This document shows positions 1 to 64,000 of a stretch of 64,000 nt of DNA, piece by piece. Under the pieces are notes generated by a model. It did no database searches. It saw only the letters and a list, made by a program, of their open reading frames with translations, and was not told the origin of the DNA. The number at the start of each line of letters is the position of its first letter. Position 1 is the first letter of the stretch. This DNA is from Rhodococcus sp. ARC_M5 (GTDB taxonomy: Bacteria; Actinomycetota; Actinomycetes; Mycobacteriales; Mycobacteriaceae), in assembly GCF_022810405.1 (NCBI RefSeq), contig NZ_JALGQE010000003.1:248001-312000 (forward strand), written 5' to 3'. The position numbers were made by a program, and so were the translations under genes.

Positions 1-732
1 CGGTGCCTGCTCATCGGGGGCACCGGGCATCGGTTCCTGTGCGCCCCGGCCGTTGGAGTTCTGCTGGTTCGGTGGCGGCGGTTCCTGCCCAGGAACGTAC
101 ATCGTGAATCCGCAGACCGGCAGGGTGTTCGGATCGAATTCGTCCGCGTGCGGCGCGCCGGTGTAGCGGAATCCGAGCCACTCGGCGTTGGCGGCCTCGG
201 CGAATTCCTGCGGGTGGAACGGGAGCGATTGCGGATCCGGCATCACACCGGGGGGATAGATCAGTGGATGCTCACCGGCCCAGAAGGATCTTTCCCACAC
301 CAGGGGCAGGCCCGAGTCCTCGTAGATGTACACCGGTGTGGCGCTGAAGGAGCGGCGGAATTCACCGCGCTCCCAGTAGGCGAACGCTCCCCAGGCGTGT
401 TGGGGATCCGAGGCGACGAGGTAGGTGTGCTCGGATGCCAGAGGGCGAGTGAAGGATTCGGGAAGACTCGACGGCGTGGGCACCGCGAGATTGGATCCAC
501 ACACCACGGTGACGCCTGGGTAGCAGCCGATGAAGACGTGATCGTCGTCCACGCCTGCCGAGGTCGATATCGGGCCCTGTCCGAGGGGCACTGCCGTCAA
601 GTGGGGGTACAGACGTCCGACGAGTGCGGTCGCAGCATTCCAGTCCGAGGTAGTTGCCTCTCGGAGAACAGAAATGGGATCCGGCGCGTCCACGTACCAG
701 ATCGTTGATGCTTTGGCCCCCACTACCGGCAC
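1..732 (-). CDS. Conserved hypothetical protein, DUF6928-like (partial, 3' end off window)
   Basis: The reverse-strand frame stays open for 244 codons to the left edge, so the C-terminus is missing. The protein begins MPVVGAKASTIWYVDAPDP, has no membrane segment or signal peptide, and turns Pro/Asn-rich near the edge (EPPPPNQQNSNG). From memory this matches an actinobacterial family of unknown function (DUF6928); no role can be assigned. The GTG start at 732 is supported by AGGAGG at 747-752, although the 14-nt gap is long, and a second GTG lies three codons in. It reads in the same direction as sepH, 77 bp downstream of it, and may share its transcript. Confidence 0.75.
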   Translation of the reverse strand, partial: MPVVGAKASTIWYVDAPDPISVLREATTSDWNAATALVGRLYPHLTAVPLGQGPISTSAGVDDDHVFIGCYPGVTVVCGSNLAVPTPSSLPESFTRPLASEHTYLVASDPQHAWGAFAYWERGEFRRSFSATPVYIYEDSGLPLVWERSFWAGEHPLIYPPGVMPDPQSLPFHPQEFAEAANAEWLGFRYTGAPHADEFDPNTLPVCGFTMYVPGQEPPPPNQQNSNGRGAQEPMPGAPDEQAP

Positions 733-809
733 CTCTCTCTCCGTTACCTCCTGGGAAGCCTACGGTGCGAGCGTCGGTGATTCTTCACCGCGCGGCACAT
801 CTGTCACGT

Positions 810-1712
810 TCAGTTGTGACCGCTGCTGCGAACGCCGAGCAGAACGTCCTCCCACGACGGCATGGCCGGCTTGCCGCGCTTGTCCTTGCCGCCGGTGTGA
901 CCCGCAGCCGGCTTGGGTGCGGGCTTGGGTTCCCTGGCCGCCGGTTCGCGAGGCTGCTCGGGCTCGGTGGTTTGCACAGCGTCCACCTCGACGTCGATGG
1001 TCTCGACATCCATTTCGCTGTCGGCGGTGGTGCCGTAGTACTCGTCGAAGCTCTGCTGTGAGGCCTCGTCGTCGCCCGAGTCCTCGGCGGACGCGAGTGC
1101 GCGCACCGGGGCCAGACCGCGAAGCTGGCGTCCGAAGTCGGGATCGATGAGTTCGTGTGCGGTGTCGTCGAGGGGCGCGATGGTGCCGCCGTGCCCGTCG
1201 GGGAGGAACTGCCAGTGCGCCTTGTTGGTGGTGCGGCCGGCCTGCCACTTCAACTGCGCGACCCATTTGTTGTCCTCGTCGCGCCAGGCGTCCCACGCCG
1301 CGTCGTCGAGGTTGTGCCCGCGAGCACGGAAGGCGAGTGTGACGATCTCGAGCAGGGTCTGCACGGCGGGGCCGTCGTGGCGCAGCGGATGACCGGCCTG
1401 AGCCATCGAAGCGGCCTGCGAGCGCTCGAGCAGCACGGGGTGCGCGAACACCTCGACGCGGCTGATGGCCATTCCGGAGTCGGCGGCAACCTGTTCGATG
1501 GTCGCTCCGCTGCGGATGCGCGCCTGAATTTCTTTCGGCCGAAGCAAGCTGTCCATTTCGATCTCAATCTGTCCTAGTCGAGCGATGTCGCCGCGGGAGG
1601 CCGCGCGGAGCTTGTCGTCGGCTGGAAGCCGGAATCTGTCGCCGGTCTTGGGATCTGCACACACGACGAACTTTCCGTCGGCCTCGAGACCCACCACACG
1701 TAAGTCTCGCAC
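810..1712 (-). CDS. sepH: Septation protein SepH (DUF3071)
   Basis: This 300-aa cytoplasmic protein matches SepH, the actinobacterial factor that promotes FtsZ assembly at division septa. The N-terminal half (about residues 1-165) is the DUF3071 domain and contains a helix-turn-helix-like stretch (TIEQVAADSGMAISRVEVFA). The middle is acidic and low complexity (EDSGDDEASQQSFDEYY), followed by a Pro/Lys linker and a short conserved C-terminus (PSWEDVLLGVRSSG). In the family the N-terminal part contacts FtsZ and the C-terminal end is conserved. The GTG start is preceded by AGGAGGT at 1717-1723. Its place next to serC agrees with the M. tuberculosis Rv0883c-Rv0884c neighbourhood. Confidence 0.93.
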   Translation of the reverse strand: MRDLRVVGLEADGKFVVCADPKTGDRFRLPADDKLRAASRGDIARLGQIEIEMDSLLRPKEIQARIRSGATIEQVAADSGMAISRVEVFAHPVLLERSQAASMAQAGHPLRHDGPAVQTLLEIVTLAFRARGHNLDDAAWDAWRDEDNKWVAQLKWQAGRTTNKAHWQFLPDGHGGTIAPLDDTAHELIDPDFGRQLRGLAPVRALASAEDSGDDEASQQSFDEYYGTTADSEMDVETIDVEVDAVQTTEPEQPREPAAREPKPAPKPAAGHTGGKDKRGKPAMPSWEDVLLGVRSSGHN

Positions 1713-1824
1713 CTTGACCTCCTCATCGCGCCGGCTCGCGATACCGTCGAATTCGAGCCTAGTTCACTCGCCGTACTCGGCGGGTGTTCGACACGCATCG
1801 CGTGTGCCGACGATCGTTTCCTTA

Positions 1825-2496
1825 TCAGAGGGTAGACAGCTGCGGGCCCGGCTGCACCCATTCGGTCGATGTTCCATCAATTGCTTTGTGCGGCAACGTC
1901 GATACGTCTCTGCGAAGGTAGACGGCGCCCAGGCCGAAGCCGATGGTCAGGGCGATCGCGTGGCCGACGGCGGTGAAGGACGGGTCCGACACTCCACTGA
2001 TGGTGACGACGCCGATCCACAGTGCGGCCCAGCCCGCACGCCACGGCATCGGCAGGTACCTGATCATCGACCCTGCGACCGCGGCTGCTGCGTAGCTGAC
2101 ACCGACGTCGACGGCCACCGCCAGCGAGTCGGCGAGCCAGTCGTTGTGAATGCCGATGAGCAGGCCCGCGGCCACCGATACCGTCGCACCGAGGTGTCCC
2201 GCACTGAAGGTCAGCAGAAAGCGGTGCCAGCCGGAGATCCATTCGGCGACGGCGAACAACAGGGCGACCGCGGCCAACCACGACCAATTCACCCGTCCTT
2301 CGGTGAGAAAGACGCTCGTGACGAGGGTGGCGAGGTGGCCGTCGGTCAGATTGTGCAGATTGGTGCTCGCCGCGTGCAGTACGTGCCAGCGATCGTGCGG
2401 GCCGATCTGGCCCAGCGCGACGATTCCCGCTGCCGCGAGAGCGCAGTACACCAGAGTCACACGAATCCGTAGCGCGAATGCCAGGAGCCTGTACAT
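1825..2496 (-). CDS. Rhomboid-like multi-pass membrane protein
   Basis: The 223-aa protein has about six hydrophobic segments, the first near residues 10-30. A stretch NLHNLTDGHLATLVTSVFL resembles the His/Asn-containing loop of rhomboid proteases, followed by a short helix ending GWHRFLLTFSAGHLGATVS and a late GHAIALTIGFGLGA helix. The GxSG catalytic serine motif of active rhomboids is not visible, because the matching place reads SAGHLGATVS. It is therefore better called rhomboid-like than a protease. The ATG start has GGAGGGGAG about 9 nt upstream. It lies between serC and sepH on the same strand. Confidence 0.6.
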   Translation of the reverse strand: MYRLLAFALRIRVTLVYCALAAAGIVALGQIGPHDRWHVLHAASTNLHNLTDGHLATLVTSVFLTEGRVNWSWLAAVALLFAVAEWISGWHRFLLTFSAGHLGATVSVAAGLLIGIHNDWLADSLAVAVDVGVSYAAAAVAGSMIRYLPMPWRAGWAALWIGVVTISGVSDPSFTAVGHAIALTIGFGLGAVYLRRDVSTLPHKAIDGTSTEWVQPGPQLSTL

Positions 2497-2589
2497 ATGA
2501 GCGCTCCCCTCCGCGGTCGTTACGCTTGCTTACTTGATAGCGAGTGTATGCCGCGAAGGGAGCGCTGTAGCTGTGAGCTTGCTGCGAAT

Positions 2590-2614
2590 GGTCGTTCCGC
2601 AGGCTCCACTCCTG
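2590..2614 (+). repeat. Dispersed 25-bp hairpin repeat, copy 1
   Basis: This copy lies just past the serC stop codon. It contains GCAGG and CCTGC arms around a 7-nt loop (CTCCACT). The same 25 bases recur exactly at 29779-29803 and 29813-29837, and with one to two changes in three tandem copies at 53757-53847. Confidence 0.8.
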
Positions 2615-2623
2615 CCCTGGTAA

Positions 2624-3799
<1,176 letters not shown>

Positions 3800-3814
3800 T
3801 CATGACACCGTCGA

Positions 3815-4933
3815 CTACCGGATCAGCTCCCAGCCGTCGACGGACTCGGGGGTGCGGGGTTCGGGGCCGGTGTAGAGGGCGGCCGGGCGAACCAGCTTGC
3901 CGAGCCGCTTCTGCTCCAGGATGTGGGCACACCAGCCCGCTGTGCGACCGCAGGTGAACATGGCGGGCATCATGTGCGCCGGTACCTCGGCGAAGTCCAG
4001 AATCACCGCAGCCCAGAACTCGACGTTGGTCTCGATGGCGCGGTCGGGGCGGCGCTCACGCAGTTCGGTCAGCGCGGCCTGTTCGAGCGCGGCAGCAACC
4101 TCGTAGCGTGGTGCGTTCAGCCGCTTCGCAGTTGCCCGCAGCACGCGGGCGCGGGGGTCCTCGGCGCGGTAGACGCGATGTCCGAAGCCCATGAGCTTCT
4201 CTTTGCGGTCCAGGATCCCGGTGATGAGAGCGCGTGCGTCACCGGTCCTCTCGACCTCTTCGATCATCGGCAGGACGCGGGCGGGCGCGCCGCCGTGCAG
4301 GGGCCCGGACATCGCACCGATGGCACCCGAGAGGCAGGCGGCGACGTCGGCTCCGGTGGAGGCGATGACCCGCGCGGTGAACGTCGACGCGTTCATCCCG
4401 TGCTCGGCAGCCGAGACCCAGTACGCGTCGATGGCGGCGACGTGAGCGGGATCCGGTTCACCCTTCCAGCGGACCATAAATCGCTCGGTGACCGTCGCGG
4501 CCTGATCGATGCGGGTCTGCGGTACGGCGGGCTGATAGATACCGCGAGCGGACTGGGCGACGTAGGACAGGGCCATCACCGACGCGCGAGCGAGGTTGTC
4601 GCGAGCGGTGGAGTCGTCGATGTCGAGTATCGGCTGGTAGCCCCAGATGGGTGCCAGCATCGCCAGACCCGCCTGTACGTCGACACGGACGTCACCGGTG
4701 TGAATCGGCAGCGGGAAGGGTTCCGCCGGGGGGAGTCCTCGGCCGAATTCTCCGTCGACGAGCAGTGCCCAGACATCGCCGAAGGTGACGTTCTGTGCGA
4801 CGAGTTCTTCGATGTCGACACCGCGGTACCGCAGTGCGCCACCGTCCTTGTCGGGCTCGGCGATGTCGGAGGTGAACGCGACGACACCTTCGAGACCGGA
4901 GACGAAATCCTCGGGAACTCGTTGAACAGCCAT
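3815..4933 (-). CDS. citA: Citrate synthase 2 (CitA-type)
   Basis: This 372-aa enzyme of the citrate synthase fold condenses an acyl-CoA with oxaloacetate. Visible active-site blocks are MSGPLHGGAPARV (His), LMGFGHRVYRAEDPRA (His) and TNVEFWAAVILDF. In the last block Glu stands where classic citrate synthases, including gltA at 8927-10225 (NVDFYTGLIY), have the catalytic Asp. From memory this Glu is normal in the CitA/Rv0889c branch. The frame is open far upstream; ATG 4933 is chosen because MAVQRVPEDFVSGLEGV is the family N-terminus. It is divergent from pdxH, as expected for this conserved actinobacterial arrangement. Confidence 0.92.
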   Translation of the reverse strand: MAVQRVPEDFVSGLEGVVAFTSDIAEPDKDGGALRYRGVDIEELVAQNVTFGDVWALLVDGEFGRGLPPAEPFPLPIHTGDVRVDVQAGLAMLAPIWGYQPILDIDDSTARDNLARASVMALSYVAQSARGIYQPAVPQTRIDQAATVTERFMVRWKGEPDPAHVAAIDAYWVSAAEHGMNASTFTARVIASTGADVAACLSGAIGAMSGPLHGGAPARVLPMIEEVERTGDARALITGILDRKEKLMGFGHRVYRAEDPRARVLRATAKRLNAPRYEVAAALEQAALTELRERRPDRAIETNVEFWAAVILDFAEVPAHMMPAMFTCGRTAGWCAHILEQKRLGKLVRPAALYTGPEPRTPESVDGWELIR

Positions 4934-5024
4934 GGCCTGTGGACTCCCTCGTCGCAACTGCACCCGGCTCTGCGCCGCATCCGGGCGTACTTCGTCAGAA
5001 CCATAGCCGGGATCTACGCGGGAG

Positions 5025-5030
5025 TAGCGT
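5025..5030 (+). promoter_or_regulatory. Putative -10 (TAGCGT) for leaderless pdxH
   Basis: TAGCGT lies 8 nt before the GTG at 5039, a spacing that places transcription start at or near the start codon. Confidence 0.5.
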
Positions 5031-5038
5031 CTGGGCTT

Positions 5039-5686
5039 GTGTCTGCAGAAGAACAGCGCCTGGCGAACATGCGGGTGGACTACGGAGAGCCCGAGGACCT
5101 CGATGTCGATGCTCTGGCGGGCGGGTGGTGTTCGCTGGCGCAGCAGTGGTTGTCCGACGCGATAGCCGCGAATCTGCCCGAGCCCAACGCCATCGTGTTG
5201 GGGACGGTCGACGAGGCGGGTAGACCCGCCACCCGCACCGTCTTGTGCAAGGACTTCGATGCAGACGGGGTGGTGTTCTACACCAACTACGACTCGGACA
5301 AGGGCCGTGCGCTCACTGCGACGCCGTACGCCTCGATCACGTTCCCTTGGATCGGAATTGCTCGCCAGCTCACGGTGCGCGGCCCGGTGGTCAAGGTCGA
5401 CGCCGAGACCACCGCAACGTACTGGCGCACGCGGCCCCGCGGCTCGCAGCTGGGGGCATGGGCGTCCGAGCAGTCGCGTCCCATCGGCTCGCGCGAAGAC
5501 CTGGCTGCGCGTCTGGCCGAGGTCACCGCGACGTTCGACGGTATCGAGGTACCGGTGCCGCCCAACTGGGGCGGCTTTCGCGTCGAACCGGAGACGGTCG
5601 AGTTCTGGCAGGGCCGAACGAGCCGTATGCACAATCGAATTCGCCTGACGGTGGCAAGCGGTGTGATCGAGCGTCTGCAACCGTGA
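5039..5686 (+). CDS. pdxH: Pyridoxamine 5'-phosphate oxidase
   Basis: PdxH oxidises pyridoxine or pyridoxamine 5'-phosphate to pyridoxal 5'-phosphate with FMN. The 215-aa protein shows the MRVDYGEPEDLD start region, ATRTVLCKDFDADGVVFYTN (FMN binding), YDSDKGRAL, YWRTRPRGSQLGAWASEQS (substrate-site region) and the C-terminal signature VEFWQGRTSRMHNRIRL. GTG 5039 gives MSAEEQRLANMRVDYG. No good ribosome-binding site is present, but a TAGCGT hexamer at 5025-5030 fits leaderless initiation. The stop overlaps the next gene by 4 bp (GTGA), so the MFS gene is probably translationally coupled. It supplies the PLP used by serC nearby. Confidence 0.94.
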   Translation: MSAEEQRLANMRVDYGEPEDLDVDALAGGWCSLAQQWLSDAIAANLPEPNAIVLGTVDEAGRPATRTVLCKDFDADGVVFYTNYDSDKGRALTATPYASITFPWIGIARQLTVRGPVVKVDAETTATYWRTRPRGSQLGAWASEQSRPIGSREDLAARLAEVTATFDGIEVPVPPNWGGFRVEPETVEFWQGRTSRMHNRIRLTVASGVIERLQP

Positions 5687-6975
5687 GCGGGTTGCGCGGC
5701 ATCCTCGCCGACACGACTCCGCTGAAGACTCCGGCGTACCAGCGGTTGTGGTTGGCGAACATCGTCACCGTCATCGGGGCGCAGCTGTCCATCGTCGCTG
5801 TGCCGCAACAGGTTTTCCAGATCACGCTGAGCTCGGCCTACGTGGGTCTGACCGGTGTCTTCGCGCTGGTGCCGCTCATCGTGTTCGGTCTGTGGGGCGG
5901 GGCGCTGGCCGACGTGATGGACCGTCGCACCCTGCTGATGATCACCACGTGCGGCCTGATCGGAACGTCGGCTCTGTTCTGGTTACAGGCGTTCCTGGAC
6001 CTGAACAATGTGTGGATCATCTTGGTGCTGTTGGCCGTTCAGCAGGCGTTCTTCGCAGTGAATCAGCCGACGCGCAGCGCGATTCTCCCGCGTATCCTGC
6101 CGGCCGAGCAGCTGCCGGCCGCGAACTCGCTGAACATGACGGTGTTCAACTTCGGTGCTATCGCCGGACCGCTCAGCGCCGGCATCCTCATCTACTACAT
6201 CGGGCTCGAGACCCTCTATCTGATCGACACCATCGCACTCTTCGCCACCCTGTGGGCAGTGATCCGGTTGCCGGGGATTCCGCCGGCGAAGTCGGGTCAG
6301 CGCGCTGGATTGCGTTCGGTGTTCGACGGTTTCGCCTACCTCGCCACCCAGAAGGTGTTGCTGGCCTCGTTCGTCGTCGACATCATCGCGATGGTGTTCG
6401 GTATGCCCCGGGCGCTCTTCCCGCAGATCGCGCACGAGAGCTTCGGCGATCCGGCGTCGGGCGGTCCGGTTCTGGGCATGCTGTTCGCAGCGATGTCCGC
6501 TGGCGCTGTGGTGGGTGGGGTGTTTTCCGACTGGCTGCCGCGAGTGCGCAGGCAAGGCCTCGCGGTGCTGATCTGCATCGTCGTGTGGGGCGTGGCGATG
6601 ATCGGCTTCGGTCTGGCCGTCGGCGCGGCCACCGACGGGGCCACCACCGTCGCCCTCTGGTTCGCATTGGCGTTCCTGGCCCTCGGCGGTGGAGCCGACA
6701 TGATCTCCGCGGCGTTCCGTAGCACGATGCTGCAGACCGTTGCGACCGACGAGATGCGTGGCCGACTGCAAGGTGTCTTCATCGTCGTCGTCGCGGGAGG
6801 GCCTCGAATCGGCGATGTCCTGCACGGTGCCGCAGCCGCGTCGGTGGGGACGGCAGCTGCCGCTGCGGGCGGCGGAGTGCTGGTCGTCATCGGGGTCTCG
6901 ATCGCTGCCCTGGCACTTCCGGCGTTCATTCGCTACCGAGTGGGTGCGGTGGTAAAGAATGGCTCTCATGGCTGA
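5683..6975 (+). CDS. MFS transporter, EntS-like exporter family
   Basis: This 430-aa protein has about 12 hydrophobic segments and the MFS loop 2-3 motif as GGALADVMDRRTLL. Other family marks are NQPTRSAILPRILPAEQLPAANSL and DEMRGRLQGVF, typical of the MFS_3/enterobactin-exporter group. The substrate is unknown. The GTG start overlaps the pdxH stop (GTGA), and the gene overlaps galM by 17 bp, so pdxH-MFS-galM-pfkB looks like one operon. An earlier start within pdxH is possible in frame, but the preferred start gives VSGLRGILADTTPLKTPAY, a normal family N-terminus. Confidence 0.88.
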   Translation: MSGLRGILADTTPLKTPAYQRLWLANIVTVIGAQLSIVAVPQQVFQITLSSAYVGLTGVFALVPLIVFGLWGGALADVMDRRTLLMITTCGLIGTSALFWLQAFLDLNNVWIILVLLAVQQAFFAVNQPTRSAILPRILPAEQLPAANSLNMTVFNFGAIAGPLSAGILIYYIGLETLYLIDTIALFATLWAVIRLPGIPPAKSGQRAGLRSVFDGFAYLATQKVLLASFVVDIIAMVFGMPRALFPQIAHESFGDPASGGPVLGMLFAAMSAGAVVGGVFSDWLPRVRRQGLAVLICIVVWGVAMIGFGLAVGAATDGATTVALWFALAFLALGGGADMISAAFRSTMLQTVATDEMRGRLQGVFIVVVAGGPRIGDVLHGAAAASVGTAAAAAGGGVLVVIGVSIAALALPAFIRYRVGAVVKNGSHG

Positions 6976-7888
6976 CGCGCAGACCTATTCGTTGACGAGC
7001 GGCAAGTATCGGGCAGACATCGCTGCCGTCGGAGCGGGCCTTCGGGTGCTCGAGTACGACGGCTCGCCGCTCACCGAGACCTGGGAGGCGGGCTCGAAGC
7101 CGCCGCTGTCGGCGGGACTGGTGTTGGCCCCGTGGCCGAATCGAACGGCCGACGGCACGTTCGCCTTCGAAGGCGTCGAGCATCGGTTGGAGATTTCCGA
7201 GCCCTCGCGGAACAACGCCAGCCACGGATTCGTCCGACGGGTGGCGTGGACTCTCGTAGAGCACACGGACAGTCGCGTCGAGCAGAGCGTGGACATCGGG
7301 GTGCATCCGGGTTGGCCGTTCTCGGTGACGGTCACCGTGGTGCACGAGTTGTCGGCGGACGGTCTCACCGTCACCGCGTCGGCGAAAAATGCCGGTGATT
7401 CCGCGGCACCGTTCGGGATGGGGTTTCACACCTTCGTCCGGGTGGGGGATGTGCCGCTCGACGAGTGCACGGTCGAGCTCTCGGCCGGGACGCGGCTACC
7501 GCTCGATCCGGTGCGCAATCTCCCGGTGGGCAACTCGGTCCCGACGGCCGATACCGAGTACGACTTCCGGCAGCCGCGAAGCCTGGAGGGCGTGCAGCTC
7601 GACACTCCGTTCAGTGCGTCGCTACCCGAAGCCGACGGTCGTGCGAACCATGTGCTGCGTGGTCCCGACGGCACTGCGACCGTGCTGTGGACCGACAGCA
7701 GCTTCGGTTGGGTCCAGGTGTTCACCGCCGATCCCGCCAACGATCAGGCCTATCCCGATCGGGGACGAGCGCTGGCGATCGAGCCGATGACCTGCCCACC
7801 CGATGCGTTGAATTCCGAGATCGATCTGATCGTGCTCGAACCAGGGCAAACCTGGTCCGGCACCTGGGGAATGAGGTACGAGAAGTGA
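6959..7888 (+). CDS. Aldose 1-epimerase family protein
   Basis: The 309-aa protein fits the GalM/aldose 1-epimerase superfamily, which interconverts sugar anomers. Visible blocks are GLVLAPWPNRTADGTFAFEG (substrate-binding Asn-Arg), NASHGFVRRVAW (His), a central GMGFHTFVRVG and AIEPMTCPPDALNS, which supplies the late catalytic acidic residue. The next gene overlaps by 4 bp (GTGA) and encodes a sugar kinase, which supports a shared role in sugar handling. ATG 6959 and ATG 6968 (MADAQTYSL) are both possible starts; the first overlaps the MFS gene. Confidence 0.87.
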   Translation: MALMADAQTYSLTSGKYRADIAAVGAGLRVLEYDGSPLTETWEAGSKPPLSAGLVLAPWPNRTADGTFAFEGVEHRLEISEPSRNNASHGFVRRVAWTLVEHTDSRVEQSVDIGVHPGWPFSVTVTVVHELSADGLTVTASAKNAGDSAAPFGMGFHTFVRVGDVPLDECTVELSAGTRLPLDPVRNLPVGNSVPTADTEYDFRQPRSLEGVQLDTPFSASLPEADGRANHVLRGPDGTATVLWTDSSFGWVQVFTADPANDQAYPDRGRALAIEPMTCPPDALNSEIDLIVLEPGQTWSGTWGMRYEK

Positions 7889-8856
7889 CGATTCTGGTGT
7901 GCGGTGAAGCATTGGTCGATCTGGTCCCGGTGCACGAGGGTCCGCTGCTCTCGCCCAAACTCGGCGGCGGACCGTTCAACGTCGCCGTTGCGATCGGTCG
8001 ACTCGGTTCGCCCGTCGCATACCTCTCGCGAATCTCCCGCGACCCGTTCGGCGAGCAGATTCTGGCGAGTCTGCGCGACGCAGGCGTCGACGTGTCGTGG
8101 GTGCAGCGCGGCGACGAGCCTACGACGTTGGCGATGACCACCCTCGCCGAGGACGGCAGCGCCGAGTACTCGTTCTACGCCGACGGCACTGCCGACCGTC
8201 TGGTGGCCGATCCCGGCGACCTGCCGGACGAGATCAGCGTTCTCTCGTTCGGCACACTGTCTCTGCTCTACGAGCCCGGCGCGTCGATGTACGCGGGCCT
8301 GCTGCACCGCGCTCGGGCTGCGGGCAAGCTCACGATGCTCGACCCGAACATTCGGCCTGCTGCCATCGACAGCACCAGTGGCGACATCACCGCCGACGGT
8401 TTTCGCGATCGCTTCCGTTCGTGGTTGCCCAGCATCGACATCCTCAAGGTCTCCGAGGACGACTCGCATTGGCTGGGTCTCGGAACGCAGGGCACCACGG
8501 TCGACGACTGGCTCGCGGCAGGGGTCACCGCGGTGGTGATGACCCGCGGCGGCGACGGCATCTCGGTCTTCACCGCCCCCGAGCAGAACTCGACCTCGGG
8601 AATCGTGGCAGCCGAGGAAACATCTGTTCCGGGTGTGGCCGTCGACGTCGTCGACACGATCGGCGCTGGTGACACCGTGCACGGGGCTCTGCTGAGCTTT
8701 TTGCAGAAGGAGAGCATTATCACATCGAACGCGGTGAAACAGATGAGCAAGCAAGATTGGCAATCAGCGCTCGAGTTCGCTGCGAAGGCAGCGGCAATCA
8801 CGGTTTCGCGCCCCGGTGCCGACCCTCCCTGGGCGTCCGAGGCGTCGAGAGACTAG
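7885..8856 (+). CDS. PfkB-family carbohydrate kinase (fructokinase-like)
   Basis: This 323-aa protein belongs to the ribokinase/PfkB family, which phosphorylates sugars with ATP. It begins ILVCGEALVDLVP and has GGGPFNVAVAIGRLG (PfkB signature 1 region). The anion hole and catalytic Asp lie in DVVDTIGAGDTVHGALL (signature 2). The N-terminal GEALVD and overall spacing resemble fructokinases; the true sugar is not shown by sequence. The start GTG overlaps the galM-like stop. The frame is open upstream, but only sequence from 7885 on resembles the family. It is the last gene of the pdxH operon, 70 bp before gltA. Confidence 0.9.
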   Translation: MTILVCGEALVDLVPVHEGPLLSPKLGGGPFNVAVAIGRLGSPVAYLSRISRDPFGEQILASLRDAGVDVSWVQRGDEPTTLAMTTLAEDGSAEYSFYADGTADRLVADPGDLPDEISVLSFGTLSLLYEPGASMYAGLLHRARAAGKLTMLDPNIRPAAIDSTSGDITADGFRDRFRSWLPSIDILKVSEDDSHWLGLGTQGTTVDDWLAAGVTAVVMTRGGDGISVFTAPEQNSTSGIVAAEETSVPGVAVDVVDTIGAGDTVHGALLSFLQKESIITSNAVKQMSKQDWQSALEFAAKAAAITVSRPGADPPWASEASRD

Positions 8857-8926
8857 TTTCACTATCGACGTTAGAACTGTCCGCTTCAAGTACGTGTCCG
8901 TTACACGAGTTCGAGAGGGACCATTC

Positions 8927-10225
8927 GTGCCCGCTGAGAATGATGCCAAAGCCACCCTCACCTATCCCGGTGGCGAATACTCCATGTCGATTGCCGAGGC
9001 CTCCGAGGGCAACAACGGCATCGAACTGGGGAAGTTGCTGGCCACCACCGGCTACACGACGTTGGACGGCGGGTTCGTCAACACCGCGTCGACCAAGTCG
9101 GCCATCACCTACATCGACGGCGACGCAGGCATCCTGCGCTACCGCGGATACCCGATCGAACAGCTCGCGGGCAAGTCGTCGTTCATCGAGGTCAGCTACC
9201 TGCTGATCTACGGAGAGCTGCCGTCGGAGGTCGAGCTCGAGAAGTTCACCGACAAGATCCGTCGGCACACTCTGCTGCACGAGGACCTCAAGCGGTTCTT
9301 CGACGGCTTCCCGCGTAACGCGCATCCGATGCCGGTGCTGTCGAGCGCCGTCAACGCGCTGTCGGCGTACTACCAGGATTCGCTCGACCCCAACGATCCG
9401 GAGCAGGTCGAACTCTCGACCATCCGCTTGCTGGCCAAGCTGCCGACCATCGCGGCGTACGCCTACAAGAAGTCCGTCGGGCAGCCGTTCCTGTACCCGG
9501 ACAACTCGAAGAGTCTGGTCGAGAACTTCCTGCGCCTCACCTTCGGCTTCCCGGCCGAGCCGTACGAGGTCGACCCCGAGATCGTCAAGGCACTCGACAT
9601 GCTGCTCATCCTGCATGCCGATCACGAGCAGAACTGCTCGACGTCGACGGTCCGGCTCGTCGGATCCTCGCAGGCCAACCTGTTCACCTCGATCTCCGGC
9701 GGCATCAACGCACTGTGGGGCCCGCTGCACGGCGGAGCCAACCAGGCCGTGCTCGAGATGCTCGACAAGATCAAGGCCGAGGGCGGCGACGCCACCGACT
9801 TCCTGCGTCGAGTGAAGAACAAGGAAGACGGCGTCAAGCTCATGGGCTTCGGACACCGGGTGTACAAGAACTTCGATCCGCGCGCGACGCTGGTCAAGGA
9901 AACTGCACATACGATCCTCGGCAAGCTGGGCAACGGCGACGAGCTGCTCGAGATCGCCCTCAAGCTCGAAGAGACCGCGTTGACCGACGACTACTTCGTC
10001 GAGCGCAAGCTGTACCCCAACGTGGACTTCTACACCGGCCTGATCTACCGCGCGATGGGCTTCCCGCCGCGCATGTTCACGGTGTTGTTCGCGATGGGCC
10101 GTCTCCCGGGCTGGATCGCGCACTGGCGCGAGCAGAACGAGGACACGACCGGCAAGATCGGCCGTCCGCGCCAGATCTACACCGGCTACACCGAGCGCGA
10201 CTACCAGGACGTCAGCTCCCGCTAG
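8927..10225 (+). CDS. gltA: Citrate synthase 1
   Basis: This 432-aa type II citrate synthase makes citrate from acetyl-CoA and oxaloacetate for the TCA cycle. The active-site blocks are all intact: GPLHGGANQAVLEML (His), MGFGHRVYKNFDPRA (His) and YPNVDFYTGLIYRAMGFP (Asp). The N-terminal stretch (KATLTYPGGEYSMSIAEASEG) and GELPSEVELEKF domain are typical of hexameric, NADH-sensitive type enzymes. The GTG start is supported by GAGAGGGA at 8912-8919. The gene ends at a strong hairpin. It corresponds to GltA2 (Rv0896) of M. tuberculosis. Confidence 0.96.
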   Translation: MPAENDAKATLTYPGGEYSMSIAEASEGNNGIELGKLLATTGYTTLDGGFVNTASTKSAITYIDGDAGILRYRGYPIEQLAGKSSFIEVSYLLIYGELPSEVELEKFTDKIRRHTLLHEDLKRFFDGFPRNAHPMPVLSSAVNALSAYYQDSLDPNDPEQVELSTIRLLAKLPTIAAYAYKKSVGQPFLYPDNSKSLVENFLRLTFGFPAEPYEVDPEIVKALDMLLILHADHEQNCSTSTVRLVGSSQANLFTSISGGINALWGPLHGGANQAVLEMLDKIKAEGGDATDFLRRVKNKEDGVKLMGFGHRVYKNFDPRATLVKETAHTILGKLGNGDELLEIALKLEETALTDDYFVERKLYPNVDFYTGLIYRAMGFPPRMFTVLFAMGRLPGWIAHWREQNEDTTGKIGRPRQIYTGYTERDYQDVSSR

Positions 10226-10235
10226 CTTCGCTGCA

Positions 10236-10278
10236 CAACAACGCCGCCGGCTCCCATTGGGGTTCGGCGGCGTTGTTG
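10236..10278 (+). terminator. Intrinsic terminator after gltA
   Basis: A perfect 13-bp stem (CAACAACGCCGCC with GGCGGCGTTGTTG) encloses a 17-nt loop, 10 bp after the gltA stop. A weak T/G-rich tail follows. Confidence 0.8.
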
Positions 10279-10295
10279 TTGTGTGAGGCTGCGCC

Positions 10296-10492
10296 GAGTT
10301 CGAGGTTGTGGACGTAATTTGGCCGGGATCTATCCCTAACTTCGAGTGCGCGCGTCGAGTTCGCACTTACGCAGGCGATATGGCCACTTTCGGCTGCACA
10401 ACCGCGATCTCGCTGCGTGACGGCCGAGTGCGCGCGTCGAGTTCGAGGTTATGGACGTATTTCGGCCGGAATCCATCCATAACTTCGAGTTC
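10296..10492. repeat. Pair of imperfect ~54-bp palindromes with repeated flank
   Basis: The unit at 10439-10492 is a near-palindrome centred on CGGCCGG, with arms GTTATGGACGTATTTC and GGAATCCATCCATAAC plus outer GAGTTCGA/TTCGAGTTC. A diverged copy lies at about 10296-10347 (GTTGTGGACGTAATTTGG...CTATCCCTAAC). A 20-bp GC-rich flank (CGAGTGCGCGCGTCGAGTTC) is repeated at about 10343 and 10425. The unit at 10439 abuts the 3' end of the hydrolase gene. No reading frame uses this region. It may be a mobile palindromic element or a bidirectional terminator remnant. Confidence 0.65.
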
Positions 10493-10501
10493 GCGGGCCC
10501 G

Positions 10502-11302
10502 TCAGGCGTCGAAGTGCTTGCGGTTCTTCAACACCGGCAGCGTCTTCCGCACGGCGTCGACCAGTTCGGTGTGGATGTCGATGGTCAGCATTCCGGGCGT
10601 CGCGTCCAGTTGACCGAGGATCTCTCCGGTGGGGGAGCAGACGATGCTGTGTCCCACGCCCAACGGTGCATTCCCTTCGGCGGCAGCGGGTTCGGCTTGG
10701 TCGCAGGCCGCGATGAAGGTCGTCGAGTCCAGGGCACGTGCCCGCGCGAGCAGGGTCCACTGCTCCACTTTGCCGTCGCCCGATCCCCACGATGCCGGAA
10801 CGACGACGAGTTCCGCACCGAGGTCGCCGAGCTTCTGAAACAGGGCCGGGAATCGAATGTCGTAGCAGGTTGCGAAGCCCACTCGAACTCCGGCGATGTC
10901 GACGACGAGGGGCTCCGAACCCGGTGCGACGGTATCGGATTCGGCGAATCCGAAGGCGTCGAACAGGTGAATCTTGTCGTAGCTCGCATCGATTCCGGGG
11001 CCGGTCACGAGCAGGGTGTTGGTCACCCTGTCCGCTGCAGCGGGCGTGAACATTCCGGCGACGACGGTGATGCCGGTGGCGGACGCGATGTCACGTACAG
11101 CGTTGGCCCATTCGCCGTCGAGGGGTTGTGCGAACTTGCGTATCGGCCCGCCGAAGCACCGCATCGTCGCCTCCGGGAACACCACGAGGTCCGAGCCGGC
11201 GTGCGCGGCTGCCCGGGCATGAGTGTCGATGAGTTCGAGGTTCTCGGCGGGGTGTTCGCCACTGGTGATCTGGGCGAGACTGACGCGGATCGTGTCGCTC
11301 AT
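10502..11302 (-). CDS. Nitrilase-superfamily carbon-nitrogen hydrolase
   Basis: The 266-aa protein has the nitrilase catalytic triad: E44 in VVFPEATM, K110 in SYDKIHLFD and C146 in GFATCYDIRFP. The family hydrolyses amides or nitriles with a Cys nucleophile. The Nit-like pattern (KIHLFD...CYDIRFPALF) suggests an omega-amidase or deaminated-glutathione amidase type activity rather than a true nitrilase, but this is inference. No ribosome-binding site is evident; a TACGAT hexamer 7 nt upstream fits leaderless initiation. It stands alone, divergent from the FKBP gene. Confidence 0.88.
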   Translation of the reverse strand: MSDTIRVSLAQITSGEHPAENLELIDTHARAAAHAGSDLVVFPEATMRCFGGPIRKFAQPLDGEWANAVRDIASATGITVVAGMFTPAAADRVTNTLLVTGPGIDASYDKIHLFDAFGFAESDTVAPGSEPLVVDIAGVRVGFATCYDIRFPALFQKLGDLGAELVVVPASWGSGDGKVEQWTLLARARALDSTTFIAACDQAEPAAAEGNAPLGVGHSIVCSPTGEILGQLDATPGMLTIDIHTELVDAVRKTLPVLKNRKHFDA

Positions 11303-11309
11303 GCACTAC

Positions 11310-11315
11310 ATCGTA
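11310..11315 (-). promoter_or_regulatory. Putative -10 (TACGAT) for leaderless hydrolase gene
   Basis: On the minus strand TACGAT is followed by 7 nt and then the ATG at 11302. Confidence 0.5.
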
Positions 11316-11484
11316 TGCCCCGGGCCGCCGGCGTCTCCGACCAGCGAATTCGTGTCTTTTTCGGGTGCCAGCGCCCGTCGCGACCCGTCTACGACGTAGA
11401 GTCGAACTGCTCGACGTTCAGACAACAGCCATTCAGAGCACCACAGCCGGCGTCGGCGGGCCGGCGCAACCGCAGGAGACTTCA

Positions 11485-11844
11485 GTGACGAAGCCAGTGA
11501 TCGAATTTCAGGCCGGACCCGCACCATTGGACCTGGTGACGGTCGACCTCGTCGAGGGTGACGGCGCAGAGGCAGTGGCAGGTGGCACCGTCGAGGTGCA
11601 CTACGTCGGAGTCGAGTTCGACTCCGGTGAAGAGTTCGACTCGTCCTGGAACCGTGGCGAATCCATCCAGTTCCCGCTGCGTGGACTCATCCAGGGCTGG
11701 CAGGACGGCATTCCCGGAATGAAGATCGGCGGACGCCGTCAGCTCACCATTCCGCCGGAGCTCGCCTACGGCCCCGCAGGCGCAGGACACCGACTGTCCG
11801 GCAAGACGCTCGTGTTCGTCATCGACCTGCTCGACGTCAAATAA
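11485..11844 (+). CDS. FKBP-type peptidyl-prolyl cis-trans isomerase
   Basis: This 119-aa single-domain FKBP speeds cis-trans isomerisation of proline peptide bonds. Visible blocks are VEVHYVGVEFDSGEEFDSSW, FPLRGLIQGWQDGIPGMKIG and RQLTIPPELAYGPAG, ending LVFVIDLLDVK. The GTG at 11485 is chosen over earlier in-frame starts because AGGAG lies at 11474-11478 and because MTKPVIEFQ matches family N-termini. No signal peptide is seen, so it acts in the cytoplasm. Confidence 0.93.
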   Translation: MTKPVIEFQAGPAPLDLVTVDLVEGDGAEAVAGGTVEVHYVGVEFDSGEEFDSSWNRGESIQFPLRGLIQGWQDGIPGMKIGGRRQLTIPPELAYGPAGAGHRLSGKTLVFVIDLLDVK

Positions 11845-11920
11845 CTGCAGGTCCGGTAACAGCGCGGGTTGCCGCGGCGGCGGCCGTTCCCCCTCGGCGA
11901 CCTGCGTAAGACTGCAGTAG

Positions 11921-13222
11921 TCAGCGGTCCTGCAATTCCAGCACCAATCGCGCGCCGCCGAGCGGGCTGTCCCTCACATAGGCTCGGCCACCGTGCAATT
12001 CGGCCTGTTGCGCTACCAGCGCCAGGCCGAGCCCCGAGCCGCCCGTCGCGGCCCCGGTGCCACGCTCGAATCGCCCGAACACCGTGTCGCGTTCGCCTGG
12101 GGGAATACCCGATCCGTTGTCGTCGATCGACACGCGCACGGTCGTACCCACCCGTTCGGCGGTGATGACGATCGAGGTGGCGTTGCCGTGCCGTACGGCG
12201 TTGCCGATCACGTTGTCGACGGCAAGTCTCAGACCGGTCGGCAGCGCGCGCATCGTGATCTCGCAATCGGCGGCGGACTCCACTCGTATGTCGAGTTCGG
12301 GGTGCTGTCGTTGCGCATCCTGGGCGGCGACGTCGCAGATGTCGATGATGTCGGTCTCGACTCTGTCCGCCTCGCTGGACAATTCGCCCGATGCCAGTCG
12401 CTCCAGCGCAGTCAGAGTGGTCTCCACCCGCCCCTGTGTTCGTTCGAGGTCACCCAGAATCTCCCGCTGCTGCGCGGGTTCGAGATCGAGTGTTCTGAGC
12501 ACCTCGATGTCGGTGCGCATCGCGGTCAGAGGGGTTCGCAGCTCGTGCGCAGAGACGGCCGCGAAGTCGCGCGCGGTGTCGAGAGCGGCATTGGTGCGGT
12601 CCTGTGCCTCGTTGAGTCTGGTGAGCATGCCCCCGATGGCGACAGCGAGTTCGTCGGCTTCGGTGACGCCAGTCCGGGTTTCCGGAGCGGTCGGCGGTTG
12701 CGCACTGACCTGCCTGGTCAACGTTACGAGCGGTCTGACGGCTCGGCCACCGAAGAGCCATCCCAAACCGGTGGATACGGCGACTGCGGCCAGCCCCAGC
12801 AGGAGTACCTGCTTCTGTTGCTCGTCGGTCACCTGTTGCGCCTCGATGGCCGGCACGCCGATGGAAATGTTGATCGACGAGACCACGGTCGAGACCGCGG
12901 TATAGACCCGGAAGCGTCGACCGTCCACGTCTACGGTCTGCGATCCGGTCTCCAGCGCGGGCAGCCGTGTCGGGGTGGACGCGACGACGATGTCGCCACT
13001 GCGAATGGTGACGGCGAACGCGCCCGAGAGCTGGTCTATGAAGGCCTCCAACGTCGACGAGTTCGGGACCAGAACCTGCGACGCCGTCGTCAGGCGCTCG
13101 TCGAGTTGATTGACGTTGTTGCGCGAGATGGCGACCGACGTGACCACCGCGAGGGCGGCGACCACGAGGGTGGCGCCGAGGGCAGTGGCCGCGGCCACTC
13201 TGGCGCGCAGGGAGAAGCTCAT
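11921..13222 (-). CDS. prrB: Sensor histidine kinase PrrB
   Basis: This 433-aa kinase has a TM helix at about 10-32, an extracytoplasmic sensor, a second TM helix at about 138-158, a HAMP-like linker ([16 protein letters not shown]) and the phospho-acceptor H226 in [12 protein letters not shown]. The ATPase domain shows an N box ([11 protein letters not shown]), [20 protein letters not shown] and [10 protein letters not shown]. It closely resembles mycobacterial PrrB and is coupled to prrA by a 4-bp overlap (ATGA). In mycobacteria this pair is tied to nitrogen and early intracellular adaptation; the signal here is unknown. Confidence 0.92.
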
Positions 13223-13947
13223 GCGGCATCCCGGACGACGAAGCCGACGCCGCGGACCGTGTGCAGGATGCGCGGCGATCCGTCGGCCTCGAGCTTGCGT
13301 CTGAGGTATCCGACGAACACGTCGACCACGTTCGTGTCGGCGACGAAGTCGTAACCCCAGACCAGTTCGAGCAGTCGCTCGCGCGTCAGGACGACGCCCT
13401 TGTTACGAGCCAGGATGGCCAACAACTCGAATTCTCGCTTGGTCAGGTCGATATCGGCACCGCCCCGGTGGACGCGATAGCCGGGGATGTCGACCACCAG
13501 TGTTCCGATGGCCACGGCGGAGTTGGGTGTGCCCGAATCCGTCACCGGTGCAACCGGACTGGTGCCGCGTCGTCGCAACATGGCGCGAATTCGAGCTACG
13601 AGCTCGGCCAACACGAACGGTTTGGTGAGATAGTCGTCGGCACCGGATTCGAGTCCGGCGATGCGATCGTCCACCGAACTGCGGGCACTGAGCACACAGA
13701 TCGGAATGTCGTTGCCCATGGCGCGCAACGCGGTGACCACGCTGGCACCGTCGAGTACCGGCATGTTGATGTCGAGCACGATGGCGTCGGGCATGGATCT
13801 GGACACGACGCCGAGAGCCTCTGCGCCGTCGGATGCGGTGATGACGGTGAACCCGGACAAGCGCAGTCCGCGTTGCAACGACGACAGCACGTCGGCGTCG
13901 TCATCGACGACCAGGACGGTGGCGGGGGCACTCGGCGATTCGGTCAC
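13219..13947 (-). CDS. prrA: Response regulator PrrA (OmpR family)
   Basis: The 242-aa regulator has a receiver domain ([20 protein letters not shown]; phospho-acceptor D59 in [25 protein letters not shown]) and an OmpR winged helix ([40 protein letters not shown]). It matches M. tuberculosis PrrA almost block for block. The frame is open upstream to 14049, but GTG 13947 gives [17 protein letters not shown], which fits family length. It starts 10 bp after a 68-aa gene and overlaps prrB, so the three are likely one transcript. Confidence 0.94.
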
Positions 13948-13957
13948 CGGTCCAATG

Positions 13958-14164
13958 CTAGGCAACCCAACTGTCGACGGTGCTGCGGCGTTCCTCGGGT
14001 GTCTTGGCGAAGAAGTCCTCGAGGGCACTGCGACGCCCGGTGTCGGCATCGAGTGACCAGGCGAGCGCGGGGGCCTTGGCGTAGAGCTGCTCGTAGTACT
14101 TCTCGAAGGTGCAGGTGCTGTCGATCAGGGAGAGGGCACCGGGGAAGGGGCGTGCGTTCGTCAT
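13958..14164 (-). CDS. Small conserved-looking protein upstream of prrA
   Basis: A 68-aa frame starts at ATG 14164 with AAGGAG about 6 nt upstream, a strong start. It reads [20 protein letters not shown] and is rich in charged residues later ([19 protein letters not shown]), with no membrane segment. I do not recognise the family. It ends 10 bp before prrA and probably leads the prrA-prrB transcript; a modulator or unrelated function are both possible. Confidence 0.65.
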
Positions 14165-14303
14165 GATGTTCTCCTTGTCTGTTCGGTATATCCCAAGGTA
14201 GAGGCCGTAGTTGCGGCCTTGGTGAGTCGTTGTTGGCGGTTCTCTGAGAATCGAACGATCGAGCCGGGGATTGCTCGCGGCGGGGGTGGGTAAGACTGAT
14301 CTC

Positions 14304-15632
14304 ATGTCGATCGTCTGGTTTCGCCGTGATCTCCGTCTGGGTGATCTGCCCACCCTCACCGCCGCTGCCGAGTCCGGAGATCCGGTGCTTGGGCTCTTCG
14401 TACTCGACGACCGTCTGCTGAAGCCGTCCGGCGGACCGCGTAAGGACTTTCTGTATCGGTCCCTCGAGGCACTGAACGAGCAGCTCGACGGCAGGTTGAT
14501 GGTGGTGCACGGTGACCCCGAGACGGTGGTCCCGAAAGTGGCGAAGGCCGTCGGGACCGAGGACGTGCACATCAGTGCCGATTACGGCCCCTACGGGCGC
14601 GAGCGCGACGCCCGGGTCGGGGAGAAGGTGACGTTGGTCGAGACCGGCTCCCCGTACGCGGTCGCGCCGGGTCGGATCGTCAAGAACGACGGGGAGCCGT
14701 ACAAGGTGTTCACGCCGTACTCACGCCAGTGGATGGACCACGGCTGGCGTGGGCCTGCCGATACATCCGCGAAGACTGCCGACTGGATCGACCCGGACGA
14801 GGTGAAAGGTGTTCGGCGCGTCAAGATTCCCTCCGAGAAGGAGGCGTCCGACGCGGCTGCCGGTGAAGCCGCCGCATCGAAGCAGTGGAAGGAATTTCTC
14901 GACGAGGTTTCTGCGTACGACGACGAGCGCAATCGTCCCGACCTCGATTCGACGAGTCGGATGTCGGTGCATCTGAAGTACGGAACCATTCATCCGCGGA
15001 CGATGCTCGCGGACCTGGGCAAGCTCCGCAACGAGGGCGCAGCGTCGTATCGTCGCCAGATCTGCTGGCGAGACTTCTACGGCGACATCCTGTTTCAGCG
15101 TCCCGACAGCGCGCGTGAGAACTACGTCAAGAAGTTCGATGCTATCGAACTGGACTCGGGCAAGCACGCCGACGAGTTGTTCGAGGCCTGGTGCAAGGGC
15201 GAGACCGGCTTCCCGATCGTCGATGCCGGTATGCGGCAGTTGAACTCGGAGAAGTGGATGCACAACCGAGTTCGCATGATCGTGGCGTCGTTTCTCGTCA
15301 AGGATCTGCACCTGCCCTGGTGGCGGGGTGCGCGCTACTTCATGCAGCATCTCGTCGACGGCGATCTGGCCAGCAACCAGCACGGCTGGCAGTGGACCGC
15401 CGGAACCGGTACCGACGCGTCGCCGTATTTCCGGGTGTTCAATCCGATCACCCAGGGCGAGAAGTTCGACCCCACCGGCGAGTACGTGCGCCGCTGGGTG
15501 CCCGAGCTACGCGGTGAAGAAGGGAAAGCCGTGCACACGTTGAAGTTCGGCCGGCCCAAGGAATACCCGGAGCCGATCGTCGATCACAAGCACGAGCGAG
15601 AAGTGGCGATCGCGCGGTTCAAGGCCCTCTAG
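14304..15632 (+). CDS. phr: Deoxyribodipyrimidine photolyase (class I)
   Basis: The 442-aa enzyme repairs UV-made cyclobutane pyrimidine dimers using light, FAD and an antenna cofactor. The N-terminal photolyase domain starts IVWFRRDLRLGDLPTL. The FAD domain shows RRQICWRDFYGDILF, ETGFPIVDAGMRQLNSEKWM, NRVRMIVASFLVKDL and DLASNQHGWQWTAGTGTDAS, with the usual Trp residues. ATG 14304 is preferred to an in-frame start 11 codons earlier, because the family begins MSIVWFRRDLR and an A/T-rich TAAGACT lies 6 nt upstream. Confidence 0.95.
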   Translation: MSIVWFRRDLRLGDLPTLTAAAESGDPVLGLFVLDDRLLKPSGGPRKDFLYRSLEALNEQLDGRLMVVHGDPETVVPKVAKAVGTEDVHISADYGPYGRERDARVGEKVTLVETGSPYAVAPGRIVKNDGEPYKVFTPYSRQWMDHGWRGPADTSAKTADWIDPDEVKGVRRVKIPSEKEASDAAAGEAAASKQWKEFLDEVSAYDDERNRPDLDSTSRMSVHLKYGTIHPRTMLADLGKLRNEGAASYRRQICWRDFYGDILFQRPDSARENYVKKFDAIELDSGKHADELFEAWCKGETGFPIVDAGMRQLNSEKWMHNRVRMIVASFLVKDLHLPWWRGARYFMQHLVDGDLASNQHGWQWTAGTGTDASPYFRVFNPITQGEKFDPTGEYVRRWVPELRGEEGKAVHTLKFGRPKEYPEPIVDHKHEREVAIARFKAL

Positions 15633-15638
15633 CGACCG

Positions 15639-16541
15639 TTATCGCTTGCGGGACAACCCGACTCCCACCAGGCAGATGACCCCGCCGACCACGGCGAGGA
15701 CGTGGGGAACCTCGCCCAGCAGCAGCCAGGCCAGAACGATCGTGATCGGTGGGACCGCATACGTGGTGATGCCGAGCTTGCCTGCGTTCATTCGCGTCAA
15801 CGCGTAGGCCCAGGTGCTGAACGCCAATGCCGTCGGGACCAGGCCGAGGTAGATCAGTCCGCCGGTAGCACCGGTCGAGGCGGTCGACAGGTCGTCGAGC
15901 AGAGCCGGAGCGAAAGGCAGCGTGCACACCGCGCCGATGGTGCAGGCCATCCACGTGACCTGGAGTCCTGGAATGGTGCGCAGTACAGGCTTCTGGCTGA
16001 GCACTCCGATGGCGTAGGTCACCGCGGACACCAGACACAGTGCGATGCCGAGGACGTCGGCGTCTGTTTTGGTGGTCGAGGTGGTGGTGACGGCGGTGAC
16101 GACGCCGACCATTACCGCACCGGCGAACGCGATGCCTGCACCGATCACCAACCACCTCGGAAAGCCCTCGCCCAGAAGCAGACCCGCGAACAGGGCAACC
16201 AGAATCGGTCCGATCTGAATGATCATCGACGTCGTGCCGGCGTCGACGCGCTGTTCGGCAGCATTGAGGGCGACGTTGTAGATGCCGAACCAGAACACCC
16301 CGATGCTGATGATCTGCAGCCACTGAGTGCGGTTCGGCTTCACCCACTGTCTTCTGACCAAGACGATCGCGCCGAGCGCGAACGATCCGATGAGTAACCG
16401 GCCCAAAGCGAGTGGACCGGCACCGAAGGATTCGCCGACGCCGCGAATCGCCACGAAGGCCGAGGCCCACGAGATCACCGTGATGGTGACCGCACCGAGG
16501 GCGAGCCAATCGACGGCGGGACGGGTGTCGAGGTCTGTCAT
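15639..16541 (-). CDS. EamA/DMT-family exporter
   Basis: The 300-aa protein has ten hydrophobic segments in two EamA repeats. The first begins WLALGAVTITVISWASAFVA with GAGPLALGRLLIGSFALGA. The second holds VLGIALCLVSAVTYAIGV and YLGLVPTALAFSTWAYAL, with LAWLLLGEVP near the end. The family exports small metabolites or amino acids; the substrate is unknown. It converges with the photolyase gene with only 6 bp between the stops. A minus-strand TAGCGT lies 7 nt before the ATG. Confidence 0.88.
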   Translation of the reverse strand: MTDLDTRPAVDWLALGAVTITVISWASAFVAIRGVGESFGAGPLALGRLLIGSFALGAIVLVRRQWVKPNRTQWLQIISIGVFWFGIYNVALNAAEQRVDAGTTSMIIQIGPILVALFAGLLLGEGFPRWLVIGAGIAFAGAVMVGVVTAVTTTSTTKTDADVLGIALCLVSAVTYAIGVLSQKPVLRTIPGLQVTWMACTIGAVCTLPFAPALLDDLSTASTGATGGLIYLGLVPTALAFSTWAYALTRMNAGKLGITTYAVPPITIVLAWLLLGEVPHVLAVVGGVICLVGVGLSRKR

Positions 16542-16548
16542 GCCGACG

Positions 16549-16554
16549 ACGCTA
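16549..16554 (-). promoter_or_regulatory. Putative -10 (TAGCGT) for leaderless DMT gene
   Basis: Minus-strand TAGCGT, 7 nt, then ATG 16541. Confidence 0.5.
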
Positions 16555-16613
16555 TCGCGCGGGAGTGCCCGCTGGCGCGCGGGTTTCGGCCATGGTTGCT
16601 CGTATTACCGCCG

Positions 16614-18470
16614 CTATCTGCCGAGCAGCTTCTCCAGCGCGTCGAGGACGGCCGGATCCTCGATGGTCGACGGCACGCCGTACTCCTCGCCGGCGACGAT
16701 CTGGCGCATCGTCTTGCGCAGGATCTTGCCCGAGCGGGTCTTGGGCAGCGCTCCGACGATCGTCACGTCGCGGAACGTGGCGAGCGCGCCGATCTGATCG
16801 CGGACCATGGCCACCAGTTCGCTACGCAGCTGCTCCTCGGTGATGGTCTCACCGGCCTTGAGCACCACGTACCCGCTGGGACGCTGGCCCTTGAGGTCGT
16901 CGTGGATACCGATGACGGCGCATTCGGCGACGGCGGGGTGGCCGGCCAGCACTGCCTCCATCGACCCGGTCGACAGGCGGTGTCCGGCGACGTTGATGAC
17001 GTCGTCGCTACGGCCCAGCACGTAGACGTAGCCGTCGGCGTCGATGTATCCGGAATCGCCGGTGAGGTAGTAGCCGGGGAACGTATCGAGATACGAACGC
17101 TGGAAACGTGATTCGTCGTTCCACAGACCCACCAGCGCGCCCGGCGGCAACGGCAGCTGCACGACGATGTTGCCCTCGGTGCCGGCCTCCACCGGATTAC
17201 CCGACGCATCCAGAATTCCGACCTGGAACCCCGGCACCGGAACAGTGGGTGAGCCCGGTTTGATCGGAAGTGGTTCCAGCCCGCGGAGATTGGCGCAGAT
17301 CGCCCACCCGGTTTCCGTCTGCCACCAGTGATCGACGACCGGGCGATCCAGCGTGCGCGAAATCCATTCGTACGTATCGGGATCGAGGCGCTCACCGGCG
17401 ACGAACAGGGTCTCGAGCGACGAGGTGTCGTACTTCTCCAGCTCGGCGGCGTGCGGGTCCACCTTGCGGATGGCACGCAATGCCGTCGGCGCAGTGAACA
17501 ACGCGCGGACGCCGTGATCCTGGATCACCCGCCAGAATGCGCCTGCATCGGGAGTCCCGACGGGCTTGCCCTCGTACAGAACCGTTGTGGCACCGGCAAA
17601 CAGAGGTGCGTAGACGATGTACGAGTGCCCGACCACCCAGCCGACGTCGGACGCCGTCCACATCACCTGCCCGGGCCCCACATCGTAGATGTTGCGCATC
17701 GACCACGTGAGAGCCACGGCATGACCGCCGTTGTCGCGCACCACACCCTTGGGCTTGCCGGTCGTGCCCGAGGTGTAGAGGATGTACAGCGGATCGGTGG
17801 CCGACACCGAAACCGGTGGGGCGGCGGTGGCGTCGGCGATGAGGGTGTCCCAGTCGAACCAGTCGTGATCGCTGGGAATTCCCTCTCGTGATTTCACGAT
17901 CACCGCAGGCGTTTTCGCGGTGGTGAGAGTCAGCGCGCGTGCCACCAGAGGCAAATACTCGATGACGCGACCCGGCTCGAATCCACCGCTGGCGGTGATC
18001 AACAGTGCGGGTTCGGCGTCGTCGATACGTGCGGCGAGTTCCTTGGCTGCGAAGCCGCCGAATACCACCGAATGGACTGCGCCGAGCCTTGCGCACGCGA
18101 GCATGGCGACGACGGCCTCGGGAATCATCGGTAGGTAGATCACCACGCGGTCGCCCGGCCCCACGCCCTGCCCGCGCAGTACCCCGGCGAAGCGAGCGAC
18201 CTGGTCGAGCAGTTCGGCGTAGGTGTAGCTGCGGGTGAGACCGACCATCGCCGAGTCGTAGATCAACGCGGTCCGGTCGCCGTGCCCGGCGTCGACGTGC
18301 CGGTCCAGGGCATTGACGCAGGTGTTCAGACGGGCCCCGGGAAACCAGTGCGCGCCGTCGAACGCAGTGGTGGGCGGGGTGTCCCAGTCGACTCCGGCCG
18401 CGGCGTCGAGCCAGAATTGCTCACGGTTGTCGATACTGTCCTCGAAGGCCTGCCGATACTCGCCACTCAT
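16614..18470 (-). CDS. prpE: Propionyl-CoA synthetase (acyl-CoA synthetase, PrpE-type)
   Basis: The 618-aa AMP-forming ligase activates propionate to propionyl-CoA. It begins with the ACAS N-terminal domain (YRQAFEDSIDNREQFW). The core shows YILYTSGTTGKPKGVVRDNGG (P-loop A3), WTASDVGWVVGHSYIVY, WWQTETGW and TGDSGYIDADGYVYVLGRSDD. The C-terminal catalytic lysine is in LPKTRSGKILRKTM. The KGVVRDNGGHAVAL stretch is typical of PrpE rather than acetyl-CoA synthetase. ATG 18470 is preferred to an upstream start because a TACGCT hexamer lies 7 nt before it and homologs begin MSGEYRQAF. Confidence 0.92.
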   Translation of the reverse strand: MSGEYRQAFEDSIDNREQFWLDAAAGVDWDTPPTTAFDGAHWFPGARLNTCVNALDRHVDAGHGDRTALIYDSAMVGLTRSYTYAELLDQVARFAGVLRGQGVGPGDRVVIYLPMIPEAVVAMLACARLGAVHSVVFGGFAAKELAARIDDAEPALLITASGGFEPGRVIEYLPLVARALTLTTAKTPAVIVKSREGIPSDHDWFDWDTLIADATAAPPVSVSATDPLYILYTSGTTGKPKGVVRDNGGHAVALTWSMRNIYDVGPGQVMWTASDVGWVVGHSYIVYAPLFAGATTVLYEGKPVGTPDAGAFWRVIQDHGVRALFTAPTALRAIRKVDPHAAELEKYDTSSLETLFVAGERLDPDTYEWISRTLDRPVVDHWWQTETGWAICANLRGLEPLPIKPGSPTVPVPGFQVGILDASGNPVEAGTEGNIVVQLPLPPGALVGLWNDESRFQRSYLDTFPGYYLTGDSGYIDADGYVYVLGRSDDVINVAGHRLSTGSMEAVLAGHPAVAECAVIGIHDDLKGQRPSGYVVLKAGETITEEQLRSELVAMVRDQIGALATFRDVTIVGALPKTRSGKILRKTMRQIVAGEEYGVPSTIEDPAVLDALEKLLGR

Positions 18471-18477
18471 GTTGTGG

Positions 18478-18483
18478 AGCGTA
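18478..18483 (-). promoter_or_regulatory. Putative -10 (TACGCT) for leaderless prpE
   Basis: Minus-strand TACGCT, 7 nt, then ATG 18470. Confidence 0.5.
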
Positions 18484-18582
18484 GTTCGGGGCTGCGTGGT
18501 GCGGGCCGGGTTGCGCACTACCGGCGACGACCGGCGGGATCCCGTCGACCGGCGGTCGTTGCGTGCAACCGTGCCCGGTGCA

Positions 18583-18600
18583 CGTCAAGATTGCGTCAAC
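18583..18600. repeat. 18-bp motif with GTCAA direct repeat, copy 1
   Basis: CGTCAAGATTGCGTCAAC contains GTCAA twice with 11-bp periodicity. An identical 18-mer lies at 21724-21741. This copy overlaps the 3' end of the small membrane protein gene. Confidence 0.6.
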
Positions 18601-19048
18601 GCCTCTGCCTGAGGATTTCGCGGCCGCCGTAGAACGCTGCGCTGGCCGCGAACATCCCCGCTACCAACAGCAGCCATCGCATTGCGTACGGCTCCTGTGT
18701 CTGACCCGTTGCGGCCTCGTACGTCTCACTTCCGTGGGCGAAGATCCCCGGTGCGAAGAGCAGCAGGCTCAAACCCGCCCCGAGCGCGGGGATGCGGACC
18801 GCGTTGACGAACCTGCCCAGACGAGCGACCAGCGTCCGGTCCAGCACGGCGTACAGCGGAAACAGGACGGCGTCGTGCACTACCGCCGCCCCGACGAACC
18901 ACAGACCGATGGACTGCCACCACACCTCGGTGTTCCACAGAGCAGGGAAGCCGATCGTCAGAACCACGGCACCGGCCAGGGCGAGGCAGCAGACCGTCAC
19001 CGCGAGATGCAACGGGCCGGCACCGTACCGCGCCCGAAATGTACTCAT
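18596..19048 (-). CDS. Four-helix membrane protein coupled to the molybdo-oxidoreductase
   Basis: The 150-aa protein has four hydrophobic segments (LHLAVTVCCLALAGAVVLTI, SIGLWFVGAAVVHDAVLFPL, IPALGAGLSLLLFAPGIF and MRWLLLVAGMFAASAAFYGG). I do not recognise a named family. Its start overlaps the stop of the upstream oxidoreductase gene by 4 bp (ATGA), so the two are probably translated together. It could be a membrane partner or quinone-side subunit of that enzyme, though nothing in the sequence proves this. Confidence 0.72.
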   Translation of the reverse strand: MSTFRARYGAGPLHLAVTVCCLALAGAVVLTIGFPALWNTEVWWQSIGLWFVGAAVVHDAVLFPLYAVLDRTLVARLGRFVNAVRIPALGAGLSLLLFAPGIFAHGSETYEAATGQTQEPYAMRWLLLVAGMFAASAAFYGGREILRQRR

Positions 19049-20292
19049 GCGTTCTCCTCGAAGAATTCGACGGATTCGATCCACTTGGTGGCATGCACAC
19101 CGGGTATCGCCGGCATCATGATGCGAGCGGGATAGCCGTGATCGAGAGACAGGTCGGCCCCGTTCACCCGAAGGGCGAGTAGCGAATCCGGGTGCATCAT
19201 CTGGTGTCCTCCGAACGTGACGCGATTGAACGACCCGACGGGTTCGAGCGATCGCACCTCACCGGTCTCGACGGCGTCGATACCCACGAGTGCCGCGAGA
19301 TCGCGCAGCGGCACACCGGTCCACGTCTGAACCGTCGACCAGCCTTCGACGCAGGAGATCGGCAGTTCGACGGTATGCAGATCCATCTGTTCGAGTTGGG
19401 CTCTGGTGAGTACTACCTCGGTGGCACCGGCCCGTACCGTGAGTCTCCACGAGTCGCCCGTCCGCGCCTCGTCGATGTCTGCCGCCAGGGCTGTGCGGTT
19501 GATCTGAAAATCGTTGGGCCCGTTGCCGTAGGACCGCCCGCGGGGGAGCAGGATCGCCGCATCGCGAAGAAAGCCGCCCGTCGTCTGTCCGGCGCTGAGG
19601 ACCGCCACGAACAGTGCGCTGCCGCCGACGAGAGTGAGCGCTCCGCGTCGGCTGATCGTCGCTGGTGTGGGATCGGTTGTGGCCAAACCTGATTCGTCGT
19701 CGGCGTCAGGAACCGTGTCGGCCACGCGAATGCGCATCAGTTCCATGAACGGTCTGGTTCTCAGTGCCGTGACCATGGTCGGAAACTTCAGCACCACGTG
19801 GGCGATGAAGCCGGCGATGAACACCCATGCACCCCAGTAGTGCGCGGTGTAGAAACTGAACCCGAAGAGGTAGTCGTACTGAATGTTCAGCACGCCGGTG
19901 ATGATCTCGAAGAGGATGCCGCCGACCAAGGCCAGCAACGATATCCGTTCGAGTAGGTGGGCGATGCTTCGAACCGGTGGCATCTCGATCAGTTTCGGGA
20001 TCACCGACCACAGCTTGGCCAGCACGATCGGCACCATGATCAGTCCGAGGCCCACGTGTAGGCCCTGGGTGAGTCGGTAGAACCAGACGGGTTCGGTCGG
20101 CCAGTCGAACGACGGTATGCGTAGCCACCCGGCGTCGCCCGGCATGGCCTGACCGAACTGGGGACCGTAGGCGGCCCACGAGATGAACCCGGTGATCGTC
20201 ACGATCGGTAGGACGACCAGCAGAACCGATGCGAGGACCGACGTGAACCAGACGCCGCGGATGGGGCTGCGAAACGTGGGAATTCGTTGCAT
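19045..20292 (-). CDS. Molybdopterin-dependent oxidoreductase with N-terminal cytochrome b-like membrane domain
   Basis: This 415-aa fusion starts with about five membrane helices holding well-spaced His residues (near 79, 112, 151 and 165), as in di-heme cytochrome b561-type domains. A second membrane span follows, led by a twin arginine (SRRGALTLVGGSALFVAVLS, about 214-233). The C-terminal sulfite-oxidase/YedY-like domain has the Mo-binding Cys in ELPISCVEGWSTVQTW (near 314). The layout suggests the molybdo-domain is exported by Tat and passes electrons to the membrane hemes. ATG 20292 has GGAGACGGGA upstream; the frame opens at a TTG 18 nt earlier. A TetR-type operator lies at 20313-20330. 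Confidence 0.85.
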   Translation of the reverse strand: MQRIPTFRSPIRGVWFTSVLASVLLVVLPIVTITGFISWAAYGPQFGQAMPGDAGWLRIPSFDWPTEPVWFYRLTQGLHVGLGLIMVPIVLAKLWSVIPKLIEMPPVRSIAHLLERISLLALVGGILFEIITGVLNIQYDYLFGFSFYTAHYWGAWVFIAGFIAHVVLKFPTMVTALRTRPFMELMRIRVADTVPDADDESGLATTDPTPATISRRGALTLVGGSALFVAVLSAGQTTGGFLRDAAILLPRGRSYGNGPNDFQINRTALAADIDEARTGDSWRLTVRAGATEVVLTRAQLEQMDLHTVELPISCVEGWSTVQTWTGVPLRDLAALVGIDAVETGEVRSLEPVGSFNRVTFGGHQMMHPDSLLALRVNGADLSLDHGYPARIMMPAIPGVHATKWIESVEFFEENA

Positions 20293-20312
20293 TCTGGTTC
20301 CCGTCTCCAATT

Positions 20313-20330
20313 TTGTACCCGCTAGTACAA
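20313..20330. promoter_or_regulatory. Putative TetR operator, site 1
   Basis: TTGTACCCGCTAGTACAA is an inverted repeat (TTGTAC and GTACAA around 6 bp) 20 bp upstream of the oxidoreductase start. It matches the site at 21674-21689 in 15 of 16 core positions, so the same regulator probably binds both. Confidence 0.75.
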
Positions 20331-20393
20331 ACTGTGAGGTCGAGGTTAGCGCACTTCGTGACCGACCGCCAGAGTTGATCCTGGTGTCGGTCC

Positions 20394-20996
20394 TCAGGTC
20401 GCACGGCTACGCAGCGCGGCAACTGCTGCCTGCAGCGTGTCGCGCAGTGGTTGTACGTCCCCCGCGATGCGCGCGATCAGCATGCCGCCCTGTAGAGATG
20501 CGATCAGGGCGGCGGCAGCCGCGGCGGGATCGGTCGCGACGTCGAGTTCGCCGCGGTCGAGCATGCGACGAAGCCCCTGCTCTAGCGGTTGCTCCCAGCG
20601 CCGGAACGCTGCGTGCAGAGCGGGAACGAACGCCGCGTCGTTCTTCAGTTCTGCGGCGAGCGAGCCGAGCGGGCACGAGAACGGGCCGCCTGGCTGCTCG
20701 TGGTTTCGTACGACCTCGGCGGCCCACGCGTCGATGTCCTCGATGCTGTCTATGTGGGCCAGCCGCGGCTGAGCGGCGAGAACGCGCTCGAGCTGGCGAG
20801 CGATGACAGCCTCGACCAGGTCCGACTTGTCGGAAAAGTAGTGATAGAGCTGCGACTTGCCGGTCTCGGACGCGGCGAGCACGTCGTCGAGAGTTGTTCC
20901 AGCGACACCGTGGTCGTACATCATCGATGCTGCGGCGTCGACGATCGCCGCTCTGGTTCGTCTGCCCTTGGCCGTTCTCGGTAGCTCCTTGCTCAC
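20394..20996 (-). CDS. TetR-family transcriptional regulator
   Basis: The 200-aa protein has an N-terminal TetR helix-turn-helix (TRAAIVDAAASMMYDHGVAG, TTLDDVLAASETGKSQLYHY and FSDKSDLVEAV) and a C-terminal ligand domain with a conserved FSCPLGSLAAEL, as in the LmrA/YxaF-like C-terminal family. The GTG start overlaps the methyltransferase stop (GTGA). Two matching inverted repeats, one before the methyltransferase-TetR pair and one before the oxidoreductase gene, indicate self-regulation plus control of the neighbouring unit. The inducer is unknown. Confidence 0.9.
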   Translation of the reverse strand: MSKELPRTAKGRRTRAAIVDAAASMMYDHGVAGTTLDDVLAASETGKSQLYHYFSDKSDLVEAVIARQLERVLAAQPRLAHIDSIEDIDAWAAEVVRNHEQPGGPFSCPLGSLAAELKNDAAFVPALHAAFRRWEQPLEQGLRRMLDRGELDVATDPAAAAAALIASLQGGMLIARIAGDVQPLRDTLQAAVAALRSRAT

Positions 20997-21664
20997 GGGT
21001 CTCCGGCTCCTCGGTCGATGCTGCGAACGGCGAGTTCCACGAACACTCGGCCGTTCAGTTCGATGGTTCGACGGGCCTGAAGGCCCGCGGTCACCGCCGA
21101 TGCGTACAGCGCACTCGCGCCGACGCTGGCCCAAGTGAACCATTCGCCCACCGAATCGCCGGTCTCCCATCGAACCATTCGGTTCCGATCGTCGACATCG
21201 GACGCGGACTCGACTTCGACGACTGCGGTCCCGTTCTCGTGCAACAGTGCTCGAACCGTCGCCAGCAGCGCGGCGGGATCGCCGCCGATGCCGATGTTGC
21301 CGTCTGCGAGCAGTACGTGGGACCACTGGCCCGCCCCGGGGAGTGCCGAGAATATGTCTTGTTCCACAGCGAATCCACCGCGGTGATTCGTCATCTCCAC
21401 AGCGACCGAGGACGTGTCGACCCCCAGGGCGGGCACTCCGGCACGGGTGAGCGCTTCGGTCAGACGTCCAGGCCCACAACCGAGGTCGAGGGTGGGGCCG
21501 GTGCAGAAGGCAATCGACGCCTCGTCCGCCCGGATGTCTTCGGCGGTGGAATGGCTTCCGCCCATCCAGCGCGCGATCGGAAGTGGAGTGCGGCGGCCGT
21601 CGCGGTCGGCCATCCACGCGGGCAGGCCTGCTCGACCGCGGCGATAGACGTCGTCTGCAATCAC
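20993..21664 (-). CDS. Class I SAM-dependent methyltransferase
   Basis: The 223-aa protein has the SAM-binding motif TLDLGCGPGRLTEALTRAGV, followed by LGVDTSSVAVEM and LLADGNIGIGGDPAALLATV (motif II and post II). The fold is that of small-molecule methyltransferases, with no visible clue to the acceptor. The GTG start at 21664 lies 10 bp from a putative TetR operator, and the stop overlaps the tetR gene, so expression is likely repressed together with it. From memory, homologs sit beside molybdopterin oxidoreductases in other nocardiae. Confidence 0.85.
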   Translation of the reverse strand: MIADDVYRRGRAGLPAWMADRDGRRTPLPIARWMGGSHSTAEDIRADEASIAFCTGPTLDLGCGPGRLTEALTRAGVPALGVDTSSVAVEMTNHRGGFAVEQDIFSALPGAGQWSHVLLADGNIGIGGDPAALLATVRALLHENGTAVVEVESASDVDDRNRMVRWETGDSVGEWFTWASVGASALYASAVTAGLQARRTIELNGRVFVELAVRSIDRGAGDP

Positions 21665-21673
21665 CCGGTCGAA

Positions 21674-21689
21674 TGTACCAGCTAGTACA
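21674..21689. promoter_or_regulatory. Putative TetR operator, site 2
   Basis: TGTACCAGCTAGTACA has TGTAC/GTACA arms around 6 bp and lies just upstream of the methyltransferase start. It is nearly identical to the site at 20313-20330. Confidence 0.75.
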
Positions 21690-21723
21690 GGGTGCGGCTC
21701 GGCATCAATTTTCGATGCACTGC

Positions 21724-21741
21724 CGTCAAGATTGCGTCAAC
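21724..21741. repeat. 18-bp motif with GTCAA direct repeat, copy 2
   Basis: Identical to 18583-18600 and in the same orientation. It lies 42 bp upstream of the start at 21783, where a response regulator could bind. Confidence 0.6.
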
Positions 21742-21782
21742 ACCCCTGTTCGACGCCACCGCCCGGCGCAAGACTTCTTCTC

Positions 21783-22241
21783 ATGACACTCCTCGACATG
21801 CTTCCGTCCCTCGGTGCCGCCTACGTTTCGCGGTGCGATCCTGCGCTCTGGCCGGCCGATACGCATTGCGTCTGCGGCCGCATCACGGTCGACGGCGTTG
21901 CGCTGGAGGATCTGGCCGATGCGCAGGGCACTCCGGTGCAGTGGGGCCGCATTCTGGTGACTCGGGTGCGGTCGGTGATCGCCGGCGAGGTGGGCGTCGA
22001 CGCCGAGTTCGGGGATCTGCTGCAGGCCGTGGTGGTCAACCGACATTCGGTGGGTCCGGTGGTCAAGGTCGATGTTCACGGCCCGGGTCGCCGTTGTGTG
22101 AGTCCGGTCGAGCTCCCGGCCGACCTGCGTGCGGGGGATGTAGTAGCGCTCGTGACCTCGCAGGTGCACGGCGGAGCCTGCGGTCGTTCCGCAGGCACCT
22201 CGCTCACATGCGGCGAAGCCGCTCATCCCAGCGAGCGGTAG
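21783..22241 (+). CDS. Conserved hypothetical protein
   Basis: The 152-aa frame begins MTLLDMLPSLGAAYVSRCDP, contains WPADTHCVCGRITVDGVAL and ends in a Gly/Ala/Cys-rich tail. No membrane segment or known motif is seen, and I do not recognise the family. The last 20 or so codons are written by an inverted repeat (22176-22196) that shares 15 bases with the dispersed repeat, so the original C-terminus may have been altered. The 3' end overlaps accD3 by 19 bp on the opposite strand. An in-frame start 51 bp upstream is less likely. Confidence 0.6.
   Translation: MTLLDMLPSLGAAYVSRCDPALWPADTHCVCGRITVDGVALEDLADAQGTPVQWGRILVTRVRSVIAGEVGVDAEFGDLLQAVVVNRHSVGPVVKVDVHGPGRRCVSPVELPADLRAGDVVALVTSQVHGGACGRSAGTSLTCGEAAHPSER
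22176..22196. repeat. Inverted repeat sharing the dispersed-repeat core
   Basis: GCCTGCGG and CCGCAGGC form an 8-bp stem with loop TCGTT. The 15 bases from 22182 match the first 15 bases of the 25-bp dispersed repeat. It lies within the 3' end of the hypothetical gene. Confidence 0.6.
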
Positions 22242-23707
22242 CGGCCGAGTCTGTTACGAGTCCGGGTAGCGGTGTCGACGGTCGACAAGCCGCGCAGTTC
22301 CCCGACGATGGCATCGGCGACTCGTGCGGAGAACGCAGCCGGTTCGTCGGCCGCGTCGGGAAGTTCGGGAACGATGGCGTCGACGATGCCATCGCGCAGT
22401 AGATCGACCGAGCGGATGCCCTGCGCCTCGGCCATGTCCGGGGCGTGCGCGGTGTCGCGGTGCACGATGGCACTGGCACCTTCGGGCGGAAGTGGTGCGA
22501 GCCAGGCATTCTGGGCGCACAGCACGCGATCGGCAGGCAGTAGCGCGAGCGCTCCGCCGCCGGTGCCCTGGCCGAGCAGCACCGACACCGTGGGAGTGTC
22601 GACGGTGACCAGATCCGAGATCGATCGCGCGATCTCCGGTGCCAGGCCGCCTTCCTCTGCCTCCTTGGACAGTGCTGCGCCGAATGTGTCGATGACGAGT
22701 ACCAGAGGTAGCCGAAGTTCCTCGGCCAGACGCATTCCCCGTCGAGCCTCGCGTAATGCCGCCGGACCCATGGTGGCGGTGGCGGTGCTGCTACTTCGGT
22801 CGTTGCCGAACAGCACGCAAGAGACACCACGGATACGGCACAGGGACAACAGAATCGAGGTGTCGGCCTCGCCCTGACCGGTGCCGCTGAGTGGAACGTG
22901 CTCGCTCGCAGCGTGTTCGATGAGTTGCCGAATGCCGGGGCGATCCGCGCGACGCGACGACTGCACCGAATGCCAGGCCGACTGCTCCGGTATCTCGGCC
23001 GGCTCATCGTCGGTGAGATCGGGCCACACCGTGGCGTCGACGATCACTCGGAGCGCACGGATCAACAGGTGGCGCAGTTGATCGACCGGCACCACCCCGT
23101 CGATCACGCCGTGCTGGTAGAGATTTTCGGCGGTCTGGACGCCGTCGGGAAATGGCTTGTCGTACAACGCCTGATAGACGCGTGGTCCGAGGAACCCGAT
23201 GAGTGCACCGGGTTCGGCAACGGTGACGTGAGCCAACGACCCCCAGGACGCGAACACTCCACCGGTCGTCGGATTGCGGAGATACACCAGGTACGGCAGG
23301 TGCGCCGCCTTGTGCGCGGTGACGGCGGAGGCGATCTTGACCATCTGCACGAAGGCCAACGTGCCCTCCTGCATGCGCGTGCCGCCGGAGGTGGGGGAGG
23401 CGATCAGCGGCAGTCCCTCGGCCGTGGCACGTTCGATCGCGGAGGTGATGCGCTCGGCCGCCGCGACACCGATCGATCCGGCGAGAAAGGCGAACTCGCA
23501 CGCGATGATCACCACGCGTCGACCGTCGATGGTGCCCTCGCCGGTGACCACCGACTCGTCGACGCCGCTCTTCTCACGAGCCTTGGCCAGGTCCCTCAGA
23601 TAGGACTCCCCAGGATGGACGTTCACAGGCGTGGAGTCCCACGACACGAACGATCCGCCGTCGAGAACGGAGTCGAGAATCTCGGCGGCGGATGTCCGTG
23701 GGCTCAT
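22223..23707 (-). CDS. accD3: Acyl-CoA carboxylase carboxyltransferase subunit AccD3
   Basis: The 494-aa protein joins beta-like and alpha-like carboxyltransferase halves in one chain. The N-half has the crotonase-fold oxyanion region SPTSGGTRMQEGT and VYLRNPTTGGVFASWGSLA. The C-half has VLFGNDRSSSTATATMGP, DTFGAALSKEAEEGGLAP and LLGQGTGGGALALLPADRV. It would move a carboxyl group from biotin to an acyl-CoA, working with a biotinylated alpha subunit encoded elsewhere. The location beside prrA homologs and near echA6 matches Rv0904c. A TAGGGT lies 6 nt before the ATG. Confidence 0.92.
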   Translation of the reverse strand: MSPRTSAAEILDSVLDGGSFVSWDSTPVNVHPGESYLRDLAKAREKSGVDESVVTGEGTIDGRRVVIIACEFAFLAGSIGVAAAERITSAIERATAEGLPLIASPTSGGTRMQEGTLAFVQMVKIASAVTAHKAAHLPYLVYLRNPTTGGVFASWGSLAHVTVAEPGALIGFLGPRVYQALYDKPFPDGVQTAENLYQHGVIDGVVPVDQLRHLLIRALRVIVDATVWPDLTDDEPAEIPEQSAWHSVQSSRRADRPGIRQLIEHAASEHVPLSGTGQGEADTSILLSLCRIRGVSCVLFGNDRSSSTATATMGPAALREARRGMRLAEELRLPLVLVIDTFGAALSKEAEEGGLAPEIARSISDLVTVDTPTVSVLLGQGTGGGALALLPADRVLCAQNAWLAPLPPEGASAIVHRDTAHAPDMAEAQGIRSVDLLRDGIVDAIVPELPDAADEPAAFSARVADAIVGELRGLSTVDTATRTRNRLGRYRSLG

Positions 23708-23713
23708 GGGAAA

Positions 23714-23719
23714 ACCCTA
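23714..23719 (-). promoter_or_regulatory. Putative -10 (TAGGGT) for leaderless accD3
   Basis: Minus-strand TAGGGT, 6 nt, then ATG 23707. Confidence 0.5.
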
Positions 23720-24916
23720 GCGAGAAAACGCTTCCTTCCACGAGACGGTCTTGCCGATACGAAGAATGGAACGTTGGTAGATCTTCGCTGCACCCATCGC
23801 CAAGATCGCGGTCGTGATCACCATCAGGACCGCCGAGCCGACGATCTGTACCGGCGAGGTCACGCCTGCGGCGATGCGCAACGGCATCATGATCGCGGAG
23901 AACGGTGGGATCCAGCTCAAGGTGTTGGCGAGGGTGCTCTCCGGATCACTGACGGAGTAGAACGCCGCGAAGAACATCGCCATGATCAGGATCAACAGAG
24001 GCATGGTCGTCGAGTTGACGTCCTCCTGTCGCGAGACCATCGACCCGCCGGCCGCGTAGAGCACCGCGAAGAAGGCGAAGCCCAAGATGAACCAGGCCAG
24101 CGTTGCCGCGAAGACGCTCACTGCGGCACCGGTGACGGTGAGAACACCAGTACCCAATCCTGCTCCCACACCGGCTATTCCGTACAGCGCAAGCTGTAGG
24201 ATGCCGACCGCACCGATGCCGAGGATCTTGCCCCAGAGCAATTGCAGGGGGCGGACGGTGGACAGCAGTAGTTCGACGACGCGTGACGACTTCTCCTCGA
24301 CGACGCCCATTGCGACATACATGCCGAATCCGATGATCTGGGCATAGAGCAGGAACACCGCTGACAGAGCGAGAGCTGTCCGCTGACCGGCCTCGGGGTC
24401 GGGCGGATCGATTGCGTCGACGGTGACCGTTGCGACACTTGTCGCTGCCCCGAGCTCGTTCTGATCGACACCCTGTTGCGCCAGCGCAGTATTCGTTGCC
24501 TGCGTTGCGACACTGCCTTCGACGACGGCGCGCAACGTGCCGGTCAGGTCGGACTCGGTGACGGCGGTGTATGCGCCTGCGGTTCCGTCCGGAACCAGGG
24601 CCACATCGAGATCTCCGGATTCGACGCCGCTGCGTGCGGCCGCCGCGTCGGCGACCTCGCGAACCTCGACCGGAGACCCGACGGCATCGCCGGTCGCTTC
24701 CACCACGGCCGCGATGGACTGGTCGCCGGCGATGCCGACGACGTCGCGCTCTTCGTCACCGCTGCCGGAGAAGATCGAGAACGCGATGATGCCGCCGACG
24801 ATGACGGCCAGGATGATCACGTTGCTGATGACGAAGCTCTTCTTCATCACCTGAACGGTGAACTCGCGCTTGGCTATCAACGACACTGCGCTGAAGGAGT
24901 TCAGTTGGGAGCTCAT
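23717..24916 (-). CDS. ABC-2 type permease (NatB-like)
   Basis: The 399-aa protein has one N-terminal TM helix (VISNVIILAVIVGGIIAFSI), a long extracytoplasmic domain (about 60-170) and five to six C-terminal helices with VVEEKSSRVVELLLSTVRPL, the ABC-2/NatB hallmark loop. It would form the export channel driven by the ATPase encoded just upstream; the start overlaps that gene's stop by 4 bp. Family members export Na+ or antimicrobial compounds; the substrate here is unknown. It is the last gene of the XRE-membrane protein-ABC operon. Confidence 0.9.
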   Translation of the reverse strand: MSSQLNSFSAVSLIAKREFTVQVMKKSFVISNVIILAVIVGGIIAFSIFSGSGDEERDVVGIAGDQSIAAVVEATGDAVGSPVEVREVADAAAARSGVESGDLDVALVPDGTAGAYTAVTESDLTGTLRAVVEGSVATQATNTALAQQGVDQNELGAATSVATVTVDAIDPPDPEAGQRTALALSAVFLLYAQIIGFGMYVAMGVVEEKSSRVVELLLSTVRPLQLLWGKILGIGAVGILQLALYGIAGVGAGLGTGVLTVTGAAVSVFAATLAWFILGFAFFAVLYAAGGSMVSRQEDVNSTTMPLLILIMAMFFAAFYSVSDPESTLANTLSWIPPFSAIMMPLRIAAGVTSPVQIVGSAVLMVITTAILAMGAAKIYQRSILRIGKTVSWKEAFSR

Positions 24917-25806
24917 GCCACTACCGCCTCTCGGAACAGGTCGCTCAGTGAAGGTTTCTGGATGGAGAAGTCGTGTACCGGACCGGTCGCCAGTGCGGCC
25001 CGGAGGATCTCCTGATCGTCGGCCCCGGGTGCCAGGCCGAGGACGGTGACGCCGTCACTGTGGCCGAGCGTGCTCACCCCGGCGATGCCCGACGCCCATC
25101 CGGGTGCGGCGTTCGGTGCATGGACGCGCAGTTGTGAATCTCCCGAGCCGCGTAGTTCGTCCACGGTCCCGACGGCCTTCATCGAGCCGGCGGCGATGAT
25201 GCCGACGCGGTCGCACAGGCGCTGCACCAGATCGAGTTGGTGGCTCGAGAACACCACCGGCACTCCGGCAGCAGCCTTTTCGCGCAGTACCTCGCTCATG
25301 ACGTCGACGGCGATCGGGTCGAGTCCGGAGAACGGCTCGTCCAACACGAGAACTGCGGGATCGTGCACCAGCGCGGCCGCCAGCTGCACACGCTGTTGGT
25401 TGCCCAGGCTCAATGCGTCGACGGTGTCGTTGACGCGCTGATCGATGCCGAGGCGTTCGGTCCAACGGATCACCGCAGCCTTGGCGTCCTTGGACGACAG
25501 TCCGTGCAGTTCGGCCATGTACGCCAATTGCGGGCCGACCTTCATCTTCGGATACAGGCCGCGCTCTTCGGGCATGTATCCGATGGTGCGACGGACATCG
25601 AGGTCGACGGGCTTGCCGCCCAACAGAACCTGGCCGGAATCTGCCGACAGAACTCCCAGTGCGATGCGCATCGTGGTGGTCTTGCCTGCACCGTTGCTGC
25701 CGACGAAGCCGAACAGTTCGCCCGGCCGGACGTCGAAACTCAGGTTGTCGAGGGCGATCTTGTCGCCGTATCTCTTCGAGACGGAGTCGATCGTGAGGGT
25801 GCTCAT
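24913..25806 (-). CDS. ABC transporter ATP-binding protein (NatA-like)
   Basis: The 297-aa ATPase has Walker A GSNGAGKTTTMRIALG, Q-loop region IGYMPEERGLYPKMKV, signature LSLGNQQRVQLAAAL, Walker B VLVLDEPFSGLDPIAV and the switch His in VVFSSHQLDLV. A C-terminal accessory domain of about 80 residues follows, as in DUF4162-type exporters. It pairs with the permease that overlaps its 3' end. In the operon it follows a small membrane protein and an XRE regulator. Confidence 0.93.
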   Translation of the reverse strand: MSTLTIDSVSKRYGDKIALDNLSFDVRPGELFGFVGSNGAGKTTTMRIALGVLSADSGQVLLGGKPVDLDVRRTIGYMPEERGLYPKMKVGPQLAYMAELHGLSSKDAKAAVIRWTERLGIDQRVNDTVDALSLGNQQRVQLAAALVHDPAVLVLDEPFSGLDPIAVDVMSEVLREKAAAGVPVVFSSHQLDLVQRLCDRVGIIAAGSMKAVGTVDELRGSGDSQLRVHAPNAAPGWASGIAGVSTLGHSDGVTVLGLAPGADDQEILRAALATGPVHDFSIQKPSLSDLFREAVVA

Positions 25807-25826
25807 GGTGCCCTTTCGGTCGGTGA

Positions 25827-26360
25827 TCAGAGGTCGTCTGGTTCGGGGTCAGGGGTGATCCACGCGAGAATCATTGCGGGGGAGCACCCGCCGGCCAGCA
25901 GAGCAGCGAGCGTCCACAAACCTCCGGCGTAAGCCAGGTTCTCGTTGTCGTACGCTCCCGACAGCACGATCAGGGCCAGAACCGCTACCATCACCAGGGC
26001 CTGAGTGACCGTGAGGCCGATCGAGCGTGCTTCGTTGCGCTGCTGCACTTCCCATTCGTCGAGCGCGCCTACCGGTGCATCGCTGTGGCGACGGGACACT
26101 GTTTGCAACATCGTCCACGTGACGAGAAACATCACGGTGGCCGGGATCCATGCGATCGGTGCCCACCGGGAAAACAGTGAACACACGGCAATCACCAACA
26201 GGATGAGCAAGGACGCCATCACGAAGACGGCGAGTATGCGTCGACGTTTCTGCGTGCGCCACTTCGGCAGCCAATGTCGGGTATTGGCATCGTTTTCCAG
26301 GAACCGCCGCGTGCGATAGGTCTGATAGCGGGTGAGGATGTCGGAGCCGGGCTTGTTCAT
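25827..26360 (-). CDS. Membrane protein in the XRE-ABC operon
   Basis: The 177-aa protein begins MNKPGSDILTRYQTYRTRRF and has four hydrophobic segments in two hairpins (ILAVFVMASLLILLVIAVCS with WIPATVMFLVTWTMLQTV; then TQALVMVAVLALIVLSGAY with GGLWTLAALLAGGCSPAM). The soluble N-terminus is strongly basic. I do not recognise a named family. ATG 26360 overlaps the XRE stop by 4 bp, and GAAGGA lies upstream. It may be an accessory part of the ABC exporter or its sensor; the frame open further upstream is not used. Confidence 0.78.
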   Translation of the reverse strand: MNKPGSDILTRYQTYRTRRFLENDANTRHWLPKWRTQKRRRILAVFVMASLLILLVIAVCSLFSRWAPIAWIPATVMFLVTWTMLQTVSRRHSDAPVGALDEWEVQQRNEARSIGLTVTQALVMVAVLALIVLSGAYDNENLAYAGGLWTLAALLAGGCSPAMILAWITPDPEPDDL

Positions 26361-26629
26361 CGATCCTTCTCCCTTCGGAAGAGTTCGGCCGAGAGTGGTC
26401 CGAGTTCGGTGCGCGAGAACACTGCTTCGATCGGCAGATCGAAGACGTCGCAGATGCGCATCGCGAGGTCGAGGCTCGGGTAGTGGTCCCCTCGTTCGAG
26501 GGCGCCCACCGTCTGGGGATTCACTTCGACGAGTTCGGCCAGTTGCGCGCGGCTCATCTTTCGTTCTGCCCGCAGAACACCCACCCTGTTGAAGATCGGG
26601 AGCGCGGTACCGCGCTTGACTGGGCTCAT
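26357..26629 (-). CDS. XRE-family helix-turn-helix regulator
   Basis: This 90-aa protein is one helix-turn-helix domain: RVGVLRAERKMSRAQLAELV, EVNPQTVGALERGDHYPS and LDLAMRICDVFDLPIEAVF. Proteins of this small class often sit ahead of membrane protein-ABC exporter operons and control them. The ATG is 8 nt from an AACACT hexamer spaced 17 bp from a perfect TTGACA, which gives the operon a clear promoter and a leaderless start. Confidence 0.9.
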   Translation of the reverse strand: MSPVKRGTALPIFNRVGVLRAERKMSRAQLAELVEVNPQTVGALERGDHYPSLDLAMRICDVFDLPIEAVFSRTELGPLSAELFRREKDR

Positions 26630-26637
26630 GACAATGA

Positions 26638-26666
26638 AGTGTTGTATAAACCCAACGATCTGTCAA
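26638..26666 (-). promoter_or_regulatory. Promoter of the XRE-ABC operon
   Basis: On the minus strand TTGACA (26661-26666), 17 bp and AACACT (26638-26643) precede the ATG at 26629 by 8 nt. This is the best consensus -35 seen in the window. Confidence 0.65.
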
Positions 26667-26693
26667 CGGGTAATAACGGATTGCTTGATTCGG

Positions 26694-27149
26694 CTACGTT
26701 TCCTGCTGCTCCCGGGCGTCGGCGACGATGGTGCGCATGGTCGTCAGAAACTCGTCGATCGTCGCCCGCTGCTCGGGTGTGAAACGCGCCAGCTCGTCGA
26801 CTGCGCGGCCGATCACGGGGCCGAAGAACGTGGTGCCGAGTTCCGAAGCGTGTGCGGTCACGCGCAGCAGTACTCGCCGACGATCGGCTGGGTCGGGTTC
26901 ACGTGATACCAACTGGCGCTTCGCCATTCGATCGACGAGGGCGGTGACGGATGCCGATTCCAGGCCCAGCTGTGCGCCGAGCCAGCCGGGCGTGGCACGC
27001 GTTCCGGCTCGGTCCGCATCCAGCAGGCAGATCAGCGCCCGGATATCCGTCGGGTGGAGCGCATGTTTTTGCGCGAACTCCGCGCCCAGAAGATCGAGGT
27101 CGACCGTCAGTGCGCGTAGCTGATGGACGGCAGAGGCGGGCTCGGTCAT
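26694..27149 (-). CDS. MarR-family transcriptional regulator
   Basis: The 151-aa protein has a winged helix-turn-helix typical of MarR (LHPTDIRALICLLDADRAG, TPGWLGAQLGLESASVTALV, DRMAKRQLVSREPDPADRRR). MarR proteins bind DNA as dimers and let go when a small ligand binds. ATG 27149 with GAGGGA about 9 nt upstream is preferred to an in-frame ATG at 27191, which would place the start inside the operator palindrome. It is divergent from an alpha/beta hydrolase, the likely target. Confidence 0.88.
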   Translation of the reverse strand: MTEPASAVHQLRALTVDLDLLGAEFAQKHALHPTDIRALICLLDADRAGTRATPGWLGAQLGLESASVTALVDRMAKRQLVSREPDPADRRRVLLRVTAHASELGTTFFGPVIGRAVDELARFTPEQRATIDEFLTTMRTIVADAREQQET

Positions 27150-27185
27150 GTGCTGATCCCTCGGTTGAAGCTGGACGGAAAGTCT

Positions 27186-27223
27186 CTCCATTGTCTACTA
27201 TCTCGATCATCGAGAGAATGGAG
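27186..27223. promoter_or_regulatory. Putative MarR operator in divergent promoter region
   Basis: Two nested inverted repeats lie between the MarR and hydrolase genes: an inner TCTCGATCATCGAGA (27201-27215, 7-bp arms) and outer CTCCATT (27186-27192) with AATGGAG (27217-27223). Size and symmetry fit a MarR dimer site covering both start regions. Confidence 0.65.
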
Positions 27224-27230
27224 GGTTGCC

Positions 27231-28061
27231 GTGACTTTGGAGAAGTTCTATGCCGCCTACGATCGCGTGCTGCGGAAGTGGCCGGCAGATACCCAGGCCA
27301 TCGACGTGAACACGGTGCACGGCACCACGCGAATCAACGCCTGCGGACCCGTCGATGGCCCGGCTCTGGTGCTGCTGCCGGGGGCCGGTGCGACCTCCAC
27401 CGTGTGGTTCGCCAACGTCGGGGCACTCTCGCAGCGATATCGGGTGTACGCGGTCGACCTGATGGGCGACGTGGGACGCAGCGTTCCCGGTAACCAGTCC
27501 ATCGACTCCGTGGACGAGCTGTTGGACTGGGTGACGGCGGTGCTGAATGAGCTGAATCTGCCCACCGCGGCGTTCTGTGGACATTCGTACGGCGCGATGA
27601 TCGCTCTGGCTTACGCGCTGCGTCACGACAACCGCGTCGACGCACTGACCCTCCTCGATCCCAATGCCTGCTTCGGCTCCATGAGTCCGCGCTACCTGCT
27701 GCATGCGCTACCGATACTGCTGTTCCCCAACGAGAAACGGCAGCGCGCTTTCGTCCGGTGGGAAACCGATGGCGCGCAGTCGGATTCCGACTGGCTCGAC
27801 GTACTTGCTCTGGGAGCCACGCATGCCCCGACCACAAAAACCATTGTTCCCAAGCGGCCGAAGCCCGCTGCGTTCGAGGGCTTCGATGGGCGCACCACTG
27901 TGGTTCTGGCGGGTAAGGGCAAGGTGCACAACGCTGCTCGCATCGAAGCGGCTGTGCATGCCGTTCTGCCGAGTGCGAGGACGGTGATAGTCGAGAACGC
28001 TACGCACCACGGGCTCCCGATGCACCCCGCAGCAGAGGTGAACGAGATCCTGCTGAGCTGA
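27231..28061 (+). CDS. Alpha/beta hydrolase
   Basis: The 276-aa protein has the alpha/beta-hydrolase fold with LVLLPGAGATSTVWFANVGA (oxyanion loop), nucleophile Ser in AFCGHSYGAMIALAYAL, Asp near DALTLLDPN or in the later VVLAGKGKVH strand, and catalytic His in ENATHHGLPM. The KGKVHNAA stretch replaces the usual GxxD strand, so the acid residue is uncertain. GTG 27231 has GGAGGG at 27220-27225. It is likely controlled by the divergent MarR protein. The substrate is unknown. Confidence 0.85.
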   Translation: MTLEKFYAAYDRVLRKWPADTQAIDVNTVHGTTRINACGPVDGPALVLLPGAGATSTVWFANVGALSQRYRVYAVDLMGDVGRSVPGNQSIDSVDELLDWVTAVLNELNLPTAAFCGHSYGAMIALAYALRHDNRVDALTLLDPNACFGSMSPRYLLHALPILLFPNEKRQRAFVRWETDGAQSDSDWLDVLALGATHAPTTKTIVPKRPKPAAFEGFDGRTTVVLAGKGKVHNAARIEAAVHAVLPSARTVIVENATHHGLPMHPAAEVNEILLS

Positions 28062-28063
28062 CG

Positions 28064-28114
28064 TGAATCGGGTGCAGCTGACCGCGCTCACCGCGGTCAG
28101 CTGCACCCGATTCA
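28064..28114. terminator. Bidirectional terminator, perfect 23-bp stem
   Basis: Two 23-bp arms at 28064-28086 and 28092-28114 are perfect complements around a 5-nt loop (CTCAC). They sit exactly between the convergent hydrolase and ABC-F genes. No T-run is present on either side. Confidence 0.8.
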
Positions 28115-28121
28115 GCGATAA

Positions 28122-29753
28122 CTACTTCTCGCTCAGCTGCCCGTCGGCCATCGTCCAGTGACGAGTGCTGCGAACGGTGTCGAGCATTCTGCGGTCGTGG
28201 GTCACCAGCAGCAGCGTGCCCTCGAAGTTCTCCATCGCACGTTCGAGTTGTTCGATGGCAGGCAGGTCGAGGTGGTTGGTGGGCTCGTCGAGCACCAGCA
28301 GATTCACGCCCCGGGCCTGCAGCAACGCGAGTGCCGCACGGGTTCGCTCACCGGGCGAGAGCGACGACGCCGGCCGGAGTGCGTCGTCGCCGCGCAGTCC
28401 GAACTTGGCCAGCAGCGTGCGTACCTCGGCATCGGGCCACTCGGGAACCGCGGCGCTCAAGGCGTCGGACACCGTGCCGTCGCCTACGAAATATGCTCGT
28501 GCTTGGTCGATCTCACCGATCGCCACACCCGAACCCAGCGAGGCTGTCCCCTCGTCCGGCTCCAACCGGCCCAGTAGTACCGACAGCAACGTCGTCTTGC
28601 CGGAACCGTTGGGCCCGGTGATGAGGATGCGATCGCCCCAGTCGATCTGCGTCGTCACCGGACCGAACGTGAACCCGGATCGCCGCACCAGAGCACCGCC
28701 CAACACCGACACGACAGTTCCGCTACGGGGAGCCGCGGCGATCTCCATTCGCAGCTCCCATTCCTTGCGAGGCTCCTCGACCACCTCGAGTCGCTCGATG
28801 CGCCGCTGGGTCTGACGGGCTTTCGCGGCTTGTTTCTCGGTCGACTCGGCGCGGGTCTTGCGGGCGATCTTGTCGTTGTCGGTGGCCTTCCGGCGTGCAT
28901 TGCGCACCCCCGACTCCATCCAGTTGCGCTGCATCTGCGCCCGAGACTCCAACGCGGACTTGGTGTCTGCGAACTCGTCGTACTTCTCCCTCGCATGCTG
29001 GCGCGCAATCTCCCGTTCCGCGAGATAGGACTGGTAGCTGCCGTCGTACACATCGATGCGACGCTGCGCTCGATCGAGCTCGACGACACCCGTCACCGTC
29101 CGTGCCAGGAATTCGCGATCGTGACTGACGACAACGATCGCCGCCCGCGTCGCGACCACGAACTGCTCGAGCTGCTCGAGGCCCGCCAAATCGAGATCGT
29201 TGGTGGGCTCGTCGAGCAGCAGAATGTCGTAACGCGCGAGGAGAATCGCGGCGAGCCCGGCTCGGGCCGCCTGCCCACCGGACAAGGCAGTCATGAGCGC
29301 AGATCCATCGACATCCAGACCGAGATCCGCCAGCACCTTCGCCGTGCGCTCCGCCAGATCAGCGCCGCCGAGCGCAAGCCATCGTTCCAGCGCCGGGGTG
29401 TAGAGGTCCTCATCGCTGCTGCCCAGGGCCTCGGCGGCTGCGTTCATGGAGGCTTCGGCATCGGTGACCCCGGTGCGCCGACCGAGGAAGTCCAGCACCG
29501 TTTCCCCGGCGATGCGCTCGGGCTCCTGCGCCAGATAGCCGACGGTCGCGTCGGGCGGGCTGGTGTATATCTCACCCTCGTGATCGGCCGTCCCGACCCC
29601 CGCGAGCAGCGTCAACAGCGTCGATTTACCTGCGCCGTTCGCCCCGACGAGCCCGATCACATCACCCTCGGCCACCGTCAGATCCAGTCCGGAGAACAGG
29701 GTTCGATCGCCGTGAAATGCGGCGAGATCGTCGATACGAAGCGTTGCGGTCAC
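28122..29753 (-). CDS. ABC-F family ATPase
   Basis: The 543-aa protein has two ABC ATPase domains and no membrane segments, the ABC-F layout of ribosome-acting factors. Domain 1 has Walker A GANGAGKSTLLTLLAG and LSGGQAARAGLAAILL with LLLDEPTNDLD; domain 2 has GPNGSGKTTLLSVLLG, LSPGERTRAALALLQ and LVLDEPTNHLD. The basic linker between them (KATDNDKIARKTRAESTEKQ) fits the P-site tRNA interaction motif region. Whether it gives antibiotic resistance or acts in translation upkeep cannot be told. It starts with GTG 29753. Confidence 0.92.
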   Translation of the reverse strand: MTATLRIDDLAAFHGDRTLFSGLDLTVAEGDVIGLVGANGAGKSTLLTLLAGVGTADHEGEIYTSPPDATVGYLAQEPERIAGETVLDFLGRRTGVTDAEASMNAAAEALGSSDEDLYTPALERWLALGGADLAERTAKVLADLGLDVDGSALMTALSGGQAARAGLAAILLARYDILLLDEPTNDLDLAGLEQLEQFVVATRAAIVVVSHDREFLARTVTGVVELDRAQRRIDVYDGSYQSYLAEREIARQHAREKYDEFADTKSALESRAQMQRNWMESGVRNARRKATDNDKIARKTRAESTEKQAAKARQTQRRIERLEVVEEPRKEWELRMEIAAAPRSGTVVSVLGGALVRRSGFTFGPVTTQIDWGDRILITGPNGSGKTTLLSVLLGRLEPDEGTASLGSGVAIGEIDQARAYFVGDGTVSDALSAAVPEWPDAEVRTLLAKFGLRGDDALRPASSLSPGERTRAALALLQARGVNLLVLDEPTNHLDLPAIEQLERAMENFEGTLLLVTHDRRMLDTVRSTRHWTMADGQLSEK

Positions 29754-29778
29754 ACCGAAACACTAGGCCGTGCATTCT

Positions 29779-29837
29779 GGTCGTTCCGCAGGCTCCACTC
29801 CTGCATCCCCCGGGTCGTTCCGCAGGCTCCACTCCTG
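29779..29837 (+). repeat. Dispersed 25-bp hairpin repeat, copies 2 and 3
   Basis: Two copies at 29779-29803 and 29813-29837 are identical to the serC-adjacent copy. They lie between the divergent ABC-F and aldo-keto reductase genes, with the second copy ending 39 bp before the reductase ATG. Confidence 0.85.
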
Positions 29838-29876
29838 CCCGGGAACAACACCACCCCACCCACCGTTGCCATTCGT

Positions 29877-30725
29877 ATGACGTATTCAGCCGAGACCAGT
29901 ACTGTCCCGACCATCGTGCTCAACGACGGCACGTCCATTCCCCAGCTGGGGTTCGGTGTGTGGCAGGTGCCCGACGACGGTGCACAGGCCGCAGTGACCG
30001 AGGCATTGAAGGTCGGCTACCGCAGCATCGACACCGCCAAGGTGTACGAGAACGAGGCCGGCACCGGCAAGGCGATCGCGGAATCCGGCATCGCCCGTGA
30101 CGAGCTGTTCGTCACCACCAAGCTCTGGAACGACGATCAGGGCTACGACTCCACCCTGAAGGCGTTCGACGCCAGCATGGAACGACTCGGACTCGAGTAC
30201 CTCGACCTGTACCTCATTCACTGGCAGCAGCTCGATCGCGACAAGTACATCGATACCTTCAAGGCATTCCAGAAGCTCAAGGCCGACGGCCGCATCGGTT
30301 CGATCGGCGTCTCCAACTTCACCATTCCCACCCTCGAGAAGCTGATGGACGCCGTCGGTGAGGTGCCCTCGGTCAACCAGATCGAGCTGCATCCGCGCTT
30401 CATCCAGGAAGAGCTGCGCGCGTTCCACACCTCGAAGGGCATCGCCACCGAGGCCTGGAGCCCGCTCGGATCGGGCACCATTCTCGACGAGCCGGTGTTC
30501 GCGAAGATCGGCGACGCACACGGCGTCACCCCGGCTCAGGTCATCCTGCGTTGGCACATCCAGCTCGGCAACGTGGTGATCCCCAAGTCGGTGACCCCGA
30601 AGCGCATCGCCGCCAACTTCGACGTGTTCGGCTTCGAGCTGAGCAACGACGAGATTCAGCAGATCAACGCACTGGATTCCGCAGATGGCCGCACCGGCCC
30701 GGATCCGGACCAGTTCAGCAGCTGA
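29877..30725 (+). CDS. Aldo/keto reductase
   Basis: The 282-aa NADPH-dependent reductase has the AKR catalytic tetrad: Asp and Tyr in GYRSIDTAKVYENEAGTG, Lys in FVTTKLWNDDQG and His in LDLYLIHWQQL. Cofactor-loop motifs are IGVSNF and VIPKSVTPKRIAANFDVFGF. It resembles 2,5-diketo-D-gluconate reductase-type AKR5 members; the physiological carbonyl substrate is unknown. The ATG start (MTYSAETSTVPTIVLNDG) has no strong ribosome-binding site. A 19-bp hairpin follows its stop. Confidence 0.92.
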   Translation: MTYSAETSTVPTIVLNDGTSIPQLGFGVWQVPDDGAQAAVTEALKVGYRSIDTAKVYENEAGTGKAIAESGIARDELFVTTKLWNDDQGYDSTLKAFDASMERLGLEYLDLYLIHWQQLDRDKYIDTFKAFQKLKADGRIGSIGVSNFTIPTLEKLMDAVGEVPSVNQIELHPRFIQEELRAFHTSKGIATEAWSPLGSGTILDEPVFAKIGDAHGVTPAQVILRWHIQLGNVVIPKSVTPKRIAANFDVFGFELSNDEIQQINALDSADGRTGPDPDQFSS

Positions 30726-30767
30726 TGTGAGCGGAACTTCGTAGCCCACTACGAAGTTCCGCTCACA
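30726..30767 (+). terminator. Terminator hairpin after aldo/keto reductase
   Basis: Perfect 19-bp arms (30726-30744 and 30749-30767) surround the loop CCCA, starting directly after the stop codon. The arm start TGTGAGCGGAAC resembles the hairpin at 39228-39271. Confidence 0.78.
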
Positions 30768-30776
30768 TGGGGGGCC

Positions 30777-30782
30777 TAGTCT
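30777..30782 (+). promoter_or_regulatory. Putative -10 (TAGTCT) for leaderless hemD-like gene
   Basis: TAGTCT, 6 nt, then ATG 30789. Confidence 0.5.
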
Positions 30783-30788
30783 GTACCC

Positions 30789-31610
30789 ATGTCCGATTCG
30801 CTCGACGGCAAGACCGTTGCCCTCACCGCCGAGCGGCGTGCAGACGAATTGGCCACCATGCTCGAACGCCGCGGCGCGAACATCGTTCACGCCGCGGCGA
30901 TTCACGTTCTGCCCCTGATCGACGATTCCGAGCTGAAGTCCGCCACCGAGGGCATCGTCGAACACCCGCCGCAGATCGTCGTGATCAGTACCGGTGTCGG
31001 TTTCCGGGGCTGGCTCGACGCGGCCGCCGACTGGGGGATGCGCGAAGACCTCCTGACAGCGCTGGGGCACACGCGAATCATCGCCCGAGGTCCCAAGGCG
31101 CGCGGGGCAATTCGTGGTGCCGGGCTCAGGGACGAATGGTCACCCGCTACCGAGGCCTCGCAGGAAGTCTCCGATCATCTCGAGGCCGAGGGTGTTGCCG
31201 GCGTGGACATCGCGGTGCAGCTGCACGGGGTGATCACCGAGTGGGAGCCGACGATTCACCTGAGCGATGCGTTGAACGAACTCGGCGCGCATGTCCGACC
31301 GATCCCGGTGTACCGCTGGATCCGACCAGTTGATCAGGCTCCACTCATCGACTTGTTGGCGCAGATCATCGAGCATCGCGTCGACGCGGTGACGTTCACG
31401 AGCGCCCCCGCGGTCGCGTCCCTGCTCTCCACGGCCAAAGACAACGGCCTGCTCGACGCCTTCCTGGACGCACTTCGAGGCCCTGTCGCCGCGATCTGCG
31501 TCGGGCCGGTGACGTCGGCACCGTTGGATGCGTTGGGTGTTCCGACCTCCATGCCGAGCCGGGCGAGGCTCGGCGCGCTGGCCAAGTTCGTGGCCGAGCA
31601 GCTCGGTTAA
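30789..31610 (+). CDS. Uroporphyrinogen-III synthase-like protein
   Basis: The 273-aa protein has the two-domain HemD fold pattern (LDGKTVALTAERRADELATM, VVISTGVGFRGWLDAAADWG, VTFTSAPAVASLLSTAKDNG and AAICVGPVTSAPLDALG). HemD closes the tetrapyrrole ring, but no other heme genes are nearby. In mycobacteria a related protein (Rv0260c) carries an added DNA-binding domain and works with nitrite assimilation; here that domain is absent. It may be the enzyme or a regulator derived from it. Its stop codon overlaps that of the convergent monooxygenase gene. Confidence 0.8.
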   Translation: MSDSLDGKTVALTAERRADELATMLERRGANIVHAAAIHVLPLIDDSELKSATEGIVEHPPQIVVISTGVGFRGWLDAAADWGMREDLLTALGHTRIIARGPKARGAIRGAGLRDEWSPATEASQEVSDHLEAEGVAGVDIAVQLHGVITEWEPTIHLSDALNELGAHVRPIPVYRWIRPVDQAPLIDLLAQIIEHRVDAVTFTSAPAVASLLSTAKDNGLLDAFLDALRGPVAAICVGPVTSAPLDALGVPTSMPSRARLGALAKFVAEQLG

Positions 31611-32674
31611 CCCAGAGTCTCGAGCAGCTCCGTCACCGCCGCGCGACCGGCCCGGTTCGCGCCGATCGTGCTGGCGGACGGTCCGTAGCCGAGCAGATGG
31701 ACGCGATGGTTCGCAGCCACGCGGGTGGTGAGCCTGCCGTCCATCACGATTCCGCCGCCGTGTCCGCGCAGGCGCAGCGGAGCGAGGTGGTCGAGGGCGC
31801 TGCGAAAACCGGTGGCCCACAGGATCACATCGGCGTGCTGACTCGACCCGTCCTCCCACACCACCGAATCCTCGGTGATGGACGAGAACATCGGCTTTCG
31901 GTCGAGCGCGCCGCGCTTCTGGGCGGCAGCCAACGACGGCGTCAGCAGCAGTCCGGTGACCGAGACGACCGACCCGGGAGGCAGGCCGGCCCGCACGCGT
32001 TCTTCGACCATCGCGACGGCCTCACGACCGGCATCGTGATCGAACTCGCTGTCCCGGAACACCGGTGGTCGACGCGTCACCCAGGTCGTCGTCGTGACCT
32101 GCGAGATCTCGTCGAGCAGTTGGACGGCCGAGATGCCGCCGCCCACCACGACGACGTGCTGGCCGGCGAACTCGTCGGCCGTCCGATAATCCTTGGTGTG
32201 CAGTTGCTTGCCACCGAACGTCTCGGCACCGTCGTAGTGCGGAACGAACGGCTTCTCCCACGTCCCGGTCGCATTGATCAGCCCCTCGGCCATGACGACT
32301 GTCTCGCCCGCTTCGACCCGGAATCGGGGCTCGCGGTCGCACACGACGGTCACCGTGACGGGGCGTCGAACATGCAGTTCGAAGCGTTGCTCGTACTCGC
32401 GGTAGTAGCGGGGAACGGCGTCGGCGGCCGCGATGGTCTCGGCAGGCTCGTCGCCGAGGGTCTCGGCGAACGCCATGCCGGGCAGGTCGTGCACGCCGTT
32501 GACGGTGCTCAGGGTCAGCGACGGCCAGCGGAACTGCCACGCGCCACCCGGGCCGGGGGAGCGATCCAACATCACGAACCCCTCGCCTGCGGTCAGGCCG
32601 GCGCGATGCAGGTGATAGCCGGCCGAGAGTCCTGCTTGGCCGGCACCGATGACGGCGACCCGAGTGTCGATCAT
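31607..32674 (-). CDS. FAD/NAD(P)-binding monooxygenase-like protein
   Basis: The 355-aa flavoprotein has an N-terminal FAD-binding Rossmann motif (VAVIGAGQAGLSAGYHL), a second NAD(P)-binding motif (VVVVGGGISAVQLLDEI) and VILWATGFRSALDHLAPL near the C-terminus. It resembles flavin-containing monooxygenases and CzcO-like oxidoreductases. GGAWQFRWPSLTLSTV fits the FMO-type substrate loop. The in-frame region upstream of 32674 is not needed; ATG 32674 gives MIDTRVAVIGAG and has TCTACT 7 nt before it. The substrate is unknown. Confidence 0.88.
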   Translation of the reverse strand: MIDTRVAVIGAGQAGLSAGYHLHRAGLTAGEGFVMLDRSPGPGGAWQFRWPSLTLSTVNGVHDLPGMAFAETLGDEPAETIAAADAVPRYYREYEQRFELHVRRPVTVTVVCDREPRFRVEAGETVVMAEGLINATGTWEKPFVPHYDGAETFGGKQLHTKDYRTADEFAGQHVVVVGGGISAVQLLDEISQVTTTTWVTRRPPVFRDSEFDHDAGREAVAMVEERVRAGLPPGSVVSVTGLLLTPSLAAAQKRGALDRKPMFSSITEDSVVWEDGSSQHADVILWATGFRSALDHLAPLRLRGHGGGIVMDGRLTTRVAANHRVHLLGYGPSASTIGANRAGRAAVTELLETLG

Positions 32675-32681
32675 GGAGACC

Positions 32682-32687
32682 AGTAGA
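32682..32687 (-). promoter_or_regulatory. Putative -10 (TCTACT) for monooxygenase gene
   Basis: Minus-strand TCTACT, 7 nt, then ATG 32674. Confidence 0.4.
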
Positions 32688-32722
32688 TCAGGCCCCACAC
32701 TGTCGATTCCTGTACTGGTGGG

Positions 32723-32728
32723 TAACCT
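32723..32728 (+). promoter_or_regulatory. Putative -10 (TAACCT) for leaderless echA6
   Basis: TAACCT, 8 nt, then GTG 32737. It lies between divergent genes. Confidence 0.45.
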
Positions 32729-32736
32729 CTGCACTC

Positions 32737-33468
32737 GTGATTGGACACACACGTGACGGCGATGTCGTCACCCTCGAACTGCAGCGCCCGGATCGACGGA
32801 ACGCATTGAACTCCGAGTTGTGCCTCGCGGTGCAGCGCGGAGTCGAACAAGCCGAGCGTGACGGCGCGCGGGTCGTGGTCATCACCGGCCAGGGGACCAG
32901 CTTCTGCGCGGGAGCCGATCTGACCGGTGATGCGTTTCCCGAGCATTTCGGGCAGATCCTCGAGGAGATGCTGACGGCGATCGAACGTGTCTCGATCCCG
33001 GTGGTCGCGGCGATCAACGGCCCGGCGGTGGGTGCCGGGACACAGTTGGCGATTGCCTGCGATCTGAGGGTTGTTGCGCCGGGTGGATTCTTCGAGATTC
33101 CGTCGACGCGGCTCGGTATCGCGGTGAGCAACTGGACCATCCGGCGGTTGGCCGCGCTCGCCGGGGGCGGCGTTGCACGCACGATTCTGATCGGCGGGGA
33201 ACGGGTGCACGCCGATCAGGCGTACACGTGCGGGCTGGCCAACAAGCTCGGCGACGTCGATGCGGCGATGGAGTGGGCACTGTCGATCACCGCACTCGCG
33301 CCCTTGGCGCTGAAGCATCTCAAGCTCGTTTTCAACGATGATGGAGCACATGATGTTCCGACGTCGGAACAGGCCGCTGCGTTCGAGGCCACGTGGAGCA
33401 GCGAGGACATGAAGGAAGCGCGCCGAGCACGTACCGAGAAGCGCACGCCGAAGTTCGCAGGAAGGTGA
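32737..33468 (+). CDS. echA6: Enoyl-CoA hydratase family protein EchA6
   Basis: The 243-aa crotonase-fold protein has QRPDRRNALNSELCLAVQRG, VITGQGTSFCAGADLTGDAF (first oxyanion strand) and AAINGPAVGAGTQLAIACDL (second). The two catalytic Glu positions of true hydratases are not clearly retained: SNWTIRRLAALAGGGVAR stands where one would be expected. In M. tuberculosis EchA6 (Rv0905) also lacks hydratase activity and binds acyl-CoA for mycolic acid synthesis. Placement after accD3 homologs supports the call. The stop overlaps the amt start (GTGA). Confidence 0.85.
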   Translation: MIGHTRDGDVVTLELQRPDRRNALNSELCLAVQRGVEQAERDGARVVVITGQGTSFCAGADLTGDAFPEHFGQILEEMLTAIERVSIPVVAAINGPAVGAGTQLAIACDLRVVAPGGFFEIPSTRLGIAVSNWTIRRLAALAGGGVARTILIGGERVHADQAYTCGLANKLGDVDAAMEWALSITALAPLALKHLKLVFNDDGAHDVPTSEQAAAFEATWSSEDMKEARRARTEKRTPKFAGR

Positions 33469-34799
33469 TCAACGGCGCGCCCGATGCGGGCGATACTGCA
33501 TGGTTGCTGGCCAGTACCGCGCTGGTGTTGCTGATGACGCCCGGTCTGGCCTTCTTCTACGGCGGGATGGTGCGCTCGAAGAGCGTGCTGAACATGATGA
33601 TGATGAGTTTGTCGGCGATCGCGGTGGTGTGGCTGCTGTGGTTGGCGTTCGGATTCTCGATGGTGTTCGGCGACAACGTGTTCGGCGGATGGATCGGGAA
33701 TCCACTGCAGTACGCAGGTTTCGAGGGTCTGCTGGGTGGGGTGTACACCTCCGCCGGGGGAGCGGTGTCGATTCCGTTGGTGGGCACCGTTCCCGCACTG
33801 GTCTTCGCGGCCTTCCAGGCGGGCTTCGCGATGGTGACCGTGGCGTTGATCTCGGGAGCGGTCGCAGATCGGATGCGTTTCGTTCCCTGGGTCGTGTTCG
33901 CGGCCTTGTGGTCCACCCTGGTGTATTTCCCGGTGGCGCACTGGGTGTTCTCGCTCGACGGCCTCACGAGTGAGTTCGGTGGATGGATCGCCAACCGGCT
34001 GGGCGCGATCGATTTCGCAGGCGGCACTGCGGTGGAGATCAACGCCGGAGTTGCCGGTCTCGTGCTTGCCCTGGTGGTCGGCAAACGTCGAGGTTGGCCG
34101 CGAGATCCCATGCGCCCGCACAACCTTCCGGCCGTGATGCTCGGAGCCGGTTTGCTGTGGTTCGGGTGGTTCGGCTTCAATGCTGGATCGTCCCTCGCCG
34201 CGGACGGGGTTGCCGCAGTGGCCCTGGTGAACACGATGGGTGCCGGAGCGGTATCCATGGCCGCGTGGCTCGTCGTCGAGAAGCTGCGGGACGGCCGCGC
34301 GACGTCGTTCGGTGCTGCATCGGGAGTCGTCGCCGGACTGGTGGCCATCACGCCCTCGTGTGCGGCGGTCACCCCGATAGGTGCCGCAGCGATCGGGGTC
34401 GCGTCGGGCGCGCTGTGTGCGCTGGCCATCGGGCTCAAATATCGCTTCGGATACGACGATTCGCTCGACGTCGTGGGCGTGCATCTGGTGGGCGGCATCG
34501 TCGGCACGCTGATGATCGGACTCGTGGCCAGCGCGCAGATGCCGGCGGGAGTGGACGGTCTGTTCTACGGCGGCGGGCTGCATCAGCTGTGGGTCCAGGC
34601 GATCGCGGTGGCCGCGGTGTTCGCCTACTGCGCAATCGTCACCACCGGAATCGCGTTCGCCATCAAGGCCGTCATGGGCGTGCGCGCCGACGCGCAACAC
34701 GAAGCCGACGGCTTGGACGAGCACGAGCATGCCGAGTCCGCATACGACTTCGGAGTGGGCCACGGAGGCAGCAACAAGCCGGGTCTTTTCGGTAAGTAG
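33465..34799 (+). CDS. amt: Ammonium transporter Amt
   Basis: The 444-aa protein has 11 hydrophobic segments and the Amt signatures LLMTPGLAFFYGGMVRSKSV, AVEINAGVAGLVLALVVGKR, LWFGWFGFNAGSSLAADGV and GVHLVGGIVGTLMIGLVAS, with the two pore His residues (in VEINAG/PHNLP and GVHLVGG regions as usual). It conducts ammonium. The C-terminal tail is His/Glu-rich (EADGLDEHEHAESAYDFG). No PII gene (glnK) follows, unlike the common amt-glnK operon. GTG 33465 overlaps the echA6 stop; AGGA precedes it. Confidence 0.93.
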   Translation: MINGAPDAGDTAWLLASTALVLLMTPGLAFFYGGMVRSKSVLNMMMMSLSAIAVVWLLWLAFGFSMVFGDNVFGGWIGNPLQYAGFEGLLGGVYTSAGGAVSIPLVGTVPALVFAAFQAGFAMVTVALISGAVADRMRFVPWVVFAALWSTLVYFPVAHWVFSLDGLTSEFGGWIANRLGAIDFAGGTAVEINAGVAGLVLALVVGKRRGWPRDPMRPHNLPAVMLGAGLLWFGWFGFNAGSSLAADGVAAVALVNTMGAGAVSMAAWLVVEKLRDGRATSFGAASGVVAGLVAITPSCAAVTPIGAAAIGVASGALCALAIGLKYRFGYDDSLDVVGVHLVGGIVGTLMIGLVASAQMPAGVDGLFYGGGLHQLWVQAIAVAAVFAYCAIVTTGIAFAIKAVMGVRADAQHEADGLDEHEHAESAYDFGVGHGGSNKPGLFGK

Positions 34800-34990
34800 A
34801 GACAACCCGCGCGAGTCGTTTACGAACCGATTGGACTTCGAAAGTCGTTCTGTCCCTTATGACTCGATGCGCCGGATCGTTGTTCGGTTCGACCCCGTTC
34901 GTTCATCCTCGGTTCGCCTGACCCGCGTGTTCCACCCATAGTTTTTCGCTGCTCGCATCGAGTGATGGACACGACGAAAGACTGAGGAAC

Positions 34991-35665
34991 ATGAAGCTGA
35001 CTCGATTCGCGGCAACGTCCGCATTGGTCATTGCAGCGATGACGACCGCCATGGGCACCGCCTATGCGGATCCGGCCCCGGCTCCCGCCGCTGCCGTCGG
35101 GTGGAACGTCACCCAGGCCGGCAACCAGGTCCTCGTCGACACGACGGCCGGCACCCTGAGCAACGAGGACAACCACCTCGTCGTCCGTGACGCCAACGGC
35201 GCACTCGTCGACTCCGTTCCGCTCGCCATCGCCGCCGACGGATTCTCGCACCCCGTCGCCGCCGTGATCGACGGAAACCACGCCACCCTGACCGCCGATG
35301 TCTCGCCCGCCGCGGCAACCCCGGTCTCCGCCTCGCTCCCCGGCCTGCAGCAGGTCGACCTGCCTGCCGCTGTCGCGGGTGTCAAGGACAACCTCAGCCT
35401 CACCGCCTCTGTCGGCGGATTCCTCGGTGCTGCAACCGGAATCGTCGGTGGATGCCTCCTCGGAATCATCACCGGAGTCGTCGTGACCGCACCGGTTGCC
35501 ACTCTTCTCGGGGCCGGCCCCATCGGCGGCTGCGTCATCGGCGCGATCGCCCTCGGTGCCATCGGATCGCTCGCCGGCACCTCCGCCGGTGGCCTCGGCG
35601 CGGTCATCGGTAACGCCGGACAGTTCATCCAGCTCCTCAACGCTCCTCCCGCAGTCAAGAAGTAG
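34991..35665 (+). CDS. Secreted or envelope Gly/Ala-rich protein
   Basis: The 224-aa protein begins with a signal peptide (MKLTRFAATSALVIAAMTTA, cleavage near AYA-DP at 26/27). A soluble beta-rich part follows (about 35-130), then a hydrophobic Gly-rich part (about 140-210: GGFLGAATGIVGGCLLGIIT, GPIGGCVIGAIALGAIGSLA) with two GG-C pairs. Similar proteins occur in Rhodococcus and Nocardia cell envelopes, from memory, with unknown function. TGAGGAAC precedes the ATG. It is monocistronic and is ended by a long hairpin. Confidence 0.8.
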   Translation: MKLTRFAATSALVIAAMTTAMGTAYADPAPAPAAAVGWNVTQAGNQVLVDTTAGTLSNEDNHLVVRDANGALVDSVPLAIAADGFSHPVAAVIDGNHATLTADVSPAAATPVSASLPGLQQVDLPAAVAGVKDNLSLTASVGGFLGAATGIVGGCLLGIITGVVVTAPVATLLGAGPIGGCVIGAIALGAIGSLAGTSAGGLGAVIGNAGQFIQLLNAPPAVKK

Positions 35666-35681
35666 ATCGTTCACTGCAGTG

Positions 35682-35716
35682 CTGTGGCCCGCATCGGATT
35701 CCGGTGCGGGCCACAG
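35682..35716. terminator. Bidirectional terminator between convergent genes
   Basis: A 16-bp stem with one G-T pair (35682-35697 and 35701-35716) and a 3-nt loop (ATT) lies between the secreted protein and hydrolase genes. Confidence 0.78.
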
Positions 35717-35728
35717 TCGTCGGCAGGT

Positions 35729-36676
35729 CTACCGTGCCAGGGCAAGATCTCCCACGTGTGCCCGTCGAGCGGCCGTCACGAGTTCGACGATGGCGTCCGC
35801 CACCTCGTGTGCCCGTTCGAGAATCACCATGTGTCCGGCCTGCGCCACCCGGACCAGGCGAGCATCGGGCAGATGTGCGGCAAGGGTTTCCGAGTGTCGC
35901 ATCGGTGTCATCAGGTCGTCGGTGCCGCAGAGTACGAGGGTGGGAATCGAGGCCAGCGCGGCCAGGCCGGCCACCTCGTCCAGACCTCGGAATGCTCCGA
36001 GAAAGCCGGACATCGTGACGATGGACGTCTCACCCAGCATCGCCGTCGCCAGCGTCACCACCCGCGGGCTGACTTTGTGGGAGCCGCATCCCGCCGTCCT
36101 GACGATGGGGGCGCACACCCCGCGACTGAGCTTCTTGGCACCCGACATCAGTCGAGGGGCGCGTCGAACAGCGGCTTGGAACGCCGACACGGCGGGATGC
36201 GCGAGGCAACTGCCGAGCCCGTCGTCGGTGATCCCACCGGCCGACGTCGCGATCAGACCGACCCCGACCAGACGTGAGCCGACGGCCTCCGGGTACTGAC
36301 GGGCGTAGGAGAGCGCCGTCATGCCGCCCATCGAGTGTCCGATCAGAACGAACGGCCCCACCGGGACCACAGCGCGGATCACGTCGGCCAAGTCCTCGCC
36401 GAGCTGATCGATGGTGCAGCTGTCCGGCGTTGCTGCACCGGATTCGCCGTGGCCGCGGTGATCGTAGAGAACGATTCGCGTGTCCTCGCCCCAGACTGCC
36501 TCGACGTGTGTGCGCAGCTCGGTCCACGACTGCATCCGTAGGCAGTGTCCGTGCACGAACACCACGGTCAGGGCCGCATCGGGGTGTCCGAACTCGCGCA
36601 CTGCAAGCGTGGTGCCGTCCGCAGCGGCGACGGTGCTCCGGCGACCGACCAGATGGTTCTGCTCACTGGTGTTCAT
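35729..36676 (-). CDS. Alpha/beta hydrolase
   Basis: The 315-aa protein has the alpha/beta-hydrolase triad: VVFVHGHCLRMQSWTELRTH (oxyanion loop), YDHRGHGESG, nucleophile in FVLIGHSMGGMTALSYA, acid in LVLCGTDDLMTP and His in VAQAGHMVILERAHEV. The cap region (about 165-225) is basic with two Cys (VCAPIVRTAGCGSHK). It has no signal peptide. The substrate is not known; close relatives include esterases and epoxide hydrolase-like proteins. It stands alone, convergent with the secreted protein gene. Confidence 0.88.
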   Translation of the reverse strand: MNTSEQNHLVGRRSTVAAADGTTLAVREFGHPDAALTVVFVHGHCLRMQSWTELRTHVEAVWGEDTRIVLYDHRGHGESGAATPDSCTIDQLGEDLADVIRAVVPVGPFVLIGHSMGGMTALSYARQYPEAVGSRLVGVGLIATSAGGITDDGLGSCLAHPAVSAFQAAVRRAPRLMSGAKKLSRGVCAPIVRTAGCGSHKVSPRVVTLATAMLGETSIVTMSGFLGAFRGLDEVAGLAALASIPTLVLCGTDDLMTPMRHSETLAAHLPDARLVRVAQAGHMVILERAHEVADAIVELVTAARRAHVGDLALAR

Positions 36677-36872
36677 GTGCGCTCCGCGGTGTCTGGGTCA
36701 CGTGACGCGACGTGGATGTTGTCCGGTACGTCGCTTCCACGACACGCCGTGTTACCTGAATCACATTTTCTTTCGATGTGGTAGCCGATCCAACCAAGCC
36801 GAACGGTCAGCAGCGTCGAAGTACCGATGAGCGTTCAGGTGAGGGCGCGCGTTGCCAAGAAGGAGATCGGCC

Positions 36873-37454
36873 ATGAGCACTTCCATGGACACGCTCGAAG
36901 ACGTCGTACCGCGGGCCGTCGCGGGCGACCGTGCCGCACTCGAACGCGTACTGGTGCTGATCCAGCCACCGGTCCACCGCTACTGTTCCGCCCGGGTCCG
37001 GAATCTCGACGTGGCTGCGGACGACGTGGTGCAGGACGTATGCCTCGCACTGGTGACCGCCATTCCCAAATATCGCGACATGGGCAAGCCCTTCATGGCG
37101 TTCGTCTACGGGATCGCTGCACACAAGCTGGCCGATGCAGGTCGTAGATCTGCTCTTCGTCAATCGTTCTCGGTCGACGAGATGCCCGAGGAGCAGTCAA
37201 CCGACGCCGGGCCCGAGCAGGTCGCGCTCGGCGACGAACTGCGCAGCCACGCTCAGGCCTTGATGGACACCCTGCCGCCGAAATACAGGAAGATCATCCT
37301 CATGCGAGTGGTGTGGGGTCTCACGGCACCGCAAACAGGCGAAGCGCTCGGAATGACGGCCGGGGCCGTGCGAGTGGCCCAGCATCGGGCGATGAACCTG
37401 CTCCGTGCCGAGCTGTCGAACTTCTCGCTGTTGGCGGCACGCGCAGTCGCCTGA
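36873..37454 (+). CDS. SigD-like RNA polymerase sigma factor (ECF family)
   Basis: The 193-aa protein has region 2 (VVQDVCLALVTAIPKYRDMG and PFMAFVYGIAAHKLADAGRR) and region 4 (LPPKYRKIILMRVVWGLTAP, TGEALGMTAGAVRVAQHRAM). It resembles M. tuberculosis SigD and the Streptomyces ShbA group in both regions, including YGIAAHKxADA. ATG 36873 has AAGGAG 7 nt upstream; the frame opens seven codons earlier. No anti-sigma gene adjoins it, whereas the M. tuberculosis sigD gene is followed by rsdA. The next gene on the strand is an NCS1 permease with its own promoter. Confidence 0.87.
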   Translation: MSTSMDTLEDVVPRAVAGDRAALERVLVLIQPPVHRYCSARVRNLDVAADDVVQDVCLALVTAIPKYRDMGKPFMAFVYGIAAHKLADAGRRSALRQSFSVDEMPEEQSTDAGPEQVALGDELRSHAQALMDTLPPKYRKIILMRVVWGLTAPQTGEALGMTAGAVRVAQHRAMNLLRAELSNFSLLAARAVA

Positions 37455-37553
37455 CGATCCCTCCGTGACGAGCATCTGCGCCGGATGTCCGAATCGTCGG
37501 AGTGAGTAACACCAGCTACATCGTCACAAGACACTCCGGCAACGTGGCGGTTC

Positions 37554-37559
37554 TACGTT
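37554..37559 (+). promoter_or_regulatory. Putative -10 (TACGTT) for leaderless NCS1 gene
   Basis: TACGTT, 8 nt, then ATG 37568. Confidence 0.45.
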
Positions 37560-37567
37560 GTTGATCC

Positions 37568-39214
37568 ATGACCGCCGTACAGCCAGCACCGACAGACACC
37601 GCGCTGAAAGAGACGCTGGAGGACTACACGCTCCGCTTCGCGCCGCGTAGCTACCGTAAATGGGGAACCGGCGTCGTCGCGACGTCCGCGCTCGGCGGCA
37701 TCGCGTATCTCGCGGACTTCGCCATCGGTGCCAACATCGGCATCTCCTACGGAACCGGCAACGCCCTGTGGGGCATCCTGGTGTTCGCCGTCGTGATCTT
37801 CCTGACCGGGCTCCCGCTCGCCTACTACGCTGCTCGCTACAACATCGACCTCGATTTGATCACCCGTGGAAGCGGATTCGGCTACTACGGGTCGGTGGTC
37901 ACCAACGTCATCTTCGCGACATTCACGTTCATCTTCTTCGCGCTCGAAGGCTCGATCATGGCGCAGGGACTCGAACTCGGCCTCAACATTCCCTTGCCCA
38001 TCGGGTACGCGGTATCCACGATCATGGTGATCCCGCTGGTCATCTACGGCATGAAAGCCCTTGCCAAGCTTCAGGTCTGGACCACCCCGCTGTGGCTCGT
38101 CCTGATGGTGCTGCCGTTCGTGTATCTCGTGATCAGCAACCCCGACTCGGTCGGTGAGTTCTTCGCCTACGGCGGTCAGGACGGGGCCGACGGCAAGGGC
38201 GTCAACGTCGGGTCGGTCATGCTCGCCGCAGGCGTGTGTCTGTCGCTCATTGCGCAGATCGCCGAGCAGATCGACTACCTGCGCTTCATGCCGCCCAAGA
38301 CTCCCGAAAATTCTCGGCGTTGGTGGACGGCAGTGCTTCTGGCCGGCCCGGGCTGGGTCATCTTCGGTGCGCTGAAGCAGGTCGTCGGTCTCTTCCTCGC
38401 CGTGTACCTGATCGCCAACGTCGTCGACGGATCCAGCATCGCCAACGAGCCGGTGCACCAGTTCCTGGAGATCTACGAGAACTTCATGCCGGGCTGGCTC
38501 GCCATGACCCTCGCGGTGATCCTGGTGGTCATCAGTCAGATCAAGATCAACGTGACCAACGCGTATTCCGGGTCGCTGGCGTGGACCAACTCCTACACCC
38601 GCCTCACCAAGACGTATCCCGGCCGCATGGTGTTCGTGCTGTTCAACCTTGCCATCGCACTGATCCTGATGGAAGCCAACATGTTCGACTTCCTCAACAG
38701 CATCCTCGGCTTCTACGCCAACTGCGGTATCGCGTGGATCGCGGTGGTGGCGTCGGACATCGTCTTCAACAAGTACATACTGAAGCTCTCGCCCAAGGTC
38801 CCCGAGTTTCGACGCGGCATGCTCTACAACATCAATCCGGTCGGCTTCGGGTCGATGGCGGCGTCGGCGATTCTGTCGATTCTCGTCTTCTTCGGCGCAT
38901 TCGGATCGGCGATCAAACCGTACTCGCCGATCGTGGCTCTCGTTCTCGCACTGGTGCTTCCGCCCATTCTGGCGGTGGCAACCAAGGGCAAGTACTACCT
39001 GCGGCGTACCGACGACGGTATCGATCTGCCGATGTTCGACGAGTACGGCAACCCGTCCGACGAACTCGTGATGTGTCACGTCAGCGGAATGGAATTCGAG
39101 CGACCCGACATGATCGCGTCCAACGTGCCGGGGCCCAACGGAGAGAAGCAATACATCAGTTCACTGTCGCTGAGTACCGACAAGACGGGGGAGCACATCC
39201 TGCCCGAGCAGTAG
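37568..39214 (+). CDS. NCS1-type purine-cytosine permease-like transporter
   Basis: The 548-aa protein has about 12 membrane segments and NCS1 features near the start: RFAPRSYRKWGTGVVATSAL, GIAYLADFAIGANIGISYGT and NIDLDLITRGSGFGYYGSVV. The family moves nucleobases, hydantoins or related amides with Na+ or H+. A soluble C-terminal tail of about 65 residues (from RRTDDGIDLPMFDEYGNPSD) is longer than in typical CodB proteins. The substrate is unknown, and no catabolic genes sit beside it. A hairpin follows. Confidence 0.85.
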   Translation: MTAVQPAPTDTALKETLEDYTLRFAPRSYRKWGTGVVATSALGGIAYLADFAIGANIGISYGTGNALWGILVFAVVIFLTGLPLAYYAARYNIDLDLITRGSGFGYYGSVVTNVIFATFTFIFFALEGSIMAQGLELGLNIPLPIGYAVSTIMVIPLVIYGMKALAKLQVWTTPLWLVLMVLPFVYLVISNPDSVGEFFAYGGQDGADGKGVNVGSVMLAAGVCLSLIAQIAEQIDYLRFMPPKTPENSRRWWTAVLLAGPGWVIFGALKQVVGLFLAVYLIANVVDGSSIANEPVHQFLEIYENFMPGWLAMTLAVILVVISQIKINVTNAYSGSLAWTNSYTRLTKTYPGRMVFVLFNLAIALILMEANMFDFLNSILGFYANCGIAWIAVVASDIVFNKYILKLSPKVPEFRRGMLYNINPVGFGSMAASAILSILVFFGAFGSAIKPYSPIVALVLALVLPPILAVATKGKYYLRRTDDGIDLPMFDEYGNPSDELVMCHVSGMEFERPDMIASNVPGPNGEKQYISSLSLSTDKTGEHILPEQ

Positions 39215-39227
39215 GCGACTTCGTCGC

Positions 39228-39271
39228 AGGTGAGTGGAAACTCGTAGTGGGGGCCGAGTTTCCACTCACCT
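39228..39271. terminator. Bidirectional terminator between NCS1 and hydratase genes
   Basis: Perfect 17-bp arms (39228-39244 and 39255-39271) surround a 10-nt loop. The arm AGGTGAGTGGAAACTCG resembles the hairpin after the aldo/keto reductase. Confidence 0.78.
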
Positions 39272-39277
39272 GGCGAG

Positions 39278-40078
39278 TCAGCGTCCTCGGAACTCGGGAT
39301 CGCGACGCTCGAGCATCGCGTTGACAGCCTCGGAATGATCCTCGGTGTGGTGTGCGATGGCCTGATAGGCAGCGGAGAGCTCGAGCAACGATTCCAGACT
39401 CTGCTGCTGGCCCTCGCGCAACAACTTCTTCGTCATACGCAGTACCTGCGGTGGGTTGGCCGCCACACGCCGAGCCAGTGTGTGGGCAGCGTCGAGCAGA
39501 TCTTCGGGCTCGACGACCCGAGAGACCAAGCCCCATTCCAATGCCGTAGCGGCGTCGATGGCCTCGCCGGTGAACGCCATTTCGCTGGCCCGTGCCATGC
39601 CGATGGCCCGGGGGAGCAGCCAGGCCCCACCGTCTCCGGGAATGATGCCCACCTTGGCGAAACTCTCGGAGAATGTCGCAGTGGTCGAGGCGATTCGAAG
39701 ATCGCACATCAATGCCAGATCGCAGCCGGCTCCGATGGCTGGGCCATTGACCGCAGCGATCGTGGGAATCTCGCAGTGATACAACGCCTTCGGGATTCGT
39801 TGAATGCCGTGGCGGTAGCCCTGCCGCAACTCGGCCGGGCTACCACCGAACATTCCCTGCTTGTCCCGCATGTGCTTGACGTTCCCGCCCGACGAGAATG
39901 CCGAACCGGCACCGGTCAGGATGGCAACCCGCACGCTCTCGTCCCGATTGACCGCGGCCACTGCGTCTTCCAGAGCCTCGATCGTCTCGTTTTCGGAAAT
40001 CGAGTTGCGCGCGTCCGGGTTGTTCAGCGTCCAGACGACCACGTTGCCTTGTCGTTCGGTAAGTACGGGTTCTCTCAC
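39278..40078 (-). CDS. Enoyl-CoA hydratase/isomerase family protein
   Basis: The 266-aa crotonase-fold protein has ILTGAGSAFSSGGNVKHMRD (first oxyanion region), AAVNGPAIGAGCDLALMCDL (second) and ESFAKVGIIPGDGGAWLLPR, where acidic residues could act. The C-terminal part (RVAANPPQVLRMTKKLLREG) is typical of hydratases used in fatty-acid breakdown. GTG 40078 gives MREPVLTERQGNVVVWTL and has GGAAGG upstream; the open frame further upstream reads through the hairpin region and is rejected. Confidence 0.88.
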   Translation of the reverse strand: MREPVLTERQGNVVVWTLNNPDARNSISENETIEALEDAVAAVNRDESVRVAILTGAGSAFSSGGNVKHMRDKQGMFGGSPAELRQGYRHGIQRIPKALYHCEIPTIAAVNGPAIGAGCDLALMCDLRIASTTATFSESFAKVGIIPGDGGAWLLPRAIGMARASEMAFTGEAIDAATALEWGLVSRVVEPEDLLDAAHTLARRVAANPPQVLRMTKKLLREGQQQSLESLLELSAAYQAIAHHTEDHSEAVNAMLERRDPEFRGR

Positions 40079-40122
40079 GGGCGGGCCTTCCACTGTCGAC
40101 GTCGGACTTCTGCGGCTGCGCC

Positions 40123-40170
40123 GCAGTGGTGCGGATAAGTGCCGCCCAGGGCACATAACCACACCACTGC
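40123..40170. terminator. Imperfect hairpin after htpG
   Basis: Arms at 40123-40142 and 40151-40170 match at 17 of 20 positions around an 8-nt loop. It lies 10 bp past the htpG stop and upstream of the hydratase gene on the same strand. Confidence 0.6.
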
Positions 40171-40179
40171 CGCAGGCAC

Positions 40180-42105
40180 TCAGATGGTGCGCGTCAACCG
40201 ATCGGCGAGGAGCTTGGAGAATTTCGCCGGATCCTTCAGTTCCGTACCTTCGGCGAGAAGTGCCGTCGCATAGAGCAACTCGGCGGTCTCGGCGAGGTGC
40301 GGATCATCGCTGCGATCCTCGCGGGCCTTCTTCAATCCCGTCACCAGATCGTGGGTGGGGTTGAGTTCGAGGATGCGCTTGGAGGTCGGCACGAACTGTC
40401 CCGACGCCTTGTACATCTTCTCGAGTTGCGGGGAGAAGCTGAACTCGTCGCCGACGACGCAGGCCGGTGACGTCGTCAGGCGCGTCGACAGACGTACCTC
40501 CTTGACGTCCTCGCCGAGGGTTTCGGTCAGCCAGGTGAGCAGGTCCGCGAACTCCTTGTCCTGCTCCTCGCGCTTGGCCTCGGAGTCCTTCTTCTCCTCT
40601 TCGGTGTCGAGGTCCACCTCGCCCTTGGCGATGGACTGGAACGACTTTCCGTCGAAGTCGGTGACGTTGCCGACCCACACCTCGTCGACCGAATCGGTGA
40701 GCAGCAGCACCTCGAGGCCGCGAGCCTTGAACGCCTCCATGTGTGGCGAGCTCTCGATCTGCTGACGGGATTCGCCCGTCATGTAGTAGATCTGCTGCTG
40801 GCCGTGCTTCATCCGGTCCACGTACTCGGCGAGGGTGGTCACGCCCTCCTCGGAGTTCGTGGATGCGAACGACGAAATGCCCAACAGGGTTTCGCGATTG
40901 TCGGAGTCCGAGATCAGGCCCTCCTTGAGGACCGTGCCGAACTGCGACCACAGCGTCGTGTACTTCTCGGGCTGCTCGCTCTGCAGTTCCTTGACCGTGG
41001 AGAGCACCTTCTTGGTGAGGCGTCGACGGATCGCGCGGATCTGCCGGTCCTGCTGCAGGATCTCGCGAGAGACGTTGAGCGAGAGGTCCGCTGCGTCCAC
41101 GACACCCTTGACGAAGCGCAGGTACTCGGGCAGCAGTTCCTGCGAGTCGTCCATGATGAACACGCGCTTGACGTACAGGTGCACGCCGGCCTTGCTCTCG
41201 CGCATGAACAGGTCGAACGGCGCCTGCGACGGAATGAACAGCAGCGCTTGGTATTCGAACGTGCCCTCGGCCTTGAACGGGATGACCTCGAGCGGCTCGT
41301 CCCAGGCATGGCTGACGTGCTTGTAGAACTCCTTGTACTCCTCCTCGGACACCTCGTCCTTGGAGCGGGTCCACAGCGCCTTCTGCGAGTTGATCGTCTC
41401 CGTCTCGATCGTGACGGTGTCCTCGCCGTTTTCCTCTTCGCTCTTGATGCGCTTCTCGACGTCGATGCGAATGGGCCAGGCGATGAAATCGGAGTACTTC
41501 TTGACCAGTTCCTTGACCTTGCGCTCGGACGCGTAGTCGTGGAGATGGTCTTCCTCGTCGGCGGGCTTGAGCGCCAGCGTCACCGAGGAGCCCTGCGGGG
41601 CGTCGTCGACGTCGGTGATCTCGTAGGTGCCCTCACCGGTCGACTCCCACTTGGTGGCGGTGCTTTCACCCGCCTTGCGGGTGAGCAGTGTGACCTTCTC
41701 GGCCACCATGAACGTGGAGTAGAAGCCGATGCCGAACTGGCCGATCAGCTCCTCGGATGCGGCTGCGTCCTTGGCTTCCTTGAGCTTCTTGCGGACCTCT
41801 GCGGTGCCGGACTTGGCCAGCGTGCCGATGAGGTCGATGACCTCCGAGCGGGACATGCCGATGCCGTTGTCCCGGATGGTGAGGCTGCGGGCTGCGGCGT
41901 CGATGTCGATCTCGATGTGCAGATCCGAGACGTCGACGTCCAGGTCCTTGTTGCGGTACGACTCCAGGCGCAGCTTGTCCAGCGCGTCCGAGGAGTTGGA
42001 GATCAGTTCACGGAGAAAGCTGTCCTTGTTGGAGTAGATGGAGTGCACCATCAGGTCCAGGAGCTGACGCGTCTCCGCCTGGAATTCGAGCTGTTCGGTA
42101 CTCAA
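40180..42105 (-). CDS. htpG: Molecular chaperone HtpG (Hsp90)
   Basis: The 641-aa Hsp90 shows all GHKL ATP-site motifs: FLRELISNSSDALDKLRLES, LTIRDNGIGMSRSEVIDLIG, LIGQFGIGFYSTFMVAEKV and GSSVTLALK. The middle domain has LLFIPSQAPFDLF and VKRVFIMDD...LPEYLRFVKGVVDAADLSLN with the catalytic-loop Arg in SREILQQDRQI. The dimerisation domain ends RTI. The start is taken as TTG 42105 (LSTEQLEFQAETRQLL) because AAGGGGAG sits 7-8 nt upstream. An earlier TTG at 42126 would place that site inside the gene. Confidence 0.95.
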   Translation of the reverse strand: MSTEQLEFQAETRQLLDLMVHSIYSNKDSFLRELISNSSDALDKLRLESYRNKDLDVDVSDLHIEIDIDAAARSLTIRDNGIGMSRSEVIDLIGTLAKSGTAEVRKKLKEAKDAAASEELIGQFGIGFYSTFMVAEKVTLLTRKAGESTATKWESTGEGTYEITDVDDAPQGSSVTLALKPADEEDHLHDYASERKVKELVKKYSDFIAWPIRIDVEKRIKSEEENGEDTVTIETETINSQKALWTRSKDEVSEEEYKEFYKHVSHAWDEPLEVIPFKAEGTFEYQALLFIPSQAPFDLFMRESKAGVHLYVKRVFIMDDSQELLPEYLRFVKGVVDAADLSLNVSREILQQDRQIRAIRRRLTKKVLSTVKELQSEQPEKYTTLWSQFGTVLKEGLISDSDNRETLLGISSFASTNSEEGVTTLAEYVDRMKHGQQQIYYMTGESRQQIESSPHMEAFKARGLEVLLLTDSVDEVWVGNVTDFDGKSFQSIAKGEVDLDTEEEKKDSEAKREEQDKEFADLLTWLTETLGEDVKEVRLSTRLTTSPACVVGDEFSFSPQLEKMYKASGQFVPTSKRILELNPTHDLVTGLKKAREDRSDDPHLAETAELLYATALLAEGTELKDPAKFSKLLADRLTRTI

Positions 42106-42186
42106 TGTCTCCCCTTCTAGCAGCAAAACCGACGCGAATATTCTACGGCAAGGCTACGGGTGAGCTGCGAAGACGTCGGCGCCGCC

Positions 42187-42192
42187 TACTGT
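42187..42192 (+). promoter_or_regulatory. Putative -10 (TACTGT) for leaderless MBL gene
   Basis: TACTGT, 7 nt, then GTG 42200. Confidence 0.5.
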
Positions 42193-42199
42193 GGTGGCC

Positions 42200-43315
42200 G
42201 TGACGAAGACGAAGTTCGTACTGGGAGCCACAGCAGCACTGAGCAGTGCATGGTTGGCGCGTGCCCTGTGGGGTCTGCCCTCGGCCATCGGTGCCAGGCG
42301 CGTGCACATCACCCCGTACGCAGCAGGATCGCCGCGTTACCGCGATCGCCGATTCCACAACTCCGACCCCAGCTCCAGTTACGTACCGGGGCGCGGCGAG
42401 AAGGGGCAGCAGAACATGTTCGTCTCGCTGCTCACCGAACGCGGCAAGGGGAGGCCACAACGCCCGATTCCGCTGGCACCGCCGATCGCGCCGGTGGATG
42501 CCGGGGAGCTGGCGGTCACCTGGTACGGACATTCGAGCGTGCTCGTCGAGGTCGACGGCTACCGCGTCCTCGCCGATCCTGTGTGGAGCAATCGTGTCTC
42601 GCCGTCCTCGGTGGTGGGGCCCGCGCGGCTGCATCCGACGCCGGTCGAGTTGATCGACCTGCCGCGTGTCGACGCCATCGTCATTTCCCACGATCATTAC
42701 GACCATCTGGACAAGGTGACGGTGCAGAAGCTGGCGAGTACGCAGTCGGCCCCGTTCGTGGTGCCGCTGGGAATCGGTGCTCACCTGCGGAAGTGGCGGG
42801 TGCCCGACGCGCGGATCATCGAACTGGACTGGGACGAGCAGACGAACCTCGGTGGCCTCACCGTCACGTGCACCGAGGCGCGTCACTTCTCCGGCCGTGG
42901 CTTGACCCGGGACTCGACGCAGTGGGCGTCCTGGGCCTTCGCCGGTCCGGTTCGACGCGTCTTCTTCGGCGGCGATACCGGCTACACACCGAAATTCGCC
43001 GAGATCGGCAGCAATTACGGACCCTTCGATCTGACGCTTCTTCCCGTCGGTGCCTACGACGTGCGGTGGCCGGACATCCACATGAATCCGGAGGAAGCGG
43101 TCACCGCGCACGTCGATCTGACGGCGTCGGGCATCTTCGTCCCGATCCATTGGGCCACGTTCAACCTGGCCTTCCATCCCTGGTCCGAGCCGATCGTGCG
43201 GCTGCACGCCGCCGCCGAGGACGTCGGAGTGCAGGTGGCCGTGCCGATGCCGGGCCAGCGCATGGACGCAACTCGAACGTTGCACGACGATCGTTGGTGG
43301 GCTCGGCTGGGCTGA
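42200..43315 (+). CDS. MBL-fold metallohydrolase (Rv0906/NAPE-PLD-like)
   Basis: The 371-aa protein has an N-terminal membrane-like segment (FVLGATAALSSAWLARALWG) and a metallo-beta-lactamase fold: VTWYGHSSVLVEVDGYRVLA, DAIVISHDHYDHLDK (HxHxDH metal motif), ARHFSGRG, FFGGDTGYTP (metal Asp) and VPIHWATF. It matches the UlaG/NAPE-PLD-like branch and the position of Rv0906 beside ctpE. An outer-membrane- or lipid-related phosphodiesterase role is possible but not shown. Start candidates are GTGs at 42191, 42194 and 42200; the last fits the -10 spacing. Confidence 0.86.
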   Translation: MTKTKFVLGATAALSSAWLARALWGLPSAIGARRVHITPYAAGSPRYRDRRFHNSDPSSSYVPGRGEKGQQNMFVSLLTERGKGRPQRPIPLAPPIAPVDAGELAVTWYGHSSVLVEVDGYRVLADPVWSNRVSPSSVVGPARLHPTPVELIDLPRVDAIVISHDHYDHLDKVTVQKLASTQSAPFVVPLGIGAHLRKWRVPDARIIELDWDEQTNLGGLTVTCTEARHFSGRGLTRDSTQWASWAFAGPVRRVFFGGDTGYTPKFAEIGSNYGPFDLTLLPVGAYDVRWPDIHMNPEEAVTAHVDLTASGIFVPIHWATFNLAFHPWSEPIVRLHAAAEDVGVQVAVPMPGQRMDATRTLHDDRWWARLG

Positions 43316-43326
43316 GCGAACCGCAT

Positions 43327-43332
43327 TAGGCT
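43327..43332 (+). promoter_or_regulatory. Putative -10 (TAGGCT) for leaderless ctpE
   Basis: TAGGCT, 6 nt, then ATG 43339. Confidence 0.5.
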
Positions 43333-43338
43333 GCACGC

Positions 43339-45735
43339 ATGTCTATCGACGCCGATGCGCAGCGGGATGCCGGGCTGACCGAGGCGGAGGTCGCCCAGCT
43401 CCGGGCCGAGGGGAAATCCAACGACGTTCCGGCCCGAGCGTCTCGGTCGGTTCGCGACATCGTTCGCGGCAACGTGTTCACCCGTATCAACGCCATTCTC
43501 GGGGTGTTGCTGATCATCGTGCTCTCGACGGGCTCGGTGATCGACGGCATGTTCGGGCTGTTGATCGTCGCGAACAGCGGCATCGGCATCGTCCAGGAGA
43601 TTCGTGCGAAGCGCACGCTCGACCGCCTGGCCATCGTCGGTCAGAACAAGCCTCAGGTTCGACGCGAGGGCGTCTCGAAGCAGATCCCGCCCGATGAGGT
43701 CGTGCTCGGCGACATCGTCGAACTCGGGCCGGGCGATCAGATCGTCGTCGACGGTGAGGTGATCGAGACCGCAAGCCTCGAGATCGACGAGTCACTGCTC
43801 ACCGGTGAGGCCGACACGGTGCACAAACTCGAAGCAGCGCAGGTGCTTTCGGGAAGCTTCGTGGTCGCGGGCAGTGGGGCCTACCGCGCGACGAAGGTGG
43901 GCCGCGATGCCTACGCGGCCAAGCTCGCCGAGGAAGCCAGCAAGTTCACCCTGGTCAAGTCCGAACTGCGCAGCGGTATCGACAAGATCCTGAAATTCAT
44001 CACGTACCTGATGATTCCGGCCGGTGCGCTGATCATCTACAACCAATTGTTCTCCAGCGGTCAGGCTTTGCGGCCTGCCCTCAACGGCATGGTGGCTGCG
44101 CTCGTCCCGATGGTGCCCGAGGGCCTGGTGCTGATGACGTCGATCGCCTTCGCGGTGGGCGTGATCCGGCTCGGTCAACGGCAGTGCCTGGTGCAGGAGC
44201 TGCCGGCGATCGAGGGCCTGGCCCGCGTCGATGTGGTGTGCGCCGACAAGACCGGCACGCTCACCGAGAACGGCATGCGTCTGTCCGAACTGGTGCTGAT
44301 CGACCAGGCCGATTCCGGCTCCGCCACAGCGGCTCTCGCGTCCCTGGCACGCGACGATCCGCGTCCGAACGCCAGTGTGCAGGCCGTCGGCGAGGCATAC
44401 CCTGACGCTCCCGGGTGGACGCAGACGGCCGTGGCCCCGTTCTCCTCGGCCAAGAAGTGGAGCGGGCTGTCGTACGGCGAGCACGGGAACTGGCTGCTCG
44501 GTGCTCCGGACGTGTTGCTCGACGCCTCCTCCGACATCGCCCGTCGGGCCGAGGATGCCGGTTCCCATGGACTGAGGGTGTTGTTGCTCGCCAGCTCCGA
44601 CCGCTCGGTCGACCACCCGGAGGCGCCCGGCGTCGTGACACCGCGAGCGCTGGTGATTCTCGAGCAGAAGGTCCGTGAGGACGCCCGAGAGACGCTGGAC
44701 TACTTCGCAAGTCAGCACGTCGAGGTCAAGGTCATCTCCGGCGACAATGCTGTTTCCGTCGGCGCGGTCGCGGGTTCGCTCGGACTGCCCGGTGGCAACG
44801 CTCCGATCGATGCGCGTGACCTCCCAGAGGATTCCGATCGGCTGGCCGACGCCGTGGCAGGTTCGACCACGTTCGGTCGGGTGCGGCCCGATCAGAAGCG
44901 GGCGATGGTGGGCGCGTTGCAGTCTCGCGGCCACACGGTCGCGATGACCGGCGACGGCGTCAACGACGTGCTCGCGCTCAAGGACGCCGACATCGGCGTC
45001 TCGATGGGCTCGGGGAGTGCGGCCACGCGAGCCGTCGCGCAGATCGTGTTGCTGGACAACAAGTTCGCCACGTTGCCCTACGTCGTGGGTGAGGGGCGAC
45101 GCGTCATCGGCAACATCGAACGTGTCTCGAACCTGTTCCTCACCAAAACGGTGTACTCGGTGCTGCTGGCGTTCCTCATCGGTCTCTCGGGCGTGCTCTC
45201 GCAGATCTTTCATTTCGAGCCGATTCCGTATCCGTTCCTGCCACGGCACGTGACGATCGCGGCGTGGTTCACCATCGGAATTCCCGCTTTTGTGCTCTCG
45301 CTCGCGCCCAACAACGAGCGGGCACGCAGTGGCTTCGTGTCGCGGGTGATGCGCCTGGCCGTCCCGTCCGGGTTGATCGTCGGCTCCTGCACGTTCATCT
45401 CCTACCTGCTGGTCTATGCCGGCCCGAACGCCAGCGAGACCCAGGTGACGCAGGCCAGTACCACCGCGCTGATCACCTTGATCATGATCGCGCTGTGGGT
45501 GTTGGCCGTCGTCGCGCGGCCCTACAACTGGTGGAAGATCCTGCTGCTCGCCGGATCGGTCGGTGGCTACCTGCTGCTGTTCGCAATCCCGTTCTGCCGC
45601 ACGTTCTTCAAGCTCGATCCGTCGAACGTCGGAGCAACCACCAGTGCTCTGGTCATCGGCGGCATCGGTATCGCGCTCGTCGAGGTCGCCCACCGATTCG
45701 GATCGGCACTACGCAACAGGCAGTACAAAACGTAA
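43339..45735 (+). CDS. ctpE: P-type cation ATPase CtpE
   Basis: The 798-aa pump has the P-type motifs: phospho-acceptor D303 in [19 protein letters not shown] near 154 (actuator; TGEA rather than TGES), MVPEGLVLM near 260 (TM4), [10 protein letters not shown] and [20 protein letters not shown]. Eight to ten membrane segments are visible. In mycobacteria CtpE (Rv0908) takes up calcium. The cytoplasmic nucleotide domain (about 310-560) contains a weak [12 protein letters not shown]-site variant. It is followed by the antitoxin-like gene, as in M. tuberculosis (Rv0908-Rv0909). Confidence 0.92.
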
Positions 45736-45775
45736 GCTCCCAGGTGTTCGATCACTCTAGCGACAGGAGAGAGTC

Positions 45776-45964
45776 ATGGGCTTCGCAGACAATCTGAAGG
45801 GCATCGTCGACAAGGGCAAGGACCTTGCGGCCGAGAACTCGGACAAGATCGACGACGTGGTGGAGAAGGCCGGGGACTTCATCGACAACAAGACCGGCGG
45901 CAAGTATGCCGACAAGATCGACAAGGTGCAGGAAGCCGCCAAGAAGGCAATCCCGGACAAGTAG
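45776..45964 (+). CDS. MT0933-type antitoxin-like small protein
   Basis: The 62-aa, highly charged protein begins MGFADNLKGIVDKGKDLAAE and ends VQEAAKKAIPDK, matching the Rv0909/MT0933 antitoxin family. AGGAGAG precedes the ATG by about 6 nt. In M. tuberculosis Rv0909 is directly followed by the toxin Rv0910, an SRPBCC protein. Here the clear Rv0910-like gene lies at 56056-56487, with a 10-kb block between. The antitoxin role is inferred from the family only; its helical, lysine-rich repeats also resemble general stress proteins. Confidence 0.82.
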   Translation: MGFADNLKGIVDKGKDLAAENSDKIDDVVEKAGDFIDNKTGGKYADKIDKVQEAAKKAIPDK

Positions 45965-46028
45965 GACCTATCGGGCGTCCGACGTGAGTGTCGGTGCCGT
46001 CGGCCGCGCCACGGGGTGCGGCTGGCGG

Positions 46029-46034
46029 CACAAT
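46029..46034 (+). promoter_or_regulatory. Putative -10 (CACAAT) for antiporter gene
   Basis: CACAAT, 7 nt, then GTG 46042. Confidence 0.4.
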
Positions 46035-46041
46035 CGTCGGT

Positions 46042-47670
46042 GTGGACGGACCGATTCTTCTTCTCGTAGTCATCTTCGCGATCGCGGTCGCCGGTTTCGC
46101 CAAGCGCCTGGACCTTCAGGTTCCGCTCGTGTTGGTCACCGTCGGATCCATCGCCTCGTTCGTTCCCGGAGTGCCGCACGTCAGCCTCTCGCCCGAGCTG
46201 ATCCTCGGCGTCGTACTCCCGCCGCTGCTGTACTCCGCCGCGCTCGACCACTCGTTCGTCACCTTCCGGCGCAACCTCGGCCAGATTCTGCGACTGGGTC
46301 TGGTCATGGTGATCGTGACGACGCTGGTCGTCGGCTGGTTCGCCAATCTGCTGATCCCGGAACTCACTCTCGGCGCGGCCCTGGTCCTCGGCGCGGTCGT
46401 CGCCCCGCCCGACGCGGTGTCCGCGACCGCGGTCGGCCGCAAGCTCGGCTTGCCCGCGCGGATGATGGCCATCCTCACCGGCGAGAGCCTGGTGAACGAC
46501 GCGGCCGCGCTGACCCTGTTCACCTTGGCCGTTGCGTCGGTGACGGGCAGTCGGATCGAACTGGGCTCGCCGGTGCTGTTCTTCCTGTACGAGATCGTGG
46601 GTGGCGTGCTGGTGGGGTTGATCCTCGCTCGCATCGTGCGGTTCGTCCGCAATCGCATCGCGGACTCGGCGCTGGAAACCGTGCTCGGTCTGGTGCTGCC
46701 GTTCACGGCGTATCTGGCAGCCGAGGAGATACACGCGTCCGGCGTACTCGCCGTCGTCACCGCTGGTTTCGTGCTGGGCCGTGTCACTGCCGACGTGTCG
46801 GTCTCCACTCGGGTCCAGGAACGACAGGTGTGGCCGACGCTCGATCTGCTGCTCGAAGCATTCGTGTTCGCCTACATGGGTTTACAACTGAAGTTCGTCA
46901 TCGAGGAGGTTCAGCGGGAGGGGCTTCCGGTCCACCATGTGTTCGCCTATGCGGTGCTGGTCCTCGTCGCGGTCGTTGTTGTCCGGCCGGCGTGGATCTT
47001 CGTCAATTCCGGTCGAGACGTGGTGCTTCGCAAGCTGTTTCGTCGATCATCGCCGGCTGAGGCGGGTCTGACGTGGCAGCAGAACCTGGTGCTCTCGTGG
47101 GCCGGGATGCGCGGGGTGGTGACGCTCGCTGCGGCGGCCGGTGTGCCGCTGACCACGGTGGTCGGAGACGAATTCCCCGGGCGGGCAGTGATTCAGGCCG
47201 TGGCGTTCGTCGTCGCGGTCGGTACGTTGCTGCTGCAGGGGCTGACGCTTCCGCTGTTGATCCGCCGGCTCGACGTCGCAGATCCACTCGAGCAGCAGCG
47301 CAACGACAATCAGCGTCTGCTCTCACAGGCCATTGCCCGGACGGCGGCGGAGGACTACCTCCAGCGCGCGGCGAAGGAGGGAATCGCCGGAGTGGACGGC
47401 GAGCGCATCGACGAGGTGATCGAGCGCGTCCGACGCTCGGTGCGCGCTCGGTTGGATGCCGACGAGACCGAGGACCGCGAGAAGCGGATCGCGGCGGCCG
47501 GAGCGCTGTTCGACACCCTGCGACACAACGTCCTGGTCGCGCAGCGGGCGGCCCTCATCGCAGCCCGCGACTCGGGGGAGCTGGAGGACGAAGCTCTGCG
47601 GGCAGTGTTGAATGGCTTGGACGTGGAAGAAATTGCGGCCGAGGCTCGCATCGCACGACGCACACCGTAG
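46042..47670 (+). CDS. Cation/proton antiporter, CPA1 family
   Basis: The 542-aa antiporter has about 12 membrane segments, with the ion-binding stretches VLGAVVAPPDAVSATAVGRK and ILTGESLVNDAAALTLFTLA (Asp pair of CPA1) and WAGMRGVVTLAAAAGVPL (conserved Arg). A charged cytoplasmic C-terminal tail of about 120 residues follows. It would exchange Na+ or K+ for H+. The frame is open to GTG 45988; GTG 46042 (VDGPILLLVVIFAIAV) is favoured by -10 spacing and by a hydrophobic N-terminus. The gene is 77 bp from the small antitoxin-like gene. Confidence 0.87.
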   Translation: MDGPILLLVVIFAIAVAGFAKRLDLQVPLVLVTVGSIASFVPGVPHVSLSPELILGVVLPPLLYSAALDHSFVTFRRNLGQILRLGLVMVIVTTLVVGWFANLLIPELTLGAALVLGAVVAPPDAVSATAVGRKLGLPARMMAILTGESLVNDAAALTLFTLAVASVTGSRIELGSPVLFFLYEIVGGVLVGLILARIVRFVRNRIADSALETVLGLVLPFTAYLAAEEIHASGVLAVVTAGFVLGRVTADVSVSTRVQERQVWPTLDLLLEAFVFAYMGLQLKFVIEEVQREGLPVHHVFAYAVLVLVAVVVVRPAWIFVNSGRDVVLRKLFRRSSPAEAGLTWQQNLVLSWAGMRGVVTLAAAAGVPLTTVVGDEFPGRAVIQAVAFVVAVGTLLLQGLTLPLLIRRLDVADPLEQQRNDNQRLLSQAIARTAAEDYLQRAAKEGIAGVDGERIDEVIERVRRSVRARLDADETEDREKRIAAAGALFDTLRHNVLVAQRAALIAARDSGELEDEALRAVLNGLDVEEIAAEARIARRTP

Positions 47671-47699
47671 ACGACGCACTATGTAGGAGCGCAGAGACA

Positions 47700-48887
47700 G
47701 TGAGGTCGACCGGGCTGGTCGCCGCCGCGGCGCTGGTGTTCGCCCTTGCCGCGTGCAGCACTCCTGCTGCCGATCCTGTCGAACCCGGCTCCACGACCAC
47801 CGAGACCGCGGCACCCGAAGGGCTCGAACGCGGGGAGATCGTCTCGTCGACGTTGCTCGGTCAGGTCGACATCGGTGTGGCCTACCTCGGCGGAACGGCC
47901 ACGAAGATCGTCTACCGCACCACCGACGGGGTGAGCGGCGGCGGTACCGAGACGTCGGGAACGGTGTTCGTGCCAAGGGGTTCTGCGCCCCCGGGTGGTT
48001 GGCCGATCGTCTCGGTGGGACACGGCACCACCGGTGTCACCGACGAATGCGCGCCCTCGCTCTACCCGAACCTGTTGGGCACCATCGGATTGGTGACCCC
48101 GTTCCTCGAACGCGGCACAGTGGTCGTGGTGACCGACTATCAGGGTCTCGGCACACCGGGGGATCCGGCCTACCTCGACCGCGACGCCGCGGCCTACGAC
48201 ATCATCGACGCCGTGCGTGCGGCCCGCAACGTGGTTCCCGAGGTCGGCACCAGGTGGGGCGCAGTGGGTACCTCTCAAGGCGGACAAGCAGTCTGGGCTG
48301 CTGCCGAGCGCAACGCGGACTACGGGGACGGTCTGCAACTGGTCGGTGCTGCTGCGCTCTCGCCCACGGCCGATCTGAGTCGATTCTTCGCTCCCGAGAC
48401 CGAACAGACCCTGTCGCGTCAGCTGCTGGTGCCGTACCTGTACGAGGGCCTGCGCATCGCGAATCCGAGTGCCGAACGTTCGGACTACATTCGCGGCAGT
48501 TTCGCGGACAACGTGACCGCGTTGACCGCCTGCAGTGATCTGCTCGGCTTCTCCAAGGCCGACGCCGGCGCCGTCCTCGATCCGGCGGACGCCGTCCCGG
48601 CCCCCGAGGAAGCCGCGGACCGGATGACGGACTGGCTCGAATCGGTGGCCCTGCCCACCTCCGGCACCGAGGTGCCGATGTTCGTGTTGGTCGGCGAGCG
48701 CGACGACCTGGTCGATCCGCGGTGGACCCGCGACGCGGTGGACGCGGCCTGCGGACTCGGCGACGACATCGAGTTTCGCTCCGAACCGCAGCAGGGCCAT
48801 GCCGAGTTGGCCGCCAACGCGATCGGCGTCGACTGGCTCGTCGAACGCTTCCTGAACACGCCGACGTCCAGCACGTGCACTCGATGA
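47700..48887 (+). CDS. Lipoprotein lipase-like alpha/beta hydrolase
   Basis: The 395-aa protein begins with a lipoprotein signal (STGLVAAAALVFALAACSTP; lipobox LAAC, Cys near 19). The hydrolase core has WPIVSVGHGTTGVTDECAPS, VVVTDYQGLGTPGDPAYLD, nucleophile Ser in AVGTSQGGQAVWAAAE, Asp in FVLVGERDDLVDP and His in EPQQGHAELAA. It fits secretory lipases of the LIP/DUF-type used by nocardiae on lipids outside the membrane. AGGAG precedes GTG 47700. The stop overlaps the kinase start by 4 bp, so the lipase may be co-expressed with the LytSR pair. Confidence 0.88.
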   Translation: MRSTGLVAAAALVFALAACSTPAADPVEPGSTTTETAAPEGLERGEIVSSTLLGQVDIGVAYLGGTATKIVYRTTDGVSGGGTETSGTVFVPRGSAPPGGWPIVSVGHGTTGVTDECAPSLYPNLLGTIGLVTPFLERGTVVVVTDYQGLGTPGDPAYLDRDAAAYDIIDAVRAARNVVPEVGTRWGAVGTSQGGQAVWAAAERNADYGDGLQLVGAAALSPTADLSRFFAPETEQTLSRQLLVPYLYEGLRIANPSAERSDYIRGSFADNVTALTACSDLLGFSKADAGAVLDPADAVPAPEEAADRMTDWLESVALPTSGTEVPMFVLVGERDDLVDPRWTRDAVDAACGLGDDIEFRSEPQQGHAELAANAIGVDWLVERFLNTPTSSTCTR

Positions 48888-50056
48888 CCGCGGCGCTGGC
48901 GTGGATGGCGGTGATCGTGGCGCTCATCGTCACGGTGATCGCTCTGATCAGCCTGCGTGGTCGACGTGATCTGACCACGCCCGCCGAACGGGCCGTGCAC
49001 TCAACACTGCACACCGCCTCGCTGGCGGCCAAGCCACTGCGCGACGGACTCGACGCCCGGTCGGCAGCCGTTGCTGCGCCGCACCTGCGCGTGCTGACGG
49101 GTGCCGACGCGCTGGGCATCTGCGATCCCGACGGTTCGCTGCTGGCCTGGGACGGGCCGTGGGACGAGCTGACACCGGCCTTCGTCGAGGCGGCGAAGCG
49201 GGCGGTGGACGGGCAGCGGCGCGTCCTGGTGCGTCTGCCGCTCGGTTCGATTCACGAGGTCAAGGCGCTGGTGGTGCAGCCCATGGTCGTCGACGAGTCC
49301 CCGGTGGTCGGGGTGCTGGGTGCCGCTGTCGTCGCCGAGCCGGGTCCGGGCATGCTCGGGGCCATCGCCGAGGTCGCGCGCTACGCCTGTGGTCAGATCG
49401 AGCTCGCCGAACTCGACGCCTCGCGCGCACGCTTGGACCGCGCCGAGGTGCGGGCGCTGCGCGCGCAGATCAGCCCGCACTTCATCTACAACGCACTCGG
49501 CACGATCGCGTCGTTCGTCCGCACCGACCCGGATCGGGCGCGGGAGCTGGTGCTCGAGTTCGCCGACTTCACCCGCTACTCGTTCCGCAACGCAGGCGAG
49601 TTCACGGTCCTCGCGGACGAGCTGCGCAACATCGACCGGTACCTGACACTCGAACGTGCCCGCTTCGGCGACTCTCTGCAGGTCACGCTGCAGGTCGCTC
49701 CCGAGGTCTTGGGCGTCGCACTGCCGTTCCTCGCGCTGCAGCCGCTCGTCGAGAACGCCGTCCGGCACGGCCTGTCCGGTAAGGCCGACGGCGGCCGCGT
49801 GACGATCATCGCGGCCGACGAGGGCACGGACGCAGTGATCAGTATCGAGGACGACGGTGTGGGGATGGATCCCGACGTGTTGCGCTCGGGAAGTCTGCAT
49901 ACCGAGGACGCGGCCCATGTCGGATTGGCGAACGTGGACGATCGGCTGCGGGCGGCCTTCGGAAACGACTACGGTCTCGTCGTGGACACCGCACCGGGCG
50001 CAGGCACCAAAGTGAGCATGCGGGTGCCCAAATTCAGGCCGGGTGTGCGGGCATGA
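48884..50056 (+). CDS. LytS-type sensor histidine kinase
   Basis: The 390-aa kinase has one N-terminal TM helix (LAWMAVIVALIVTVIALISL), a GAF/PAS-like sensor (about 60-165: LTGADALGICDPDGSLLAWD) and a His_kinase domain with phospho-acceptor H199 in QISPHFIYNALGTIASF. The ATPase part has ALQPLVENAVRHGLSG and SIEDDGVGMDPDVL. LytS/YpdA-type kinases sense small carbon compounds. The gene overlaps both neighbours (ATGA with lipase; ATGA with the regulator). The two symporters downstream suggest a carboxylate-type signal, by analogy. Confidence 0.9.
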   Translation: MTAALAWMAVIVALIVTVIALISLRGRRDLTTPAERAVHSTLHTASLAAKPLRDGLDARSAAVAAPHLRVLTGADALGICDPDGSLLAWDGPWDELTPAFVEAAKRAVDGQRRVLVRLPLGSIHEVKALVVQPMVVDESPVVGVLGAAVVAEPGPGMLGAIAEVARYACGQIELAELDASRARLDRAEVRALRAQISPHFIYNALGTIASFVRTDPDRARELVLEFADFTRYSFRNAGEFTVLADELRNIDRYLTLERARFGDSLQVTLQVAPEVLGVALPFLALQPLVENAVRHGLSGKADGGRVTIIAADEGTDAVISIEDDGVGMDPDVLRSGSLHTEDAAHVGLANVDDRLRAAFGNDYGLVVDTAPGAGTKVSMRVPKFRPGVRA

Positions 50057-50856
50057 CGCAGGCAGCGAACGCCACTTCCGGCCGAGGACTGACCGTTCTC
50101 GCCGTCGACGACGAGCGCCCGGCACTGGACGAACTCGCCTTTCTGCTGCGCCAGCAGGAAGCCGTCGCCGAGGTGTTCACAGCGCAGGACGCCACGACTG
50201 CCCTGCGGCAGCTCCAACAGACCTCGGCGCAGGCAGTGGTGGACGCGGTATTCCTCGACATCAACATGCCAGGACTCGACGGCCTCGAACTGGCCGGCAT
50301 CCTGTCGGCCTTCGCGCGGCCACCTGCGGTCGTGTTCGTCACCGCCCACGACGACCGAGCGCTCGCTGCTTTCGACCTCGGTGCCGTCGACTATCTGCTC
50401 AAGCCGTTGCGAGAGGATCGTCTCGCCGAGGCACTGCGCCGGGTGTTGCTCGCGCGCCGTCGACCGGCCGAGTCCGCGGACACCTCGGCCGACGAGGTCA
50501 TTCCCGTCGAACTCGGCGGTACCACGACGTTGGTGCATCGGTCGTCGGTCGCCTGGGTGGAGGCCGACGGTGACTACGCGAGACTGCACACCTCCAACGG
50601 CTCGCATCTGGTGCGCATACCGATCTCTGCTCTCGAAAGTCGCTGGGCCGAGGCCGGATTCCTGCGCGTGCACCGCTCCTACCTGGTCTCGCTACGGTTG
50701 GTCACGGGGATCCGAAGCGTCGGTTCGGGTCTGGTGGTGTGCCTGCGGGCCAGCGGAAACCTGGCAGCCTGTGAACTGCCGGTGAGCCGTAGGCACGCCA
50801 GAGAACTCAAGGACCGGCTGGTCCGCGGTCCGTTGCAATCGTGGTCGTCCAGGTGA
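50053..50856 (+). CDS. LytTR-family response regulator
   Basis: The 267-aa regulator has a receiver domain (LTVLAVDDERPALDELAFLL, phospho-acceptor D69 in VFLDINMPGLDGLEL, VDYLLKPLREDRL) and a LytTR DNA-binding domain (about 155-255: VAWVEADGDYARLHTSNGSH, FLRVHRSYLVSL). It is co-translated with the kinase (4-bp overlap). LytTR regulators usually bind two direct repeats near target promoters; the symporter genes at 52006 and 53993-55974 are the likely targets. Confidence 0.92.
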   Translation: MTQAANATSGRGLTVLAVDDERPALDELAFLLRQQEAVAEVFTAQDATTALRQLQQTSAQAVVDAVFLDINMPGLDGLELAGILSAFARPPAVVFVTAHDDRALAAFDLGAVDYLLKPLREDRLAEALRRVLLARRRPAESADTSADEVIPVELGGTTTLVHRSSVAWVEADGDYARLHTSNGSHLVRIPISALESRWAEAGFLRVHRSYLVSLRLVTGIRSVGSGLVVCLRASGNLAACELPVSRRHARELKDRLVRGPLQSWSSR

Positions 50857-50869
50857 CGAGGAGTACGCA

Positions 50870-51229
50870 GTGAGCCAGCCACACCGGCAGCGGGTGGTGC
50901 TCTCGCAACGTCGCGGCGCACGGATGGTGCGCACCCGCGTCGAGGTGCAGGAGCAAACCGAGGTCGGCGACGCCCTGGTCCGTAGCCTGGTTCGTGCACA
51001 ACTGCTGCTGTCGGTGCGCCTGGCGGTGATGACGCTGTCGATCCTGTTCGCAATTCCCCTTCTGGGGCTGGGTCTGGCACGTGTGACCGACGTTCAGCTG
51101 CTCGGCATCGGGCTGCAGTGGATCGTGCTGGGGGTAGCGATCTATCCGATGCTGTTCGGCGTCGGCTGGATGTACACACGTCGAGCCGAACGCAACGAGC
51201 ACGACTTCATCGTCCTGATGGACGATTGA
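50870..51229 (+). CDS. Small two-helix membrane protein
   Basis: The 119-aa protein has a basic N-terminus (RQRVVLSQRRGARMVRTRVE) and two membrane helices (LAVMTLSILFAIPLLGLGLA, IGLQWIVLGVAIYPMLFGVG), then a short charged tail. I do not recognise a family name. GTG 50870 is 13 bp after the regulator stop, so it belongs to the lipase-LytSR operon. Its length and two-helix form recall DUF485 partners of symporters, but the sequence does not clearly match. Confidence 0.68.
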   Translation: MSQPHRQRVVLSQRRGARMVRTRVEVQEQTEVGDALVRSLVRAQLLLSVRLAVMTLSILFAIPLLGLGLARVTDVQLLGIGLQWIVLGVAIYPMLFGVGWMYTRRAERNEHDFIVLMDD

Positions 51230-51241
51230 CGCGATCGACGA

Positions 51242-51904
51242 TCAGATAGCGTTCACAGTCATGTACAGGCCGAGGGCCAGCAGTACCGCGATCAGGACCA
51301 TGTCGCTGTACTCGACGAACCGGTCGACGACGGTGCTCATGGGTCGTCGGGCACGGTCGCGGAAGACGAGCAGCGCGACGGCAGGTGCAGCGACGCCCAG
51401 GCTCGATACGACCACGAACACCACCGTGGCGGCGATCTGGGCGGCCACTACCGAGGACGCGTCGACGATCACCGCCACGGCCGAGAGCGCGATGACGGCA
51501 CTTTTCGGATTCACCGACCCGAGCAAGAACGCAGTGACGAAAGCCTTGGCCCCGCTGAGGTTGCGGGCCGTTCCGACCCACCTCGGTTCTTCCTGCGTCG
51601 GGCCGTTCCGCACCCGCGCGACCAGCTTGCGGATGCCGAGAAGGAGCAGCACGAGACCGAGAGCGACTCTCAGCCAGCGCACCCAGCCGGACGAGTCCGA
51701 CGCCAGGACCGCAGTGTCCATGACCACCAACCCTGCGGCGGTGACGGCCGCGACGCCTGTCAGCCATCCGGCAGTGAATCGAGCGAGCACGGAACCGGTG
51801 TTCAGAGAGCCGAGGCCGGCCGCCACCGCAGCGGTGGGCAGATGCGCGAACACAGCGCCTGCCGCGAACGGCAGACATGCGGCGACGGCCGTCGATACCG
51901 TCAT
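51242..51904 (-). CDS. GAP-family multi-pass membrane protein (Sap-like)
   Basis: The 220-aa protein has six hydrophobic segments in the LysE/GAP pattern: FAAGAVFAHLPTAAVAAGLG, LTGVAAVTAAGLVVMDTAVL, ALGLVLLLLGIRKLVARV, LLGSVNPKSAVIALSAVAVI, VVFVVVSSLGVAAPAVALLV and VLIAVLLALGLYMTVNAI. GAP proteins in mycobacteria take part in exporting glycopeptidolipids; general lipid or amino-acid export is possible here. It lies on the opposite strand inside the symporter block and may be regulated separately. Confidence 0.8.
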   Translation of the reverse strand: MTVSTAVAACLPFAAGAVFAHLPTAAVAAGLGSLNTGSVLARFTAGWLTGVAAVTAAGLVVMDTAVLASDSSGWVRWLRVALGLVLLLLGIRKLVARVRNGPTQEEPRWVGTARNLSGAKAFVTAFLLGSVNPKSAVIALSAVAVIVDASSVVAAQIAATVVFVVVSSLGVAAPAVALLVFRDRARRPMSTVVDRFVEYSDMVLIAVLLALGLYMTVNAI

Positions 51905-52005
51905 CGGGTCACGCTCGGCACGTGCATCGACTCAGTGTCCCACCCCGACTCCGATCACCACATGAGTTTCGGTGCTCGGAGCCACGATCAGGAGATCGGC
52001 GTCCA

Positions 52006-53748
52006 GTGAACCAATCCATCCCGATCGCGACGGTGATCGCGCTGCTCGCCGCAGCTGTGGCTACCGTCGGCATCGGTGTCTACGGAGTTCGGTTGGCCCG
52101 CACCACCTCCGACTTTCTGGTGGCCTCCCGCTCCGTCGGACCACGCTGGAATGCCGCGGCCATCAGCGGTGAATATCTTTCTGCTGCATCGTTTCTCGGG
52201 GTCGCGGGGCTCATCGCGAAGTATGGAGCCGATGCGCTGTGGTACCCGGTCGGCTTCACGGCCGGGTACCTGGGTCTGCTGCTGTTCGTCGCGGCACCGC
52301 TGCGGCGGAGCGGTGCGTACACGGTGCCCGACTTCGTCGAATTTCGGCTCGGCGCACCGTGGTTGCGGACCGTGGCGATGCTGGTGGTGGTGGTCATCTG
52401 CGCGCTGTACCTGGTGCCGCAGTTCCAGGGCGCGGGCCTGACTCTGAACATTCTGCTCGGCGTTCCCGGTTGGGTAGGGGCCCTGGCCGTGGGGTTGATC
52501 GTCATCGCGAACGTCGTCGGCGGCGGAATGCGCTCCATCACCTTCGTCCAGGCGTTCCAGTACTGGCTCAAGCTCACTGCGATCGCCATTCCGGCTCTGG
52601 TGCTGGCCGTGCACTTCTTCGCCGACGACCGAAGCGTCGGCAGCCCGGCCCCACCCACGGTGACCGAACAGACCGTCGTCGACATCACGACCGATGTTCT
52701 CGTGCAGGTCGACTCGCCGATCGTGGTGTCCGTGACAGGAACCTTGGACGAGCAGAGCGTTGACGGACGTGTGAATCTCGACGCCGGCGAACACCGGCTC
52801 GGGTCCGGGACGCTGCTCACCCTGGACGCAGGTTCCCCGGTGCCGGTGGTCGCCGGCGCGCCGACCACCGACCGCGCCTGGGCGATGCCGGGCGGGGGAC
52901 TGGGCGGGGCACACCCGCTCTACCAGGTGTACTCGCTGATCCTGGCCACGTTCCTCGGCACCCTCGGGCTGCCGCACGTGCTGGTGCGGTTCTACACCAA
53001 CCCGGACGGCCGAGCGGCGCGACTGACCTCGCTCACCGTGCTGGCGCTGCTCGGCATGTTCTACCTGTTCCCGACGGTCCTCGGCGTCTTCGCCCGGCTG
53101 TACGTACCGCAACTGCTGATCACCGGAGCATCGGACGCCGCCGTCCTGCTGTTGCCCGGCTCGGTACTGTCCGGCATTCCGGGCCAGCTGCTCGCCGCAC
53201 TGGTGGCCGCAGGTGCCATCGCAGCTTTCCTGTCGACCTCCTCGGGTCTGCTGGTCAGCATCGCAGGCGTGCTCAGCACCGACGTCCTCTCGGGCAAGGT
53301 CCGAGACTTTCGGGTCGCTGCGATACTCGCCGGCGCGGTACCGCTGGCACTGTCCATCGGCGTTGTCTCACTCGACCTTTCGCGCACCGTCGGGCTCGTC
53401 TTCGCCGTCGCGGCATCCACCCTGTGTCCACTACTGGTGCTGGGCATCTGGTGGCGGGGGCTCACCGCAGCGGGAGCGGCAACCGGACTGCTGCTCGGTG
53501 GCGGCATCTCACTCGTCGCCGCATCGATCTCCGTCGTCACCCCCATCTCCGACGGCGTCCTCGGCGGCTGGGCGGCAGCGATCCTCGGTTACCCCGCCGC
53601 AGTCAGCGTGCCGATCGCCTTCGCCTCGATGATCGCCGTCAGCCTGGCCACCCGAAAAACGATCCCGTCGGACATCTCCCGCATCTTCGCGCGACTGCAC
53701 CTCCCCGAAGGCCTCGACATGGGCAAAGATCGCGAGCGCGAACTCTGA
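52006..53748 (+). CDS. Sodium/solute symporter (SSS family) with extra extracytoplasmic domain
   Basis: The 580-aa protein has about 13 TM segments and SSS motifs SGEYLSAASFLGVAGLIAKY (Na+ site), VVGGGMRSITFVQAFQYWLK and GTLGLPHVLVRFYTNPDGRA. Between TM6 and TM7 (about residues 205-300) lies a beta-strand-rich, Val/Thr-rich insert of roughly 80 residues (TEQTVVDITTDVLVQVDSPI onward). It resembles ActP/MctC-type carboxylate symporters. GTG 52006 has AGGAG upstream. It probably serves the LytSR system beside it. Confidence 0.87.
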   Translation: MNQSIPIATVIALLAAAVATVGIGVYGVRLARTTSDFLVASRSVGPRWNAAAISGEYLSAASFLGVAGLIAKYGADALWYPVGFTAGYLGLLLFVAAPLRRSGAYTVPDFVEFRLGAPWLRTVAMLVVVVICALYLVPQFQGAGLTLNILLGVPGWVGALAVGLIVIANVVGGGMRSITFVQAFQYWLKLTAIAIPALVLAVHFFADDRSVGSPAPPTVTEQTVVDITTDVLVQVDSPIVVSVTGTLDEQSVDGRVNLDAGEHRLGSGTLLTLDAGSPVPVVAGAPTTDRAWAMPGGGLGGAHPLYQVYSLILATFLGTLGLPHVLVRFYTNPDGRAARLTSLTVLALLGMFYLFPTVLGVFARLYVPQLLITGASDAAVLLLPGSVLSGIPGQLLAALVAAGAIAAFLSTSSGLLVSIAGVLSTDVLSGKVRDFRVAAILAGAVPLALSIGVVSLDLSRTVGLVFAVAASTLCPLLVLGIWWRGLTAAGAATGLLLGGGISLVAASISVVTPISDGVLGGWAAAILGYPAAVSVPIAFASMIAVSLATRKTIPSDISRIFARLHLPEGLDMGKDREREL

Positions 53749-53756
53749 AACACCTG

Positions 53757-53847
53757 GGTCATTCCGCAGGCTCCACTCCTGACCGACTGGGTCATTCCGC
53801 AGGCTCCACTCCTGACCGACTGGGTCATTCCGCAGGCTCCACTCCCG
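53757..53847 (+). repeat. Dispersed hairpin repeat, three tandem copies (4-6)
   Basis: Units start at 53757, 53790 and 53823, a 33-bp period made of the 25-bp repeat plus an 8-bp spacer (ACCGACTG). They differ from the other copies by G to A at position 5, and the last unit has CCCG for CCTG. They lie 9 bp after the symporter stop and before the promoter region of the DUF485 gene. Confidence 0.88.
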
Positions 53848-53992
53848 CAGGGCCGCTCAACTGCCATTCTCGACCGCTCGTCGCACACTCCCGCAGCCCA
53901 TCGTGTGATCGACACCACCTCCTGATTTTGTGACCTGACTCTCACTACTGTTCCGAGTCAGCTACAGCTCACATCTACTTCAGGAGTCCAAG

Positions 53993-54343
53993 GTGACCGC
54001 ACCGGAAACCAATTCGCCACCGGACGCGCAAGCGTTCGTCGACATGCAGGCCAGTCCCGAGTTCCAGGAACTCAGGCGTCGCCTGCGTAGCTTCGTGTTC
54101 CCGATGGCCGGGTTCTTCCTGGTCTGGTACGTCATCTACGTGCTGCTGAGCACCTACGCCGTGGACTTCATGTCCACCAAGGTGTGGGGCAACATCAACG
54201 TCGGTCTGCTGCTCGGCCTCGGCCAGTTCGTCACGACATTCGCCATCACCGGCATCTACGTGAAGTTCGCCAACCGTGAACTCGATCCTCGCGCCGCAGC
54301 CCTGCGCGCCGAGATGGAAGCCTCCCAGGGAGCGAAGTCGTGA
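53993..54343 (+). CDS. DUF485 membrane protein (YjcH-like)
   Basis: The 116-aa protein has the DUF485 pattern: FVDMQASPEFQELRRRLRSF then two TM helices (VFPMAGFFLVWYVIYVLLST and GLLLGLGQFVTTFAITGIYV) and KFANRELDPRAAALRAE. Such proteins accompany acetate symporters (YjcH with ActP) and probably help assembly. GTG 53993 has AGGAG, and the stop overlaps the symporter start (GTGA). Confidence 0.92.
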   Translation: MTAPETNSPPDAQAFVDMQASPEFQELRRRLRSFVFPMAGFFLVWYVIYVLLSTYAVDFMSTKVWGNINVGLLLGLGQFVTTFAITGIYVKFANRELDPRAAALRAEMEASQGAKS

Positions 54344-55974
54344 ACATTCTTGCCCAGGCCGCCGACACCACCGTCGGTGAACCACTCGTCAACATCGCGA
54401 TCTTCGGCGCGTTCGTCATCATCACGATGGCCGTCGTCATTCGCGCCTCGAAGAAGAACGCGACCTCCGCGGAGTTCTTCACTGCAGGCGGCGGGTTCTC
54501 CGGACCGCAGAACGGCGTCGCCATCGCCGGTGACTACCTCTCGGCGGCAAGCTTCCTCGGTATCGCCGGTGCCATCGCCGTCTACGGCTACGACGGCTTC
54601 CTGTACTCCATCGGCTTCCTCGTCGCCTGGTTGGTTGCGCTGTTGCTCGTCGCCGAATTGCTCAGGAACACCGGTAAATTCACGATGGCGGACGTGCTGA
54701 GCTTCCGGCTCAAGCAGGGTCCGGTTCGTACCGCGGCCGCTCTGTCCACCTTGACGGTCTCGCTGTTCTATCTGCTCGCGCAGATGGCCGGAGCCGGCGG
54801 ACTCGTCGCACTGCTGCTCGACATCTCCGACCGCACCGGGCAGTCCATCGTCATCGCCATCGTCGGCGTGCTGATGATCGCGTACGTGCTCATCGGCGGC
54901 ATGAAGGGCACCACCTGGGTCCAGATCATCAAGGCCGTTCTGCTCATCGCCGGTGCCGCGTTCATGACCGTGCTCGTGCTCGCCAAGTTCGGCCTGAACT
55001 TCTCCGAGCTGCTCGGCAGCGCGCAGGCCATGGTCGCCGGATCGGCAAGCGAGGCGGTCGCTGCCCGTGACGTCATCGAGCCCGGTGCTCAGTACGGCGG
55101 CAGTGCCACCTCGAAGATCAACTTCCTCTCGCTCGGTATCGCACTCGTCCTCGGTACCGCGGGTCTGCCGCACGTGCTGATGCGCTTCTACACCGTTCCC
55201 ACCGCGAAGGAAGCTCGTCGCAGCGTCGTGTGGGCCATCGCGCTCATCGGTGCGTTCTACCTGTTCACCCTCGTGCTCGGCTACGGAGCCGCAGCGATCG
55301 TCGGACCCGACCGCATCCTTGCCTCGGCCGGCGGTCAGAACTCCGCTGCTCCGCTGTTGGCCTTCGAGCTCGGCGGCGTGATTCTGCTCGGTGTCATCTC
55401 GGCGGTCGCCTTCGCGACCATCCTGGCCGTCGTCGCCGGATTGACGATCACCGCCTCGGCGTCGTTCGCTCACGACATCTATGCGAGCGTCATCAAGAAG
55501 GGCAAGGTGGACGACAAGAAGCAGGTCAAGGTCTCGCGCATCACGGCCGTCGTCATCGGTCTGCTGGCCATCGGCCTCGGCATTCTCGCCAACGGGCAGA
55601 ACATCGCCTTCCTGGTGGCACTCGCCTTCGCTGTCGCCGCAGCTGCGAACCTGCCGACCATCCTGTACTCGCTGTTCTGGCGTCGCTTCACCACCACGGG
55701 CGCGCTGTTCAGCATGTACGGCGGCCTGATCTCGACCATCGTGCTGATCATCTTCTCCCCGGCCGTCTCCGGATCGCCGACGTCGATGATTCCCGGCTCG
55801 GACTTCGCCTGGTTCCCGCTCTCCAACCCCGGCATCGTCTCGATTCCGTTGGCATTCATCCTCGGCATCGTCGGAACACTGATCTCGAAGGACACCGAGA
55901 ACACCGACAAGCAGGCCGAAATGGAGGTTCGCTCTCTCACCGGTATCGGTGCGGAGAAGGCCAGCGCTCACTAG
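54340..55974 (+). CDS. actP: Cation/acetate symporter ActP
   Basis: The 544-aa SSS transporter has 13 TM segments with FFTAGGGFSGPQNGVAIAGD, YLSAASFLGIAGAIAVYGYD, GTTWVQIIKAVLLIAGAAF, TAGLPHVLMRFYTVPTAKEA and AAAANLPTILYSLFWRRFTT, all typical of ActP. It takes up acetate or short carboxylates with Na+. The gene is coupled to the DUF485 gene. Acetate entry fits with prpE, the citrate synthases and the acyl-CoA carboxylase gene in this window. It ends before a clear intrinsic terminator. Confidence 0.93.
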   Translation: MNILAQAADTTVGEPLVNIAIFGAFVIITMAVVIRASKKNATSAEFFTAGGGFSGPQNGVAIAGDYLSAASFLGIAGAIAVYGYDGFLYSIGFLVAWLVALLLVAELLRNTGKFTMADVLSFRLKQGPVRTAAALSTLTVSLFYLLAQMAGAGGLVALLLDISDRTGQSIVIAIVGVLMIAYVLIGGMKGTTWVQIIKAVLLIAGAAFMTVLVLAKFGLNFSELLGSAQAMVAGSASEAVAARDVIEPGAQYGGSATSKINFLSLGIALVLGTAGLPHVLMRFYTVPTAKEARRSVVWAIALIGAFYLFTLVLGYGAAAIVGPDRILASAGGQNSAAPLLAFELGGVILLGVISAVAFATILAVVAGLTITASASFAHDIYASVIKKGKVDDKKQVKVSRITAVVIGLLAIGLGILANGQNIAFLVALAFAVAAAANLPTILYSLFWRRFTTTGALFSMYGGLISTIVLIIFSPAVSGSPTSMIPGSDFAWFPLSNPGIVSIPLAFILGIVGTLISKDTENTDKQAEMEVRSLTGIGAEKASAH

Positions 55975-55992
55975 TCGACCGCAGCTCCACCG

Positions 55993-56030
55993 AAAATGTC
56001 CGTGTGAGGAAGCCCTCACACGGACATTTT
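55993..56030 (+). terminator. Intrinsic terminator after actP
   Basis: Perfect 17-bp arms (55993-56009 and 56014-56030) around loop AAGC end in a T-run (TTTTT), the best Rho-independent terminator in the window. Confidence 0.88.
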
Positions 56031-56042
56031 TCGTACAGCGGT

Positions 56043-56048
56043 TACCAT
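56043..56048 (+). promoter_or_regulatory. Putative -10 (TACCAT) for leaderless SRPBCC gene
   Basis: TACCAT, 7 nt, then GTG 56056. Confidence 0.5.
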
Positions 56049-56055
56049 CCCTGCT

Positions 56056-56487
56056 GTGGCCAAGCTGAAGGTTTCCCTCGACGTCCCGCTGACCCCCGAG
56101 CAGACGTGGGCGCACGCGTCCGATCTGTCCGGCTACGAGCAGTGGCTCTCCATCCACGAAGCGTGGCGCGGTGAGCTGCCCGAGCAGCTGGCCGTCGGCA
56201 CCACCCTGGACTCCATCGCCAGCGTGAAGGGCATGCGCAACCGGGTGTCCTGGAAGATCGAGTCCTACGATCCGCCCAAGAAGCTCGAGCTCAAGGGAAA
56301 CGGTAAGGGCGGAGTCAAGATCGGCCTCGATCTCACCGTGAAATCCAAGGGCGACGGTTCCGAGATCACCATCGACGTCAACCTCGGCGGTGCGCCACTG
56401 TTCGGCCCGATCGGCTCCGGCGTCGCACGCGCACTCAAGGGCGACATCGAGAACTCGCTGAAGACGTTCGTCAAGATCTACGCCTGA
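56056..56487 (+). CDS. SRPBCC-family protein, Rv0910 toxin homolog
   Basis: The 143-aa protein fits the polyketide-cyclase/START-like SRPBCC fold and matches Rv0910 closely from memory: MAKLKVSLDVPLTPEQTWAH, ASDLSGYEQWLSIHEAWRGE, VKGMRNRVSWKI, GNGKGGVKIGLDL and GPIGSGVARALKGDIENSLK. Rv0910 is the toxin of the Rv0909-Rv0910 pair. Here it has its own leaderless promoter and stands 10 kb from the antitoxin-like gene, so normal co-transcription is lost. The alternative is that it is simply a lipid-binding protein with no toxic role. Confidence 0.86.
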   Translation: MAKLKVSLDVPLTPEQTWAHASDLSGYEQWLSIHEAWRGELPEQLAVGTTLDSIASVKGMRNRVSWKIESYDPPKKLELKGNGKGGVKIGLDLTVKSKGDGSEITIDVNLGGAPLFGPIGSGVARALKGDIENSLKTFVKIYA

Positions 56488-56507
56488 CGGTGTAGGAGTG
56501 GAGATGC

Positions 56508-58139
56508 ATGCCCGGTAGGCACAGTGCGCCGTCGTCCGCGACGAGCAGCAGAGGGTTCGCCAAGTACGTCGTCGTCGCCGTAGTTCTGCTGCTCGTGGTC
56601 GGCGGCGGAGCGTTTGTCGCGCTGAAGGCCTTCGGGTCCGCCTGCGGCGACACGCAGTCCTACTCGCTGGCCGCTGATCCGGCGATCGCACCCGTGCTGG
56701 AGCAGATCGTCGACAACACCTCCGCCGAGGACCTGGGTTGTGCCGGTATCGAGGTCACCGCCACCGAGTCGGGTCAGGTCTCGGCCGCGGTGGCCAAGGG
56801 CGACGATGTTCCCTCGCTCTGGGTTCCTGATTCGTCGCTGTGGATCGGCAAGACCGTGCGGTCCACCGCGTCGTTGATCGACCTGGCGAGTCAGTCAATT
56901 GCCGGTACACCGGCCGTGCTCGCTGCCCGCAAGGACGAGGTGCCGTTCTTCGACACCTGGCTCACCGCATTGAAGCTCGAAGGCCTGCGTATCGGTAACC
57001 CATTGGCCAACACCACGTCCGACGCGGCCATCCTCGGAGCGGTGGCCGAGGCAGGATCGGACGAGGAGCTGCTCGACGCGGTCGGGTCGGCGCTCGTTCC
57101 CATCGCGCAGGCTCAGGCCGCCACCCGCGGCGAAGCCGATCCGACGGTACGGCTCGACGATCTGGTCGCCGACGGAGGCGTCGCGGTGGTCTCCGAGCAG
57201 GCCTTCCTGGCTTATCAGCAGGACACGGGCGTCGAACTGGGCGCGACGGTGCCGCCGACGGGCACCATTTCCCTGAACTTTCCGCTGGCGGTGACCGAAC
57301 CCGCAGGCGATCGACACGAGACCGCGAAGTCCGTCGGGACGGCACTGGCCGCGGCCATCGAATCCGATCGAGGACAGCAGGCGTTGTCCGACGGCGGGTT
57401 CCGGTCCGCGGACATGGCCCCGCTGGACGCCGATCGTGGGATCGGGGACGTCACACCCCTGACGATCGCCGATCAGCAGGCCGCCGAGTCGACGTTGCGT
57501 CAGTACCAGGTGTTGGCGCTTCCGTCACGGACGCTGGTGATGGAGGACGTCTCGGGATCGATGAACTACAGCGCCGGGGCCGATTCACGTATCGCATTGA
57601 CGGTGCAGGCCAGCGAAACCGGAAATCGGCTCTTCCCCGACAACGCGTCGATGGGGTTGTGGGCTTTCTCGATCGGACTCGGCGGCGAATCGCAGGACTA
57701 CCGTGAGCTCGCACCGATCCGGCGAATGGACGAAAAGGTCGGCAACACCACGCAGCGTGAAGTGTTGCTGCAGCAGACTCGAACGCTTCCGACCCTGGTC
57801 GGAGGTGGTACCGGTCTCTACGACACCACGTTGGCAGCGTTCCGCTCCGTGCAGGAGGGCTACGACCCCGATGCCGTGAACAGCGTCATCATCCTCACCG
57901 ACGGCACCAACGAGGACCCCGCCAGCATCTCGCTCGACGAGCTGCTGTCCACTCTCCGAGCCGAGCAGGACCCGTCCAAGCCGGTCGTCATCGTGACCAT
58001 CGGCATCACCGACGACGCAGATGCCGGTGTGCTGCAACAGATCTCGGCCGCAACCGGTGGGACGAGCTTCGTCGCTCGAAATCCCGCCGAGATCCCCAAC
58101 GTCTTCGTCAATGCGCTGAGAAGCCGTTCTGGTCGCTAA
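56508..58139 (+). CDS. Membrane-anchored substrate-binding/VWA-domain protein 1
   Basis: The 543-aa protein has one N-terminal TM helix (YVVVAVVLLLVVGGGAFVAL, about 20-39) and an extracytoplasmic region resembling bacterial extracellular solute-binding proteins (about 50-320). A von Willebrand A domain follows (about 340-535) with an intact metal-binding MIDAS: DVSGS at 347-351, the Thr in VGGGTGLYDT near 435 and the Asp in IILTDGTNED near 465. Conserved Cys near 46 and 78 may pair. The function is unknown. AGGAG lies at 56494-56498. A close paralog lies at 59394. Confidence 0.88.
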   Translation: MPGRHSAPSSATSSRGFAKYVVVAVVLLLVVGGGAFVALKAFGSACGDTQSYSLAADPAIAPVLEQIVDNTSAEDLGCAGIEVTATESGQVSAAVAKGDDVPSLWVPDSSLWIGKTVRSTASLIDLASQSIAGTPAVLAARKDEVPFFDTWLTALKLEGLRIGNPLANTTSDAAILGAVAEAGSDEELLDAVGSALVPIAQAQAATRGEADPTVRLDDLVADGGVAVVSEQAFLAYQQDTGVELGATVPPTGTISLNFPLAVTEPAGDRHETAKSVGTALAAAIESDRGQQALSDGGFRSADMAPLDADRGIGDVTPLTIADQQAAESTLRQYQVLALPSRTLVMEDVSGSMNYSAGADSRIALTVQASETGNRLFPDNASMGLWAFSIGLGGESQDYRELAPIRRMDEKVGNTTQREVLLQQTRTLPTLVGGGTGLYDTTLAAFRSVQEGYDPDAVNSVIILTDGTNEDPASISLDELLSTLRAEQDPSKPVVIVTIGITDDADAGVLQQISAATGGTSFVARNPAEIPNVFVNALRSRSGR

Positions 58140-58377
58140 CGACGGCATCGACCCGAAAGGTTCGCGACGACAACGAAATTCGCGGCAATCATGGGCTGTG
58201 TGCAGGTTTTCCGAACTGAAATATTCGAATAGTCGATTTCGGGCAACTATTTGCCGGCGTTGGGTCTAGCGTTCGAGATAGTTCGCAGCGGTCTTCAGAC
58301 CACGGCAGGTTATTGACACTCCCGGTCGTCCTCTCCTCACCAGCGAACTTCGCTACTTTCTGACCGGAGGACACCCC
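58140..58377. other. Non-coding region upstream of the rhodopsin gene
   Basis: This 238-bp stretch holds no supported gene. It is more A/T-rich than its surroundings and contains the perfect palindrome TATTCGAATA (58222-58231) and a TTGACA at 58313-58318 without a good -10 at 17 bp. A GGAGG ribosome-binding site ends it. Control of the rhodopsin gene probably lies here. Confidence 0.5.
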
Positions 58378-59235
58378 GTGATACCCGATACTCTCACCAC
58401 CGCCCAACACGACACCATCTACAACATCTTCTCGTTGGTCATTGCGTCGCAGCTCTTTGCTGCGTTGTTCATGATCGCCTGTCTCCCTAGGATTTTGCCC
58501 CGGTACAGGCAGGCCATGTGTGTTGCAGCCGTCGTCTGTGGCATCGCCGCGTACCACTACTTCCGAATCTTCAATTCGTTCAACGACTCGTTTCAGACCG
58601 ACGCGGTCGGTGGACGCGGCACCTACAGCCAAGTTGTAGGAGAGGGGTTCAACGAGGGTTACCGATACGTCGACTGGCTGCTCACTGTGCCGTTGCTTCT
58701 CCTCGAGTTGGTCGCCGTACTGGCGCTCGCGCGCAAGCTTCAGACCAGTCTGCTGCTGCGGCTCATCCCCGCTGCGGCGTTGATGATTGCACTCGGATAT
58801 CCTGGAGAACTGAGTGGGGACAACGGAATTCGAAACCTCTTCGGAACGCTGTCGTCCATTCCCTTCGTCTACATTCTCTACGTCCTGTTCGTAGAGGTCA
58901 CGAAGTCCCTCGACAATCAACCGGAACAGGTGCGCAAGTCGATCGGTCAGCTCAGGCTTCTGCTGCTGATCACGTGGGGTGTGTACCCGATTGCATACCT
59001 GTTGCCGCAGTTGGGCATCGACGGTGCCGCGGCCTGGACCGGTAAGCAGATCGGTTACTCGATAGCCGACATTCTTGCGAAGGTTCTGTACGGTCTGATC
59101 ATCTACCGAATTGCGCGGATCAAGTCCTTCGCTGACGATCCGACCTTCGCCGCGAGTGAACTGTCCACGAGTGAAGCCATGGAACTGGACCCGAGGCACG
59201 AGGAGGATCGACCGATTCCGAGAGGCGCCGCCTGA
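58378..59235 (+). CDS. Xanthorhodopsin-type light-driven proton pump
   Basis: The 285-aa protein has seven membrane helices. Helix B has H60 in GIAAYHYFRIF. Helix C reads YRYVDWLLTVPLLLLE, giving proton acceptor D99, T103 and proton donor E110 (the DTE pattern of outward proton pumps). L107, eight residues after D99, is the green-tuned state. Helix E has MIALGYPGELSG, helix F LLLITWGVYPIAYLLP, and helix G has the retinal lysine K235 in ADILAKVLYGLII. G156 (NLFGTLSSIPF) matches the glycine that opens the carotenoid site in xanthorhodopsin. GTG 58378 has GGAGG 8 nt upstream. No retinal-synthesis gene is in the window. Confidence 0.95.
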   Translation: MIPDTLTTAQHDTIYNIFSLVIASQLFAALFMIACLPRILPRYRQAMCVAAVVCGIAAYHYFRIFNSFNDSFQTDAVGGRGTYSQVVGEGFNEGYRYVDWLLTVPLLLLELVAVLALARKLQTSLLLRLIPAAALMIALGYPGELSGDNGIRNLFGTLSSIPFVYILYVLFVEVTKSLDNQPEQVRKSIGQLRLLLLITWGVYPIAYLLPQLGIDGAAAWTGKQIGYSIADILAKVLYGLIIYRIARIKSFADDPTFAASELSTSEAMELDPRHEEDRPIPRGAA

Positions 59236-59393
59236 GTCATCTCAGCCAGTAGCGAGCCGGAGCCCGAGGTTGAGCTCCTGTACCGGTGACCCGCTATGGT
59301 ATGCACCACACGCAGCGAGGCACTTCGATGCGCGGAGGATCCGGGGCCCCATCACGTCGGTGATGATGGGGATCGAAGCAGGGGGAGCCAGCG

Positions 59394-61049
59394 ATGTCGG
59401 GACGTCACAGCGGTAGTAGTTCCGGGTTCGGCCGCGTGTGGACCTGGACGGTTCTCGCGCTCACTTCGGTGGTCTTCGTGGTCGGTGGCTGGTTCGGAGT
59501 GCAGGCAGTGCGCGCATCCGGCGCGAATTCCTGCGATTCGCTCGATACCGTGTCGCTGGCGGTGGACACCTCCATCGCCGAGCCGGTCGAGCAGATCCTT
59601 TCGCAGGCCGACGAGGTCGCCCGCGGTTGCGTGAACTTCGAGGTCCGGCCCGAGCGGCCCACGGACACCGCCACCGAAATCGCGGGAACCGATGACGATC
59701 GTCCGGACCTGTGGATACCAGATTCGACGCTGTGGCTGCTCAAGACGCTTCGCTCGACCGGTGCCCTGCCCGAGCTGGCGAAGACATCCGTCGCCAACAC
59801 ACTGCCGATCCTGGTGTCGAGTTCCGATGCGGTGCCGGTGACCGATACCTGGCTCAGTGTGCTTCAGCTTCCCGGTCAACGCATCGGTGACCCTCTGACC
59901 AGCAGTGCCTCCAATGCCGCGATTCTCGGTGCGCTGGCCGAATCCGAGGTGGCGATCTCGGACGCGAAGGCCGTATCGGCGGCACTGGTTCCGATGGCGC
60001 AGGATTTCGGGCGCATCGCGGACACTCCGCACGACACGCCGGATCTGGTGGCCCAGGTAGCCGCCGAGGGCGGTACCAGTGTGGCCACCGAACAGGCACT
60101 GCTGGCGTACGAAGCCGGAAATCCGGGATCGACTCTGACCGCATCGGTTCCGCCGACCGGAAGCTACTTCCTCAACTACCCGCTGGCGGTGACCGCTCCT
60201 GCCGGGCCCGAGTACGACCGCGTCAAGCAGGCAGGAACGGCACTGGGCTCCGTTCTCGCCACCGCCTCGGCCGCTGAGACCATGGTGGCAGCAGGCTTCC
60301 GAACGTCCAGTGGCACACCACTTCCCGAGGGCCGAGGCGTCGGGCCCGTCGCGTCGCTCGAGATCAAGAACCCGTTGTCGATCGAGACGACGCTGCGGGA
60401 TTGGGCCGTGCTCGCGCTACCGCTCCGCACCCTCGTCGTCGAGGACGTGTCGGGTTCGATGGCCGCGAGATCGGGCGACTCGACGCGCATCGCGTTGACC
60501 GTCGATGCATCGGTCGGTGCCAACGATCTGTTCAGCGACCAGACCCAGATGGGTCTGTGGGCATTCTCCATCGGACTCGGTGGTGGAAAACAGGACTATC
60601 GAGAACTGGTACCGCTCGGCCCGGTGAGCAATACGTTCGACGGCAAGCCGCAGCGTCAGGCGATCCTCGACGCCATCCGGGGCCTGCCCAGCCTCGTCGG
60701 GGGCGGAACAGGGCTCTACGACACCACGTTGGCGGCGTTCCGGCGGGTGAAGGAGGGGTACGACCCCGACTACGTCAACAGCGTCATCATCCTGACCGAC
60801 GGGGCCAACGAGGACGAGGGCAGCATCAGCCTCGACCAGCTGCTGGCGTCACTGCAGAAGGAACAGGATCCGGTGCGTCCCATCGTGATCATCACGGTCG
60901 GCGTCACCGGCGATGCAGATCCGGTTGCACTGCAGCAGATCTCGGCTGTCACCGGCGGTACGAGCTACGTGGCCGAGGATCCACGGGATATCCCGGAGGT
61001 GTTCGTGAAGGCGCTGAACTCGCGCACCGAACGCCTCGCGGGGGAGTAG
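59394..61049 (+). CDS. Membrane-anchored substrate-binding/VWA-domain protein 2
   Basis: The 551-aa paralog of the gene at 56508 shares its whole layout: TM helix (VWTWTVLALTSVVFVVGGWF, about 15-34), a solute-binding-like region with matching blocks (LWIPDSTLW, ASNAAILGAL, VPPTGSYFLNYPLAV) and a VWA domain with DVSGS at 351-355, VGGGTGLYDTTLAAF and VIILTDGANED. Divergence is spread evenly, so the duplication is old. ATG 59394 is preceded by AGGGGGAG about 8 nt upstream. It meets the convergent ecfT gene with one base between stops. The function is unknown. Confidence 0.88.
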   Translation: MSGRHSGSSSGFGRVWTWTVLALTSVVFVVGGWFGVQAVRASGANSCDSLDTVSLAVDTSIAEPVEQILSQADEVARGCVNFEVRPERPTDTATEIAGTDDDRPDLWIPDSTLWLLKTLRSTGALPELAKTSVANTLPILVSSSDAVPVTDTWLSVLQLPGQRIGDPLTSSASNAAILGALAESEVAISDAKAVSAALVPMAQDFGRIADTPHDTPDLVAQVAAEGGTSVATEQALLAYEAGNPGSTLTASVPPTGSYFLNYPLAVTAPAGPEYDRVKQAGTALGSVLATASAAETMVAAGFRTSSGTPLPEGRGVGPVASLEIKNPLSIETTLRDWAVLALPLRTLVVEDVSGSMAARSGDSTRIALTVDASVGANDLFSDQTQMGLWAFSIGLGGGKQDYRELVPLGPVSNTFDGKPQRQAILDAIRGLPSLVGGGTGLYDTTLAAFRRVKEGYDPDYVNSVIILTDGANEDEGSISLDQLLASLQKEQDPVRPIVIITVGVTGDADPVALQQISAVTGGTSYVAEDPRDIPEVFVKALNSRTERLAGE

Positions 61050-61050
61050 A

Positions 61051-61788
61051 TCAGCTCCACAGGAAGCTGATCGCGATGGCTGCGGCGCACGCGAGCGTCA
61101 CCACGATCAGCGTCACCGCGTCGGAGGCCTTGAAGCGCGCCTCGGTGGCGGTGATCATTCCGGTGCCGCCGCGGGCGGTGATGGCCCCACCCATCTCGTC
61201 GGCCCGTCGGATGGCCACCGACATCACCGTCGTGACGATGTCGACCAGGGAGTTGTCCGAGGCGCTGTTGACGACCGGTTTGGGGCGAAGGCGTCGGGCA
61301 GCGTTGAGGGTGCGCATCTCTTCGATCAGCAGCGGAAGCGACCGCAGGCTCAGGGCCACGGCGATCGCCCACTCGTCGACCGGCAGTTTCAGCTTCTTCA
61401 GCGGTGTGCCCAGTTTGGAGACCGCAGGGGCGATGTCGCTCATCGACGTAGTCCAGCCGATCATCATCGATGCCCCGAGCAGGACGAAGATGAACAGCGT
61501 CGCGCGCAGATACACGAGCACTGCCGCGCCGCCGATCGGCAGATTGATCAGAGCTCCGACGCCGAACAGGGCCCAGATCCACCACGGTGGACGTGGCACT
61601 GCCGTGATCGGGACGTGCGCGATGATCGCGGCGATGACCAACAGCGCGAAGACGATGCCGAGCGCGGGCCAGGTCGGTGCCACCACGAGAGTGATGGACA
61701 GCAGCACCACGACGACGAGCTTGGTGCCGGCCCACAGCCGATGGATCGGCGAGAACCGCGGAACTTGACGCAGTACGACGGTGGTCAC
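61051..61788 (-). CDS. Energy-coupling factor transmembrane protein EcfT
   Basis: The 245-aa protein has about five membrane segments and the EcfT coupling helices near the C-terminus (ALSLRSLPLLIEEMRTLNAA and MSVAIRRADEMGGAITARGG), with the Ala-Arg-Gly motif that docks on the ATPases. It would link the ATPases to the substrate-binding component. GTG 61788 overlaps the stop of the upstream fused gene (GTGA). The open frame further upstream lies inside that gene and is not used. Confidence 0.9.
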   Translation of the reverse strand: MTTVVLRQVPRFSPIHRLWAGTKLVVVVLLSITLVVAPTWPALGIVFALLVIAAIIAHVPITAVPRPPWWIWALFGVGALINLPIGGAAVLVYLRATLFIFVLLGASMMIGWTTSMSDIAPAVSKLGTPLKKLKLPVDEWAIAVALSLRSLPLLIEEMRTLNAARRLRPKPVVNSASDNSLVDIVTTVMSVAIRRADEMGGAITARGGTGMITATEARFKASDAVTLIVVTLACAAAIAISFLWS

Positions 61789-63815
61789 GAATGCACGCTC
61801 CCCAGGATCGAATCGGAGACGATGTGGCCGTCGGCCATGGTGATGGTGCGGCTGCAGACGGTGTCCATACCGTCCACGTCGTGCGAGATGACGACGATGG
61901 CGACGCCGCGATCGCGCAGTCCGGCGAGAACGCCGATGATGTCGTCGCGTCCGGGTGGATCGAGCCCGGCCAGGGGTTCGTCGAGAACCAACATTCGAGG
62001 CCGTCGCGCGATGAGCCCGGCCAGTACGACGCGGCGCATCTGGCCACCGCTGAGCGAGTCGATGTCGCGAGCGGCCAACGATCTGTCCAGGCCCACGGCG
62101 TCCATTGCGGCCGATACTGTGGCAGAACCGGTTTCGGGTCCGGCGGCGGCCGCGATGTCCTCGGAGACGGTGCGCCGCTGCAACTGGAGGCGGGAGTGCT
62201 GAAACGCGAGGCCGACGTCGCCGACTCGTGCGGTCATCGCCTTGCCGTCGAGCTGTGCGGTGCCTGCCGTCGGGCCGGTGAGGCCGGCCATGATCCACGC
62301 GAGAGTGGACTTGCCCGAACCGTTTCCGCCGAGAACGAGCACACCCTCACCGCGCTTGACGGTGATGTCGATACCGTCCAGTGCGGCCTGCGCCCACGGG
62401 GTGCGTCGGTTGTAGGTGTGCTGGACGCTGTTCAGCTCGAGGAGCCGACCACTCGAATTATCATGCAGTGCAACGGGATTCTCTGTTCGAGCGTGCATCC
62501 ACATCGAGTCGTGCTGCACCTGATGTCCCTCGTGCAGATGTACGACGCGATCTGCGGCGACGGTGTCCGAGACATGGTGGGTGACGAGGACGACCGACAT
62601 CGTGTGCCTGCGGGGCAGTTCGGCGAGGAGCGAGACCAGGTGTTCGCGCCCCGAGGCGTCGATCATCGCGGTTGCCTCGTCGGCGATGAGCAGTGCGGGA
62701 CGGCGAGCCAGTGCTGCGGCAACGGCGAGTCGCTGCATTTCGCCGCCGGACAGGGAGGCGGTGTCGCGGGCTCCCATGCCGCCGAGTCCGACCTCGTCGA
62801 GCAGCGCCTCCACGTCGGGACGCGAATCGCCGGGCGGCAGTCCCCACACCACGTCGTCGGCGACGCGGGTGCCGAGGATCTGGCTTTCGGGGCGCTGCAG
62901 CACCACCGCGGTGCCGCCGTACCGTCCGAGACCGGTCGAGCCGGGCCGACTCACGGTGCCCTCCGACGGTTCGAGGCCGGCGAGGATCCGCGTCAGCGTC
63001 GATTTCCCGGAACCGTTGTGGCCGACGATCGCCACGAACTCACCGGTTTCGATGCGAAGGGCGACGCCCGTCAACGCGGCTGTCGTACTTCCCGGGTAGC
63101 GGAATCCGACCGCATTCAGCGTGACCGGCAGCGGCCCGATCTCGTCGTCGGCGCTCGAGCCCAGAGGCTCGGGGGTGGGAATGGTGGAGAGACGGTCGAG
63201 GATGGCGGTGAGGATGAGCCACGCGAACAGCGTTCCGGTGACGATGCCGAAGGCGATCGACCCGCCGGCCCACCACCACCAGTTGTCGAGCACGGCCGTG
63301 GAGCCGGTGCGGATCACATCGGCAACGCCTTGCAGCGCCGATGTCCGCTCGAGCAGCCGAGAGATGCCCTCGAAGGTATTACGGAGAGTCTCGAGAAACA
63401 GCTCGCGCAGCGGAACGAGAACGAGCAGGATCAGCACTGTCAGGGCTCCGAGCACCGGCCCGACGACCATCGAGGTGACCAGAACACCGAACAGTCCCTG
63501 CTTCTTGCGCTTCGCCCGCCCCACCAGGCCGCCCAGTAGGGCGGCGCTGGCGACGGTGATGGCCGTCTGAGTTCCGGCTGCGACGAATCCAACGAGGGTG
63601 CCGGCCACCGCAGCCGTGACCAGTGCCCGAGTCCGATACCGGAGCGCAACCACCGACATGGGAATCGCGGCGACGACCTGAAGGATCGCCGCCATCGGTA
63701 CGAGCACGCCGATCACCGTCAGGGCAACGGTGAAGCTGCTCATGACGGCAGCGGTCGCGAGTTCCTGCGGACCGAGGGGCCCTGACTTGGGCGTGGACGA
63801 AGAGCTGACGGTCAC
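61785..63815 (-). CDS. ECF transporter: S-component fused to two ATPase domains
   Basis: The 676-aa protein begins with about six TM helices (residues 15-215) of the DUF2232/S-component type. It continues with two complete ABC ATPases: VGHNGSGKSTLTRILAG, LSGGEMQRLAVAAALA, LLIADEATAMI; and LGGNGSGKSTLAWIMAG, LSGGQMRRVVLAGLIA, LVLDEPLAGLDPP. The first Walker B has Ala-Thr-Ala in place of the usual Pro-x-Ser stretch. With EcfT it makes a whole vitamin-type importer from two polypeptides, as Rv2325c/Rv2326c do from memory. The substrate is unknown. Confidence 0.9.
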   Translation of the reverse strand: MTVSSSSTPKSGPLGPQELATAAVMSSFTVALTVIGVLVPMAAILQVVAAIPMSVVALRYRTRALVTAAVAGTLVGFVAAGTQTAITVASAALLGGLVGRAKRKKQGLFGVLVTSMVVGPVLGALTVLILLVLVPLRELFLETLRNTFEGISRLLERTSALQGVADVIRTGSTAVLDNWWWWAGGSIAFGIVTGTLFAWLILTAILDRLSTIPTPEPLGSSADDEIGPLPVTLNAVGFRYPGSTTAALTGVALRIETGEFVAIVGHNGSGKSTLTRILAGLEPSEGTVSRPGSTGLGRYGGTAVVLQRPESQILGTRVADDVVWGLPPGDSRPDVEALLDEVGLGGMGARDTASLSGGEMQRLAVAAALARRPALLIADEATAMIDASGREHLVSLLAELPRRHTMSVVLVTHHVSDTVAADRVVHLHEGHQVQHDSMWMHARTENPVALHDNSSGRLLELNSVQHTYNRRTPWAQAALDGIDITVKRGEGVLVLGGNGSGKSTLAWIMAGLTGPTAGTAQLDGKAMTARVGDVGLAFQHSRLQLQRRTVSEDIAAAAGPETGSATVSAAMDAVGLDRSLAARDIDSLSGGQMRRVVLAGLIARRPRMLVLDEPLAGLDPPGRDDIIGVLAGLRDRGVAIVVISHDVDGMDTVCSRTITMADGHIVSDSILGSVHS

Positions 63816-63838
63816 TGCTCCAGTGTGCCAGCCTGAGA

Positions 63839-64000
63839 TCAGCGGCTGCGCTGGCTCGTGGCAGGCCCTGCTGCGCGACGGCTGTGGCCGCCACCACCGC
63901 TCCGCGGCTGACCACCACTGCGGGGCTGTCCGCCACTGCGCGGCTGACCACCGGAGCGGGCCGGGCCGCCGCGGCGCGCGTTGTTGCTGTTGCGCGGGGT
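63839..64000 (-). CDS. Arg/Gly-rich C-terminal tail, probable DEAD-box RNA helicase (partial)
   Basis: The reverse frame is open from the right edge to a TGA at 63839-63841, giving 53 residues: TPRNSNNARRGGPARSGGQP, then RSGGQP units and GGGGHSRRAAGPATSQRSR. At least three RSGGQP-like repeats occur. Such RGG-like tails are typical of actinobacterial DEAD-box RNA helicases, where they bind RNA, but the helicase core lies outside the window. Other RGG proteins are possible. Confidence 0.5.
   Translation of the reverse strand, partial: TPRNSNNARRGGPARSGGQPRSGGQPRSGGQPRSGGGGHSRRAAGPATSQRSR

Follow-up and report, generated by a model that had tools for sequence, protein, structure and literature searches.

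The question raised by this locus is how a light-driven pump could work in a host that appears to lack a known gene for making retinal. In a sequence-only reading, an open reading frame in a 64,000-nucleotide stretch of the genome of Rhodococcus sp. ARC_M5 (the whole stretch analysed, referred to as the window) had been described as a xanthorhodopsin-like proton pump with an open carotenoid-antenna site, new to the mycolic-acid actinobacteria. We examined the identity of the protein, its origin, the supply of its retinal and the case for an antenna.

Opsin gene and predicted fold

The opsin gene lies at positions 58378..59235 on the plus strand, starts with GTG and encodes a product of 285 amino acids; GGAGG at 58366..58370 on the same strand, 7 nt 5' of the start codon, is a likely ribosome-binding site. 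The product matched the Pfam profile Bac_rhodopsin (PF01036) with 139 bits (E-value 1.7e-40, cut-off 24.6), and phmmer gave 268.8 bits to RlActR from Rhodoluna lacicola (PDB 9hfk). No NCBIfam model matched at E-values up to 0.01. A profile search of the whole host assembly (5.40 Mb in 78 contigs, completeness listed as 100%) found the window opsin as the sole PF01036 match. An AlphaFold2 model, built with 25 aligned sequences, reached a mean pLDDT of 88.6 and consisted of seven long helices (residues 8-34, 41-71, 94-115, 119-145, 149-180, 183-208 and 217-253) followed by a C-terminal helix. Its top matches in the PDB were psXR, RlActR, Gloeobacter rhodopsin (GR), thermophilic rhodopsin, Kin4B8 and xanthorhodopsin (XR), with rmsd values between 1.3 and 2.7 Å. 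The Bac_rhodopsin domain, the seven helices and the Schiff-base lysine K235 in helix G are the features expected of a type-1 microbial rhodopsin, and the seven-helix protein of the initial description is borne out by both profile and model. A chance reading frame is excluded because Rhodococcus sp. IEGM 1381, another genome of the genus, carries a 96.5% identical orthologue in the same gene order (G033:C11). By sequence and predicted fold, the window opsin is a sound and ordinary actinorhodopsin.

Position in the xanthorhodopsin family

Sequence identity was highest to RlActR (55.8% over 251 columns), followed by GR and psXR (both 51.8%), Kin4B8 (47.8%) and XR (46.0%). A quick tree was calculated from 98 of the 100 rows of our alignment; it comprises the window's best hits and four outside structures and for that reason does not map the whole family. 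In this tree XR, GR, psXR and Kin4B8 split from all other rows with an SH-aLRT support of 99, and RlActR sat on a long branch at the base of the actinobacterial side, where its placement is unsure. The phylogeny with Salinibacter and actinobacterial rhodopsins that had been proposed as a check thus groups the window opsin with actinobacterial sequences. We assign it, from these comparisons, to the actinorhodopsin clade of the broad xanthorhodopsin family and not to xanthorhodopsin proper. The label "xanthorhodopsin-like" holds for the broad family and for the glycine at XR position 156; it does not hold for the Salinibacter XR branch, outside which the protein falls both in the tree and by its 46.0% identity.

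With RlActR the window opsin shares the pump residues, the glycine and the leucine at the spectral position, and the host of RlActR, like the window host, has been reported without the retinal-forming gene blh (PMC7734400). It differs from RlActR in having F155 for Trp, T157 for Leu and S160 for Thr; furthermore, the RlActR host is a freshwater actinobacterium, whereas the window host belongs to the genus of Rhodococcoides trifolii. XR of Salinibacter ruber (PDB 3ddl) is likewise a seven-helix DTE pump with a glycine at 156, and the model superimposes on its chain A with an rmsd of 1.5 Å, but XR lies on the other side of the split, and for the window opsin an antenna is a prediction.

Pump residues and spectral tuning

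The alignment of 100 rows contains 95 own and fetched rows, including 5 identical duplicates and 2 distant rhodopsins, and the corresponding stretches of 5 solved structures. All residues named in the sequence-only reading were found in their expected columns. The retinal Schiff-base lysine K235 (codon 59080..59082, plus strand, as for the following codons), D99 (58672..58674) and E110 (58705..58707) are present in 100 of 100 rows, as are T103 and L107, and H60 (58555..58557) is found in 98. G156 (58843..58845), where the protein opens to the retinal ring, corresponds to XR G156 and GR G178 and is glycine in 97 rows; neither it nor K235 is off-column, which had been named as grounds for doubt. 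We take D99 to be the proton acceptor, H60 its partner and E110 the proton donor. The DTE motif (D99, T103, E110) and the acceptor-linked histidine of broad xanthorhodopsin-family pumps are thus complete, and residues and relatives together support the assignment to the proton-pump type of that family. Green absorption, which had been predicted from L107, is likely, yet ordinary, given that this leucine is invariant in the alignment. RlActR absorbs at 534 nm (PMC11790970).

The actinorhodopsins of an Ornithinimicrobium and two Nesterenkonia (L016, L019, L020) have Phe at the G156 column and Met at the S160 column, which would seem to close the opening; BCD, the Blh family, had no match in any of these genomes.

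We consider it probable that the opsin, a member of the actinorhodopsin clade, depends on retinal and pumps protons outward in green light; it would use retinal scavenged or made by an enzyme outside the known families and may hold a carotenoid at G156. From what is known of the family, light would isomerise the retinal on K235, the Schiff-base proton would pass to D99, paired with H60, and E110 would reprotonate the Schiff base from the cytoplasm. The retinal would come from neighbouring organisms or from an enzyme outside the known families, and the opening at G156 may plausibly accommodate a keto-carotenoid glycoside made by the host, which would act as an antenna. A scan for sigma-70-type promoters gave no promoter-like site for the opsin, which counts against this explanation.

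Genomic neighbourhood

The opsin gene is flanked on the same strand by two genes for von Willebrand factor A (vWA) proteins, one upstream (56508..58139) and one downstream (59394..61049), both recognized by PF00092 and 50% identical to each other. Among the eight open reading frames scanned around the opsin, none matched a carotenoid or retinal family. Rfam gave no matches between 50000 and 64000 of the window, and the terminator scan found one terminator-like site inside the opsin gene where 1.0 was expected.

The R. trifolii opsin has a different setting, next to a divergently placed blh. IEGM 1381 has, in addition to the orthologue, a second opsin, 71% identical, which adjoins another blh (G033:C19:378104-379861); its two opsins fall on different branches. 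The Blh proteins of R. trifolii (L120:7663-8724) and IEGM 1381 (L121:7919-9070), with BCD scores of 229 and 116 bits, are only 28% identical over 289 columns, a hint that this one genus may have gained opsin-blh pairs on more than one occasion.

Distribution and origin

Among named genomes, a scan confirmed at least 576 relatives among 591 stretches, of which the best 80 were kept. The nearest relative among the matches listed was the R. trifolii opsin (83%); the others listed came from Mycolicibacterium, Mycobacterium, Williamsia, Rhodococcus sp. IEGM 1381, Cryobacterium, Pseudonocardia and further taxa. A rhodopsin was found in 3 of 37 genomes of the genus, the window genome included, and PF01036 matched in 13 of 401 genomes of the family, in 11 of them above the cut-off. 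Rhodopsin genes of mycobacteria were published in 2015 and reported there as horizontally acquired (PMC4524478); the gene described from Mycobacterium chlorophenolicum and M. chubuense, termed a proteorhodopsin, belongs to the same protein class and likewise to a mycolic-acid genus. The opsin of M. chlorophenolicum shares 70% tblastn identity with the window opsin, but that genome has blh. The claim that such a pump would be new to mycolic-acid actinobacteria therefore has to be given up: the opsin is uncommon in the family yet already known there, and the "new energy source" is not new in kind. A report of a rhodopsin from Rhodococcus was not found in the open-access literature searched. A distant rhodopsin, with 30-32% tblastn identity to the window opsin, is encoded in two genomes of the family (G074:C1:603974-604669 and G106:C1:252151-252855); in the former it is a second rhodopsin. 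Actinorhodopsins also occur in metagenome bins titled Bifidobacterium breve (L055, L061, L076, L077), names that look wrong.

In the quick tree the window opsin fell into a set of 16 rows, the others from Cryobacterium and the Rhodococcus group, with an SH-aLRT support of 95. A careful tree was built from 76 rows; the 24 aligned rows left out were the 2 distant rhodopsins, the 5 duplicates, one opsin of a Cryobacterium genome that has two, RlActR and 15 rows that were of freshwater origin or on long branches. It united the window opsin, copy 2 of IEGM 1381 and the R. trifolii opsin with supports of 100/100, separated these three and 12 Cryobacterium rows (15 rows) from the remainder by an unstarred branch with 85/94, and set the three apart from most mycobacterial opsins. 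Forcing the three into a 24-row set with most mycobacterial, Williamsia and Pseudonocardia opsins was not rejected (p-AU 0.065); the careful tree does not recover that set as a clade, and holding it together gave p-AU 0.131. A topology test with the 16 mycolic-acid rows alone gave p 3e-90, but it was unfair because these rows are interleaved with others, and we set it aside. The low G+C of the opsin gene (0.577, against 0.652 for the window) is a further hint of transfer. Judged from trees and composition, a transfer of the opsin from Cryobacterium-like donors seems likely.

Absence of known retinal-forming genes

Neither PF15461 (blh/BCD) nor PF03055 (RPE65-type carotenoid oxygenases, which we take to be the family of diox1) had a match in the host genome, whereas the same searches matched relatives. 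For PF15461, an initial search of the host genome had been accompanied by no matching control genome; the positive controls were supplied by the later search. BCD was found in 18 of 31 genome entries of a first set of relatives (16 of 29 distinct genomes, as two were entered twice) and in 27 of 47 genomes of a second set, one of them repeated from the first. Combined, 42 of 75 opsin-bearing genomes, distinct to judge by their coordinates, have BCD and 33 do not, several of the latter being metagenome assemblies that may be incomplete. These 75 genomes cover 67 of the best 80 loci and genomes from the genus and family surveys. PF03055 matched in 11 of the 31 entries, or 10 of the 29 distinct genomes.

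A blh missed inside the window was ruled out by tblastn, in which the Blh proteins of R. trifolii and IEGM 1381 found nothing in the whole window at E-values up to 1. The flanks of the IEGM 1381 opsin-blh segment lie on one host contig (C12:142515-144908 and C12:144861-146364) and overlap by 48 bases; since they abut, the segment is absent from that place, and an assembly gap as the cause of the missing blh is ruled out at this one site. A small unassembled gene remains conceivable elsewhere because the assembly is in 78 contigs. Measured against a self-sufficient photosystem, the host thus shows no retinal-forming gene of its own of blh/BCD or RPE65 type, and its genes for a beta-ring carotenoid (crtB, crtI, a CrtL-type cyclase and a crtE-like gene) are recognized by family matches only.

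According to the sequence-only reading, the pump would be refuted if the genome had no retinal-forming gene, and for the two known families none was found. This does not refute the pump, because Aurantimicrobium minutum, an actinobacterium with a xanthorhodopsin-like pump (XLR), is reported to lack both blh and diox1 and still to make retinal (PMC7734400). Rhodoluna lacicola, which likewise lacks blh, is reported to have pumped only when retinal was supplied (Keffer 2015, cited from PMC7734400). Actinobacterial rhodopsins without blh are therefore already known. They do not appear to form a single lineage: the label requires 13 changes on both trees.

With no known retinal-forming enzyme found in the host genome, the retinal would be either scavenged or made by an enzyme outside the known families. 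Of the two routes we hold scavenging, tentatively, to be the better candidate, at somewhat less than an even chance. The host would take its retinal from neighbours, and the opening at G156 might be an entry hole instead of an antenna site. The empty searches in the host genome fit this route, as does the dependence of R. lacicola on supplied retinal; saccharibacterial rhodopsins without blh are reported to acquire retinal rapidly, and the entrance has been proposed to be a hole in their modelled retinal pocket (PMC9296517). On the other hand, GR, which has the same glycine, is reported in the same source to need more than 20 min to bind added retinal, and BCD was likewise not found in the genomes of the three rows with Phe at the G156 column, which argues against the opening being needed for uptake. 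The retinal made by A. minutum without the known genes also speaks against scavenging.

A possible carotenoid antenna

A refinement compatible with either source of retinal is that the opening at G156 holds a 4-keto, monocyclic, glycosylated carotenoid of the host, which would pass blue-green energy to the retinal as salinixanthin does in XR. We regard this as possible but somewhat doubtful. The residues GR G178, T179, S181, T182, F185, P226 and I227, described as the carotenoid site of GR (PMC9151804), map to window G156, T157, S159, S160, F163, P204 and I205, and all are identical except S160 for T182. T157 is uncommon, being found in 11 of 100 rows including that of GR. Over the wider comparison with GR (PDB 6nwd) the named carotenoid-site residues are equal except three, namely S160 and, counting against an antenna, T199 for S221 and V164 for A186; GR also lies on the opposite side of the well-supported split. 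In addition, F155 replaces the Trp found in XR, GR, psXR, Kin4B8 and RlActR. The glycine itself does align as had been claimed, but it is the norm of the class, and ActR-13023, which has Gly145 at this column, failed to bind canthaxanthin (PMC8113403), a result for which the authors of that report suspected a different native carotenoid.

In the 98-row tree, T157 occurs on separate branches within the opsin family. The exact GR set at eight columns, W-G-T-S-T-F-P-I, was observed in the opsins of Williamsia and of three members of related families (L045, L138, L140, L143).

The carotenoid genes found in the host are crtE, crtB, crtI, and genes for a CrtL-type cyclase, a CrtO-like ketolase (251 bits), a CruF-like hydratase and a CruG/HpnB-like glycosyltransferase; on contig C78, those for the last three proteins share one region with crtE, crtI and crtB. 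A search for blh/brp and for crtB and crtY had been suggested, and it is answered in part: crtB is present and the cyclase is of CrtL type, while blh was not found. The Pfam cut-offs were exceeded by crtB, the lycopene cyclase, the CruF-like protein and the glycosyltransferase, but among the seven carotenoid proteins only crtI exceeded an NCBIfam cut-off, which weakens the case. A second CrtO-like oxidoreductase lies outside the crt cluster (C12:587068-588534), with 158 bits to NF045689, under the cut-off. Rhodococci make mycoloylated keto-carotenoid glucosides. Together with the report of 4-keto-gamma-carotene from Rhodococcus (PMC2889829), the gene set suggests that the host makes a monocyclic keto-carotenoid glycoside. 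An antenna would then be chemically plausible. The glycoside would presumably share the general plan of salinixanthin.

Possible retinal formation from the host's own carotenoid

The second route to retinal, cleavage of the host's own beta-ring carotenoid by an enzyme of no known retinal-forming family, appears rather unlikely to us. It is favoured by the lycopene cyclase (PF05834, 176 bits), whose CrtL type makes a beta-ring likely, by the precedent of A. minutum and by the purifying selection on the opsin described below, but a candidate gene was not found in the host genome. For A. minutum a C50 route has been hypothesised that relies on cyclases of crtYe/Yf type, which this bacterium is reported to have (PMC7734400); in the window genome the corresponding PF18916 search was empty, which speaks against this version of the route, and the cyclase present is the CrtL-type enzyme. 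The PF18916 search did match a Corynebacterium glutamicum control, but it passed the cut-off in only one of three matching control genomes and is for that reason not a strong exclusion. The most elaborate combination, a mycolic-acid bacterium with an antenna-ready pump, retinal from an enzyme of no known family without the C50 cyclase route and a salinixanthin-like keto-carotenoid glycoside as antenna, is in our view improbable.

The protein is ordinary for its class, and it is the setting that is useful. What merits following is the absence of known retinal-forming genes beside an opsin under selection, and IEGM 1381, which has a near-identical opsin at the corresponding site and a further opsin-blh segment elsewhere, offers a natural comparison to a genome in which no blh was found. 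Such paired genomes within one genus make the retinal supply of blh-less bacteria testable, a question left over from the work on Rhodoluna and Aurantimicrobium, and they also allow one to ask whether rhodococcal keto-carotenoid glycosides act as rhodopsin antennas.

Selection on the opsin

Over 285 codons the opsin and its IEGM 1381 orthologue differ by 10 nonsynonymous and 48 synonymous changes (dN/dS 0.065, dS 0.249). Six genes compared in this way span dN/dS values of 0.028-0.164, with three nearby transporter or small-protein genes at 0.028-0.054 and the flanking vWA genes highest, at 0.100 and 0.164. The opsin is under purifying selection, a value that does not isolate the blh-less branch because the genome of the orthologue has blh. 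In all 34 rows from BCD-less genomes K235, D99, W100, T103, W200, Y203, P204, Y227 and D231 are kept. We chose 19 retinal-pocket or pump columns after bacteriorhodopsin; 15 of them are invariant in these 34 rows, and columns 156, 160, 207 and 232 vary. Mean column entropy over the 19 columns was 0.119 in the 34 BCD-less rows and 0.057 in the 42 rows with BCD, compared to 0.866 and 0.766, respectively, over the remaining columns, in a comparison in which the rows are related to one another.

This conservation would hardly be required by a role without retinal, and it favours a retinal-dependent job in the BCD-less genomes. That the opsin is kept for a retinal-free function such as lipid scrambling is accordingly very improbable in our estimation. 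Scrambling has been reported in vitro for a Nanopelagicus actinorhodopsin, and a retinal-independent role was proposed there for opsins without a retinal gene (PMC12805836); the same source knows of no conserved motif tied to scrambling, so that scrambling leaves the pocket conservation unexplained. A retinal-dependent pump thus stays the preferred reading, and we give almost no credence to a recently acquired, functionless gene that is still intact, which the low G+C and the rarity of rhodopsins in the genus would suit but which is opposed by the near-identical copy at the same site in a second species, with few amino acid changes against a dS of 0.249.
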